Assembly (NCBI RefSeq): GCF_026151205.1 | Contig: NC_087074.1 | Span: 12,569,182 to 12,629,181 of the forward strand | Direction of reading: 5' to 3' | DNA length: 60,000 nucleotides | Origin: Bolinopsis microptera | Taxonomy: Eukaryota; Ctenophora; Tentaculata; Lobata; Bolinopsidae | Shown: piece after piece, positions 1-60,000 of the stretch | Layout: each line of letters begins with the position of its first letter | Position numbering within the stretch: the stretch's first letter is position 1 | The notes under the pieces: generated by a model | The model's input: the letters and a program-made list of their open reading frames with translations, nothing else | Told to the model about the DNA's origin: nothing | The model's database searches: none | Position numbers and translations under genes: made by a program

Positions 1-837
1 TCTGTACATACGTTCACTAAAACTCATCTCACGTTCTGAACGTTATGGATAAATTATACTAGTAGTGTTCAGTGGGATTCACGTACTCTAGTTCGACACG
101 CACTATAGTTCGACAAATTAAATTCGCCAGATATCACCCCTGTCGTACTTCGGTACGTGTCGAAGCAGGCGAACTAGAGTCCAAGTAGCGTACTCTAGTT
201 CGACAAATAGTTTCTGCTTGCATGCTTATGATCCAATGGCTATTGCCGGGTCCTCATGATAGGATCACAGGGTTCAATGGCAGATAAAACAATTTTCTGA
301 CATCTAGCAACCATGAGCGGTTAGAAATTCCAGAACCTTTCAGTATAGTTTTAATTCTCCTGATTGCCACTCAGTTCTAGTCTAGCTAACAGGAAAATAT
401 ATATTGATATCCGACTGTTTTCGATTCAGCAGCCAAATCTCGGTACTCGGTTACTAGTCGTTTGTGATAATATAAAGTGTGGTATGTGGAAGATATTTAT
501 ATAGCGTACTCTACAATCTAGATCTATAAAACGGAGTACGAGTTACTACGTTAGTCTTTTATCTCTCCGCTAAGTCAACAATTATGCTAACTAACAATTG
601 ACTTATGAGTATGAGGACAATTAAATGTTCATAGATGTTCATTAATAATTATCAGTTGGGGAAATCGAGATTTCAAAAAGTTTATTTTCATGAATTTTGT
701 TTTTGATAATCACTGACGTTCACTAACGTTCAATAACGTTTACTACAAAATGACTGGAACGTGCGTTCAATACGTCAAAATCCACCGTTCACTACAACTA
801 AGGTCACAGACACAATCGACGTAGTGCTCTCGTCGAA
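1..837. other. Repeat-rich DNA without a gene
   Basis: No coding region is supported. Positions 74-210 hold several copies of a motif of the form CGTACTCTAGTTCGACA in both orientations, a diverged relative of the terminal arrays of the MULE-like elements at 29890-30649 and 41402-42286, where the motif reads GTGCGAC instead of GTTCGAC. Around 715-800 are several AACGTT(C) words ending in TTCACTACAACTAAG, and the same ending recurs at about 3699-3714. These may be ends of a decayed DNA transposon, but the limits cannot be fixed. Confidence 0.4.
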
Positions 838-1578
838 CTTCCTTTTGTTAGTGAACTATACCAGTACTCAGTATCCAAAGACAAGTCACTCGCACCTGTA
901 GGTCAACTAAGAGACCTCGGGGTTCTCGTCTCCAACGATCTATCTTGACAACCCCACATCAAGACCGCAGCAAACAAGGCTCGACAAAAAGCTGCCTGGG
1001 TTTTCAGTGTCTTTCAGACAAGATCTCCAGTCATAATGCTTACGCTTTACAAGTCGATGGTTCGTAGTTTACTGGAATACTGTTGCCCGCTATGGCACCC
1101 CTCCAAGATATGTGACATCCAGGAGCTTGAAAGCGTACAGAAAGCTTTCACCGCAAGGATTACTGGAATGCGTGATCTCCATTATTGGGACCGTCTTCAA
1201 CGGCTATCTCTGATGTCTCTACAGCGTCGCAGGGAGCGGTTCATTTTACTTCATATGTGGAAGATTATCCATCACCATACCAGCAACGACATTAACGTGC
1301 AGTTTGTCTCCAGGCCACGTTTTGGAAACCTTGCAGTCATTCCATCTGCATGCAGACACAGCTCATCAGCAAATCAGTCACTGTATGATAATTCATTTGC
1401 AGTCATAGGCCCAAAATTGTGGAATGCAATGCCTTACCATTTGAATTCCATCGGCGACCGAGAGCATTTCAAATCGCAGCTCACCCAGTTCATGCTATCT
1501 CTTCCGGATACACCGCCCATCAGTGATCAGGGGATACACTCCTCAGAACTCAAACTCGCTGCTTTGCTGGAGGAATGA
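838..1578 (+). pseudogene. Non-LTR retrotransposon reverse transcriptase, C-terminal fragment
   Basis: This is the 3' end of a non-LTR retrotransposon polymerase. The reading frame carries the post-palm motif LRDLGVLVSNDLS, then the C-terminal signature SLLEYCCPLWHPSK and LESVQKAFTARI, and further on IGPKLWNAMPYHLNS, which are typical of the thumb/C-terminal tail of Jockey/CR1-type enzymes. An in-frame TGA at 946-948 sits where these proteins usually have Trp (LSW.HI), so the copy is dead. Everything upstream (endonuclease, fingers and palm with the YxDD box) is missing, consistent with 5' truncation at target-primed integration. The frame ends at 1578. The 3' limit of the element is unclear because hAT-derived sequence starts about 100 bases later. 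Confidence 0.85.
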
Positions 1579-1672
1579 CAGAGAGATCTCCTCTCTGTGG
1601 GGTGGTCACACAATGTGATGGCCCTGTATTAAAGCTTAAAGAATCTCAACATAGGTGACATAGGTAGGTAGG

Positions 1673-3092
1673 AGACGCTGCCTCAAGTTTTAGCCAAGAT
1701 TCTGACGGTCCAGTCTCTTGGTGGAGCAACTTCGGTTGCGAGGTACCCGAACTCGGAACTACAGAGTTTTGCAATGAAAGCGCTGTCGCAATCGACATCA
1801 GCCTCACCCTGTGAGACGAATTGGAGCTTGTACGACTGGGTGATAAACAAAAAAGAAACCGCCTCACAGTTGACAAGCAGCGAGACCTTATTTATGTTAA
1901 GTTTAACACAAGTTTGCGTCTTATGAACAATTCACGAATTAAGGAGCAATAATTTCATTATTATTTGCTTATTGCTATACTAGTGACTTATTTTTATTCA
2001 TTATTGTTTATTTACTGTCTAATTCGGAATTAGTAATTCCGACAACATGGTCTTATCTTATTGTATCCATTTAAAGTTAAAAACGGACATTAAAATGAAC
2101 GCTCGGAGCCCGGAGGCATTCAAACAACAGCAAGCAGGGAGTTATCCATGCAACATATATACAACGCTGACCCAGAATGGATATGCCACGGTACCACTAT
2201 AATATTTGCTTCGATTCTCCGTGATACTGATAGCACTAGCAGTAGCAGAATTTGCTGCTTGTAATTCCTGGGCGTTGCTGAACCTGTCATTCCGCCCTAT
2301 CTGCTATAGGCATATTTTTAATCGCCATAATATGTTCAATGTTAAATCAATGTGTTTAACTTAATAAATACAAAAGCCTGAGCGAGGTACCGTACCCAGG
2401 TAAATTCATCTTCGTCGAATTTGCGTTCCTGAAACCACTCTCTGCGCTGGTAATTGTTTTTAAAAGGGAACACAAATTCAAAATGATGTACGTGACCAAA
2501 ATTATTCCCCGCGCGACGCGCGATTAGATTCTCTTTCAGTTTCACTCATTCAGTTTCTGGGTACTTCGCGCGTAAAATCATATTCGCACGTGTGCGTTCC
2601 ATGTTCTCAGAATGAGGCAACGGTAAGTTTAATCTTTAACTTTAACTGTTTGGAAACAGGTGTTAGTCAATATTTTGATAATTTTATTTTGATAATTTGT
2701 TGGATAGTTTTTAACTTTAGATGGATACAATGAGATGTTGTCGGAATTAGACAGTAAATAAACAATAATGAATAAAAATAAGTCACTAGTATAGCAATAA
2801 GCAAATAATAATGAAATTATTGCTCCTTAATTCGTGAATTGTTCATAAGACGCAAACTTGCGTCAACATAAATAAGGTCTCGCTGCTTGTCAACTGTGAG
2901 GCGGTTTCTTTTTTTGTTTATCACCCAGTCGTACAAGCTCCAATTCGTCTCACAGGGTGAGGCTGATGTCGATTGCGACAGCGCTTTTATTGCAAAACTC
3001 TGTAGTTCCGAGTTCGGGTACCTCGCAACCGAAGTTGCTCCACCAAGAGACTGGACCATCAGAATCTTGGCTAAAACTTGAGGCAGCGTCAG
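1673..3092. repeat. Long inverted repeat built from two hAT transposon fragments
   Basis: The arm at about 1673-2048 reappears in reverse complement at about 2736-3092. The arms are roughly 360 bp, nearly identical apart from short indels, and separated by about 690 bp. Each holds the 3' end of a hAT transposase plus flanking noncoding DNA ending at a shared TTGTCGGAATTA-type segment. The spacer (2049-2735) has no convincing gene. Two head-to-head insertions or a fold-back rearrangement would both give this. No 8-bp hAT target duplication could be assigned. Confidence 0.75.
1675..1958 (+). pseudogene. hAT transposase C-terminal dimerisation domain, decayed copy 1
   Basis: Conceptual translation gives the hAT C-terminal dimerisation signature (Dimer_Tnp_hAT family): a WWSNFG segment, then ALSQSTSASPCETNWSLYD followed by KKRNRLTVDKQRDLIYV-like residues. 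The SxSxxCExNWS core and the KKRNRL block are the part that pairs hAT transposase monomers. WWSNFG and the SASPCE core lie in different frames. A further one-base loss in the A-run near 1850 breaks the frame before RNRL. The DDE catalytic part is absent. Confidence 0.8.
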
Positions 3093-3164
3093 TAGAGAAT
3101 AAGCCTCTTTTCTCTCGGTAGAACGTGTACTGCGAAAGTATCTTCTTCTTTGTTGCGCCGTCAC
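2817..3164 (-). pseudogene. hAT transposase C-terminal dimerisation domain, decayed copy 2
   Basis: This is the second hAT fragment, read on the minus strand, and is better preserved than copy 1. One frame runs through KALSQSTSASPCETNWSLYD, WVINKKRNRLTVDKQRDLIY and LRLMNN to a stop at 2817. The WWSNFG segment lies in another frame just upstream, so one frameshift remains. The catalytic region is missing, so this piece cannot be an active transposase. Its plus-strand shadow frame (2887-3081) is not a gene. Confidence 0.8.
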
Positions 3165-3189
3165 ACCACGTGTACCTACATGACATCTA

Positions 3190-4771
3190 GAAACTCCTTC
3201 CAGACATCCTGATTCGTGTGTTGATCATATCCTTGATATATAAGCCGGGTGAACAAAAAACCCTACTGAATGTAGGGGGGAATGGAGCTCGAGCCACCTT
3301 TTGTTGGCAAAACTAACCATATCACTTTTATGGTTTCAATTGCGAAAAGCAAAATTTGCTAACTTTAAGCTGAACAAATAATATTTCAATTTGTAATAAA
3401 TTACACCGATGAAACCAACAGGAATCTTAAGACTATTGTCTGAAAATCTAAGCAAGACTATTATCGGCTCGAGAATTGAGCATAAATAGTCGCGACTTCT
3501 ATCCAGAAACACTAGCGGAGTTTTAGGGCCTGAAACGTGCATGCATGCGCGCTAAAACTCTTCTAACTCATATAGAACATGTAAAATTGCGGGAAACGAT
3601 ACCTAGCGTATTAATATTTTAAATTCTTATGTTCCGAACGTTAAAATCTTTGAGCGAACGCGTTCACAAACTATTTTTAGTGAACGTTCCGTACGAATTC
3701 ACTACAACTAAGCTATAAGGGCAAAATCATCGATTAGAGGCTTTTATCTTATAAAGAGTGAACGTGAAACAGATCCTGTTGCACGGTGGAGAAATAGATT
3801 TAAAACCAAACTAGCAACTTTTCTATTATGAAATCGTTCAGTAGGTGAAATTTATTGTTATTAATTTTCACTTGTCAGATACGTAAAAGCACACATCAAT
3901 CTTGCCGTTAGGCGTTAAGGTAGGAGAAGTAAGCAAGCTGATAAGAGACAATAAAATTACAAACGAATGCAATCAGCAATTAGTGTGCGGCGTGAGGTAT
4001 ATCTACTTAAATTTTTAGTGCCGACTTCAGCTTCAATGATATCACCGCGCACCGTTAACATATGGACATCACCATTCTAACTCCGAAAAGTGTTATACTT
4101 GTAGTGATAATATTTGGTAGAATTTGGTCCAGGACAAGCTATTACATTTTTTGCTGCGCTCCGATCTATCACAGCAGTTTTCCTAATACCGTAGAGAAGT
4201 TTTTTTTATTAGCAAATAAAACTCGATTACTAGACTCCTAGCCTGATACGAACTAAATTAAAAATTGCTCATAACGAACTTATCATCTTATCATAAATAA
4301 AAATAAATGCTGTTAACTGTGAGCTTTTGCTGGTCCCATGAATATAATTCAATGGATATGATATAAATATTCATATACTTGCACATTTACGAGTCTTCTG
4401 AATCTATTACACAATACACGACTTCTCATTTCATAATTCATATCAAACATTTCTATACTCATGCGAGAAAAAAATACTTAATGTCGAAACTAACACAAGC
4501 AGTCATATTGCCGTGTTGTAAAACGGCCGACCGTTTACTACAAGTACAGTTAAGTCAAATAAAATCAAAACATAGTTTTAAAAAACGTATACGCTATCTG
4601 CAACATTTGACATCTACCGCAAAGTGCACAGTCTGGTTTAGTCAACAATGCAGCTCTAAACGCTGCAGACTTGCTATTATATAAACTAGCAGGAACCCGT
4701 ATAACCCTAAAATGGTGTCAAGACTCAAGAGACTGAGATAATTATTACCTATTTAATTCGCGTTTTTGACA
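3190..4771. other. Intergenic DNA, no gene seen
   Basis: AT-rich sequence without a supported coding region. Short open frames here (3336-3542 minus, 4379-4684 plus) have no domain, splice or composition support. Positions 3630-3714 repeat the AACGTTC-rich motif and the TTCACTACAACTAAG ending also found at about 786-802. Confidence 0.5.
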
Positions 4772-4998
4772 CCACTTGGGGGTTCAAATTTTGGGCTCTA
4801 AAACTCCTATTCCTTGGCCAATTTTTTGTTTTTTCATGCTGATTTGAAAAGCATAAAAGCATTTGACCCAGTCAAAAAAGTTTCAGTTGTATATCTTTTA
4901 CGGTTTTTGCGGAAAGTCGCGTTAAAGGTGATGCCGTGGTGTCAGTAAAATGGCACAGATATATATATCTATATCGTCTCGCTTTATATATAGTAAGA
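4772..4998. repeat. Dispersed repeat, inverted partner at 39288-39495
   Basis: About 220 bp beginning at TGACACCACTTGGGGG and running to the ATATATCGTCTCGC region. It matches the reverse complement of 39288-39495, including the shared words TTGGCCAATTTTTTG and CGCGACTTTCCGCAAAAACC. It is an interspersed repeat of unknown class; no coding capacity was seen. Confidence 0.75.
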
Positions 4999-5033
4999 TG
5001 ATGAGCGCTCGATTTGAAATCCCGACGCGCATA

Positions 5034-5241
5034 AAACTGCCACTAACTGCTACAAACTGCCACTAACTGCCACTAACTGCCACTAACTGCTACTGTCGCG
5101 CGCAAATGCGTGGGCGCGATTGTAGCAGTTAGTGGCAGTTAGTAGCAGTTAGTGGCAGTTTGTAGCAGTTAGTAGCAGTTTGTGGCAGTTAGTGGCAGTT
5201 AGTGGCAGTTAGTAGCAGTTTGTAGCAGTTAGTGACAGTTT
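5034..5241. repeat. Inverted minisatellite with a 10-base unit
   Basis: Five to six units of CTGCCACTAA / CTGCTACAAA (5034-5093) are followed by a GC-rich spacer (about 5094-5120) and then about twelve units of the complementary TTAGTGGCAG / TTAGTAGCAG (5121-5240). The two arrays can pair into a long imperfect hairpin. This could be the terminal inverted repeats of a small MITE-like element or an inverted duplication of a minisatellite. Confidence 0.85.
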
Positions 5242-5966
5242 CTTTGCACTTAGCTCCTCCTGTGCCCCTACACCTTTTTGCCGCCCCCTGAAGCAACAAT
5301 GGTACCACAAATATTTTTTTCACGTCGACCGAACGCTAAATTCGACAGGGTAGTACACCAATAAGGCGCTTTTTCCGTGAAATCAGTCCTACAATCCAGG
5401 AAAATGCCGCCCCCCTAAGGTGCCACCCCCCTGCTAGCAGGGTTAGCAGGGGCGGTTGTTACGCCACTGGCGCTTGCATTGTATTTATAAAAACTAGAAA
5501 TTAGGCTTCACGGTAAAATGGAGAAGCAGACTGATCTTGGAGAGAGCAGACCGTAAAGTTTACGCACCCACCAGGGCTACCTACCTACCCCAGTTGTTTT
5601 TTTGGTTTATCAGCTTGTATTGTTATATTTATGAACCCCAAGTCACCACACTATAAAGTAAAATACTAGTTACTTTAATAGTTCAAACGGTTGGGAATAT
5701 AATATTGTTGGTATTGGTATCTGCTGCAGCAATAATATCGATATGTCATTTGTCTAAAAAATCTTTGCCACTTCAATAGATATTGGGTCGGCAATTTTGT
5801 GAGTGAGTGATGAACTGGTTTGGTCTGTGACTGAGTGAGGGGCATTGTGAAAGTTGTGTTAAGTCCAGGTATTATTATTGTTGATGGATTGGGATCCTAG
5901 TTTAAAAAATTGTTAATAATAAAAACTCATTCCTTTATCTTTTAGCAATGATTTACTAACTGCATA
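5242..5966. other. Upstream region of the IFT122 gene
   Basis: About 720 bases before the IFT122 start. It contains GC-rich unique or repeat DNA (5260-5470) with CCGCCCCC-type words and then AT-rich sequence. A promoter or 5' UTR is expected here, but no TATA box or defined element can be assigned from sequence alone. Confidence 0.35.
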
Positions 5967-8900
5967 ATGAAGCCATACCCAGTTTGGGTTGAACAAATTC
6001 AAGACAAAGATAAAGCAGATGAGCAAGATTGCATTGTTTATGGTGTTGCTGCTAAACCAGATGGTTTGTGATTTTTCATGTTCCCTTTTTTCTACAAAGA
6101 ATAATCCTGAAATTTCAGGAACAATTTTCTAACAGTTTGATAGATTATATATACTGGTCAGAGTATGCTAAGGGAACTGATATCCCTTGTGTATTGCAAA
6201 CACATTACTGTTATAGCCTTCTATAAAATATTGTCCATTACCCAGCCTTATCTTACAAATCTGTTTTCAGGGACAAAAGTAATTGCAGCAACGAGTAACT
6301 TTGTTCGGGTGTACAATGCTGTGAATGGAGAGTTTATTGCTCCTTTGAAAGGTCACAAAGATGCTGTTTATTGTGTTTGCTACAACAGAGATGGCTCTCG
6401 CTTTGCATCAGGTAAGTTAAATTGAGTCATGCTGTAATTTGCACTATTGTTGTATTGCTTAGTATGTATAATTTGGTATTGAGCCTAATGAATCAACGAC
6501 CAAGTCTGTTTATTCTAATGTTACATATTATAAATTTTAGTCGATTATTGTTATTAGACACCAAGCTGTGTTTCTTAAGTCCCATACACTAACTGTTCAG
6601 TTTAATCGGTTTGTTTTTCTAAATTATAAACATGAGTAGCAATATCCCGTTCCAATGTTTAATAATCATATTATGAAAGAATAAATTTAATTTAAAGCAG
6701 GTACTAATCTCAATATTTGAACGACTGTTTGTTACAGGAGGAGCAGATAAGACTGTTATAATCTGGACAGACGAGTTGGTGGGTATCCTCAAGTACCAGC
6801 ATAACGAGGCAATTCAATCAGTTTGCTACAACCCTGTAACCAGCCATCTCATCAGCTGTACCTCCATCGACTTTGGTATCTGGTCTCCTGAGCAGAAATC
6901 AGTAATAAAACACAAGGTTTCTAACAAGATAACCACAAGTAGTTGGACTAAGGATGGACAGTACGCTGCGCTGGGTTTCTACTCTGGTCAAATCAGCATC
7001 AGAGCACTTAAAGGAGGTGAGAACCAAATTAGCAACTCGACACTTTTAATTGTTCATAACTGCTATAATATTGTAAAGATTGTACTTTATTGACTGATAC
7101 GCTTCACCCTCTCACATTTGTTGCATAATTCTGCACTGACAATTATACCCGTTCTGTACTTAACATACATTACTGAAATTCATTTCGGCCGCTACTGTAT
7201 TGTAAATATAATATGCACAGCTTCTAGCTGCTATTAATACTATCAATGTACGATTATAAATTTTCGGAGTTTGACAACTTTATACTCTGCGTAATAAAAT
7301 CTCACTATTATTTATTTGACTGATTCATTAAACTTGATAGAAGAAATATCTCAGGTGAAGAACGTGTGAAGATAGACCGGCCCGGGGGAGCACCAATCTG
7401 GTGTATAGCTTGGAACCCTGCCAAAACAGAGGCAGTTGACATAATGGCTGTGGCTGATTGGAACCAGAAACTCTCATTCTACCAACTAAACGGCAGACAA
7501 GTTGGGAAAGACAGACATCTGGGATATGATCCAGGTTGCTTGAGATGGTATCCCGGGGGAGAGTATCTGCTAATTGGGGGGTCTAACAAAGAAGTAGGTC
7601 TCTACACCAAGGAAGGGATCTACCTCACTAAGATAGTGGATATGGGATCCTGGGCCTGGTGTGTGGATGTGTTCCCTTCACAAAACTACATCATTGCTGG
7701 CAGTCATGACGGATCTATCAAAGTGACTCAACTCAACTTTAACACTGTACACGGACTTTATAAAGACCGTTACGCCTTCAGAGAGAACATGACGGATGTT
7801 ATCATACAGAATCTCTTACAAGACCAGAAAGTGAAGATAAAGTGCAGGGATTGGGTTAAGAAAGTAGCTATCTACAAGTTCAGATTAGCAGTACAACTAC
7901 CTGATAAGATAATTGTATACGAGCTGTATTCGGATGACGTGTCCGACATGCATTATCGTGTAAAAGACAAAATCATGCAGCGTTTTGACTGTAATCTGCT
8001 TGTCGTCACCGCACATCACATCTTGCTGTGTAAAGACCACAGATTGCAAGCTTATGCTTTCAGTGGTGCTAAGGAAAGGGAGTGGGTGCTCGAAGCAAAT
8101 ATTAGGTACATCAAGGTTATCGGAGGCCCTCCTGGTAAAGAGGGATTACTGGTTGGGCTACGAAGTGGACAAGTTTTGAAAATATTCGTAGACAATCCCT
8201 TCCCAATGCTGATCATCAAGCAGCCACAATGCATTAGATGTATTGACATTAGTATGGGACGTGACAAACTCGCAATAATTGACGAAACACAGACATGCTC
8301 CGTGTACGATATCAAGACAAAGAAACTGCTCTTCCAGGAACCGAACGCGACCAGCTTGGCATGGAACACGCACAACGGTGATATGATGTGCTTCTCTAGT
8401 AACGGTTATCTGAACATTAAAGCGAGCAACTTTCCCGTCCATCAGAGAAAGATGCAGGGCTATGTAGTAGGGTTCTCAGGAAGCAAGATATTCTGCTTAC
8501 AGAACCTGACTATGCAAGCTGTGGACGTACCCCAAAGTGCTCCAATGAATCAGTATATTGAAAAGAAAATGTTCCACACTGCTTATAATGTGGCGTGTTT
8601 AGGAGTAACTAACAATGACTGGTTGAATTTAGCTAATGAAGCACTGGAGAATTTGAACCTGGAAGTGGCTAAGAATGCGTTTACAAGAGTAAGAGAGTTG
8701 CGGTATTTGGAGTTTATCTCTAATATCGAGGAGAGAAAGCAATCTAAAGCAGCTGAAACAACAAACAATCTAATTCTTGCTGACTACTATGCTTTTAAAG
8801 GCGAGTTTCAGGAGGCAGCCAAGATGTACAAGAAGTCAGGTAACGAGGACAAGGCCATGGCCATGTTCAGTGACCTGCGACAGTTTGAAAACGCCAAGGA

Positions 8901-11595
8901 TTTCCTTACCTCCTCAGATCCTAAAAACATAAAAGGGCTGATAAAGCGACAAGCAGAGTGGTGCAAATCTACCAACGATCCCGGCTCTGCTATAGACCTG
9001 TTTATGGCAGCTTCAGCGTTCACTGAAGCTATTGAAATAGCGGGCAAACAGAAATGGCCAGATAAGTTGGTGGAAATAATGAGACAGCTTGACAAGTCAT
9101 TTGTAGAGGAGCTGAGGGGTTGTGCCCTACATTTCAAGGAGCTGGGAAAATATGAGTTTGCGGCTGAGTCTTATCAGAAACTTGGGGAACTGAGTTCATT
9201 GGTGGAGTTGTACATTGAGTCTCATCAGGTAAATTTTATGACTCGGACATGGTTATAATTAACTTTCAACAATTAATCGGCACATGGATTGATAGGTCTT
9301 TTCATGTTCTTCAGATTAACTTAATGGCAACTTATTACAACCCTTTAAAGGTAACAAACTCTTCAGTGGCAAGAAGCCTTTACTTTATGTGAAGATCACC
9401 CAGAATTCAAGGAATCTGTGTACATTCCTTATGCGAACTTCTTAGCTGAAAACGATAAATTTGACGAAGCTCAGGAGGCTTACTATATAGCTGGTTTGTT
9501 GATAAATTCTTAAAACTACTTAACATTAGTTTAGGAGCTTATTTACGATATAAATTTGGGGCTATCTGATTTAATTGCTCTTTCGGTGAATTATAAATAC
9601 TATGCACATTTCAAGGCTTAGCACCGAACGTTCTGTAAATAAACAGTTTATAAAATTGTTCAGGTAAGCCCACGGAAGCGGTGAAGGTATTGGAAAAGCT
9701 AACACACAACGCTGTTGCGGAAAGGAGATTCGATGATGCTTCTTATTACTTTTGGAAACTGTCCATGGCGTATCTAAAGCTGGCGAACCAGGCACAAACC
9801 AGAGGTACACGTTAGTTTTATACTCCGTATTATATTTTATTGGATTCTTTTGTTTTCTATTGCAATGCACAACACATCACGCACAACGACCGAATGGTGC
9901 GAACATAGATCAGTATCTCAGGCAGTGTAGATGTTAATAAATACTTGAATGTGCGATGGAGTAAATGTAATATGGCATGGACGAAGGGAAAGGGTACTTA
10001 TACTGGGATTAGCGACGTGCTTCATGGTAATCTCACAGTAAAGCATCGTTTTGGTTTATCTAGGAATTCTCGGAGCCTTATCTTTTGCTTTAGTTGAACT
10101 AGCCGACTGTTTTATTTGTATTGTGGTTTCCGTTCTGCAGTCGAGCTCTGTCTAGAAAACAGGACCAGCAAATTGTAATACACAGTTACAGCTCGATCTT
10201 TGTTGAGCACTTTTGCTTCAAATGCACATCTTACTACTGGTTAAAGTCACGTGCACTGTCTAGATTACAAATGTTTGCGACGGGAAGAGCGCGAGAGCTT
10301 TACTTGTGAACCTTAAAAGTCACAATCAAGTATTGAAGTCTGGTGTTGTTAACTAATTATTGGCCTAATTAACCTATATTACCAGGAAGCGAAGAAGAAG
10401 TAAACCAGTATTTGGACAAGTTCCAAGATTACCAGCACCGTGCAGAGATGTACTACGTGTACCAGACCCTACACCGGTACACCGAGGAGCCCTTCACGTC
10501 ACACCTTCCTGAGGCACTGTTTAACATGGCACGCTTTCTACTTCATAACTTGTCACAGGAAATTCCTTACGGTAATTAGTAATTACATCTTGTGGTTTCA
10601 TTTATCGATTTGCTCTTTTTTGAAACACTGACTATTGACGTTCAAGCTTGTAAGCTTGTTAATTAAACTGCTGCACTGTATCTTATTTTAACATGAGTAC
10701 TGAGTAATCTCACGACGTATAACTTTCAGGAGTGTCCAAAGTGTCGATACTGTATGCTCTAGCGAAACAGAGTAAGAACATGGGTGCATACAAGATGGCT
10801 CGCCATGCGTTTGACAAACTACAACAGCTGGTCATACCACGCAGATTCCAGCAAGCGATTGACCTGAGCAGTATCACAATTCGATCCAAACCTTTTCAGG
10901 TTAGAATTATTTTTTTTTTCACCGCAGAGTTTGTCAGTTTCAAATTTGTTGGTTTGATCTTTTTAGTGTGAAAAATTCTCAATAAACCTTTCATTCCTCA
11001 GGACAAAGAGGAGTTGCTACCAATGTGTTCCAAGTGTTCTACAACTAACCCACTTCTAAACCAAATGGGAAACCAATGCATCAACTGTCAACAACCATTC
11101 GTACACTCATTTTACGCTTTTGAAGTTTTGCCCCTTGTCGAGTTCATCCCTGAAAATGGTATCAGTGATTTGGAAGCGGTAAAACTGATCAATCAAGATC
11201 CCCCGACAAGTGGTGGCAAGGGATGGCAGGAATCAAATCAAGGAGATGTTCAGACAATGTCATTCGAGAATCCTAATGCGTCGCGATACGAGGAAGGTGA
11301 TACTTTTGAGACGAGATTACAGAATTGGGAATCTATGACGTCATACCAACCAGTGGAAGTTGGTCCGGAAATATTGAAGAAGATGCCGAGATCAGAAGTT
11401 GTTGTTCTGAAGTGGGGCTCGCCACTGAGATATCAGTTTTATAAGAACTTAATGCCTGATATCATTTTGGATACCTGTGACAGTTGTAACCGTATCTTCT
11501 ATGCTGATGATTTGGAGTTACAATATCTCCAAAAGCAAGCATGTCCATTTTGTAGGAAGAGTGTTGCTCAGCCTGAAGCAGCTGTAGCTGAATAA
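5967..11595 (+). CDS. IFT122: Intraflagellar transport protein 122 homologue (IFT-A subunit)
   Basis: WD-repeat/TPR-like subunit of the IFT-A complex, which carries out retrograde transport and membrane-protein entry in cilia. Nine exons join in frame: 5967-6063, 6271-6411, 6738-7016, 7355-9228, 9367-9493, 9664-9804, 10386-10571, 10730-10899, 11002-11595, all GT-AG, 3,609 nt, about 1,202 codons, the usual length. The first third is WD repeats ([44 protein letters not shown]). The middle and end are helical TPR-like ([40 protein letters not shown]). Two C-terminal zinc-binding pairs are present: CSKC...CINC near residue 1010 and CDSC...CPFC near the end. The start [10 protein letters not shown] leads into [12 protein letters not shown], the expected first WD blade. 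The 1,874-nt exon 4 is unusually long for this gene. An AATAAA overlaps the stop codon. No damage was seen. Identity is very likely; only exon 1 is less certain. Confidence 0.95.
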
Positions 11596-11833
11596 ATATC
11601 TTCTTTTTGGGGTTAAACGGGGAAGACTTTGGAAGAGTGGAATTTGTTGAAGTTCCGATGTATTTTGAAAATGTGTAATTATGTCGACTCTGTAAATTAG
11701 ATATTTGTATTTTCATCTGTACCTGGTTGATCCAGTTTATTTTGAGTAATTCTGAGATCTCGTCACTTTTTTGTTGTTAGAGGCGGTCACACATTTTTAT
11801 GTAATTTGCGTACGCGGGAATGTTAAAATTATA

Positions 11834-11839
11834 AATAAA
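11834..11839 (+). terminator. Possible polyadenylation signal of IFT122
   Basis: AATAAA lies about 240 bases after the IFT122 stop codon, a normal 3' UTR distance. Another AATAAA overlaps the stop (11591-11596). Which one is used cannot be told. Confidence 0.35.
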
Positions 11840-14800
11840 CGTTTTAACGCAAACAGCTTGTATAGCGTTTTGCGCGCGCGGCGGTTTACTTGTGCGCGTT
11901 GTGAAATTCACCATGGCAACTAAACGAAGTTTAAGGGTGTCCTTATTTGGTCAAAACCCCTCAAGTACTCGACTGAAATTTGTGGCCGCTTATGAAAATG
12001 CCCAAACTTTTAAAATCAGAGGCAATTACGAGTTAAACCCTTAATTTCTCGGGGAAAATCATAAAATCGGTAGCTGCCAGCTGGTTTGTGGTAACTAACA
12101 TCAATAATTTCTCAATTGCATGCACTACAATATAGTTTTGTTAATTTCTTCCGGTGCACACAGCTTTTCTATAGCATTTTCTACAGGTACTGTGCACATT
12201 TCCTATATAAACACTATGAGGTTGCTTGGTAGTACGGAGTACCACCAGGTATAATTGGTAGCATGGTATGAATGCAAATTGAACTTTAAGTACGTTCCTT
12301 TTACATAGTTTTGTTAGAACTTAGTCGTATCCAACCAAGCTGTAAGATAAAGTTGCTTGTTCGTTTTCTTGTTTAGTGTGATTTACAGACATTCGATTTT
12401 GAATGCAAAACGGATCATTAATCGTTCAAATATTTCGTCGCCTACTGTTTTGTTTGTTTGTTTATAGAACCCGTCCCCAATATCGTATTGGAAAATGACT
12501 AAACTCAATTCTGAGTGTGAATACAGGTGGTACCTGCAAGTGTATTCATTGAGCATTTAGAGTTCTGTAAAACTGCAGTTACAATTGTGCTATAGTATTT
12601 TTAGTAACTTCGATCGATATCTGATATCAGATCTTGATCCCTACATACTTCCAAAATTTAAATCTCCAACTTTCTGCACAATGCACTGGAATGTAAAAAA
12701 GAGGGAAAAAAGTGATATAGAAATAAAATCAACGATTCAATTTTAGGAAAGTAAAATAAATTCCCTGGTTTCTTTAGTCAGCTTTAAAGTCGGAAAATCA
12801 AAATAAGTAACGTCGATACCGAACCAATTATTGAGCGATGATAGCCTTGTAATTGATTCCTTTCCGTCCATTTCCCATTCGTCATTGATGCTTTGTCAGT
12901 GAATGAATCTCCGTCGAGTGTGAGGACGACAAGTGTGTTGCTTACTGTTTTAGAGCCCCTCTACTTAGGGTGCTCCTGAGTTCATCATACGAATCCTAAT
13001 CATAATCAAGAACATAGCCTTTAACCTCAGCCCATATCTTTTTCGTAGTCTCTAATCGGAGGTATTACCCTACCATGATAATAGTTTTCGCAACCTGTCT
13101 ATTACCGAAAATCGCCCTTCGGTGAAACCTATCTAACCTAATGATCTATATATTAACATAATTTTAAACTCCACATGTGGACACTAGTCAGAGGTGGGAT
13201 TGTGTCGAACCAAATTGTAAAACTAGGATATATTGCAGAGTGATGCTGGTGATTTTACTACATGCTACGTTTAAAGATTTGGAACACTGACGACTCATGC
13301 CTTCTCAATGAACACTGAATACGAGTTCAAATAGTATATCGGAGAACGGAACAAAAATAATTTGGGTAAGTCTAATTTTAGAGATTGAATCATTGGAAGC
13401 AGGAAGAGTCACGAACTCTTCGCAAAACGACATAAAATATGATATGTTATATTAACTTACACGCCATCATGTATTAATATTATGTTATTGTAAGGGTAGT
13501 TCTAGATTGAGTTAACTACCAGCCTCTACTAACATGCAGCACTAATATTCCTTTTTTTCTTTAAAATAATATTTTGTGTTTTATGCTGACGTTGGGCAGG
13601 ACAAAGTAAAAATCCAAGTAAATTTTCGCTGTACAATCAATCACTTGTCCATGAAAAAGAAATATACCCATAAGCAGAACCCGCAGTGAAAATGCTCTGG
13701 ATAGTGTACTAGGTTAACAAGAATAAAATTGATTTATTGCCATGACACTTTTCCGACCAGCTTTTGTCCTCGGATTGGTATTTATATTTATTTAAATTAT
13801 CAGTGATCATTGTTTGAAATAATTTCACGGTGAGGGCTCAAATCACAAATAACTTAAAAAATCGATCGATGGATTGTGTAAACAAACCAGTCTAGTATAA
13901 ATAGTTGTAAATCGTAAAATAAGAACATCTCGAGTGAATCGGGCACTTTTCTAGAAGCATCCTTTTTAAATCAGCTTCCTTCTCAGTTCACTTGTCACCC
14001 CAGCGCGCAGCCCTTTGTTTCTCAGATCTAATTTACCTTCCTAGAAGAACTCCTAAAACACTCCCGTTCATCAGCTTGCCCGTATTTATTTTAACTTTCC
14101 ACGTTTCCAATTTGTGTGGTTACATACTATGCAGTCGACCGAGGGTAGGACATTCTACCGAGACAGAGGTCTCTGTTGATCACTGTATATTATATAATGC
14201 AGCTCTTGAATCACCGTTTGATAGTCTAACAAGTGTTAGGTAATATTGTCTTCGTCATATTTCCGTTCAAACAGTAAACTAGTTAACACTTTTGGGAGCA
14301 TTTTGATCACATTTGTCCACATTAGCATCACCATGCGTGGTAGCGCCGTCCTAGCCAGCAAGCCTTTGCTAGAGTCGTGAGATGCAGCCCAGCTCAAAAA
14401 AATATTCAACTTGAGAGATTTCTGTAACAAAACGTGATTCCCAATTGTACTCGTAAAATTGATTCGTAAAGATTGAGGGTCGGAAACAGATGCAAAGTGT
14501 ATAAATATTATTTGTCGGTTTACTGGAGCAATTGCACGAAAGTGAACCCAGTGCAAACTTCAGAGGCAAGTCAGGATGGTACGATGGTTGCACATCTGGT
14601 CATGTTATCCAAATCCGAGGCATCTGGTGATACTGATAGCTGGGTCATGGTGTGCCCAATTATAATATAGTGCTTGTAATTGGTGTGCACCGGACTTGAA
14701 TTTGGTAGAGTCCTGACTATTTTTTCTGATCCTTTATTGTTTTTACTGTATTTACGACGGCTTAGGATGTATTGCTTCTATATTTCGATGACACGTAACC

Positions 14801-14845
14801 TTAATTTAACTTCCTGTAGGGCCATTTACGAGATTCGATCAGCAC
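11840..14845. other. Intergenic region between IFT122 and the VIT-family gene
   Basis: About 3 kb, AT-rich, without a supported coding exon. It should contain the promoter of the downstream transporter. Open frames at 13992-14243, 14236-14556 and 14473-14670 overlap one another on both strands and show no family motif or splice support. A 14-base match to the conserved 5' end of 18S rRNA at 11720-11733 is noted separately. Confidence 0.4.
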
Positions 14846-17800
14846 ATGGCATCGTCTAGGTGAGCTTATTACACACATAACCGTTTTAATTCAAGTTCGT
14901 CAAGAAACAAATTTAATTTGTATCTTTTATACTTTTCCGTCGTCACTTGAACTGATATGTGGCGTGACATCACGTCTCAGATCATGGGTTGTGACGTCAC
15001 GTCTCATGGGTCATGACGTCATGAAAACACAGTGAAATAACTCAACCTGACCCGTCTTTAAGCATCACGTAATTTCACCCTCAGACAAACCACCGTAATC
15101 GGAAACGTGAATGTTGACGAGGATATTGTGGTTGTCTCTAATGACAGAGAACCGCAAGAGGATGGAGCAGTTATCAGTAACCAAAACGTTGTGAGTGAAG
15201 ACACTGTCGAGAGCTCTCCAGCCCCAACAAAACCTAAAAAGAAGAGAGGCAGGTTTGTGGTCTTTAGTTTGTATCTTAGCTTGGAAAATATTTATCAATC
15301 TTGAAATACCAAATAAGCGACTAGAAATCCATTTTTCCTTATCAGTTCCGTTTCTCCTTACGGTTTAAATCCCATGTCAAGGAACTGGCAGGATTCAGGA
15401 ACAAGGAGCAACAAAACAATAGTTTGGTAGTTATTCTAAATTCTTGTCTTACAGTGACAAACCTTTATTTATAATGAATGTTATCGGGAGCATAAAAATA
15501 CCAACTTTTCACTTTTTCGGCACCTTTTTCAGCATCAAATCGGCATCCAATTCTTGTATGAAAGTTTACCACCTTCTTGAAATAACTCCACCGTGTAAAC
15601 TCTAGACACAACAGCATTTTTAAAATTACGAGTTTGAAGACAAAAACCCTTATCAAAAGCATTCATAATGCATATAATAATACAGCTATCAATGGAGCCT
15701 TCAAGATGAAGAGCTACCAATTACCATTCGACCAAAGTCTCAATTAAAAATAAGAGTCATCAATGGTAAGGGTATTCAAGGAGGAATAACTATCCTTGGA
15801 ATGACTTCATGCAACTCAACAAAATGAGGTTTATATCCACCAGATAGGCTTTCGGATAATGAATTAAATCTAATCTTCAATTGTACTGCAATTGGTTGGC
15901 TGAAAAATGTTGATATTGACGAGTTCAACATTGCAATAACTGACTCCTAGTCCTAAGCTACTAATTTTAAAGCTAGTTGATTATTTAGATTATATGCTAC
16001 TCAATTTCCTATTTTACGCAAAATTAGAAAAACTATCATATCAGGAGTCAGGACATAATCGTTTTGAATAGTTGTAATGATTTTGATTGAATATTGAAGA
16101 ATCATTGATTTGGAACTAGTCATCCCAGATGAGTCGCTTTCAAATTTAAATTCCTTAGAATTATGAATTAATTGCCAGACTATACACCCGGCATTATTAT
16201 AGATTACGTGAATTCTTCACTGGCGATAATTTGTCGCAAAAGTAGTGAGTTTAAGCTAAATGTCGAACGGCTAAAAAAGATAAACTCTTTAAATTTGTAA
16301 GGCCGTCTGGATACCAGATGGCGGAGTCGAATCAATAGATAAAGCGAAAATTTGTAGGCAATAGCTTGTAAACAGTTGTAAATTGCCATGATGTTATACA
16401 TTTTGTGCTTCAATATTACAAGGTGTCTACTGTCTCATAATGTGTATCAAGCATATCCTGCATTCATTTTTTGAGCTGTTACTTGTTCGATGTTTAAAAT
16501 GAGCACTATATCATTTCCAAATAAGGTTTATATCCGTATTCTGTAGAAAGAACCTTATATTAGTTAGTTATTAGTTGTTCATACCGATTGTAATGGGGTT
16601 CATTAGAGAATTAGAGAACCCGGAGATGTCTCTAAAACGATCAAGGTAATAGAAATTTGTTAGTTTTTCAGTTTTTGGATTTTCCAAACGGGGTTTCAAA
16701 TATTTTACGTTCTTTAATTTGGTCAGGTAAGGGTCTATTGTAGGGCAAAAGACCCGATATTGAGTATCTATGTAATCGTATTCTGTAGGTTTGAATAATC
16801 GTTTAAAATAATATTATTTGGTTTTCGGAGTAACTGATTCACTGAATTTATTTGGTTAAACAGGATATATATTTTATTATCCAGTTAAATTGGAAACCGA
16901 ATATTTATTGAATTATTTTTTAATTCCGTGATTTTTCTATAAAAATGGCCAAAGACTTCGTATTTTCAATACATCAGTCAGACAGCTGATAGTCTTGCAT
17001 TCCATGAATCAATAAATAAACTAAGTCGTATGCAGGCCGTCGAAGAAAGTGGCGATACAGCGAGTTAGGGCAATGATACACTACATACGAAAGAATAAGA
17101 AACGAAAGGAATATTACCAAAACAAAGATGTTGAGGAAATGAAGCGGGAGCATGCCAAGCTGGAGGAAGAACACACTCACGAAAAGTAAGGGTGATCCCA
17201 TTTTTTGAAATTCTGACTTGAAACAAATTATTCATCATTAAATTAATAAAACAATTGTTTATTTTTACGGCACAATCAAACAATATCAATTATATATAAA
17301 TCAGTGGAGGCTTGAAGTTTCAAGTGCCGAAGGCCACTGCTTATCTTTGGATTTGAGAGTGACCTGTGCTTGACACCCCCTCAACCATCCACTACGTCAA
17401 TATACTACATTATAAAAAATATAGAAAAATATAATAATCTAAAATTACTTATTGGTCTAGTTTGGTGACACAGGAGAGCCCAGTTGATTTTTAGTTTAGG
17501 TTTAAGTTTTAAATCATAATTAGAAAGGCTAGGTCGGATGAGGTTTTCGAGACTTTAGTTTGAATGAATTGCATTAAATATGAATTCTTTTCTCTAATCC
17601 CCCCCCCTCAGCTGTTTGGTGACGTATATTCAGAGCTTGGTGTTCGGAGGAGTGGACGGTATTATCACATCATTTGCTGTAGTTGCTGCTATTGCAGGTG
17701 CTGGGTATAGCACGTATTATATACTTGCTATCGGCATCGCTAACCTCATCGCTGACGGTCTCTCTATGGGTTAGTTATAGTATATATACTATAAATTTTA

Positions 17801-19373
17801 AATTTCTCTTATATATTACTATATATATATAGTAATATATAAGAGAAATTTAAAATTTGGACACAAAACTTCAAAACACCCTGTACAGTGTACAATGTAC
17901 ACTGTGTACAATGTACAATGTACAGTGTACATATGTGTGGCATCTGAATACTAATAGGTTATTGAGGAATTTTCATTGAAACTTTGAATTATCGATTTAT
18001 CTGTTGCACTTACAAGTTTTTGCCAGATTTTGAAAAGATTTATTTCCATAAACTGTTTTGTTTTTCAGGTCTTGGGGATTACATGAGTAGTGACAGCGAA
18101 ATAAAATTCGCAAAAACAGAACTTGCTCGAGAAGAATGGTTAGATGATTTAAGATATTGAGACGATGAGTAATCTGAATTTGTTCGTTTGACAGATGATA
18201 CGCTTCCCTTTAAGCCTTGCATCAGCCGCGGTACTACGTCATAAAATTAAACGCACAGCGTATTACAACTGATAAGCGTGGATTGGCACAGTATAATCGA
18301 AATGATATCGGCCGGGACAGGGCCTTGGTACGTTGTTTAAATATAGCTTGTACCAGATACTCTCTTTCAGGGAGTATGACAACTATCAGCAAGGAGAGGA
18401 GGCGGAAATGATCGATATTTTCAAAGCAAGGGGAATGACACAAGAAGATGCTGAAATCGTCATTCGGTGAGCAGCAATTTAGAACTAGAACTTACAAATT
18501 CGATATTATAACCGCTTGTAGGGTAGATGACTGCTTAAGAACCATTAACAACCACATGTACTATTTTCAGCCATAACTTTTAACGATGCCAACCATTTTG
18601 TAACCCTTACCTGCTTACCGAATTCTTTTATCCAGTACAACAGCAAAGTACAAGGACGTGTTCTGTAATGAGATGATGATACACGAGCTAGGTCTTACCC
18701 CACCGGATGATGACGACAGCCCTGTAAAGAATGGTGAGACTTCTTTCCTGTTATCTTAATTATTTTATGTTTGTCGTTTTATTAAACTCTATCACCTTCT
18801 GTTAGCCACCGTAATCATCAGGATACACCTGATTAAACCTCTACAAAAAACAATTTTATTTTCGACAGGTTTGGTGACATTTATTGCGTTCATCATCTGT
18901 GGAGTAGTCCCGCTCCTCGTTTACATGTTCGTAGATGTTCACAGCAAATCTGGAGACACCAACTTCTACATCTCAATTGGCATGACAGCAGCAGCCCTGT
19001 TTCTTCTTGGAGCCATGAAGGTTAGATGTTTTCGTAATAAATTGTAATTTTTAAAACCTATACGTGTTTATATGACAGCTTTAGTTCAAATTAAACCTAC
19101 AAAAGTGTGGGTTCTTTCCTGCGACATAGATCGATTTGGTCAGATTTAATATCTCACAATTTTGTGAATTGCAACCGTATCTTTCAGTCGCTAGCCTCGT
19201 ACATATCGTGGTGGAGGTCGGGATTGAGTATCATGATTCTGGGGTGTATAGCAGCTGCTTCCGCCTACGGTATCTCAGCACTTGCTGAGTTTGCTGTCGA
19301 GTCACACAAGACGGGAACGTTGAGGATCTGCGATCTTAACTCAACTGGATCCCTTGTCAGTAATACTAATTGA
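14846..19373 (+). CDS. VIT1/CCC1-family iron/manganese transporter
   Basis: Vacuolar iron transporter family protein, expected to move Fe2+/Mn2+ from the cytosol into an acidic organelle, probably by H+ antiport. Ten exons keep one frame: 14846-14859, 15085-15252, 16607-16645, 17036-17185, 17612-17769, 18069-18138, 18371-18466, 18636-18733, 18869-19020, 19188-19373; 1,131 nt, 376 aa. Residues 1-115 are a hydrophilic, Lys-rich N-terminus. TM1 begins at about residue 126 with FGGVDGIITSFAVVAAIAGA (Asp139 corresponds to the family's conserved TM1 Asp). TM2 is AIGIANLIADGLSMGLGDYM. The cytosolic metal-binding helices follow (EEAEMIDIFKARGMTQEDAE, then NEMMIHELGL), and then three more membrane segments. 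The conserved E/D and Met residues of the metal-binding region are present. Start choice: ATG 14846 is in frame across the first splice; exon 3 (39 nt) is the least certain. The intron after exon 4 carries a retroelement tail. No orthologue name is given because animal members are poorly characterised. Confidence 0.9.
14964..15022 (+). promoter_or_regulatory. Cluster of CRE/ATF-like sites in intron 1 of the VIT-family gene
   Basis: Two perfect palindromic TGACGTCA sites (14992-14999 and 15014-15021) and one near match TGACATCA (14965-14972) lie within 60 bases, set in a short direct repeat of about 27 bases (GTGAC.TCACGTCTCA). TGACGTCA is the CREB/ATF consensus. Being just downstream of the first coding exon suggests an intronic enhancer or an alternative promoter (inference). 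Confidence 0.5.
17249..17545 (-). mobile_element. 3' tail of a non-LTR retrotransposon in a VIT intron
   Basis: This 300-bp stretch matches 26011-26310 (shared words include TTTTTACGGCACAATCAAAC and AAGTGCCGAAGGCCACTGCT). The copy at 26 kb extends into a reverse-transcriptase C-terminus, so this piece is the 3' UTR of the same family, severely 5'-truncated, inserted on the minus strand in the intron between exons 4 and 5 of the VIT-family gene. Confidence 0.8.
17793..17858. repeat. Perfect 66-bp palindrome
   Basis: Two 28-base arms (17793-17820 and 17831-17858) are exact reverse complements around a self-complementary (AT)5 centre. It lies in a VIT intron and is followed at 17881-17935 by an array of TGTACA/GTACAATG words. 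It can form a cruciform or an RNA hairpin; it may be a small MITE. Confidence 0.9.
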
Positions 19374-20266
19374 GGAATGGATAATTGACTGAAAACACTG
19401 AAGTCTCCTCTTCTTTGTTTAAGATACCACTTTCATAAAGGAGTTCTGCATTCGGACCAAGTTAAATAGAACTGTGAAATATTATCATTATTTACAGATA
19501 CATTTTCAGCGTCAATGTTTTAAGAAAAGTCAAGGTTTTGTTAAAATTCAGCATTATCTTTGATCTTGCATGCTGAAGCGATTTTAGGATGTTATATTAT
19601 ATATAAATCACATATTCAGTGACCCAAAGATTAAAAATATGTCAGATTTTAACGTTTCAAAAAGTTGAATATTTAACTTGTCTCTTAGAAATTAAAAGTA
19701 TAATTCGATCTATATAAAATCATCTCTACTTCTGACAGTAAAATGTCTATGATTATAACACATTCTGAACGTCTTATCTCGATCAATATGCAACATCCTA
19801 CAACTGGCTCCTGATGAAAACATCTTGATATAGTTCCGCAGAAAAGTCCGAACACGACTCTTCGCATTTAAAGACTCGTGTCCGGATAGAAGTCGTGGTA
19901 CCAGTTCCAAGCCCTTCAGTCCTAGTTGCTCTGAAAGTTTTCAAGATATGTTTAGATCTGGTCTAATTTTCTCTGAACGAAGTTTTACAACAATTGTTAT
20001 CACATCGGGTTACCGACAACTTAATTTAAGCTCTGTTAGATAACCTTAAATAAAATTCCAGTCATTTTTGATAAGATAACATGAAACCTTACTTAGAAAT
20101 ATGTTTTATTAATGGATTCCCACGGATAAGATTGGTTTCCCTGTCTTGCGTGACCATGCCCGCTATCTACACACTAATACCGGATGTAAGTAAAGCCACC
20201 ATGGTATTGATACTGATAACTGGAGCTTAGAATAAATCCAACAAATTCAATAACTGCCCCCTTAAA
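19374..20266. other. 3' flank of the VIT-family gene, no further gene seen
   Basis: AT-rich sequence following the TGA at 19371-19373. It should include the 3' UTR. No canonical AATAAA close to the stop was recognised, and open frames at 19685-19910 (minus) have no support. Confidence 0.4.
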
Positions 20267-20463
20267 TGATGTCAATTAAACAATGTCACTCAAATAGTGT
20301 CACTTAAATAATGTTACTTAAACAATGTCACTAAAATAGTGTCACTTAAATAATGTCAATTAAACAATGTCACTCAAATAGTGTCACTTAAATAATGTCA
20401 CTTAAATAATGTCACTTAAATAGTGTCACTTAAATAGTGTCACTAAAATAATGTCACTTAACG
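20267..20463. repeat. 15-base minisatellite
   Basis: About thirteen tandem units of a 15-base motif close to AATGTCACTTAAATA, with variants at two or three positions (GTCAATTAAAC, GTCACTAAAAT). Higher-order pattern: a block of units recurs inside the array. Confidence 0.9.
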
Positions 20464-21625
20464 TCTCCGATTTGTTCCCCATCGGTATTTATACAATGTA
20501 TATTGTATAAGTGACCATTTGTAATATGGCCACATGTTCTCTGCAACCTATTACCACACGAGATCAGAAGAAGCAAGGAAATCTTATCAGCATGATATGT
20601 TTCATCTAGTTTTAAAGTCTTCACGAGTGTTGACTACACTTAGTCTTGCTTTAACATTAACAATTCTAAGATTACAGAGCTCCCAGGCTGGTCAAGTTAA
20701 GACAGAAATCATATTTCTTCCGTATTCTTCCTTTTCAACATACTGACATTTGACAACTCAGTAAGTCAGTAAAGTGGACCTATGAGGATATTTATCCAAA
20801 AAGATTTGCAATGATATCTTGATGCAATAAATACAATTTCAAAAACTTCACAAACCTCCTATAAATTAACTATTCGACTCTCGAGCTAAATAAATAACAC
20901 ATAACAATGAGGCTGTTTGTACAATGTACATTAATTAAGTTACCACATAACTGTAAGTTATTACATATTATAACCATTATTGATAATATTACAAATATCA
21001 ATATAAACATGTTGCATGAGTCCACAAACATCATAAACCGGAGAATATTCTGGAAACTCGACCTGCTCTGAATGCTTGCCCACTTCCAAAATTCCAATGT
21101 GGGCTTTAACCTCCTAATTTCTGTCAACCTCAATTTCAATAGATCACGTTTCAGTACAAGTTAAGGATAATTCTCCTTTCCTTGCCAATAGAAAACATCA
21201 CGTACAGTACATGGAATGTATAATTGTATTAAAACTACAAGCTTCTATCAAATTAAGCTTGTGTACGCAGTTGTACACGGCACCTTCATAAACGTTACGT
21301 GTTAAAAACATGCACTCATAGTTTCTACTTTCGAATGATAAAATGTAACAGATTATCACATTTGCCAGTTTTCTAGAAGATTTTGTTATGTTAGTTTGAC
21401 CAGTCTCATTAATCCATATAAATATTCATACGCTTGTAAGTGAGCCGCGGACAGTGTGGTACCTACTGTTACTGTTTTTATTAAGGAGCAGTACCAAATC
21501 ATTAGCTGAAAAGTTGATATCACAACTATATAGTATATACCCATTATTATTATTATGTAACCACTACGTAGCCACACCCGCAAGGAAATGTTGTAACAAA
21601 TAGTACTGGAGACGACTGGGCGACA
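20464..21625. other. Intergenic DNA, no gene seen
   Basis: AT-rich; open frames (20534-20746 plus, 20870-21139 and 21386-21583 minus) are short, compositionally random and without splice context. Confidence 0.4.
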
Positions 21626-21970
21626 GTGTTAACACGTCACACGAGTGATCCTAAATACTGCACAGCTCGACCAGCTATTTTACTTCCTAGGGACACAGTC
21701 GGCCAGATCACACACCAAGGCCCGGTATTAATAACATCCCCCCGTCCTTTCACTCTTTTCTTCGCGACATTTGCTTCTGTGGCATGTTCCTTTCTCTGTT
21801 TGTTCTATGTGATACTGTACGCGATAGCAGATGTGTCATACCGTAGATCATTCTACGCTGTTCCCCGAGATCCTTGTTTTTCAAAGAAGCTAAGGAATAT
21901 TTGTTCCTTGAAATTAGTTCTCGTTTGTGACTTGTCGATATGCCTTCATCAGCTGGGAGGAGACGCATGA
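21626..21970 (+). CDS. Unrecognised ORF with a hydrophobic segment
   Basis: A 114-residue open frame that I do not recognise. Residues about 41-67 are strongly hydrophobic (FTLFFATFASVACSFLCLFY then VILYAIADV) and would make one transmembrane helix; a short Arg/Lys/Cys-containing tail follows. Its last 31 bases overlap, in another frame, the start of the ORF at 21940. It could be the first exon of a spliced gene joined to that ORF, an upstream ORF, or chance. A single-exon gene here would be unlike the intron-rich neighbours. Confidence 0.25.
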   Translation: MLTRHTSDPKYCTARPAILLPRDTVGQITHQGPVLITSPRPFTLFFATFASVACSFLCLFYVILYAIADVSYRRSFYAVPRDPCFSKKLRNICSLKLVLVCDLSICLHQLGGDA

Positions 21971-22461
21971 GGTCGAACAAGAGGGACGGAGAAAGGAGCA
22001 GAAACCTGGCTAAAAGGATAGAAAACAATCGTCAATTGGTGAAAACAACTGGAGACCCTTATGATGATACTCTGAAACTAACCCTATCTTTTGTCAATAA
22101 ACTGAACATACCGTCTTTCCGGGGTACTACCATATCCGATAAAAAAAAGAAAGACGATGAAGTCAGAACAAATGTTGAAGATGAACCCGCTACAGCTAAT
22201 TCTGTGTCAATTCGTGAAGGTGGCTCTGGGATTGATTCCATGGTAAAATCACCAAAAACACAACCCTATACAAACCATCTAACCGATTCAAAGGTTGAGA
22301 TGAGGTGTCAAAAAGGGGAAGAAGTCTCCAAGAAGTCTAGCAAAAATGTCCGGAACCCTTTTGTAAGACTGATATCCTGGGCCCGTGGTAGCCACTCGTG
22401 CAGGAGGAGGGACTGTGGTCGTTGCAACCTGATCAGCAAAGATTATTTGACCAATACGTAA
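21940..22461 (+). CDS. Unrecognised basic protein of 173 aa
   Basis: The longest host-like single-exon ORF between the two transporters. It starts MPSSAGRRRMRSNKRDGERS (strongly basic), passes through a polar, Lys/Glu/Ser-rich, probably disordered middle (a DKKKKDDEVR patch near residue 68) and ends in a cysteine/arginine motif, SCRRRDCGRCNL, about 15 residues before the stop. No signal peptide or membrane span is seen. The Cys-x5-Cys-x2-Cys tail might bind metal (inference). No family is recognised. It may be the 3' exon of a gene that includes 21626-21970. Confidence 0.4.
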   Translation: MPSSAGRRRMRSNKRDGERSRNLAKRIENNRQLVKTTGDPYDDTLKLTLSFVNKLNIPSFRGTTISDKKKKDDEVRTNVEDEPATANSVSIREGGSGIDSMVKSPKTQPYTNHLTDSKVEMRCQKGEEVSKKSSKNVRNPFVRLISWARGSHSCRRRDCGRCNLISKDYLTNT

Positions 22462-25191
22462 TTATATTGGGGCAATTAATTGCAGAACGTTATTTAATTG
22501 ATTGACCTCCACCTTTCAAAATTGATCGGCTGGCCGAGAATATTTTTCAGCACGAGAAAAAGTAATAACCTGAGTTATAACTAATTTATTTGTATTAAAA
22601 TTATTATTGCAATTTATTGTTGCAAATTTATCTGTTTATGGCGCATTTATATGACTCGGAAGTCGGAATACAGTATAATTACACACTGAGAATACTGCGA
22701 ATTTCTAATAATTTTATTATTTCTGTACGATCTATACAGTATACATGTGTTTGTAACATTGGTAACATTATTAACGAAAATATTCAACTAGTTTTCAGAT
22801 CATTTGTTTTTAAACATATTGCTTGTAATAAGATCCGAACTCGAGTTAGAAATTAAATTTCCTTATCTCTGAAGCCGGTCAGAATAAGATTAATATCACA
22901 GATTTGGTTTTTAGCTTTGAAATCCAAACCAAACCCCAACACGCTAACCTCAAATGTTCATTTGTTTTTTGAACTGTGTCCAAGTTCTCGATTTCAAATT
23001 CGGGGCCGCACTTTTGATAAGAATTCTGCTTATTATAAAATTCTTCATTGTACTATCTGTACTGAACCCTTATCTATCCTCACCTGTATGTCTTCAGGTG
23101 AAGCCTTTCAAGAACTGTGGGTCCCACTTGGCCCTACTGATAAAAGATATCTAGTAATAAAAATAATAAACCTTATCTAAATCTGTAAATCGAATTATGA
23201 TTGAAAATTTTCTCGATTTCAAGATTTTGGTCATCACATATCAAAAGACTCCATACTGTTTTTACTTTATCGTATGACAAGTCGAAAATCGCATGATTAT
23301 CTTATTTTCTATCCCAAAAACAGATTTGCAGTGTATTTTAAATTATTTAAATTGTCTGCATTCCCTGGGAGTAACGTAAAGCGATCAAGATCCTTGTTTA
23401 ACGATAGACTCGTCATGATACTGATCACATATTACTTGAACACTTACAAGAAATGAGCTCAACTATCAGTTATCTGTTTACGGGCGACTACTGAACACGC
23501 GACAAGTTGTAAAGTTTTTAATAGTCGAAACGATTTCCGGGCCAGCTGTTAAATTTAAAAATGCTCTCGTTTAGTATTGAATATATTGAGAATCATCAAA
23601 GAGCTGTACTCATAATTGTGCCCTGTCACTTGCCGAAATATTACACAAAATACGAGCCAGTTGTCGCTGGTTTATGAATTATCAAGCTTAAGTTGTAATT
23701 ACAAGTATTCTGATTGTTTTCTAGGCTAACTTTAAGTCGATCTACATCATCAGCCTCTAGCCTGGTGGTACTTAACAATGATACTTGGTACCTAGTTACT
23801 AGTACAAATAAAATTGGTAACAATTAGTCTTATCGGCTTCAATAGTAACATCTAGTCTTCATCTTATCGGCTTACACTTTCCGGGCTATGTCTTGAGAGG
23901 TAAAAGGAAAAGCAAAAGCCCGGAATTGCTTTTACTTTAGGCCGGACATTTTTAATCATCCTAAATTTGACGACGAAATTCTACAAGAATAGACCGAAAT
24001 ATACTCTTCGCGTTTTCGGTTTTAGTCAATTGTATAACCTCAAACCTGGAGATTTGACTCGCGAGTAATGAGTGTGGAGTATATATCCCTGCATATTTAG
24101 CATACAGACATTTTAAATTCTGAGCAGATACATCCATTCTATAGTGCGGAACCAGTAGCACTCATAGCTGATAGATGTCTGGAATAACTATCAGTATCTT
24201 AACCTGATCAGCTATAAAGATCAAATTGTTACTACTACTAGAAATGTGTGTAATACAAATTGAAAAATGTTGTACCACGAAAGTTATCTAAAAGTGTGAG
24301 TAAAATAATCCCACCGTAAAGCATGTGATTACGTTAAGATGCTGCTCCCCAATTCCACCCCCCCTCTCATGGTGACGGAGTTCTCGAGAAGGCCCGTACG
24401 TTGACGTACAGCTCGGCCCAATCGTGTTTTATCATTCTGCACGGTGGATTTGTATTATTCTTACCTTAAGGTAGCTTTTTTGTATTTAGCATATGCCATC
24501 ACTCGACTTGTATAATTATTGATAAGATAACAAATCTGCCTCCTTCGAATTTTACAGCCTTGAAGCTACTTGGGACCGCTTGGAATTACTCCATCTGCAT
24601 TTTCCCAATTACTCTCAGTGTCTCATCCAAGCACCTTAAACAATTTCTAACTGGCTGCATTTTCTTTGCAGTTTCAGCATACTTCGGATAAGTCCTATTA
24701 TTAAATCAGCAGCACTGTTATGTAGCCGTATAATTTGTTATCTTATCTCATAATCAAATTTCAATCGATAACATGCGTCGGAAAGATTACTGACTTTTAG
24801 TGCTTGGTGGGAATGACATAACCAATAATTTTGAAGTTATGACCAGTTGTTAATATTCTAATTGCAGATGATCAAGATTCAACTGCAATTAAATGTAACC
24901 AAAACTGTTTAACAAAAGATCGCTTTCGTAATACTTCAGTTGTTGGCTCAAACTTATACTTATAGATCGTATTTATTCGAGTTTGAAACTGCTATGGTTC
25001 AATCAGTGTTTACTCGAATCACCTGCATGTCATTATCCTTATGTGACGTCACGTTTAACGTTACGTTTACCAAAACTTTGCGTTACCCTGAGGAGATCCC
25101 AGATCTCCATTTCCAGTCCACGTTCTCGACGATTTGTTGTATAGTTTAAGTTTACTAAATCGCAGGATCAGCAAAGACATATACTGTAAAT
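22462..25191. other. Intergenic region upstream of the zinc transporter
   Basis: About 2.7 kb of AT-rich DNA without a supported gene; the small frames at 22617-23456 and 23641-24161 lack motifs. A perfect CRE-type TGACGTCA lies about 145 bases before the ZnT start codon. An acceptor-like TCGCAG shortly before the ATG suggests that a noncoding 5' exon may end there. Confidence 0.4.
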
Positions 25192-28100
25192 ATGAAGACC
25201 GATTTCAAATCTCCTTTGTTGCCAACTAAAGCCAGTAGTAGTGACTACGGGTCTCTACCGCCGTCAGACTACTCAAAAACTAGAGATACAGGCTACATTT
25301 TGGTGAGTCTTCTGTATTTGTTGATATAAGTCGCACTCGGACAGAATTAGATACTCAAACAATCAAGCTTAAATAAAACAAACTCCCCATTTGAAAACTT
25401 AAATTTAGGATAATCAGAAACCTGTTTTAACTGCTAAATTTTAAAATAGGTAATTTTACCTTTTATTCGTTACCAATGCAATGCACCAATCTGTGACAAG
25501 TGTAACAGTTCCACTTTGCAGGCGGGAAAATGTTCTACATTTGTAGAGAAGGCCCCTACCACCAACAAAGCCCGAAACCAGCTGATCGTTGCCGCTGTAA
25601 TCTGCCTCTTCTTCACCACTGCAGAGGCTCTTGGCAAGTTACTCACGATAAATATCTCATTGATAAAACAATTGAACCTGCAATTATAATTCTCAACAAA
25701 ACATATTCAATTTAGAACATTCAAGATTCAGCATATCACTTTCAAATTTATTTTGCTGTACATGCCGATGATTACAAAAATGCAAGGTCTTAATCAATAA
25801 TCTACCTTATTTTTCAGGCGGATACTTTTCAAACTCGCTGGCGATCTTCACAGACGCTTCCCACATGATGATAGATTTTATCGGGTATGCCATTTCCCTG
25901 ACTGCTATCTGGATCGCTAAACGCCCTGCTACAAGAAAAATGACATTTGGATGGTACCGGGCAGGTTTGCAAATCATGAATGATTCTCTGAAGTATTAAT
26001 AAAACAAATATTTAATAAAACAAATATTTATTTTTACGGCACAATCAAACAATATCAATAATAAATAAATCAGGGGAGGTTTGAAGAGGTTTCAAGTGCC
26101 GAAGGCCACTGCTTATCTTTAGGATTTGAGAGTGACCTGTGCTTGAAACCGCCTCAACCATCCACTACGTCAATATTATACTTATTATACAAATATAGAA
26201 AAATATAATAATCTAAAATTACTTATTGGTTTAGTTTGGTGACAAAGGAGAGCCCAGTTATGTTTTAGTTTAGCTTTAGGTTTTGAATCACAGTTTAAAA
26301 GGTTAGCCATGTTTCATGGCAGAGAGAGATATCATGTGTGCATAGCCGTACCGGATGTAGAGTTTGAGATATAATATAGATTAGTTACCATGTATTAGGG
26401 TCATCTCGGTTTTGGAGGGATAGCAAGTGCTTTTTAAGGTTAGATTTAATAACACCTGACGAAGCTGATAAGTCTGAATTCTTGGAAGAACCCGGGATTA
26501 TTATCCCATCTACATTAGCATCACATATGTCGAATACATAGGGGCTGAGCACATTCCAAATTTTCGTAGAGGTGTACAAAAAGTTCTGTTGGGAGATATC
26601 TAACCTCAGTAATGGGACAATCAGACGAAGTTTTTCATTTCTAGGACAGAACTTGGAAAGATCTTTAATCGACTGGGGGACATCAAATTTAAGAATTTTG
26701 AATAGTTCCATAAATGTATGGTACATGTGCAGATTCTCCAGGTTCATAATTTTCTGCTCGGTGAATAGCGGTTTATTGTAAATGGTGATTGTTATGGGTC
26801 TACCATGGAATTTCTATGTTCTAGTTGACTGACATAGTATATACAAATCTTCATATCGGTTTCTGAATTGACAGATCCTAACGTTGAATAAACAAAGTGT
26901 TGTTCCAGAGGTTATCGGAGCCTTGATGTCAGTGTTCACGATTTGGGTGGTAACCGGAATACTCCTCTACCTCGCTGTACTCCGGATTATCAATCCGGAC
27001 TACGAGCTCGATGCTAATCCCATGCTTATCACTGCTTGCTTGGGAGTGTTTGTCAACATTATGTGAGCCGAGTTTTTTTTTTCTTTCTTCACTTATTCAG
27101 TAAAGTAATGCATAATGACTGGATAACGACCAAGCTAACGTATGATAACGCATAAAAATGTTGTGATACAGCATTGTATTTGAAAATTTGTAAAGTTTGT
27201 GTGTAAGTCGCACTAATAAGATTAACAAGATACCGACGTATTTACTAGTAGAAATATTTTCAGAATGGGAATCGTTTTGCTGCCAGACAATCTCTGGAAA
27301 AAGGATGAAGAAGGCGTTGAAAAAGTAAGAAACATGATATTTATAGTTTTACGGGTTTGACTCATGCCTCACCCGTCTTTCCAGGACGCACAACGTTAAT
27401 TGACAAAACATCAATCATTCCAAAATAAAACAATAAGAAGCCTATTTACATGCCATATTAGAGATATGATAATGATAAATAGATTAGCATTACTAAAATT
27501 CTAATCCGTACCTCAGGAAAAAGTGAACATCAATGTTAGGGCAGCTTTTATCCACGTATTGGGGGACTTGGTTCAAAGTTTAGGGGTCGTTGTTGGTTCT
27601 CTCATCATCAAATTTAAGGTACGGCCTTAATGCAATGATGTACCGAGTTAATTGTTTATTTGCTTTAACCATTGGGTGGCCAGAAAGAGAAAAAACATGA
27701 TGCGAATGACTGTTAATCTGCAAATTGTTCTGATCCTATAATTCTTTGCAGCCTGAGTGGAAATTGGCCGATCCCATTTGTACTTTCGTGTTTGCTATTT
27801 TAGTTCTCATCACTACCATCAACATCCTCAAAGATGCTCTGTCTGTACTCATGGAAGGTAAATAATACTAATCTTAATTCTTATATTTCAAACAACTATA
27901 GATCTGGATACTGTGAACCGTGAACCATTTTTATTTTGAAACTTGACAGCGATATTGGATTTTGATTGGTCAATCCTGGAATCTGATCGGTTAATCGCTA
28001 TATATCACGTATTTAAAAAAATATGGTTTATCTCCTCATTAGTTCGAGCAATACTAACATTACAACTGTACGGCACAATATACTAAAGATCATGAGACAT

Positions 28101-28796
28101 GACGTGCTGATAACTATGGCACAATTCGATGATGACGCTGTTTGTATGATGACCATTTCACCATCAATGTAATTGGAACACGATTTATTGTCATCTGTAC
28201 AAGGTCCCTGACTAAAAACTCCGGGTTTCAGGCACACCTGAAGAAGTGGAGAAGGAGCAGATGATGGAGGATTTAGTTAAAATATCAGGAGTGGCAGGTG
28301 TTCACAGTCTTCACGTTTGGAGTCTCACTATGGATAAAAACGTTATCAGTGTGCATCTTAACGTCGGTCAGTGTTCGATGACTGATCATATCAGTAATCA
28401 TTGTGTTATCCCCAGACTATGCTCATAGTTACAAGTAGTTCATTTCAAATAAATCGGACCGATTAGAAATTTAATGCATAATAATTACGCTAGTGATCTT
28501 ATACATACATTATACTATATCGCTAATCAAATATTTAGTACACTCCAAGAAACTTCATTAACATCTATTCAATTTTTTAAATTTCAGAAGAAGATCAGTG
28601 TGGCAGGTACTCAGATATCCTACAAAACGCAAAGACTGTTATCTCCAAGCACTCAGATTTCCACGAGATGACCGTCCAGTTGGAACCTCCTTCCTCCATC
28701 ACCTCCAGCTCTTGTCCCAAAAAAGTGGCCCCGAAGTCCGTTTGTTCGGATAACTCGCTTGTATGTTACCAAAGTTCTGAGGTTTTATCGCAATGA
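25192..28796 (+). CDS. Zinc transporter of the ZnT/SLC30 family (ZnT2/3/4/8-like)
   Basis: Cation diffusion facilitator that exports Zn2+ from the cytosol into vesicles by Zn2+/H+ exchange, working as a dimer. Nine exons in one frame: 25192-25302, 25522-25633, 25818-25964, 26909-27062, 27264-27324, 27517-27618, 27752-27857, 28232-28366, 28588-28796; 1,137 nt, 378 aa, normal for the ZnT2/3/8 group. Six membrane helices are present. The transport site is complete: His90 and Asp94 in TM2 (TDASHMMIDF), His208 and Asp212 in TM5 (FIHVLGDLVQS). Other hallmarks are FGWYRAEVIGALMSVFTIWV in TM3 and GVHSLHVWSLT in the cytosolic C-terminal domain. Oddities: the TM4-TM5 loop (LLPDNLWKKDEEGVEKEKV) is short and has no histidines, unlike the His-rich loop of most relatives; intron 2 is GC-AG; intron 3 holds a retroelement tail. 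The C-terminus ends in a Ser/Pro/Cys-rich stretch. Confidence 0.95.
25634..25817 (+). other. GC-AG intron in the zinc transporter
   Basis: The only junction that restores the conserved ZnT sequence (EALG joined to GYFSNSLAIFTDASH) uses donor CTTG|GCAAGT and acceptor TTTTCAG. GCAAGT is the classic GC-type donor; the nearby GTTACT would shift the frame. Confidence 0.8.
26011..26750 (-). mobile_element. 5'-truncated non-LTR retrotransposon in a ZnT intron
   Basis: On the minus strand, 26747-26385 encodes the last 120 residues of a non-LTR polymerase; NFLYTSTKIWNVLSPY is the familiar C-terminal F-Y-S/T-S/T-K-WN motif. It is followed by a 3' UTR of about 370 bases to 26011. The element ends in two tandem copies of a 16-17-base unit (AATAAAACAAATATTT on the plus strand, 25999-26031); short terminal repeats are typical of CR1-like 3' ends, though a target duplication is also possible. 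The same 3' UTR occurs alone at 17249-17545. Confidence 0.85.
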
Positions 28797-29055
28797 AATC
28801 AATACGTTGCTGCTTGCAGTGTCGAGTGCAACAGGGGGAACTGGCAATAAGTGTCCTTGATTCTATTTCAACTTTAATCTTTATTGATCGTTCAGCAAAT
28901 TTTTTAAAATAATTTATTACAAAAATTTGTCGAAGAATTCGTTATGTCTTTGAGAGCATGGATTGTAATTTATTATTAAATGTTATTCTATATTACCATT
29001 TATTTTTATTTTATTTGTGATAAATTACTAAAGCAATTTACATGGTCACAAATAA

Positions 29056-29748
29056 TCAACTTAATAACACCAGAATGTGTGTGTGTCTGTGTGTTTGAAA
29101 TTTCCGAACGGTTATACAAAAAAAAACGGTAAGAGTTACGGGACTGGTTTTTTCGGTATAGTGCCGACAAAACTCTGACGGAGCCAATAAGCAAATTTTA
29201 TATAAATCGGCCGGTGGTAAGTGGCTTAATTGATGGTTTTGTACTATTAATGCAACATTATGGAGTGAGCCACTAAAATGGCTCACTTTTTCTTCCTATT
29301 CGCTCTCTTTGTAGCGTTGGTAATTAGGTTAGCTCCGCAAGTGATATTAGGAGTGTACTTGGGCACTGATTGTGGTCTGTTTAAACTGTAGAGAGAGTTC
29401 ATACTTTCATACGACAATGTTTATGCATATAATACTATAAGTTTATTAGGGGGGGGGGAGGCACTCATTGCGGTCGGTTTGTTTACTTTCATACGACAAT
29501 GTAATGCATGTTTTCAAATATAAGGCGAGTGTGGTGCGGAGTTATTAAGGGTTAATTTCTAAAACGATTTAAAGCGGTTTAAGACGGGAGTGATGAGGTG
29601 TTATAGTCGTGGTACAGATACTATTGGATACGTGAGGGAACTCCGAATAGAATTGCTCACCTAATGCGGGTTTTGACTCAGCGGGTAATTACTCCTACCC
29701 TTTTTAACTGCGGCAGTGAAATCCCGGCCGAAGGCCGGGTTACACTAG
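29056..29748 (+). mobile_element. Non-autonomous Helitron, long copy
   Basis: It begins 5'-TCAACTTAATAACACCAG after A and ends with a perfect hairpin CCCGGCC-GAA-GGCCGGG, then TTACACTAG, followed by T. This is the Helitron layout: 5'-TC, 3'-hairpin about 10 bases before CTRR, insertion between A and T, no target duplication. Ends match the 444-bp copy at 30775-31218, whose empty site is also in this window. A GTGTGTCTGTGTG microsatellite lies 20 bases inside the 5' end, and GCCGACAAAACTCTGA is shared by both. No Rep/helicase is encoded. Confidence 0.85.
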
Positions 29749-29889
29749 TACACCTATAAGTTTGTAAAAACGAGGAAATATTTAAAATAACCTTCTCTCA
29801 TCATTATATGCGAGCAAATAAGTTACATATAAACATTAAACATGTCCAAGTGCTGCTATATACACTTCAAGGCTCAAGCCCCCGGTTCA

Positions 29890-30649
29890 CGTACTGTAGT
29901 GCGACACGTACTCTAGTGCGACACGTACTAGAGAATGCAAGGGGAATTCTTAGCTCCAGCCGTCAGGATAAAGTCCGTGGATAGTCACCAACTGCGTGAT
30001 CAAGTTAGGCGAGGTGCTGAAGGTACCATTGATGACAAGATGAGCTAAACGACCCATGTTTTCTACAGTGCCGAACAGGAAAGATCTTCTTCCCTCTGCT
30101 GAGTAGGCAGAATCCCAAAGAAGGAAGGTTTCGCCATTGTTCGTTCTGATGTAGTCATCAGACATGTTGATGTTGTTCGATGCTTTGGTAGAATCATCGT
30201 GACCTTATATATGGCCCAAGCATATGAACTTGTTATCCCAATCGGATATATACCTTCATACGATGCGTGTGATAGGAATGAGGATCATATGCTGCTTACG
30301 AGTTACCCAGTGGATCACACAATGCATACGTGGCTTGAACTGACCCGAAGGAATTATGATAGTGGATCACTTCGAAACACGTGATGTGAACCGACGAATC
30401 GTATTCGCAAGATCACTTCGAAATAAGTGACGTGAACCGACCCGACGAATCACTTATATTAATGGTCCATAAGAAGGATAGGATGTGACCTGAACTTGGA
30501 AATAAGTTAGGATATTTTGTCGCACTAGAGTACGCTACCTGGATCGTAGTGCGACACGTACTGTAGTGCGACAAAGGGTGTTTTTGTCGGACTTCGCACT
30601 AGAGTACGTGTCGCACTAGAGTACGTGTCGCACTACAGTCTACAGTACG
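29890..30649 (-). mobile_element. MULE-like DNA transposon remnant, copy A
   Basis: The left end, 29890-29928, is a 39-base sequence made of 17-base units (TAGTGCGACACGTACTC). Its exact reverse complement forms the right end of copy C (42248-42286), and copy A has the same right end with a 7-base insertion (up to 30649). On the minus strand 30165-29950 encodes 71 residues resembling the start of a Mutator-like (MULE) transposase: NGETFLLWDSAYSAEGRRSF, LFGTVEN, then LVINGTFSTSPNLITQLVTI. The first catalytic Asp (VDGTF in the family) is Asn here. A second internal palindrome of TTTGTCGCAC...GTGCGACAAA lies at 30519-30578. Inactive. Confidence 0.75.
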
Positions 30650-30774
30650 ATTACCGGTGTTGAACTTTATCTTACAACACCGTCCACCGTCCTTTAAACC
30701 CGCTTCTGAACTGATAAGAGAATTGTACTTTTATAATTGAAACATAATAACTTATTGGTCATAATTACACTCAA

Positions 30775-31218
30775 TCAACTTAATAACACCAGAATGTGTG
30801 TGTGTCTGTGTGTCTGTGTGTCTGTGTGTAATTTCCGAACAGTTATACAAAAAAAACGGTAATAGTTACGGGACTGGTTTTTTCGGTATAGTGCCGACAA
30901 AACTCTGATGAAGCCCATAAGAAAATTTTATAAAAATCGGCCGGTGGTATGTGGTTTAATTGATGATTTTGTTCCAGAAATGTGACATAAATGGATGGGA
31001 GAGAGAACGAGGAGGATAACATGTACCGTAATTAGTTTAGCCCCACGTAATATCAGAGCTCACTCTTGCGGCCGCTTTGTTTTAACTGTAGGGTGATTTC
31101 ATACTTTCATAAGACAGCATTATGCGTGATATCAAATATATAATGCGGTTGCCGGTTGTATACTTTTACATTGCAACTGTGACAGTAAATTCCCGGCCGA
31201 AGGCACGGGTTACACTAG
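30775..31218 (+). mobile_element. Non-autonomous Helitron, 444-bp copy with empty site in the window
   Basis: Starts TCAACTTAATAACACCAG and ends TTACACTAG. Without it, the flanks ...TTACACTCAA and TATAGATATA... join exactly as in the uninterrupted paralogous segment at 40871-40888. Insertion is therefore between A and T with no duplication, which fits rolling-circle Helitron integration. The 3' hairpin (CCCGGCCGAAGGCACGGG) has one extra base in one arm compared with the copy at 29056-29748. Confidence 0.92.
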
Positions 31219-31795
31219 TATAGATATATAATCAATAATGTGATTGTGTATAATAGTTACAGGGTTTCAAAAGTCTGGCGAGGATGTTCTTGTTGGATAA
31301 CTTTTAATCTTTTTGTCTAAACTTTATTCTGTAAAATGTTATTGGTAGTTCTAAGGTTTAATGTCAATCATGGTCCACTGGAAGCCTTTGCTGCCGCCTA
31401 CTAGCTTTTTTTTGTTGGGGACCGGCCCGAAGTACCAGCCAATGTTTACTCAAAAAATAATATATATAATAAGTGTTATCAATTCAAACTCAAAACTCAT
31501 ACAAGATTAGATCTCATTAAAACGATTAAAATGTATATAATATAGCTTTTCGAAACAAAACATAGCTGAGCACATATAAAGTTGTTTTTAGTTGAAATTA
31601 TCATATTAATATTTAATATGCTTTTAGAGTTGTTAGAGTGGAAACAGGCGCATAGCTACTGCTAGCTAGCTATTCCAAAATTTTAAAAATTTAACGACTG
31701 TTATCAGTCGCATAGCGTCATGCCGTTTTTGCTGGCGAATTGATGGCAGTGTAACTGAGATGGTATGCAGTGAAATTGATTCTGTGATGGCTTGC

Positions 31796-34700
31796 TTATG
31801 GGACAGAGTTATTATTAGCATTACGGTTGATGTTGCGCTCTGATTTCCTTAGTCCCGTTATATTGTATAACATAAAGTTAGGCCATTCGTCTGCAATGCC
31901 CTCGTTTTGTTGATCAATGAGCATGTTTTTTATGCACCTTTTGTAGATGTTAAGGTTGAATAGACTTGGCAAGGAAGTTGCTGCGACACTATATCTGTTT
32001 ATTGCTAATAGTGGACCTTTGTAGAATACTGAATTATTGTAAGGGTGTTTACCGTATTCATCTGACCATAAAGTTGTAAGACTCGAATCCGGATCGGCGA
32101 CGTTAAATATTGGTGCACTGTTAGGTATTGTTTTCTTTATAGAGGGAGGCACTAGACTTGGGAAGTTTTTTAGCTTATGTATAAAAACTAATGCGTTCTT
32201 CACGATGATACTTTGAACTGTCAATATTTTGTGTACATAGAAACCAGACTTGGTACTTGCTGGTGGTGTACCATCTTTGTACCAGTAATTAACAAAACCT
32301 GGTAGTATTGCTCTAAGACCCATTTTCTGTTTAACAAATAGTGTTTCTATATGGGATTTGGCAGCAAAACCCCAGACGAGGGAGCAGTAATTAAGGTGAG
32401 ACTGCACAAAGCTGTGACATATTTGTAAACGTGCTTCCAGAGGCAAATATTTTTTAAGTTTGTACATGACTCCAATGTATCTGGCCATTTTCATTTTCAT
32501 GGCAGAAATATGTTGCGACCAGTTCAGTTTGTTATCTATTATAACACCTAAGAAACGGGCTTCTGTTTTTCTTTCGATTGTGACACCAGAAATTACTACA
32601 TCGCGATAAATGAGGTTTCTTTGTCGAGAAAAGATCATATAATTCGTTTTTTTAAGATTTAGAGCTAATCCGTTGTTATCTACCCATTTAACTAAGACAT
32701 CGCTAAGAATTTTGAGCTTATCATAAACCTCGTTTATATTTTCTCCTGTTAGGAAAATGTTTGCATCATCTGCGTACATGATGAAATTAGCTATTTCTGA
32801 TATTTGAGGAAGATCGTTTATGTAGATTATAAAAAGGAGAGGTCCCAAAATTGAACCTTGGGGTACACCGTAAATAATTGGATTGGCTGAGGATTCAGAG
32901 GATCCAATTGATACAAACTGGTTTCTGTTCATAAGATATGATTTAAACCAGTTTAAAGCTAGACCTCTTATGCCATAGTGCTCGAGCTTATTCAGGAGTA
33001 TGGAGTGATCCACAAGGTCAAAGGCTTTGCTAAAGTCAATCAAGAGGAGCAAAGTAACTTGCTTTTTAGACATTGAATTGAGGATTCTGTCTTTAGCATT
33101 AAGAAGTGCATGTTCACAAGACCTACCTGGGCGGAAGCCGTATTGATTTTCACAAAGTATATTGTAGGTATCCAAGAAATTTATGACTCGATTGTGCATA
33201 AGCTTTTCGTAGACTTTTGAGAAAGTGGCAAGTAGAGATATCGGTCTGTAATTTTTGATGTCAGTTTTAGATCCACCTTTATGTACAGGAACTACTTTTG
33301 CCGTTTTCAAGGCTTGGGGAAAGACCCCTTGTTCGAACGAGCTGTTAACAACGTGGGCCAATACAGTGGTAAAATTATGACAGCTGTTGGCAATTTTGAG
33401 TGGTTGGATTTTGGTGTCAAGAGTAGCTTTATTCTTAAATATGTTAATAACGTCTTGAACTTCGGTAGTTGTGACTGGTTTTATGTAGATACTATTTGGA
33501 GAAGGGTTACGTAGTGTCCCCTGGGCCCCACCAGGATCGAAAGTGGTCCTACTACTAATTTCAGATTTAATTTTTGGAGCGATGTTTGAGAAGTGATCAT
33601 TAAATTTTTCTGCTACTGCTGCCGGAGTGCTGACTTGTCCGTTTTCGTCCGACAGTTTTATCGATGTAGGTTTGGCTGGTTTCCTATTCAGAAGTCCGTT
33701 AATCATCTGCCACTGCTTCTTAGAATTATCTTTGTGTTGTTCAAAGAATTTTTTGTAGTGTATGTTTTTGGCTTTGTCAACGTGTTTGGTGCAAAACTTT
33801 TTCAAACGGTCATATTTTAGCTGGTTCCTATCAACTGGTTCCTTAACAAAATCATGATATGCCTGATTTTTACGTTCTATAGCTTCTTCAAGCCAGGGCA
33901 GTATCCATGGTTTGGGATTAACACGTTCATTTTGTCTGCGCTCGGACTGTCTTTTTGTCGGGTAGGCAGCGTTATAAATCCTGTTGTAAGCCGAATTTAA
34001 ACAATCAAACTGCTGGTTAGCATCAGGGGTATTTGTTAGTATTACAGACCAATTTTCTTCCATTATTAAATCTCTAAATTTATGGTTGTTGGCCTCATTA
34101 AAACTACGTACGTTGGTTTGTGTTGGATTTTGATTATAAGATGCGGAGCGGTAACTGCTGGTGGATGTATTATCAAGATTAATTGTTGTAACTATCGCTA
34201 AGTGATCCGACAGATCTGTCGTTAATACGTTGCAGCTTATTGTATCTTCAAGATTGTTCGTGTAGATATGATCAATAAGCGTGGCACTGTGGTCTGTTAT
34301 GCGAGTTGGACGTGATACAATTTGGATGAAACCGTAAGAGGATGCAATATCAATAATGCTTTGACATGCCTGGTTGCTACTGTGCTTCAGTAAATTTAGA
34401 TTAAAATCTCCATGTAACGTCATATGTTTGCGAGAGTGTCTTCCCAGGTTGTGAAGCGTACTTTTAAAAATTTCAAGAAATGCTTCAGGTTTTCTAGCGG
34501 GAGAGCGATAAACATTTCCAATTATCTTTGTTCTATTATATCCTTTACACTGGTGGATCTTGATAAATTGAAATTCGCCGCTAGTATTTGAGGGTTCAGG
34601 GTTGGGATTGAAAATATCAATTTTATCAGAGTCAGCTACACGTTTGTGTATGTATATGGCAAGCCCCCCACCTTTACCCGATGTGCGGATGGGATCTTGG

Positions 34701-35281
34701 ATATACGGTTCATGGAATCCATTTAATGTGATGTCGTTTATTCCGTTAGGCAATTTTTCTAGTGTGCAGTTAGTTTCGTTAAAACACAATACATCATACT
34801 TATCATATATTTCTATATCTTCTCGTAGTTGATCAATATTTTTGAAAAGGGATCTGATATTCATGGAAAATGTTTTAAGTTGAGAGGATGTCGACCTTTT
34901 TACGTTACGTTGCTGTTTATACTGACAGTGAGTTAGGAAAGCCGAAATGTCACTCCATGTTGAATCCTGGTGCTCTTCATTGGTCATGGCGTCTCCAATA
35001 AGATGACATCGACTATTTTGAGCGTATGGATTATAAATAGCGCAATTAAGCTTATTGTAGTCATCGTAAATTTCATAGTAAGTCGCGTAAAATCCAGGAA
35101 TAAGACTTTCACAACAGCTTGTACAACCTAAATTTTCCTTAAAACATTTGACGTGGACGTTGTTTTGGCACCATGAACAGCTGCGGATGTTTTTGGAAGA
35201 ATAACACCAGCCGCTACAGCTACCACATTTTATTTTGATTTTATGACCAGAAGTATCAGTAACATTTCCATTCGCTGCCAT
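31796..35281 (-). CDS. Retrotransposon ORF2: Cys-rich finger, endonuclease and reverse transcriptase
   Basis: Intact 1,161-residue polyprotein that nicks target DNA and copies the element RNA. Residues 19-57 form a PHD/ZZ-like finger (pairs C19/C22, C35/C38, H43/C46, C53/C56). The APE-type endonuclease follows, from about residue 137 ([11 protein letters not shown]) through HGDFNLNLL (about 289) to [10 protein letters not shown] (about 357). A linker ([25 protein letters not shown]) leads to the reverse transcriptase: [54 protein letters not shown] and [11 protein letters not shown], with the catalytic YADD near residue 835. Then come [15 protein letters not shown] and [10 protein letters not shown] of the C-terminal tail. 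No stop or frameshift interrupts it, so the copy is young. It lies 740 bases downstream of ORF1 on the same strand. Confidence 0.95.
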   Translation of the reverse strand: [1161 protein letters not shown]

Positions 35282-36021
35282 TTTAAGTTAACTCTTATGC
35301 TTGTGGAGGAATTAGAGAATAAAAAATGTATAAATTTATAAATAACGTAAAATATATCTATACTAGTGCAAATCAGATTCTTTCACGAGAACCGGAGGTC
35401 CTGTATGCTACAGAATCGTGATCTGAGTCTTATCTACTTATTTGTTAAAAATATTCGCTAAATCAAATGTTACAATATAGTGCCCTTATCTCGATTTTCG
35501 GGCTTATCAGTATGATAATATGACTTTACCTAAAGTGTATATTAAGTCGTTGTGATTTGTATGTGTGAAATTGTTTCGTTGTGTAGTTTTGTGTGGTGAT
35601 TTTTGCTATTTAGTTGTTTGTGAAGTTTTCGAAAATACTGTTGCACTGAACTTTGACTGAGGAAACGTGCTTGATGCTGATTCACCAGAGAAGCTTCTAT
35701 AATTATTAAATAAAATGTGCACAGTTTTGTTTGGTAATGTGAAAATGTTTTAGGAAATGTATGGTGGGATGATAAGAGACAAAAATGCTTGATAGTGAAA
35801 GAATGTTCATCAGTTCATCTGATAAGCTTAAGAAGATAAGCATTTTCGACCAATCAGATCATTTCTTCAAAAATCGATCGTGGTAGCAATCAAATGATGA
35901 ATTTGGATGAGGAGTGAGGATGTACTGAAAAAGATATGAAAATACTTGATGATATGCTTAATTTAAGGGCTTGACAGAAAAGGTTGATTTTTATATAATT
36001 AATTCATTTATGGATTAGTGC
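35282..36021 (-). other. Inter-ORF region of the retrotransposon
   Basis: About 740 bases between the end of ORF1 and the ORF2 start. It is AT-rich and has no coding signature on either strand. That is long for the gap between two retrotransposon ORFs, which more often overlap or nearly touch; ORF2 translation would need reinitiation, internal entry or a separate RNA (inference). Confidence 0.6.
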
Positions 36022-36351
36022 TCAACCACGGTGATATCTGAAAGGACTGTTAGGCTCATGGTGGTAGAGCCACGCACAGTTCCTGTGGCGTGGCAGTTCT
36101 GATCCACATAACTTGCCAACGCAGTTGACAAGTTCATATGCAACAGCCCTTCTGACATCGTGATGTAAATGGATGCCATGCTTATCATTGCGGTCCCATA
36201 CGTAGTATGAGTGAACCCGCTTGATAACGGCATGGGCATCGTAAAATGTCAGATTGGGTATCACCCTGGCGAGATTCACCATACATAGATTAAAATCATC
36301 AATTTCTCTGTTCAACCAACCAATTCTCGTTAAAGACAAAGCACAAAACAA
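36022..36351 (-). pseudogene. C-terminal part of the ORF1 SGNH esterase, in the -1 frame
   Basis: Continues the SGNH domain after a -1 shift within 36330-36351, where the sequence is TTTTGTTTTGTGCTTTG-like on the minus strand. It contains TRIGWLNREIDDFN (the LN...I..FN helix typical of retroelement esterases) and DKHGIHLHHDVRR, the position of block V. The usual catalytic D-x-x-H reads H-G-I-H here, so the Asp seems replaced by His. Whether the shift is a one-base deletion in this copy or programmed frameshifting cannot be told from one copy; deletion is the simpler view. Confidence 0.7.
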
Positions 36352-37814
36352 AACTGTGTGCTTTTGTTGCTCTTACAGCTTTCGACAAGGCGGGGACAAA
36401 AGTTATCAGCCAGACTCTTGGCAGATTTTCCATACCGTGAAAGATCGTTTATGCCACATGAGATGATCACAGTTTTGGCATGTTTGAGATCATGATCCAA
36501 AGAGTCTATGAGCTGGTAGTTCAAACGCTTCTGACAGCGGTGGCCGGGTATCTGATCGAACAACCATTCAGGTGTTTCACGATGAATAGAGTCATGTATG
36601 AATAGGACTTTGGAGTGACGAGACTGAGAGGAGGAGTTCTGAGCTGGAGGGGCAACAGGTGGTATCCGATGGAGAGCTGGAGGTGCAGGCACAGTGCATG
36701 ACTCTTGTTGTTTCAGTTTGCGGAAAGTCAGTGAAATGCGTGGAAACCTTACCGAGATATCGCGGTCAATGCCGTGGCGCCAGTTGTCCTGATCTGCTCG
36801 TGACATGACGTAAAGTGAACCGTGCTCAAGTGGAATGTTATGCTCGACAAAGGGGCCTACTGTACTTGATATCCTAAGGTTTCTAGGTGCTCCAATCGAC
36901 ACTGTATAAATTTGACTATCCTCCATTATGCTAGGTTCGCTGTCATTATGCATCGGTATGCCGACCGATCCGTCCTTGTATAAAGTGCAAAGGCAAGTGT
37001 AGTTCTCTGGGGTTATGTCAGCGTCCAGTTTTTGCAGTTGCTCGTACGCATGTTCCAGAGTGGGTGGAAGTGGCCCAACAGAGACAGGATGTGAGGTTCT
37101 GCCGTACGTGTAGGGGACGGAGCCATAATAAGTTGTGATACGGCCTCCAGGGTGGTGCATGTCAAAGTTTAGCTCACTTGAAACTTTATCAAAAGTTAAC
37201 TCGGAAAGATCGCACTCTAAAAGTCTTACCGGCGAATGAGGCATACTTGTAACTTCTCTGGAAGTGTCGAGGTTCTGCAAGGGGGCTTCAGAGATGAGAG
37301 TTGCAGTCTGCTGTGTGATGAGGGTGGTCTGTTTCTTCGTTTCATCAGAGACTTCTTCGATCGCCGTCAGAGCACGTTCTGTTAGATGTTTCACCGCCTT
37401 CTCGCACTCCCCATTAACAGTACATGAAAGTAAGTTAGCTGCCGCAGTTAGACTATTCATGGATTGATCTATATCAACGACTATTTGACGTGTTAGATAT
37501 TGTTTGATGGCGGCTTGTTTGGTGTCAGGCTTAGTGGCTTTGCCAGTAAATGCGGGGTCAATTAAACGGAGCCTGTTGTATTCAAAATCTATATCTTCTT
37601 TGGAGAGGGTAGGTAAAACGTTTAAACACGTCTTAGCGCAAAACGTGTAAATTGATGGCACACCAAAGCCCAACATACCGAGGGAGGGTGCCTCCGTGTC
37701 GAAGGGTGACCCGGAGGCAGCAGGTTTAGTGATACTGTTCTTCCTAGCAGGAGTCTTCTTAGCAGCAGGAGTCTTGTTAGCAGCAGAGGTCGACTTGTTA
37801 AGATGGCCGGACAT
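36330..37814 (-). CDS. Retrotransposon ORF1: AlkB-like dioxygenase fused to SGNH/GDSL esterase
   Basis: 494 residues up to the frameshift. Residues 1-40 are a Lys/Ala/Pro-rich basic tail (AANKTPAAKKTPARKN), suited to nucleic-acid binding. About residues 225-366 match the AlkB family of Fe(II)/2-oxoglutarate dioxygenases: TTYYGSVPYTYGRTSHPVSV (substrate lid), NYTCLCTLYKDG, iron ligands His289 and Asp291 (GIPMHNDSEP), VSIGAPRNLRI, HGSLYVMSRADQDNWRHGID with the third ligand His347, and PRISLTFRK with Arg359 and Arg365 at the AlkB R-x5-R spacing. All catalytic positions are present. From residue 402 an SGNH hydrolase begins: KVLFIHDSIHRE (block I, Ser409, with His in place of the usual Gly) and IISCGINDLS (block III G-x-N-D). 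The rest of that domain lies in the -1 frame at 36351-36022. AlkB enzymes repair alkylated or demethylate RNA/DNA; a role in protecting or unmarking the element RNA is inference. Confidence 0.85.
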   Translation of the reverse strand: MSGHLNKSTSAANKTPAAKKTPARKNSITKPAASGSPFDTEAPSLGMLGFGVPSIYTFCAKTCLNVLPTLSKEDIDFEYNRLRLIDPAFTGKATKPDTKQAAIKQYLTRQIVVDIDQSMNSLTAAANLLSCTVNGECEKAVKHLTERALTAIEEVSDETKKQTTLITQQTATLISEAPLQNLDTSREVTSMPHSPVRLLECDLSELTFDKVSSELNFDMHHPGGRITTYYGSVPYTYGRTSHPVSVGPLPPTLEHAYEQLQKLDADITPENYTCLCTLYKDGSVGIPMHNDSEPSIMEDSQIYTVSIGAPRNLRISSTVGPFVEHNIPLEHGSLYVMSRADQDNWRHGIDRDISVRFPRISLTFRKLKQQESCTVPAPPALHRIPPVAPPAQNSSSQSRHSKVLFIHDSIHRETPEWLFDQIPGHRCQKRLNYQLIDSLDHDLKHAKTVIISCGINDLSRYGKSAKSLADNFCPRLVESCKSNKSTQFCFVLCL

Positions 37815-37919
37815 GATAAAATCAAGCAGTTTCTTATCAGCAAGTCAGTGCACTTGTGAAAAGATTAGAGAGCAAAAATGTTGATGCGTAATGTAAAGTA
37901 AAAATGATTGAAAATGAAA

Positions 37920-38262
37920 AGCTGAACTATTTTGTCAACCCGCAAACCTGGATAGAGTTGGCCGATATCAAAGCTTCATAAAAATTGGAGGTGGAATGTT
38001 ATAAAATTATAGTACCCTGATTTACCTGTGCAGTACTCATGTCTCATAATAGCCAAGGTAATAATATTATGGTATTAGTATTGCATCAGTCATGAATTAA
38101 AGAATCGATAACATGGTTCTATTCTTTTTCGAGGTTTAATCATTAATCCGAATGATCGTAAATTGTAACTAACCAGCTTTAGCTCGGTGAAATTCTCGCA
38201 TAATGTTTACCCCAATAGGTTCTTTTGCGATAGTGTAAACGCGACAACTAGCGCTGGATGGT
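37920..38262. repeat. Host repeat segment, right flank of the retrotransposon
   Basis: Nearly identical to 41069-41401. Together with 31219-31406 (same as 40879-41072) it forms one continuous segment at the paralogous site, so in this copy it was split by the 6.5-kb insertion. Confidence 0.9.
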
Positions 38263-38545
38263 GACAACTACATACTAGCGCTGGATAGCGCTAGTTCAAG
38301 TTGTCGCCATCCAGCGCTAGTTGTCGCCATCCAGGCAGCGCTAGTTGTCGCTATCCAGCGCTAGTTGTCGTTATTATCCAGCACTGGCTGTCGCTGGCTA
38401 TGCGACATTGTCGAACCCGAAAGTTTGCGATGGCCAGCGCCTCAAACTATTGCAAAAAAAAACAGTTCGATAACTAGCGCAAGCCAGCGCTGGCCATCGA
38501 TGGCCAGTGCAAAATGTTTGCGATATTATTATTATTCGTCAGCTA
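38248..38545. repeat. Inverted array around an AGCGCT palindrome
   Basis: Repeated blocks close to TTGTCGCCATCCAGCGCTAG and its reverse complement CTAGCGCTGGATGG.GACAA, switching orientation near 38305, with more diverged GCCAGCGCTGGCCATCGATGG units to 38545. The core is self-complementary, so the region is hairpin-rich. It resembles subterminal repeats of a DNA transposon. The 38365-38814 open frame running through it is considered spurious. Confidence 0.8.
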
Positions 38546-39287
38546 GCGCTGGCCAGTGTTATGTCCTGCCTAATTTAGTCCACATAGGTATTAAATCTAG
38601 TCCTAAAACCCAATATTTTAAAAACTCAGTAATTTCTCCAGGCATTCCATTTTCTATTTCTTGGTTGATTTTATCTTCATATCGACAGATGTTATCTTCA
38701 TTATCGTTATTAAAGTATATGTATTTGAATCTGACTCTTACTATACCGTATCAAAGCCATCAGACGTCACAAGACCGCCTTGACCCATACCTTAAGTCTA
38801 ACAGATACCGATAACATGCGACCCTATAACCTTTTTACCTTTGAGACCTGATACGCTGCCACCTAGCTGAGATAACACTAAACGGGCAGTTCCTAAGAAC
38901 AGAGATCACAGACTGGAGGACGCCAACATTCAACAGCTGCACACTGTAAGAAGGCCTGTCATACCACTACAGGTGGATTTCCGTAGCTCTCTGGACATAT
39001 TCCCAGCCTCACACTTCCTTAGACCAGAGCTACCCCTACCTTTACCAACACTTAGATGGTTAGTCCCCATGTTATTCCCCTTGTCATTAAATCCAACCGG
39101 CCATTACTGATATAAAATATTATATTCAACCAATTATCAACCTTAGCACCTCCAGTAACACTAACTTTTAATCATCCCTAGATCACTACCCTCGGTGATT
39201 CCTTCCTCCTAAAGCTCCTACCAATGCACTCAGATATTTCTTAAAAGGTACGTCTGAGAGCTCGGGATCCCAATATAGATATCTTAC
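38546..39287. other. Intergenic/transposon-related DNA, no clear gene
   Basis: Mixed composition. A stretch near 38850-38950 reads protein-like for about 25 codons (GQFLRTEITDWRTPTFNSCT) up to a donor-like CT|GTAAGA, and could be a stray exon fragment, but nothing else supports a gene. Confidence 0.3.
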
Positions 39288-39495
39288 TATATATAAAGCG
39301 AGACGATATATATGGATGGATGGATCCGTGCCATTTTACTGACACCACGGCATCACCTTTAACGCGACTTTCCGCAAAAACCGTAAAAGATATACAACTG
39401 AAACTTTTTTGACTGGGTCAAATGCTTTCATGGCCTCTAAATCAGCATGAAAAAATAAAAAATTGGCCAAGGAATAAGAGTTTTAGAGCCCAGCG
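39288..39495. repeat. Dispersed repeat, inverted partner of 4772-4998
   Basis: Reverse complement of the repeat at 4772-4998, about 200 bp, with small differences (a GGATGGATGGATCC insertion, TCATGGCCTCTAAATC in place of a shorter word). Confidence 0.75.
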
Positions 39496-39537
39496 TTTTA
39501 GAGTCCACCTTCGTCTACCTCGATGTCATGATCCTTC

Positions 39538-39864
39538 CTATTTCCTACGTATTTGACGCCAACGTTGATTGGACATTTGAATAATTTTACCTGATATTAT
39601 TACCTTTTCAGTATGAATTGTCCCTCCTTTGATGTAGTGGTGCTTGTTTGGCTCAGCTTCTTTCTTCTTATGCAGGTTTTGAACAAGAAGTCTGTGCTTA
39701 ACACGATCCTCCAAAGAGCGGTCTGGACTAATGTCAATTTGAAGACTGAGCTGAACTTTTCTGATTGTCGCAGCTTTCGAGCTTGACTGATTATTTGATA
39801 GGCTGTACTGGACCCTACAGTGCGCTACCTGGACTGTAGTGCGACATGAACTAAAGTGCGACAA
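39538..39864 (-). pseudogene. Possible retroelement ORF1-like fragment
   Basis: A 108-codon minus-strand frame. Its middle reads AATIRKVQLSLQIDISPDRS then LEDRVKHRLLVQNLHKKKEA, a pattern seen in nucleic-acid-binding ORF1 proteins of non-LTR elements (isD..x..R..L). The N-terminal third overlaps MULE-type terminal repeats (39808-39864) and is probably not part of the protein. Family assignment is tentative. Confidence 0.3.
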
Positions 39865-39885
39865 AACACTTTACACATTCAATAA

Positions 39886-40754
39886 ATATTTGACTTTCCA
39901 TTTTAAAGTTTTAATGACACAGCGTTTATCAGGGCTCTCCCGTAGTCACTCATGACAGATTAAAGGTCGACTCCAAATGCAAGGAGCTCATCCAAGAGGG
40001 CTTCATAAATATGATAAGCCTGTGTCTTTCCGGGGAGTAAGCCGAATGCAAGGGGAATTCTCAGCTCCAGCCGTCAGGATAAAGTCCGTGGATAGTCACC
40101 AACTGCGTGATCAAGTTAGGCGAGGTGCTGAAGGTACCATTGATGACAAGATGAGCTAAACGACCCATGTTTTCTACAGTGCCGAACAGGAAAGATCTTC
40201 TTCCCTCTGCTGAGTAGGCAGAATCCCAAAGAAGGAAGGTTTCGCCATTGTTCGTTCTGATGTAGTCATCAGACATGTTGTTCGATGCTTTGGTATAATC
40301 ATCGTGACCTTATATATGGCCCAAGCATATGAACTTGTTATCCCAATCGGATATATACCTTCATACGATGCGTGTGATAGAAATGAGGATCATATGCTGC
40401 TTACGAGTTACCCAGTGGATCACACAATGCATAAGTGGCTTGAACTGACCCGAAGGAATTATGATAGTGGATCACTTCGAAACACGTGATGTGAACCGAC
40501 GAATCGTATTCGCAAGATCACTTCGAAATAAGTGACGTGAACCGACCCGACGAATCACTTATATTAATGGTCCATAAGAAGGATAGGATGTGACCTGAAC
40601 TTGGAAATAAGTCAGGATATTTTGTCGCACTAGAGTACGCTACCTGGATCGTAGTGCAACACGTACTGTAGTGCGACAAATGGTGTTTTTGTCGGTCTTC
40701 GCATTAGAGTACGTGTCGCACTAGAGTACGTGTCGCACTACAGTCTACAGTACG
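39886..40754 (-). pseudogene. MULE transposase remnant, copy B
   Basis: Same element as copy A but with 160 more bases at the 3' end of the minus-strand coding part. After LVINGTFSTSPNLITQLVTI and a TGA stop at 40061-40063, a second frame continues the MULE_transposase domain: FGLLPGKTQAYHIYEALLDE, then a stop, then VMSDYGRALINAV, which holds the second catalytic Asp (SDY). At least one frameshift and two stops make it inactive. The right side ends in the GTGCGACACGTAC-type terminal array at 40625-40754. Confidence 0.75.
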
Positions 40755-40878
40755 ATTTCCGGTGTTGAACTTTATGATTATCTTACAACACCGTCCTTTA
40801 AACCCGCTTCTGAACTGATAAGAGAATTGTACTTTTATAATTGAAACATAATAACTTATTGGTCATAATTACACTCAA

Positions 40879-41401
40879 TATAGATATATAATCAATAATG
40901 TGATTGTGTATAATAGTTACAGGGTTTCAAAAGTCTGGCGAGGATGTTCTTGTTGAATAACTTTTAATCTTTTTGTCTAAACTTTATTCTGTAAAATGTT
41001 ATTGGTAGTTCTAAGGTTTAATGTCAATCATGGTCCACTGGAAGCCTTTGCTGCCGCCTACTACTACTAGCTGAACTATTTTGTCAACCCGCAAACCTGG
41101 ATAGAGTTGGCCGATATCAAAGCTTCATAAAAATTGGAGGTGGAATGTTATAAAATTATAGTACCCTGATTTACCTGTGCAGTACTCATGTCTCATAATA
41201 GCCAAGGTAATAATATTATGGTATTAGTATTACATCAGTCATGAATTAAAGAATCGATAACATGGTTCTATTCTTTTTCGAGGTTTAATCATTAATCCGA
41301 ATGATCGTAAATTGTAACTAACCAGCTTTAGCTCGGTGAAATTCTCGCATAATGTTTACCCCAATAGGTTCTTTTGCGATAGTGTAAACAACTAGCGCTG
41401 G
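40879..41401. repeat. Uninterrupted paralogous segment (natural empty site)
   Basis: This segment equals 31219-31406 joined to 37920-38262. It marks the pre-insertion state for the Helitron at 30775 (junction 40878/40879) and the non-LTR element at 31407 (AGCT at 41069-41072). It carries two extra CTA units just before the AGCT. Confidence 0.92.
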
Positions 41402-42286
41402 ATATTTGACTTTCCATTTTAAAGTTTTAATGACACAGCGTTTATCAGGGCTCTCTCGTAGTCACTCATGACAGATTAAAGGTCGACTCCAAATGCAAGG
41501 AGCTCATCCAAGAGGGCTTCATAAATATGATAAGCCTGTGTCTTTCCGGGGAGTAAGCCGAATGCAAGGGGAATTCTCAGCTCCAGCCGTCAGGATAAAG
41601 TCCGTGGATAGTCACCAACTGCGTGATCAAGTTAGGCGAGGTGCTGAAGGTACCATTGATGACAAGATGAGCTAAACGACCCATGTTTTCTACAGTGCCG
41701 AACAGGAAAGATCTTCTTCCCTCTGCTGAGTAGGCAGAATCCCAAAGAAGGAAGGTTTCGCCATTGTTCGTTCTGATGTAGTCATCAGACATGTTGATGT
41801 TGTTCGATGCTTTGGTAGAATCATCGTGACCTTATATATGGCCCAAGCATATGAACTTGTTATCCCAATCGGATATATACCTTCATACGATGCGTGTGAT
41901 AGGAATGAGGATCATATGCTGCTTACGAGTTACCCAGTGGATCACACAATGCATACGTGGCTTGAACTGACCCGAAGGAATTATGATAGTGGATCACTTC
42001 GAAACACGTGATGTGAACCGACGAATCGTATTCGCAAGATCACTTCGAAATAAGTGACGTGAACCGACCCGACGAATCACTTATATTAATGGTCCATAAG
42101 AAGGATAGGATGTGACCTGAACTTGGAAATGAGTTAGGATATTTTGTCGCACTAGAGTACGCTACCTGGATCGTAGTGCGACACGTACTGTAGTGCGACA
42201 AAGGGTGTTTTTGTCGGACTTCGCACTAGAGTACGTGTCGCACTAGAGTACGTGTCGCACTAGAGTACGTGTCGCACTACAGTACG
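41402..42286 (-). pseudogene. MULE transposase remnant, copy C
   Basis: As copy B, same frames and stops (minus-strand 71-residue part at 41792-41577). The right terminal array has one more 17-base unit and ends at 42286 with a perfect complement to the left end of copy A; unique DNA (AAGCCCCCCATGG) follows shortly after. Confidence 0.75.
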
Positions 42287-42473
42287 ATTACCAAGCCCCC
42301 CATGGTAGGTTCTAAGTCAGAGATAGTTTATCAGACCCTGAAGTTGTACTATAACTATAAACAACTTTAGACAGTTTTTGGGTTTTTCCAAATAGTTTCT
42401 GATTATTCTGATTTGCGACAAATGATATTGCACTGTTAGGATAAACGACGTTTCAAAGTAACAACTTCTTATT

Positions 42474-44791
42474 CTGCCGTTTTCTGACAAAAGTGCTTAA
42501 GTAACACAAGGTTCATTTTGTGCAAATTGACTTTAAAGATTTCAATTCTGTAATTGCTCTGGGCTAGCTGCTGTCTAATTTAAACTGCACCCACTATGTT
42601 TCTAAGGTACTTAGTCGACTTTTGAGACTTCTGTCAAGGTTTCATCATCCTAACTTCTCGGAAAGTGCCTCAAAATCACAAATTATAGTTTGAATTTCTT
42701 AGAAAAGTGCTTAAGTACAGTCACATCGGCAAATACTACATGTTCTGATAAAAATGACCCGTTCAAACCATTGGTCATCGAAAGTAAAACGAAAAATTAG
42801 CCTAAAACTGTTGTGATGAAACATTGGTTGTAAATAGGGGACACGCTGAAATAGAAAATTTCGTTTTCTGAGAAAAGTGCTTAAGTACAGCCACATTAGT
42901 GGGAACTTTATCTGCGATCATTCTGACCTAAAATTTTACGACAAATTGATTGGTGGTGGTTTAAGAACACGAAAACACTCCCTTCTCCCCAGCGGATTAA
43001 AACATAGTCGAAATTCTACCAGCATTTCAACGAAGAGTTGATTGGTGAAAGTACGGGATAATAATAAATAAGTTTCTTTCTTTAAAAATTAAATTAAGAA
43101 CTCAGATGAGGCTTTCTTCATAAAGACCAATGATTTGCGAATTATTGATATCGTAACGCGAGGCAAAGAAAAACAAGCGTATAAAAATGTAACATAATTG
43201 TAAGTAATGCTGTACATAAATAAATGGTAAATAATACAAGAAATAGATGATTTTTAGTCAAACACTCGATTAAGATCTGTTATATTAATATAGCTGTACT
43301 ATCAGGCAAGTTCATCCAGAATACCCTACTACTCGGGGCCATAAGCCTGCACAGTTTACGTATAATGTCTTGTTTTTTGGGAGTAGCTATCCCCCGGGGC
43401 TCTTCCTGGGCGAAAGCTATTTTGCAACCTAAGGAAATGAGTCTCTCGTCTTTTTGTCTGAGAAATGGAGTGAATTGAAAGGAAACCTCGTCATGATTTG
43501 TTTTCCATTCCATTTCTACAGACCCACGCTGGAAACTTGCAACTTTAACATCTTTAGTTTTTTAGTTGCTTGTTCCGTAGGACCTTGGCCACGATTCAAA
43601 GTCTGTGCAGTTCATGCTTATCGCAGTACCCACCTGTTCAACTGCCTGAACAAAGTCCTTATAATCATGAAGTTGACCTGATTGTTTAATGGACAACTCC
43701 ACTTTATGGTGGAATGAGTCTGCACTCATAAAGGTGTGCACTGGCTTTAGATACTTGACCGTTATCTTGTCCAGGTCAACATCTGGGCTGTTGATGAACA
43801 TAGGGCAGTAAATAAAGTCCAACACTTGTTTTGAGCAGAACAATTGTCTGCCGAAAAAATGATCTCCTTGCTACCACCAATCTTGCCAACTGGCAAAATG
43901 TTTTATTGCCCTTATCCAAGTCGAGGACACATTCTCATCTTTCCTTCCTGCGATTGACTCATTCCAAAGAATCGGTAAAGGAGTTCCGTCTGACCCCAGC
44001 CTCGCGAAGGTCTCGTTTTAAATGTGACAAGGCGTCTTGTAAAAATCGCCTCCTTGTACTCCGGCATGTGTGGTAGTAAAAGAACTTTCTCCATATCAAC
44101 AGAGAAGGAGCACTGAGCAGTGAAGCAAATTGCTTCTATCTCTTTGGTAATGTTCCCTTGCCTGTCGATAATCCCGCCAGTCTCAACTTATAAGAGAATA
44201 AAAAATTTTAAAGCAAATTATGACGTATATTTTGAAAAGTTCTGCATTGACAAATCGGCAATTTTGACGGCGAAGCTAGCGTTTCTGAAGTTTATGACCA
44301 TCACCAATCGATCTGCCGTGAAAATTTAGATTTGTTAGTACCGATTATATAGTTTCAGTTGGCAGAATCAACATTTAATTAAACGCATAATGGCACTTAA
44401 GCACTTTTGTGAGAAAACGAGCCCGTTTTCACAAAAGTGCTTAAGTGACATAAATTGTTTTTTCCCAGGCCAAAAGACCCACGATCACCAAATTGCCGTC
44501 ACTAGGCCAGTTTTTGACGTAGAAAACAATGCCACCATTTTCAGTTCCCAAAATGGCACCATTTTTGAAATAAACGGCACCCGTTTTCCAAAATGTTACT
44601 TACCGTAAGCACTTTTCTCAGAAAAATTACCATTTTTTGCATTTTAGGGGGTTCCAAAAAGGGGGTTTTGGGGGGTCGGCGAATGTATCCAATGGTCCTC
44701 AGGGATAGTTCTTGACCCAAAAACAAAAGTTAGACCAAAAAACCCAAAATTTCCAAAATGTTACTTAAGCACTTTTGTCAGAAAACGGCAG
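42474..44791. mobile_element. TIR DNA transposon with perfect 32-bp ends
   Basis: The first 32 bases (42474-42505, CTGCCGTTTTCTGACAAAAG...) are the exact reverse complement of the last 32 (44760-44791). TATT flanks both sides (42470-42473 and 44792-44795), a likely 4-bp target duplication. The inner part of the terminus (AAAAGTGCTTAAGTA) recurs inside: 42699-42717, 42862-42888, 44394-44419, 44424-44447 (head-to-head pair) and 44605-44625. The interior holds a decayed minus-strand protein gene. Superfamily not identified; the ends do not match hAT, Tc1 or piggyBac rules. Confidence 0.85.
43280..44094 (-). pseudogene. Decayed transposon protein, DUF7869-like
   Basis: Minus-strand pieces in shifted frames, in order: VDMEKVLLLPHMPEYKEAIF (44100-44040), EIIFSADNCSAQNKCWTLFT (near 43865-43805), DLDKITVKYLKPVHTFMSAD and SFHHKVELSIKQSGQLHDY (43780-43660), then a tail to 43280. 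The D-N-C-x-x-Q-N-K box followed by HTFM.ADS.H..VE is the pattern of the DUF7869 domain found in transposon-encoded proteins of many invertebrates (from memory of the family; to be tested). Several frameshifts and stops; inactive. It sits inside perfect TIRs, so it is probably the remains of that element's transposase or accessory gene. Confidence 0.55.
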
Positions 44792-44856
44792 TATTCATGC
44801 TCAAATTATTTGCTATATAGTAGTGTTGAAAGTATTAAAACAACTTTCTAATCAAA

Positions 44857-45075
44857 AAAGTTTCATCCACAAAATTCCTGGGAGTTATAATTGACGATCA
44901 GAACCTGTCATGGGAAGATCACATTAAATCCCTTAAGCGAACTCTAAATCATTCCACATCACCGGCGGCCGGCCCCTTTATATTTTGAATTCGCTGCACT
45001 CCCTTCCAGAATTTGTACATCAATTATTACACCCTGTTCGAATCCCATCTCTCTTAGTGTATGGGGTTAGGCTGC
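44857..45075 (+). pseudogene. Non-LTR reverse transcriptase fragment
   Basis: Reads KVSSTKFLGVIIDDQNLSWE then DHIKSL, the post-palm motif of non-LTR polymerases, followed after a GC-rich interruption and stops by LYINYYTLFESHLS and CMGLG, the start of the C-terminal tail. About 70 codons remain. Confidence 0.7.
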
Positions 45076-47340
45076 GAAGAAACGTTAAGTTTCCTATCAG
45101 GTCTCTGTAGATAAGCTATCAGCAGAAGTGATATGCAATCGTTATATCGCCAGAAGCACGATTGCAGTTTGCACGTGTGATGGAGGGGTCTAAAATAACA
45201 AATAATTGCGAACGCGCGTGATATGATGGACTTAACCAACTTATTAACTTAACCGGCGCGCAAGGCTTGGCGCGAAACTTTATGTTACAGTGAATACTTT
45301 TAAACGTGCTTTGTATAACGTTATCTTTAAAACTTTGAAATATTCGAATTTATGCGCCCAAACAGTGATTGAGTGGAGGTTATGTTTGATAACGGAAAAT
45401 CAGATGTTTAGAAGTGGGCATCACGCAATCTGCGGACCACCTCCTTGACTGCACCAGCCTATTATCGAGTTAGAGTTATAGTGATATCCAATTTTGTTAT
45501 TCTAACACGAACCTTCATCTTTATTCTTTACTCCAAATGAAAGCACAGTGCAAGCAGCTTACCAAAGATCAAAACTTACCCATACAATACTCATGTCTCA
45601 TAATACTTTTCAAATTTCACGGGGAGAACTTTCACTGCATTAGTCACATTTAAAATTTCTTCAAATTAATAAATGATTGATTTCGATCGTTTTGATTGCT
45701 AGTGTAGGAACAAGTAATACAGACAATTCATTGAAAACTAATAAATTATAATAAATAATGCAATGGCTTACATAATGCGATAGAAAATGTCAATCTCATT
45801 AGAAAAAGTACACTTAAAATGAAAAACAAACATTGAACTGTCACTATAAAAAGAAGAAATTAAGATTCATCGCTAAACTATCAGAAATAAATTTTTGGAT
45901 ACATTTTTAAAAAATCGTTTTTTTCAACAATTCGTTCCCTAGATTCTGAACAATTACCGATAAATTCAACAGCATCAAGATTCGAAACAATTATCATCCA
46001 CCAAAATAGCCAAAGGGCAATTAAATTGGATACACAGATAATCGGAAATACTGTCTTTCTACTGGTTAAACAATTAAACTGGTCAGAGGGTGACTAGTAA
46101 AGGAAATTAAAATATTTGAAAAACGTTAAATACAGTAAAACCCGGGAAAACCTTCACCTCACGCTCTGCGGATCGTTAACCGTGCACCGCCGGCCGGCTT
46201 GAAGCGCACGGTTAAGGAAACACACAACGTGCGACAAGAAAACTGCGCTCTTCATTTACAGGAATCGTTCTCACGTTTTAAATAAAACCTGCTTGGGCTG
46301 AGAAAAGTTGCTACCTTTAATTATTTCCAAAATTTTGTGGGAACACTCAGAGCGCAGTATTTTTACAAGGGGTCCAGTTTCTCAGGGTTTTAATGTAAAA
46401 CTTAAAGTGACTACTTTGCAAACAAGTAAAGGAGCTACTCTTAGGCGGGAATGTGGTTAAAACCAGTTCCATCCTAAGAAAAAGAGCTCCAGCTACTTGC
46501 TGCGAACGATTAGTAACATTCCGATCCGGAACGCAAACATACTAACCGCCATTCATCGAGATGAATAGTTATACGCACGTACAACTTTATAACAAATGAG
46601 AACAGAGCTGCAGCAGTTAATGGAGAAGGCCGTCAAGGCAAGATTAAACAAATCGTATAGTAACTGCTGCAGTAAAAGTTCCAGAAACTTTGAACAAAAA
46701 CAGTAATTATGATAATTAACCAAGTAAAGGGGTAGTGCCGGTTTTAAAAAAATTGATCTGATCGGACAAGTGTTTTGAGAAATTAAGACATCAAAATTGT
46801 ATTACTCCCCCTTTACTCAAGTTATAGTAAAGCAAATTAACAAACTGGATGAATCATGATTCAACGTTATCGGATTGTGGTATGTCATAGCAGAATAGGT
46901 ACACAAATAGTTCTCTGAGACATAGTATTGTCTCACTAGAAATTGGTCGGTTCATTAAATATAAATTATAACGTCAAACTGCAACTTAAACACTCAAATA
47001 GGGTTAAATTAGATAAAGAATAACGATAAGGTAATAAATAAATAAACATTAAACAAATATTGAAAAATACGAATTATTATGGTATTAGCGTCAACTCAAA
47101 CTCTAAATTTAACACATGATCATGATCAATGATCATAATTATGATCATGATTAAGCAAATAAATAGTTCTCTATCGTGGTTATTTGGTTACACAAGGAGT
47201 CAAATAATGATCAGGCAAACACATAAATTTAAACAGGAAATAAGTTGTCTCGTCAATAATGAATTCATATACGACTGAATTTTGAATTACGATCAAGGAC
47301 AGTGTAGTGTTTTTGGAACAGCAGAAGTACTCGAATCTTC
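45076..47340. other. Intergenic DNA, no gene seen
   Basis: AT-rich. Small structures: CGCCGGCCGGC flanked by complementary GTTAACCGTGC/GCACGGTTAA near 46170-46216, a GCTGCAGCAGTTA / TAACTGCTGCAG pair (46609-46675), and a run of ATGATCATG palindromes at 47115-47155. It includes the 3' flank of the KH-protein gene at its right end. Confidence 0.4.
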
Positions 47341-50300
47341 TTAGAAGGAAGCGAAGTGGATACCGTCAAAGACGTTTTGTGATGGACGTGAAATCGTTTC
47401 TCTTCCGTTCCTGCAAATGATTTCAAGTTTATCTTTTGGTCACATTAAAAGAATATGAAAGTCTATATTTCTAATATACATATTTCTAATATATACATAT
47501 TTCTAATATACATATTTCTAATATATACATATTTCTAATATACATGTTCTTATAATCGTGAAATTTATGATCAATCAAGTATCAATGAAAATGTAAGAAT
47601 ATGGAATATTGCGAGAGATCACGGAGAATTAACTTACATTCCAGGATTGAGTGCGAGACGAGACATTTCGGACAATATGTCAACAGGACACTGGTTCGTT
47701 GTCTCAGGCAATCTGAAATTAGGGCGAAATAACGCATCCCAAAAGTATTTGATATCAGTACGATATTCGGTACACTTTTGCTTGCCAAAGATAAATGGAA
47801 AACTTAACGCTCGTTACTATAAAAACAAATGGAAAAGAAAATACTCCTTTCAGAATTTCAGTATCAGTTTTAGCACTGCAAGTATGAACTCACCTGTTGG
47901 TATTCTTCGGAGAGTTGACAAAATCATTCACCAAGGATTGATTAGCATAAGGACTTGATCTGTCATTGACAGAGGGCGCAGTTTTAGGAGAACAACTCTG
48001 GTTCATCTGATGATTCTGAAACTCTAGAAGGAGAGGAAGCAGCCGAACAAGATCCTCGTTGAAATTCAGATTGTAGTTCTGCAGATTGAGCAAATCCAAC
48101 AATTCCTTGTTAGGATGGCTATTATATGATAGCTGAGTTTGTTGGTTGCTGTACGGCGGACTGCCGGAGTTATCTGTTCCGGCGGTGAATGGGATTGGAG
48201 GTTGGGGCGTGTAGTTGGGACTAGTGTTCCTAGTCCTGTTATTGCCTCCAGAGAATACTCTAGAACCCCGTATTGAAGGGGTGTTTTCCATACCAGAGCT
48301 GTTACGAGCAGCCTGACTGAAGTCTCCCTCCAGATCTCCGTACTGTCCCCTGACTAACTGATCTGGGGTGATGTAAGGGCTGTTGTAAGGTATTTTGTTG
48401 GAAGGTGAAGGTGGTATGGGTGGGGAGGTGTTCTTCATTGTGTTCACATTAGGCATGTTAAGTGGCATGTTCAGGTGAGAGAGTTGAGTGGCTGGTCCAT
48501 CCCCTTCGGCGGTGAACAATTTTAATCTTTCACAAACCTGAAGTTGATCGGATGAGATGGTGGGAAATATACCGTAAGGGTGAACATTTTTTCCCCTACT
48601 CTTGCCGAAGGCAAAAAGATCGTAGGGAATAAGTAATCGGGTTTGGATACATGAGGTGGCCCGACGGTCCTACGATGATGACATAAGTCTGCTCCTTCGC
48701 AATATAGACCACTCCCCTATAATTATGTGTATTGGAAGCGTCTGTTATGCTGCGCGCAACGCTAGCCATGTGTCAATTAATTACAGTGACGATCCTCCTT
48801 CGCAAAGTTATTTTCCGCAATTTTCTGGATTCATTTATTGTTGATGCGCGCGGCGCTTCATTGGTCAAATAAATCGTCAATTTTTACCATGCGCGAATCC
48901 CACTCATTTATTAAAAACATAATACATAAATATGTTGCACTTTTTTCCAGTCACACTTTTCACTCGAAAGAATTAATGGTACATAATACAAGTACATCGT
49001 AGGGAAAATTGATCGTGCGTGGTTTAACCGCGTCGAAATTCTTGTTAAGGTTCATATTATGTATAAATTTGAGATAAGGAGTTTGCACTCACATTGACAC
49101 AGTCACAGGTCTTGTTGGAGTTGTAGTATCCGGACTGGTCATTGTTGTATTTCTGCTTTATCAAGTAGTCCATTTCCGCAAATGCCATTGATATCTCCTC
49201 CACAGAACCTAGATAATACGCATAATTATGCGGAATAATATGGATTGATTTTGCTGTCAAGTCTTAAAAACGTATGTTATGATATTGGCTAGTAGCTTGA
49301 AGGTGTACAATATCCTTATTTCCCGGTTACAGTAAAAGAGTTTTATAGTTCGAATTCATGACTTGAAATTAAATTGCACTTTTATCAATAGGAATTTAAT
49401 GTTTACCAGTGAGATTGAAGAACTTTACTTTCTCATTTCGTGGTGGTGACTGAATACTGCAGGAAGTGTCCTCCATGATCTGCCTTATTGTTCCACCGTT
49501 GGGTCCTACCAACAATCCCACATACTTTGGACAACACCAAATACGCGCCTCCCTGTAATTACAATCACATCGTTATTATACTAAGTTATAGGAACAACAG
49601 TCACAATCACTGAGAATACTATTAATTCTTATGACGCTTGATCAAGCAAAGTATCATAATTCATATAGGAAACAGTATATTAGTCCTTCTATAGATTTGT
49701 AATCAATGACATTATAACTTAGCGGATAACATAATCCTACGTTTTAAATCTCCCGTTGTTAGAATCTTTTCCACTTAGTCTGTCATCCTGCTCCAATATC
49801 CAAAGTGCCATCTCAGCCAAATCCTATGAGAGGTGATTTTAATAGAGGGAATCTCTATCTAATAAAAAGGTGCAAAGATTTTTAAGATGATTTTATGATT
49901 TCCCCTATCGAGGGGAAAACCAGAGACAAAATAAATGGATGAAAATTTGATAGCAAGGTATTACTTATTGATAATTCACCCAAGTCTGATTTCATGAAAA
50001 GACAAAACCTTCTGACATTCAATTTTACAATAGAGTTTTCAAATTAAAATTTCAGTACAATTTGTACCTTGTAGCTTTCTCCATATACTCGGAAGGTAGG
50101 TTCATCATCCTGCTGAGGATTTTGTACATCTGTGTTGGTTTGATTACGCTTTTGCATGATGTTAGTTCCTGAGAAAGAACAAATAATTACACGTTGCATA
50201 ATTACTGCAATAAATTGCACTGTACCTCTTTTGCAGGTTTGAAGACTAGATTTAAAATTAAATTATTTCCATTCAACTCAATTATAAAACTTTGCAACAT

Positions 50301-50531
50301 GAATGAATATTCAATAACTTATGTAATATACAAATATAATTAGTTACCTTTCTTTCCCACAATCATCCCTACATAATGCTGCTTGGAAGCTTTAACAAAA
50401 GCAACTTTCTTGGTGGGGCTAAACGACTTGGGAAACACTAAAGTACCGTCTTGTAATGCACTTTCTAAGCGCTTCTGGTCTTTCTGGTTAAACTTGTCGT
50501 AATTCGCAAAACAGTCCAATGATTCGATCAT
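47341..50531 (-). CDS. Two-KH-domain RNA-binding protein, MEX-3-like
   Basis: Post-transcriptional regulator that would bind single-stranded RNA through two KH domains. Eight minus-strand exons join in frame with GT-AG borders: 50531-50348, 50168-50068, 49823-49741, 49552-49407, 49208-49093, 48537-47894, 47712-47638, 47410-47341; 1,419 nt, 472 aa. KH1: KVAFVKASKQHYVGMIVGKK then GTNIMQKRNQTNTD, with loop G-K-K-G. KH2: CCPKYVGLLVGPNGGTIRQI then MEDTSCSIQSP and VKFFNLTG, loop G-P-N-G. Spacing and the VGLLVGP.G.TI signature are closest to the MEX-3 family. Residues about 210-430 are low-complexity Ser/Pro/Asn/Gln. No RING finger follows, unlike vertebrate MEX3. KH1 is diverged (QNPQQDDEP for the usual TPVRGEEP). 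The start ATG 50531 follows an acceptor-like TTTAG, so a 5' exon may exist. The C-terminus ends FDGIHFASF. Confidence 0.85.
47464..47549. repeat. ATATTTCTAATATACAT tandem repeat
   Basis: About five units of 17-19 bases (ATATTTCTAATATACAT) within the last intron of the KH-protein gene. Confidence 0.9.
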
Positions 50532-50555
50532 GTTGTCAGCTAAATAGAATTAACT

Positions 50556-51074
50556 GTTAGCATTAGAGGTGGGTACTCTTCCTTACAGCCGTAGACTGGA
50601 AATTCTCAATTTGACAACGCTGGCAGAGCGGCGAATACGTGGGGACCTTATTGAAGCTTTTAAGGTTATTAATGGTTTGACCGAGTACGGCTCAGATTTG
50701 TTCAAAGTGAGCAGATCTGGTCTTAATCTTGTATCATCCAACAGATGTTGTAAGAGTATGGCAAAGATTAGGAATCTCCAAAGTTCATTTCTTCCAGAGC
50801 GAGTTATTCCTGGAACAAACTTCCTCCAGATGTTAAGAACTCGGTGACTGTTTTAAGTTTTAATATTAAATTAGAAGGGTTTAAGAAAGATATGATTTCT
50901 AAGGATATTTCTAATGATTCACTTTTTTGGAATGTTTCAAATGAAGTATTAGGGAGAATTGAAGGACCTAGCTATGTTAGTAATAAAGAGAAGCATAACG
51001 ATTATCTTTATTTCCACCCTTTTGTGGCAAAAAAGCGATTCATAAATCTTTATTCCACTGGGAAGTATGAATAG
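50556..51074 (+). pseudogene. Non-LTR reverse transcriptase tail, family shared with 56285-56941
   Basis: The C-terminal 160 codons of a retrotransposon polymerase: GTLPYSRRLEILNLTTLAER, RIRGDLIEAFKVINGL, SSFLPERVIP, then in a shifted frame FWNVSNEVLGRIEGPSYVS and FINLYSTGKYE. One frameshift lies near 50810. The closest relative in the window is 56285-56941. The piece is inserted just upstream (in gene orientation) of the first recognised exon of the KH-protein gene, on the opposite strand. Confidence 0.85.
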
Positions 51075-51180
51075 GGTTATCTTTTGGGGATGCTTTTTGA
51101 ATTTATTTGAAATTTTTTAATTTTTTTATCTAGACACTTATTTTACTTCGGAGTATTCCAACAGCCATATTGTTACACAA

Positions 51181-51486
51181 GTGCAACCAGCCAATTACAG
51201 GAAGCCGAAGGATTTGTTTTAGCCAGTGACGGTTAAGGTAGTGTGTACCATACTTTCTTCGCCCGAGACTTTGCTGCAATGTGCAGCTCCTCATTTAACC
51301 CTCACACCCGAATTCTCGAGTATTCGGCTGAGTAGACCGGGGGGGGGGGGGGGGCTGCATAGACCACTCACGATCCTTAGCTGAATGTCAACGACACTCA
51401 CCCCACGACCAGGCAGGCAGTGGGATTTGAACCCGCAACCTCACGATTGCAAAGCTGGCTAACCAACTGCGCTACCTGGCCGTTAA
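51181..51486 (-). mobile_element. tRNA-derived SINE
   Basis: On the minus strand 51481-51410 is tRNA-like: A box TAGCGCAGTTGG (51474-51463), B box GGTTCAAATCC (51433-51423) and a near-complementary acceptor stem (GGCCAGG / CCTGGTC). The anticodon arm is degraded and the sequence runs on into non-tRNA DNA containing a poly-C tract (51339-51354), so it is a pol III-type SINE head, not a tRNA gene. The 3' limit near 51181 is a guess. Confidence 0.6.
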
Positions 51487-53330
51487 AGTTGTAGTTAATA
51501 ATTTACTAATTTTGGTGGTTAAGATATTTATATTTTTCCATATAGTGATTTGATACTTTGTAGACATGTGTGATTATGTTATGTCATAATTTTTACTTAC
51601 TTAATACTTACTTGGAGGGGGGGGGGGGGGGCTGACCATATTAAAGTTTATTAAAATGTAGGTTTTCTCCCGATTTAGGGCTGGGGATATACTTTAACAT
51701 ACTTTAATATATCCCTATCTGTTTGGAGGTCTAAATAAAAATTGCTGCCCACAATAAGCTTGAAATGAAATTAATAATCGATTCCGAAAATTTCATGCAA
51801 AAATATCGAAAACTGATAAGAATTATTTCAATTTTAATGAAGTCATTTTGGTATCCCGAACTGAGATATTATATGAACAATTTTGTTCATGGCCGTCTCT
51901 ATATGGAGGTGTATCCACTATTCAACAGATGTTGAGCTATATCTTTCACATAAAAAATTTAAAAATATTGAAATTTGATCGAATTTTGAGCATAAGCTTT
52001 CAAATTTGGTGCGTATGCCCAAATATGAGCATATGGTTTAAGGCTCATAACTCAGCCATTTTTTGACCAAACTGGATGTAAATTCATGTACTAGTTCAAA
52101 AACAGGCTTATCTTGCAAATCTAAACGAAGAATATACCGTACAAGAAGAAGTTAAAAATAATCATAATCTGACAGTTAACAATCAAGTAGCATTAAAAAA
52201 GTGCAGTTCTGATATCAAAACTTTGATTTCAAACTCTTTGATTTCAAACTCTGAATTAAAAACTCAACGAAATAAAGCTTCTATTTTGTGAAAGCAGAGA
52301 GTAATAACAACTCCTAAAACATGTCAAACGTTAACTAAACATTGAAAAGTGATCTATCCAGTCATAGAAAATATCAAATATAACCAAATACTGTGTTCAA
52401 GTATGAAAACAAAAAATGATTTTTACGCCTCACAAAATGACATTTTTAAAATTTTTTCAAAGTACAAAAAATGTTCCTTTTTTAATATATTCTGGTAAAA
52501 ACAGAACTGGTATAATATAAACAACATATATATCTAACAGTAAGACACGTGAAAGAATAATGAAACTTTTTCCCAAATCGGATTTGAAGTGATGCCGTTT
52601 TGGGTTGTCATTTTGTAAGGCACTATCTCACGCAAAATTGCCCAACTTTTTTTAATCATCCTTTTTCCTGTAAAAGCTATTCTAATCTACAATCTATTAT
52701 ATTTATCTAACTGTCCTAGGTGAAATCAAATTTCTATAGGCTGCTGTTAAAAAATGACAGCCGAAACGAAATTGTCATTTTGTAAGGCATGTTTTTTTGG
52801 AAGATTTCAAAGATGACAATTTTTATCGCAAAATTTACGGTTTTTCAATCAAATCAACCCCCGGGAAGAAAAATATACCTGTTGAACTACCTATCTGGAT
52901 AATAAAACATGAACAAAACTCATTTTTGTGCATTTCAGAGCCATCTCCTTTTTCGTGTCATTTTGTAAGGCCGATACCCGTACATTTAAAAAACTGAATA
53001 TTTACAAAATTTACGAAATATGTTATACTTCTCCATTTAACTCTATTCTGAGCAATTAACGTTAAATAGTTCAAATCACATAAATTATTCAACGATAATT
53101 TGCGAACACTAAGGTCTTGTAGAATCAGTGTTAAAAAACTAAATATTTACACATTGTTTATATATCATATATCTCATAGTTTTTAGCCTATTAAACTTTT
53201 CGAGAGCCATGCTCAACTCATGGCTTCCTCCTCGTCACTGAAAATAGGTATTGCTAGAAATTATGACAATGATAATTTTAAACAATGTGTTGAATACTGA
53301 CAATGATGCCCCGATTCTACATTTTACTTA
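51487..53330. other. Intergenic DNA with dispersed short motifs, no gene seen
   Basis: AT-rich. A poly-G run at 51616-51631 is followed by a segment (ACCATATTAAAGT.TATTAAA) that recurs after the poly-G at 59957-59974. The GTCATTTTGTAAGGC motif set is listed separately. Frames at 51848-52066 and 52797-52997 are unsupported. Confidence 0.4.
52427..52971. repeat. Recurring GTCATTTTGTAAGGC motif, possible transposon
   Basis: GTCATTTTGTAAGGC occurs exactly at 52607-52621, 52774-52788 and 52957-52971 (spacings 167 and 183), and as a near-exact reverse complement GCCTCACAAAATGAC at 52427-52441. An inverted outer pair with internal direct copies resembles the architecture of the TIR element at 42474-44791. 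It may be a non-autonomous element of about 545 bp. Confidence 0.5.
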
Positions 53331-54743
53331 CTACAACATCCGTAGACGTTCGTTGAGGCTGTCTCTCTGCTCTTTAAGAGACTTCGCTGCACTGGTCATT
53401 CTTGTGAGCTTCCTTTTAGCTAACCTCTTCAGGTTCTGCCTCCGGCTGCTCTCCTTGGCCGCGGTTCTCCTAACCACCTCATCTATGTGCAGCCGGGTCA
53501 AGGAGCTCCCTGACTTGTCTGTGAGTAGATGCATATTCAGCTTTCAATAAGGGGGGGGGGGGGGGGGGGGGGGGGGCAGGGGGTGGGGGCAGGGGGGTCA
53601 GAGGAAGCTTTTGAAAAAATGAGACTAACTTTTAATATATTACCAGTAATGTATTTCCTAATTACATCGTTGACAACGGCACTGTTCTTTGATCCAAAAG
53701 TCGCCAGAGCGTTGGTCATATCGCTGAGAAATATTCCAGTCAACCCTTCAACATTTACATTCATCTGATAGGTTTTTTAATTGATAGAGTATTGTCTTAC
53801 TTTCTATTAACATAGAACCAACGATACTTACCTCCATATTAGTTTCTCCGAATAGGAGACCTTGAGAAGGTTGGCCTTCACCCCCTTAAATGTTTCCTTT
53901 CCCTCCGAATTTGTTTCATACGTGTTCCTTACGCCACAAAAAAAACTAGAAAATTCCACTCTGTGGAGATGTATCGGCACTTCGACGCTGATTATTGGCG
54001 TCGATGTGCAAGTTGGCGTCGATGAGGTGGGGTGGGGTGGGGTCGATGGTTGGGTGGACTAGTGGGATGTGGATGCCATGTCTGTGTCCATTCTGATTTT
54101 GGAATAATATGTATGTCAACCTACATACAATATAATGAGAAATATGTATTATGAAGAAGTGTTACCGATGGAGATTCTTGACGGTAAATCAAATGTTTAA
54201 AAAATGCGGTTTTAAACAATAACCTGTGTCTCCTAGCAGTGGACACTGGCGTCATAGCGCCGGGAGTAGCATGTCCTGGTGTCATGGCTGTAGCGTAGCT
54301 AGGTGTCGCCTCCCATGCTCTAGCGGACGGAGTCACTCCTGGAGTCTCACACTCTCGGTCGGAGGTTTCGTCCAATCTGCTGGCGATGATATAAATTTGT
54401 TTACTAAGATAGGAATGGTAACACTTGTAACTTGTTCAAATATTTTCCGGCAACTTTTACAAAATCTTCAATTTATACCCGCATAATCTTACCTCCGAAT
54501 ACATTCTGCATGTTCCTCCTTGGGCGGAGGTATAACAGTTGTTACTGTTTTCCTTTTCGACGGTCTGGAGGGATAAATATAATTCACTTATGATGTAACA
54601 ATTAACTGACAAATTTACTGTTTTGAGAATATTTCAACCAAGAGTTTATGTCAAGCTTTATTTACTTACATTGTAGTCGATAGGGGTTGATTGGCCTCCG
54701 CCCTCTCAACAATATCCCTTGTCAGTCTAGTCATGAATGACAT
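53331..54743 (-). CDS. Unrecognised protein with TP-rich middle and basic C-terminus
   Basis: Not recognised. Minus-strand exons with good GT-AG borders: 54743-54670 (MSFMTRLTRDIVERAEANQP), 54564-54493 (PSKRKTVTTVIPPPKEEHAE), 54379-54224 (SRLDETSDRECETPGVTPSA, then ATPSYATAMTPGHATPGAMT), 53884-53832 (GEGQPSQGLLFGETNME), 53764-53644 (MNVNVEGLTGIFLSDMTNAL ... VINDVIRKYIT-like end), 53518-53331 (RLHIDEVVRRTAAKESSRRQ, LKRLAKRKLTR, ending LRML). Phases agree except between 54224 and 53884, where an exon whose length is 2 mod 3 seems to be missed. The third exon offers a NAGNAG acceptor. Several TP sites suggest proline-directed phosphorylation; the last 60 residues are helical, very basic and may be a coiled coil or nucleic-acid contact. 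A poly-G tract (53551-53576) lies in its last intron. Confidence 0.6.
53551..53576. repeat. Homopolymer G tract of 26 bases
   Basis: An uninterrupted G run in the last intron of the minus-strand TP-rich gene, continuing as GGGTGGGGGCAGGGGGG. On the transcript strand it is a C tract just upstream of the acceptor. Length is likely to vary or be mis-assembled. Confidence 0.9.
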
Positions 54744-55290
54744 GTTTCTGGTAGACAGTTAAACGTTACAAACAACTAATTTTGTTCAAGCACAACGAAA
54801 TTATTCGAATCCACTAAGTTGAAGTACTGGTACGCAAATTTCTAAAGGAAACTGTTCTGCAAGTGTTAAACAATATATAATTAATGCAACAGTACTGAAG
54901 AAATATGTAAATTCCTAGTTAAAATTTTGAATTTGGTAAAACTAAAAGAATTGAAATTCATTTTCATTTCAAAATTTGTGAATAATGTATCATTTTTGTT
55001 TGAAATGTACACCACTATTATATCCGCTAGTTTGTGCGCGGCGTCCGCGCCGCTAGCTTCCGCTAGTCATCCGCTAAGTATGAGTGCTGCATTTTAGAGC
55101 GTCTCCTTTAGGCGTCCGCTAGTTTCCGCTAGCCATCCGCTAGCTTCCGCTGTTTAAACGATATATTCCGATAGCTGACCGCTGGTTTTTCCGTTACTTA
55201 AACCAGGCAATACGGACCTGTGTGGCTTTGGACTTATGTAAAAGCCACGGCCGATAGTTTTAAATTTACGTTGTCGTATAACTGTATGAA
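54744..55290. other. Upstream region of the TP-rich gene
   Basis: Contains the expected promoter of the minus-strand gene, then from 55030 GC-rich repeats of TCCGCTAGC / TCCGCTAGT units (55060-55150). No gene seen. Confidence 0.4.
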
Positions 55291-55296
55291 CAAGTT

Positions 55297-56155
55297 GTAG
55301 CGCGATGCGTTACTGTGCCGCGCCGCGCACTTAATAAGGCTTCTCACAGCGAGATCAGCGAGATGCGCTACTGTGCCGCGAAATGCGCTACTGTGCCGCG
55401 CCGAGCTGCCATGAATTGACATCGTCAATTAAATAAACAAGTTAATCCTGTTTTTAAGAATGTGCGGCTTTGGGCCTTTGGCGGCCAGTTACTTATACAT
55501 AAAATTGAATTTGAAATAGAAATGTGAATATATCAAAATTTAAAACTTAATTTCAAAATTATGTTTTGTATCACGTGGTGACCCCCACTGTCGCTTCACT
55601 ATAAAGTTTTGACGATACAGGGGGAGCTGCGCACTCGTCCGCGGCGGGTCATATAATATATGACAAATTATATTATGATTGTAAAATAAAGGATAAAATT
55701 TTAAATTTGTTTCACTAAAAATTTGTTTCACTAAAAATTAGTTTCACTACACATGGTTACACATAGCCATGTGTATACGCGTTGTATCACGTTGCGACCC
55801 CCACGGTCGTTTCACTATGCTGAAATCGTCCTGACGATACAGGGGGAGGCGGGAGCCGCGCACTTCGTGTGCGGCGGGTCATACAACGTTTGACAATATA
55901 CGCGTACTGCGTGACGCGCTTGTTTCACTGCAATCGAGAGGGCTCTGGTTTACTGGGCCGCGCTCAGCCTGTCATTCCGCCTAATCTCTACTATTAGCCA
56001 ACATTAAAGCCTGGGGTCCTCAGGTAAGCGCTGGTTTGTAGCGCGATGCGTTACTGTGCCGCGCCGCGCACTCAATAAGGCTTCTTACAGCGACATCGGC
56101 GAGCTATGCGCTACTGTGCCGCGCCGAGCTGCCATGAATTGACATCATCAATTAA
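55297..56155. repeat. GC-rich composite direct repeats
   Basis: Two pairs of direct repeats. First, 55297-55432 and 56036-56155 share TAGCGCGATGCGTTACTGTG and GAGCTGCCATGAATTGACAT. Second, 55562-55655 and 55782-55890 share ACGATACAGGGGGAG and GCGGCGGGTCATA blocks. The word GCGCTACTGTGCCGCG recurs several times. Local GC is far above the surroundings. Probably parts of an unclassified transposon or a nested duplication. Confidence 0.75.
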
Positions 56156-56179
56156 GCTCTGGTTAGAGCAAACACATGG

Positions 56180-56258
56180 TTGACCATTGTTAATGATCAA
56201 GCCTGATGCGCGCTACTTCGTAGCACTTGCGCCGGGCCAGATCATTAACAATGGTCAA
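56180..56258. repeat. Perfect 18-bp inverted repeat
   Basis: TTGACCATTGTTAATGAT (56180-56197) and its exact complement (56241-56258) enclose a 43-base GC-rich loop holding another imperfect palindrome (GCGCGCTACTTCGTAGC). Strong hairpin just before the reverse-transcriptase tail. Confidence 0.9.
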
Positions 56259-56284
56259 TTGCCATCGGGCCATTTCGAGAAGAA

Positions 56285-56941
56285 AGCGGCGCGCGCTACT
56301 TCGAAGCTTTGATAAACCCCATTTAGAGTATTGTGTTCAATTGTGGAGTCCAGTTGTGGCTCATGGAAGTTGGGGATCATCTTGGAGCTGGAGAGCGTCC
56401 AGAGGCGATTAACCCGTCTGATTGACGAGGTGGGTACTCTTCCATACAGTCGTCGACTGGAAATCCTCAATTTAACAGCGCTGACAGAGCGGCGAATACG
56501 TGGGGACCTCATCGAATCTTTTAAAATGATAAGTAGTTTGGCCTGCATTACGGAGCTGCTTTGTTCAGTATGAGCAGATCTGGTCTTAATCTAGTTTCAA
56601 CCAATAGGTGTAGTAAGAGTGTAACTAAAGTTAAGAATCTCCAGTCTTCTTTTCTTCCGGAGCGAGTCATTCCTTACTGGAACAAACTCCCTTCAGATGT
56701 CAAGAACTGTTCGACAGTTTTAAGCTTTAAAGTTAGATTGCAAGGATTTAAGAAGGAAATGTTTTCTAAAAACAGTGTAAATGATTTTTATTTTTGGAAT
56801 GTTTCGAATGAAGTTTTAGGGAAAATTGAAGGACCCAGTTATTTAAGCAATAAGGAGACACATAATGAATATCTTTGGTTTCATCCTTTTGTGGGAAAGA
56901 AGCGTTTTATAAATCTTTATTCCACTGGGAAGTATAAATGA
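56285..56941 (+). pseudogene. Non-LTR reverse transcriptase tail
   Basis: C-terminal 215 codons in three frames: ALLRSFDKPHLEYCVQLWSP, then ILELESVQRRLTRLIDEVGT and PYSRRLEILNLTALTERRIR, then SFLPERVIPYWNKLPSDVKN and RFINLYSTGKYK to the stop at 56941. Two frameshifts (near 56375 and 56560). Same family as 50556-51074. No catalytic core remains. Confidence 0.85.
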
Positions 56942-57110
56942 ATTATTTATAGATAATGTACTATATTTTTTCAATCAGTATATATACAATAAAGTAATTC
57001 AAGTGTTGCAATTGGCAGAGCACAATACAGAGGTAACGGAAACTGTCCACTGCTACCAATATTATATAATATGAAATATCAACAATCAGATATATAATAT
57101 TTTATTATTA

Positions 57111-58881
57111 TTGCTCAATAAAGAAAAAGTTAGTACTACTACACCTTCTTGCTCTTCGAATCTTGAGAGTGCTAACAACTTTGCACAGTTCTTTAAATCA
57201 AAGGTCGACAACATATACAACAACATTTATTTAGAACAACAATCCCAAGATTCTCCTAACTCAGATGAATTTGTTCCTCTTTCTAATAGCCCAAAGATAG
57301 TACAATTCCGTCATGTGTCTGATGAAGAACTAGTAAGCATCATAAAGAATATGTCTAACAAATTCTGTGATCTTGACCCCATACCTACAAAGATTCTCAT
57401 CAAGTGTCTCCCAGAACTCCTTCCTCTGATCTCATTTATAGTCAATGAATCATTAGTTAAAGGTGAGTTTCCTATAAAACTTAAGGAGGCTCTCATTCGT
57501 CCAAGTTTGAAGAAACGTGGCCTTGACGGTGAATCTCTATCTAACTATAGGCCTATTAGCAATCTCTCATTCTTGTCAAAAATCATTGAGAAGTGTGTAT
57601 CTATACAGCTCACCAGTTATCTTGAGGATAACAACTTGCTTTCTAAAGTTCAGTCCGGCTATAGGAAGTTTCATAGCTGTGAAACTGCAACAACCAGAAT
57701 CCATAACGACATCTTGATAACTATTGACAAGAAAACTAAAGTTGTTCTTTTACTTCTAGATTTGAGTGCTGCCTTTGATACTGTCAATCACCCAAGATTA
57801 ATCAAGAAGCTAAGATCTGCTTATGGCATTACAGGCATTGCTCTTACATGGATCAGGTCCTACTTGGCTAACCGTTCATTTTGTGTCAAAGTCAAGGATT
57901 CGTCTTCCTCAGCAACTGTTCTTGAGATAGGTGTGCCACAAGGTTCAATCCTTGGCCCCCTGCTATTCATATTGTACACCAAAGATCTTGAGAACATTGC
58001 AAGTATGCATGGGTGCTGTATTCATTTGTATGCTGATGACACCCAGCTGTATTTCACTCTTGATTCTGATGACCCATCACAGCTAGAGCACAATATGGAA
58101 CACTGTATGTCTGATATCAAGAAATGGATGACAAACAATTTCCTTCAACTGAATTCTTCTAAGACTGAAGTCATCGTTATATCCTCTAAATTTGACTACA
58201 AATATTCCAGCCTCTCTACAGATTGTTAAGGATCAAGAGCCACATGTTGTTAGTGGAACTGTGAAGAGTCTTGGGCTGTATTTGGACAGTTATCTTTCAA
58301 TGAGTGATCAGATTACGTCAGTGGTTCAAGCATGTAATATTCAGATCAGAAATTTGTGGTTTATTGCATCAAAACTGTCTTTTAACCTTAAGATTCAGCT
58401 TGTTCATGCTCTAGTACTCTCTAGAATTGATTATTGCAATAGCGTATATTTTGGACTGAGCTCTTATGATTTAAGTCGTTTACAGAAGGTGCAAAATTCT
58501 GCTGTAAGATTTATTTTCGGGAGAGGAAGAAAGGCACACACTACTCCACTACTTAAGAAAGTTCATTTTCTACCAGTTAGATTTAGAATAGATTTTAAGA
58601 TTGCCCTACTTGCCTACAAGTGTTTAAATAATATAGCTCCTCCTTACTTAAAAGAGTTGATATCTCCTAGGCAGCAAAGTTTTAAAAATGTACGTCTTGA
58701 TAATGATTATTTTTACCTTAGTTTTCCGCCCTCTCCTAACTATGTAAACACAGAGAAAGCTTTTAGTCACTGTGCAGTTAAAGTATTTAATTCCTTGCCA
58801 TACGACATAAGATCAGCTGAGTCAGTTACATCTTTCAAGACCAAACTTAAAACATACTTCTTTTCTCTAGCATTTGATTGA
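57111..58881 (+). pseudogene. Non-LTR retrotransposon reverse transcriptase, 5'-truncated and frameshifted
   Basis: Two frames overlapping at 58192-58229. The first (372 codons, to 58229) carries the finger and palm: ALIRPSLKKRGLDGESLSNY, RPISNLSFLSKIIEK, LLLDLSAAFDTVNH, IGVPQGSILGPLLFILYTKD and IHLYADDTQLY (catalytic YADD). The second (to 58881) holds VKSLGLYLDSYLSM, LVLSRIDYCNSVYFG and LQKVQNSAVRFIFGRGRK. The frameshift lies near 58190, between KTEVIVISSKF and the next motif. The endonuclease is missing. CR1/Rex-like. The 3' end runs to a TATTATTATTTATTATTA tail near 59040-59075. Confidence 0.9.
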
Positions 58882-59084
58882 TTTTGCATTTACATAGGTA
58901 AAATGAACTTGTCATGTCTAATTTTCAATTAAACTAAGCTCAGTTAATGTAAGAGCCGCTTTAGAAAGCACTGGAGTTTATCTCCAGGATTAAATTATAT
59001 CGAGTTATATGATTTAGCTATAAGGCGGTTTATAAATGTTGTATTTATTATTATTTATTATTATTAATTAATAAAATTGAATTT

Positions 59085-59891
59085 GATAAATTATTAAGAA
59101 ATAAGTGTCAGGATTGGAAAAGCAACCGGAGCTTTTAACCAACTCAACAACATTTGGAAGGATAAGAACACAAGCATTAATAACAAAGTGCGAATCTACA
59201 TCGCAGCTGTTCTTACCATTCTGACCTATGGATGTCATGATCTTTTTGAACTTATTAGCAATTAGACTGTTAGCTCGCTTCACAAGCATGTCATCTTCGT
59301 TCCAAAACTTTTTATGTCCTATGCATACACTCCTTGATAGTTATCTTGATCTAGTATCTTTGTTTCACACAATAGAGCATAAGTTTTGTGGTTTATCCAC
59401 TGGGCTTAGAGTTTGTGTTTAAGCTACCAAATTTTATTATTATTATTTTATTATGTGAGATATGGAACACGACTCAAGTGCAGACAAGAAGATTGGAGTC
59501 TTTCCATCAGTACTGCTTAAGAAGAATCCTGAGAGTGAGGTGGTTCCATCGAGTAAGTAATGAGGATGTTTTAAGAAGGGCATCAATAACTGCTCTTGCT
59601 GAAATAATAACAACAAAACGGCTGCGTTGGTTTGGACATGTCAGTAGAATGCCTGAAGATCAGTTACCCAACTATTTACTTGAATGGAAACGCAAGCATG
59701 GGAAGAGATCAAGAGGCAGACCTAGGAAGAGCTTAATTGATGTATTTATTGAGGATGCTGAGCAGAGATTGGATCGTAATGGACTCACGATTGATTGTAT
59801 GAGAAGATTAGCTGCAGACCGAAAGGGATGGAGAAATGTTACCCGCCGAAGTTGTATAATACAAAGTAATGATGCAGTCGACGCAGACTAA
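59085..59891 (+). pseudogene. Endonuclease-reverse transcriptase tail interrupted by an insertion
   Basis: Before the gap: GKATGAFNQLNNIWKDKNTS and KVRIYIAAVLTILTYGC (59112-59235). After it: EIWNTTQVQTRRLESFHQYC, LRRILRVRWFHRVSNEDVLR, RLRWFGHVSRMPEDQLP (59457-59891, stop at 59889). The joined motif LTYGCE.W is typical of the C-terminus of many invertebrate non-LTR polymerases. A different clade from the element at 57111. About 220 bases split the motif exactly between Cys and Glu. Confidence 0.85.
59236..59456 (+). mobile_element. Short retroelement-like insertion with an ATT-rich tail
   Basis: Fills the break in the reverse-transcriptase tail. ATGT flanks both ends (59232-59235 and 59453-59456), and the 3' end is TTTTATTATTATTATTTTAT. 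The body has no A/B boxes or coding signature that I recognise. Probably a SINE or a truncated 3' end of a CR1-like element with a microsatellite tail. Confidence 0.6.
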
Positions 59892-60000
59892 TCCTTTTGG
59901 ATGGAGATCTCGCCATGTAACATGTATGTAAATTATTAATGTTGATGGAGAATAGGGGGGGGGGGGGGGGGCCAACCATATTAAAGTATATTAAAGTATA

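Follow-up and report, generated by a model that had tools for sequence, protein, structure and literature searches.

A predicted AlkB-SGNH fusion in ORF1 of a Bolinopsis microptera non-LTR retrotransposon family, and its recurrence in other mobile elements of the same genome

Few components of common transposons are as poorly understood as the ORF1 proteins of non-LTR retrotransposons. For the esterase in the ORF1 of ZfL2-1, binding to lipids or membranes has been reported (PMC3905857). AlkB-family dioxygenases are known from quite different elements: Ty3/gypsy (Tat/Ogre) retrotransposons of the orchid Phalaenopsis encode an AlkB that demethylates m6A in vitro (PMC9289625). These orchid elements were the only transposons for which full-text searches of the open literature listed an AlkB (Repbase, preprints and most subscription papers lie outside it, and a record may exist there), in line with the initial annotation of the present locus, which knew of no AlkB domain in a non-LTR ORF1.

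The locus compared here with these systems is an insertion on the minus strand of the window (the whole stretch of 60,000 nucleotides that was analyzed). Its outer features and those of ORF2 are:

31407..37919, minus strand: non-LTR retrotransposon insertion of about 6.5 kb, from comparison of the flanks with the empty site
31403..31406, no strand: target-site duplication AGCT on the 3' side, adjoining a run of eight A (element strand)
37920..37923, no strand: target-site duplication AGCT on the 5' side
40869..41403, plus strand: paralogous empty site without the element
31796..35287, minus strand: ORF2, open, with cysteine-rich N-terminus, endonuclease and reverse transcriptase (95% identical to P0034)
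34202..34861, minus strand: Exo_endo_phos endonuclease domain in ORF2 (Pfam E 7e-6)
32537..33268, minus strand: RVT_1 reverse transcriptase domain in ORF2 (Pfam E 5.6e-38)

The boundaries at about 31407 and 37919 were set because both flanks (31210-31403 and 37920-38259) match one unbroken stretch elsewhere in the window (40869-41063 and 41069-41403) at 98% in a self-comparison. The position of the duplication is uncertain by a few bases, as the filled and the empty site differ by two CTA units of a (CTA)n repeat. Read along the element, a 5' leader of about 105 bp is followed by ORF1, a spacer of about 735 bp, ORF2 with endonuclease (EN) and reverse transcriptase (RT), and a 3' end of eight A. 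An EN-RT ORF2, a short target-site duplication, a 3' tail and the 5' truncation of some copies identify a non-LTR retrotransposon, the context that had been supposed at the outset. Its placement as CR1/L2-like is by layout (cysteine-rich region, EN, RT). ORF2 has 636 relatives, and in the 120 of them that were listed no organism is named other than Mnemiopsis leidyi (52%).

The window also holds a second, broken non-LTR RT of a different lineage (57075-58881) and three repeats that are 97-98% identical (29933-30775, 39886-40760 and 41402-42292), whose frames presumably represent a MULE-type transposase fragment. A long frame at 7324-9258 resembles IFT122 (WD repeats) and is taken by us to be a host gene.

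The features of ORF1 are as follows:

36330..37844, minus strand: main frame of ORF1, ATG at 37814, 504 codons from stop to stop
36022..36372, minus strand: last ~109 residues of ORF1 in another frame, the rest of SGNH with block V
37296..37529, minus strand: long helix, probably a coiled coil (residues 96-173 of P0001, AlphaFold2 model of P0001)
36705..37244, minus strand: AlkB domain with H289, D291, H347, R359 and R365 (model residues 191-370 of P0001)
36720-37118, minus strand: Pfam AlkB match within ORF1
36025..36620, minus strand: SGNH hydrolase domain, divided between the two frames

The initial annotation had assigned 36022-37814 to ORF1; the protein stands, the single reading frame does not, as the coding sequence is divided over 36330-37844 and 36022-36372. 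The main frame encodes a disordered N-terminus, the coiled coil, AlkB and the first part of SGNH. In P0001, an intact relative of 597 aa with 89% identity, residues 1-490 correspond to the first frame and residues 489-597 to the second, and a single-base gap near 36350 is the sole frame-breaking difference between the window copy and five sister copies. ORF1 of the window is broken inside the SGNH domain; that of the family is not. With a dS of 0.006 to L033, the window copy is a recent one. Two, perhaps three, ORF1 copies seem to be broken near residue 472-496 (the window copy at 36350, G000:C1:25305881-25307643 and G000:C5:4077188-4077547); the common break point would fit descent within one broken lineage, with programmed frameshifting as the less likely alternative.

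As modelled, the family protein consists of a disordered N-terminus, a long coiled-coil helix, an AlkB dioxygenase and an SGNH domain. This is the layout of a type IV (esterase) ORF1, i.e. coiled coil and SGNH with the esterase putative, to which AlkB is an addition. The AlkB domain is matched by Pfam PF13532 (E 1.6e-17; score 64.8 bits, cut-off 31.2), and the residues are where they had been claimed when counted from the ATG at 37814 (HNDS at 289, RISLTFR ending at R365). They form invariant columns in a family alignment of 34 rows, and all five cofactor residues are present in 66 of 66 covering rows, at identities to P0001 down to ~20% within the family alignment. The AlphaFold2 model of P0001 has an AlkB-like fold, with the double-stranded beta-helix, the HxD...H motif and two arginines for 2-oxoglutarate predicted for a member of the 2OG-FeII_Oxy_2 family. 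The proposed fusion of AlkB and SGNH in a non-LTR ORF1 is thus found within a mobile unit and with family-wide conservation of its AlkB residues.

By profile and fold the nearest relatives appear to be ALKBH2 and ALKBH3 (m1A/m3C), not ALKBH5/FTO (m6A) or ALKBH1; profile matches include 8hb2, an entry titled DNA N6-methyl adenine demethylase (2.5e-6). Two family members, P0005 and P0159, are deposited as proteins of Planctomycetes MAGs and probably represent eukaryotic contamination. Other AlkB fusions were seen in P0171 and P0173, where isochorismatase (PF00857) is joined to AlkB; one of these is named from the fungus Diplocarpon rosae. The AlkB superfamily includes protein-acting members, and AlkB of the element could likewise act on a protein (of the host, or ORF1p/ORF2p); given the affinity to ALKBH2/3 and the HxDxE acid, which speak against it, we consider this very unlikely.

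The evidence for SGNH is of a different kind. Blocks I and III, claimed from HDSI (407) and GIND (454), are present in the window ORF1, and no GDSL family reached E 1 in Pfam for the window copy alone. PF13472 is matched by 28 of 34 family rows at E <= 0.1, and a profile of the family matches GDSL enzymes of known structure (E 5e-6). The fold predicted for this part of P0001 is that of an SGNH hydrolase, with blocks I and III and the His of block V. The block I Ser and the block III Gly and Asn are kept in 32 of 32 rows and the His in 29 of the 31 rows that cover it. The triad Asp would be expected at position 546, three residues ahead of the His (as D279 and H282 in ZfL2-1); there the 32 rows have N (24), H (5), Q (1) and D (2), with H in P0001, which is nearest to the window copy. 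A catalytic dyad suffices in some SGNH enzymes. Hydrolysis by SGNH appears doubtful here, because the triad Asp is mostly lost; binding to lipid or membrane would not need it.

Copies of the family were collected from the 264.65-Mb assembly (232 contigs). At least ten ORF1 copies, 90-91% identical to P0001 and extending from residue 1 to 596/597, are found on seven contigs (best 73 of 824 candidates); eight of the ten full-length copies are free of stops and two have one TAG. For ORF2, 42 matches were listed (best 40 of 7,176 candidates scored) and 40 compared, of which 29 reach codon 10 or earlier. An ORF1 match lies upstream on the same strand in 22 of these 29, at a near-constant spacing (751-796 bp for copies of the 95% subfamily and 642-659 bp for those of the 85% one). 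Two of the remaining seven have a truncated ORF1 end upstream; in the other five the element sequence ends within the spacer, as expected for 5' truncation, and no element-strand frame >101 aa was present upstream (pieces up to 1.8 kb). A different ORF1 was thus seen in none of the 29; like the profile match and the AlkB-like predicted fold, this is the opposite of what had been named beforehand as refuting the fusion. Vice versa, at least 14 of 20 full-length ORF1 copies are followed by an ORF2 among the ORF2 matches listed. The frameshift in the window copy might suggest an artefact of assembly or annotation, or an element that landed by chance beside a host ALKBH gene. This reading, to which we attach practically no weight, is contradicted by the empty site, the ten copies at 90-91% to P0001 on seven contigs, the near-constant spacing and the location of the host ALKBH2/3 genes at separate loci.

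A search of the genome for the AlkB family gave 587 candidates, of which the best 150 were scored (151 matches); 23 long loci were read, a non-random sample chosen so that frame lengths and scores varied. They comprise 15 non-LTR, five Helitron-type and three host loci. Of the 15 non-LTR loci, 14 have an RT frame downstream in the same orientation; in the remaining one (L018) the frame that follows matches an ORF2 start at 96% identity over 141 residues and is probably interrupted by another element. GDSL matches in these ORF1s are weak (below the Pfam cut-off); L013, L015 and L028 give none at E 0.05 and keep GVND or GIND motifs. Weak PHD-like fingers, also below cut-offs (best E 3e-4 to 3e-3), occur in ORF1 of L020, L025, L026 and L028. 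Among the Helitron-type loci, L009 and L011 have the order SGNH, AlkB, DUF6570, Helitron_like_N and PIF1 in a single frame, the combination of Helitron_like_N with a PIF1 helicase by which we classify them as predicted Helitrons. L012 follows the same order (with DUF6570) as far as Helitron_like_N, at which point the sequence read for this locus stops; in L010 one frame encodes SGNH-AlkB and another PIF1, with no Helitron_like_N in the two frames scanned; L016, with SGNH and AlkB frames only, was assigned by its AlkB. The host genes are an ALKBH2 (L032, E 4e-60), an ALKBH3 (L029, 2.5e-39) and an ALKBH3-like gene (L030, 1.6e-27), all at separate loci. The AlkB-SGNH combination is thus shared, within this one genome, with further non-LTR lineages and with Helitrons.

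In a tree of 46 AlkB domains single groups are formed by A, the window family (91/94), by C (97/94), by D (100/100) and by the Helitrons (100/99); family B is not a single group. The host ALKBH2 joins the human one (100/98) and the host ALKBH3 its human counterpart (94/93), and the window family falls outside both. A, B, C and the Helitrons lie on one side (86/86) and D with cellular ALKBH2/3 (89/74); a test of one common origin for the AlkBs of all elements gives no rejection (p 0.316). Five or more clearly distinct groups, on long branches, are seen among the RTs of the elements that carry AlkB.

For the pairs L033-L035, L033-L037 and L035-L037, dN/dS is 0.17, 0.27 and 0.18 for the whole ORF1, 0.11, 0.09 and 0.09 for SGNH, and 0.59, 0.89 and 0.41 for AlkB (on 12-15 changes). 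The difference between AlkB and the rest of ORF1 (Fisher 0.010, 0.038 and 0.17) is obtained from overlapping comparisons that are not independent. Over all pairs across these lineages the whole-ORF1 ratio is 0.17-0.39; the closest copies (dS 0.012 or less) range from 0.15 to 1.41 on few changes and are little informative. Against the 62% subfamily (L024) the AlkB ratio is 0.06-0.10, with dS saturated. Judged by these ratios, long-term constraint on AlkB is clear and its recent change has not been slow; present constraint may be weaker. The faster change of the AlkB protein between the young copies L033, L035 and L037 would fit relaxed or diversifying selection, on few changes.

That faster change is one argument for regarding AlkB as a catalytically dispensable module of ORF1p, binding nucleic acid or serving structure in place of the RRM or zinc knuckles that other ORF1 types have. 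Neither RRM nor CCHC was matched in Pfam in 14 ORF1s (the window copy at E 1; ten others plus L015, L024 and L031 at E 0.05), so something else may bind the RNA, and the loss of the SGNH Asp shows that remnants of enzymes can persist. Structural modules, however, usually lose their cofactor residues, and here all five are kept in every covering row; we consider such a role unlikely.

Our leading explanation, held tentatively, is that AlkB in ORF1 of this CR1/L2-like family clears methyl groups from the RNA template and the cDNA. The coiled coil would multimerise ORF1p on the element RNA, and SGNH would tether the particle to lipid or membrane, a role already proposed for the esterase of ZfL2-1; with its triad Asp mostly lost, it may do so without hydrolysis. 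AlkB, as an Fe(II)/2-oxoglutarate enzyme of the ALKBH2/3 type, would strip m1A, m3C or similar groups from the single-stranded template and the new cDNA strand; left in place, these would stop the reverse transcriptase. ALKBH3 prefers single strands, and AlkB folds also take m6A and proteins; the substrate is inferred from the fold and from a small number of residues. Helitrons are not known to have an RNA genome or to move through RNA but use single-stranded DNA, in passing through which they would employ AlkB likewise. Lesions of single strands include m1A and m3C (PMC11431407).

AlkB of ORF1p might instead erase a host mark (m6A on the element RNA or 6mA on the element DNA), by which the element would evade decay or silencing; in the PHD-bearing relatives the finger would guide AlkB to chromatin. 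This is possible but on the unlikely side. The m6A removal by the Ty3/gypsy AlkB in vitro (PMC9289625), the match to 8hb2 and the weak, below-cut-off fingers in the four PHD loci argue for it, and it would fit the Helitrons too if the mark were on DNA. Against it, the nearest relatives appear to be ALKBH2/3 rather than ALKBH5/FTO/ALKBH1, and ALKBH5 suppresses human L1 retrotransposition (PMC7873242). For these two reasons, and as Helitrons carry AlkB without a known RNA route, we rate action on m6A as less probable than the clearing of alkyl lesions from single-stranded nucleic acid. For the mechanism, the Helitron loci carry the most weight: as Helitrons are not known to have an RNA genome, a purely RNA-mark explanation would miss one class of elements; single-strand protection, or erasure of a DNA mark, would cover both.

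Extending the methyl-clearing explanation, AlkB (usually with SGNH) may possibly be a shared module of unrelated mobile elements in one animal lineage. Helitrons and no fewer than five non-LTR RT lineages would have acquired or exchanged it since both travel as single strands, the module dealkylating the RNA, cDNA or single-stranded DNA intermediate (a 'strand cleaner'); this wider claim is put forward with more reserve. If true, the module would be a transposon-borne system of nucleic-acid repair. That AlkB in ORF1 retains its catalytic residues in divergent lineages, and is met again next to a Helitron helicase, suggests that transposition is limited by chemical modification or damage of its single-stranded intermediates, which is testable with one enzyme and one active-site mutant.

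Compared with known systems, the element AlkB shares the fold, the cofactor residues and the HxDxE acid with human ALKBH3/ALKBH2, but those are cellular repair genes, of which this host has its own (L032, L029 and L030). The Phalaenopsis elements likewise encode an AlkB-family dioxygenase in a retrotransposon, although as described they are plant LTR elements with an ALKBH5-like AlkB in a separate ORF after the polyprotein (PMC9289625), whereas the window element is an animal one with an ALKBH2/3-like AlkB fused to SGNH in a non-LTR ORF1. Bdelloid LTR and Athena elements show that unrelated retroelements of one host can have ORFs in common (GDSL, DEDDy), there an esterase and an exonuclease, with neither AlkB nor Helitron in the text available (PMC5408684). 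The texim SGNH genes on fish Helitrons also combine SGNH with a Helitron and are related to CR1 proteins, with no AlkB in the abstract (PMC4021074); in L009 and L011 here SGNH and AlkB share a frame with Helitron helicase domains. A PHD finger is known from type III/variant ORF1s of CR1/L2 (PMC4120745) and is weakly present in L020, L025, L026 and L028, where it is followed by AlkB and SGNH motifs. The type IV ORF1 of ZfL2-1 (CR1/L2) likewise has coiled coil and SGNH upstream of an EN-RT ORF2, with no dioxygenase or AlkB mentioned in the text available (PMC3905857; PMC4120745); the window family differs in having AlkB between coiled coil and SGNH, and an SGNH that has mostly lost its Asp.
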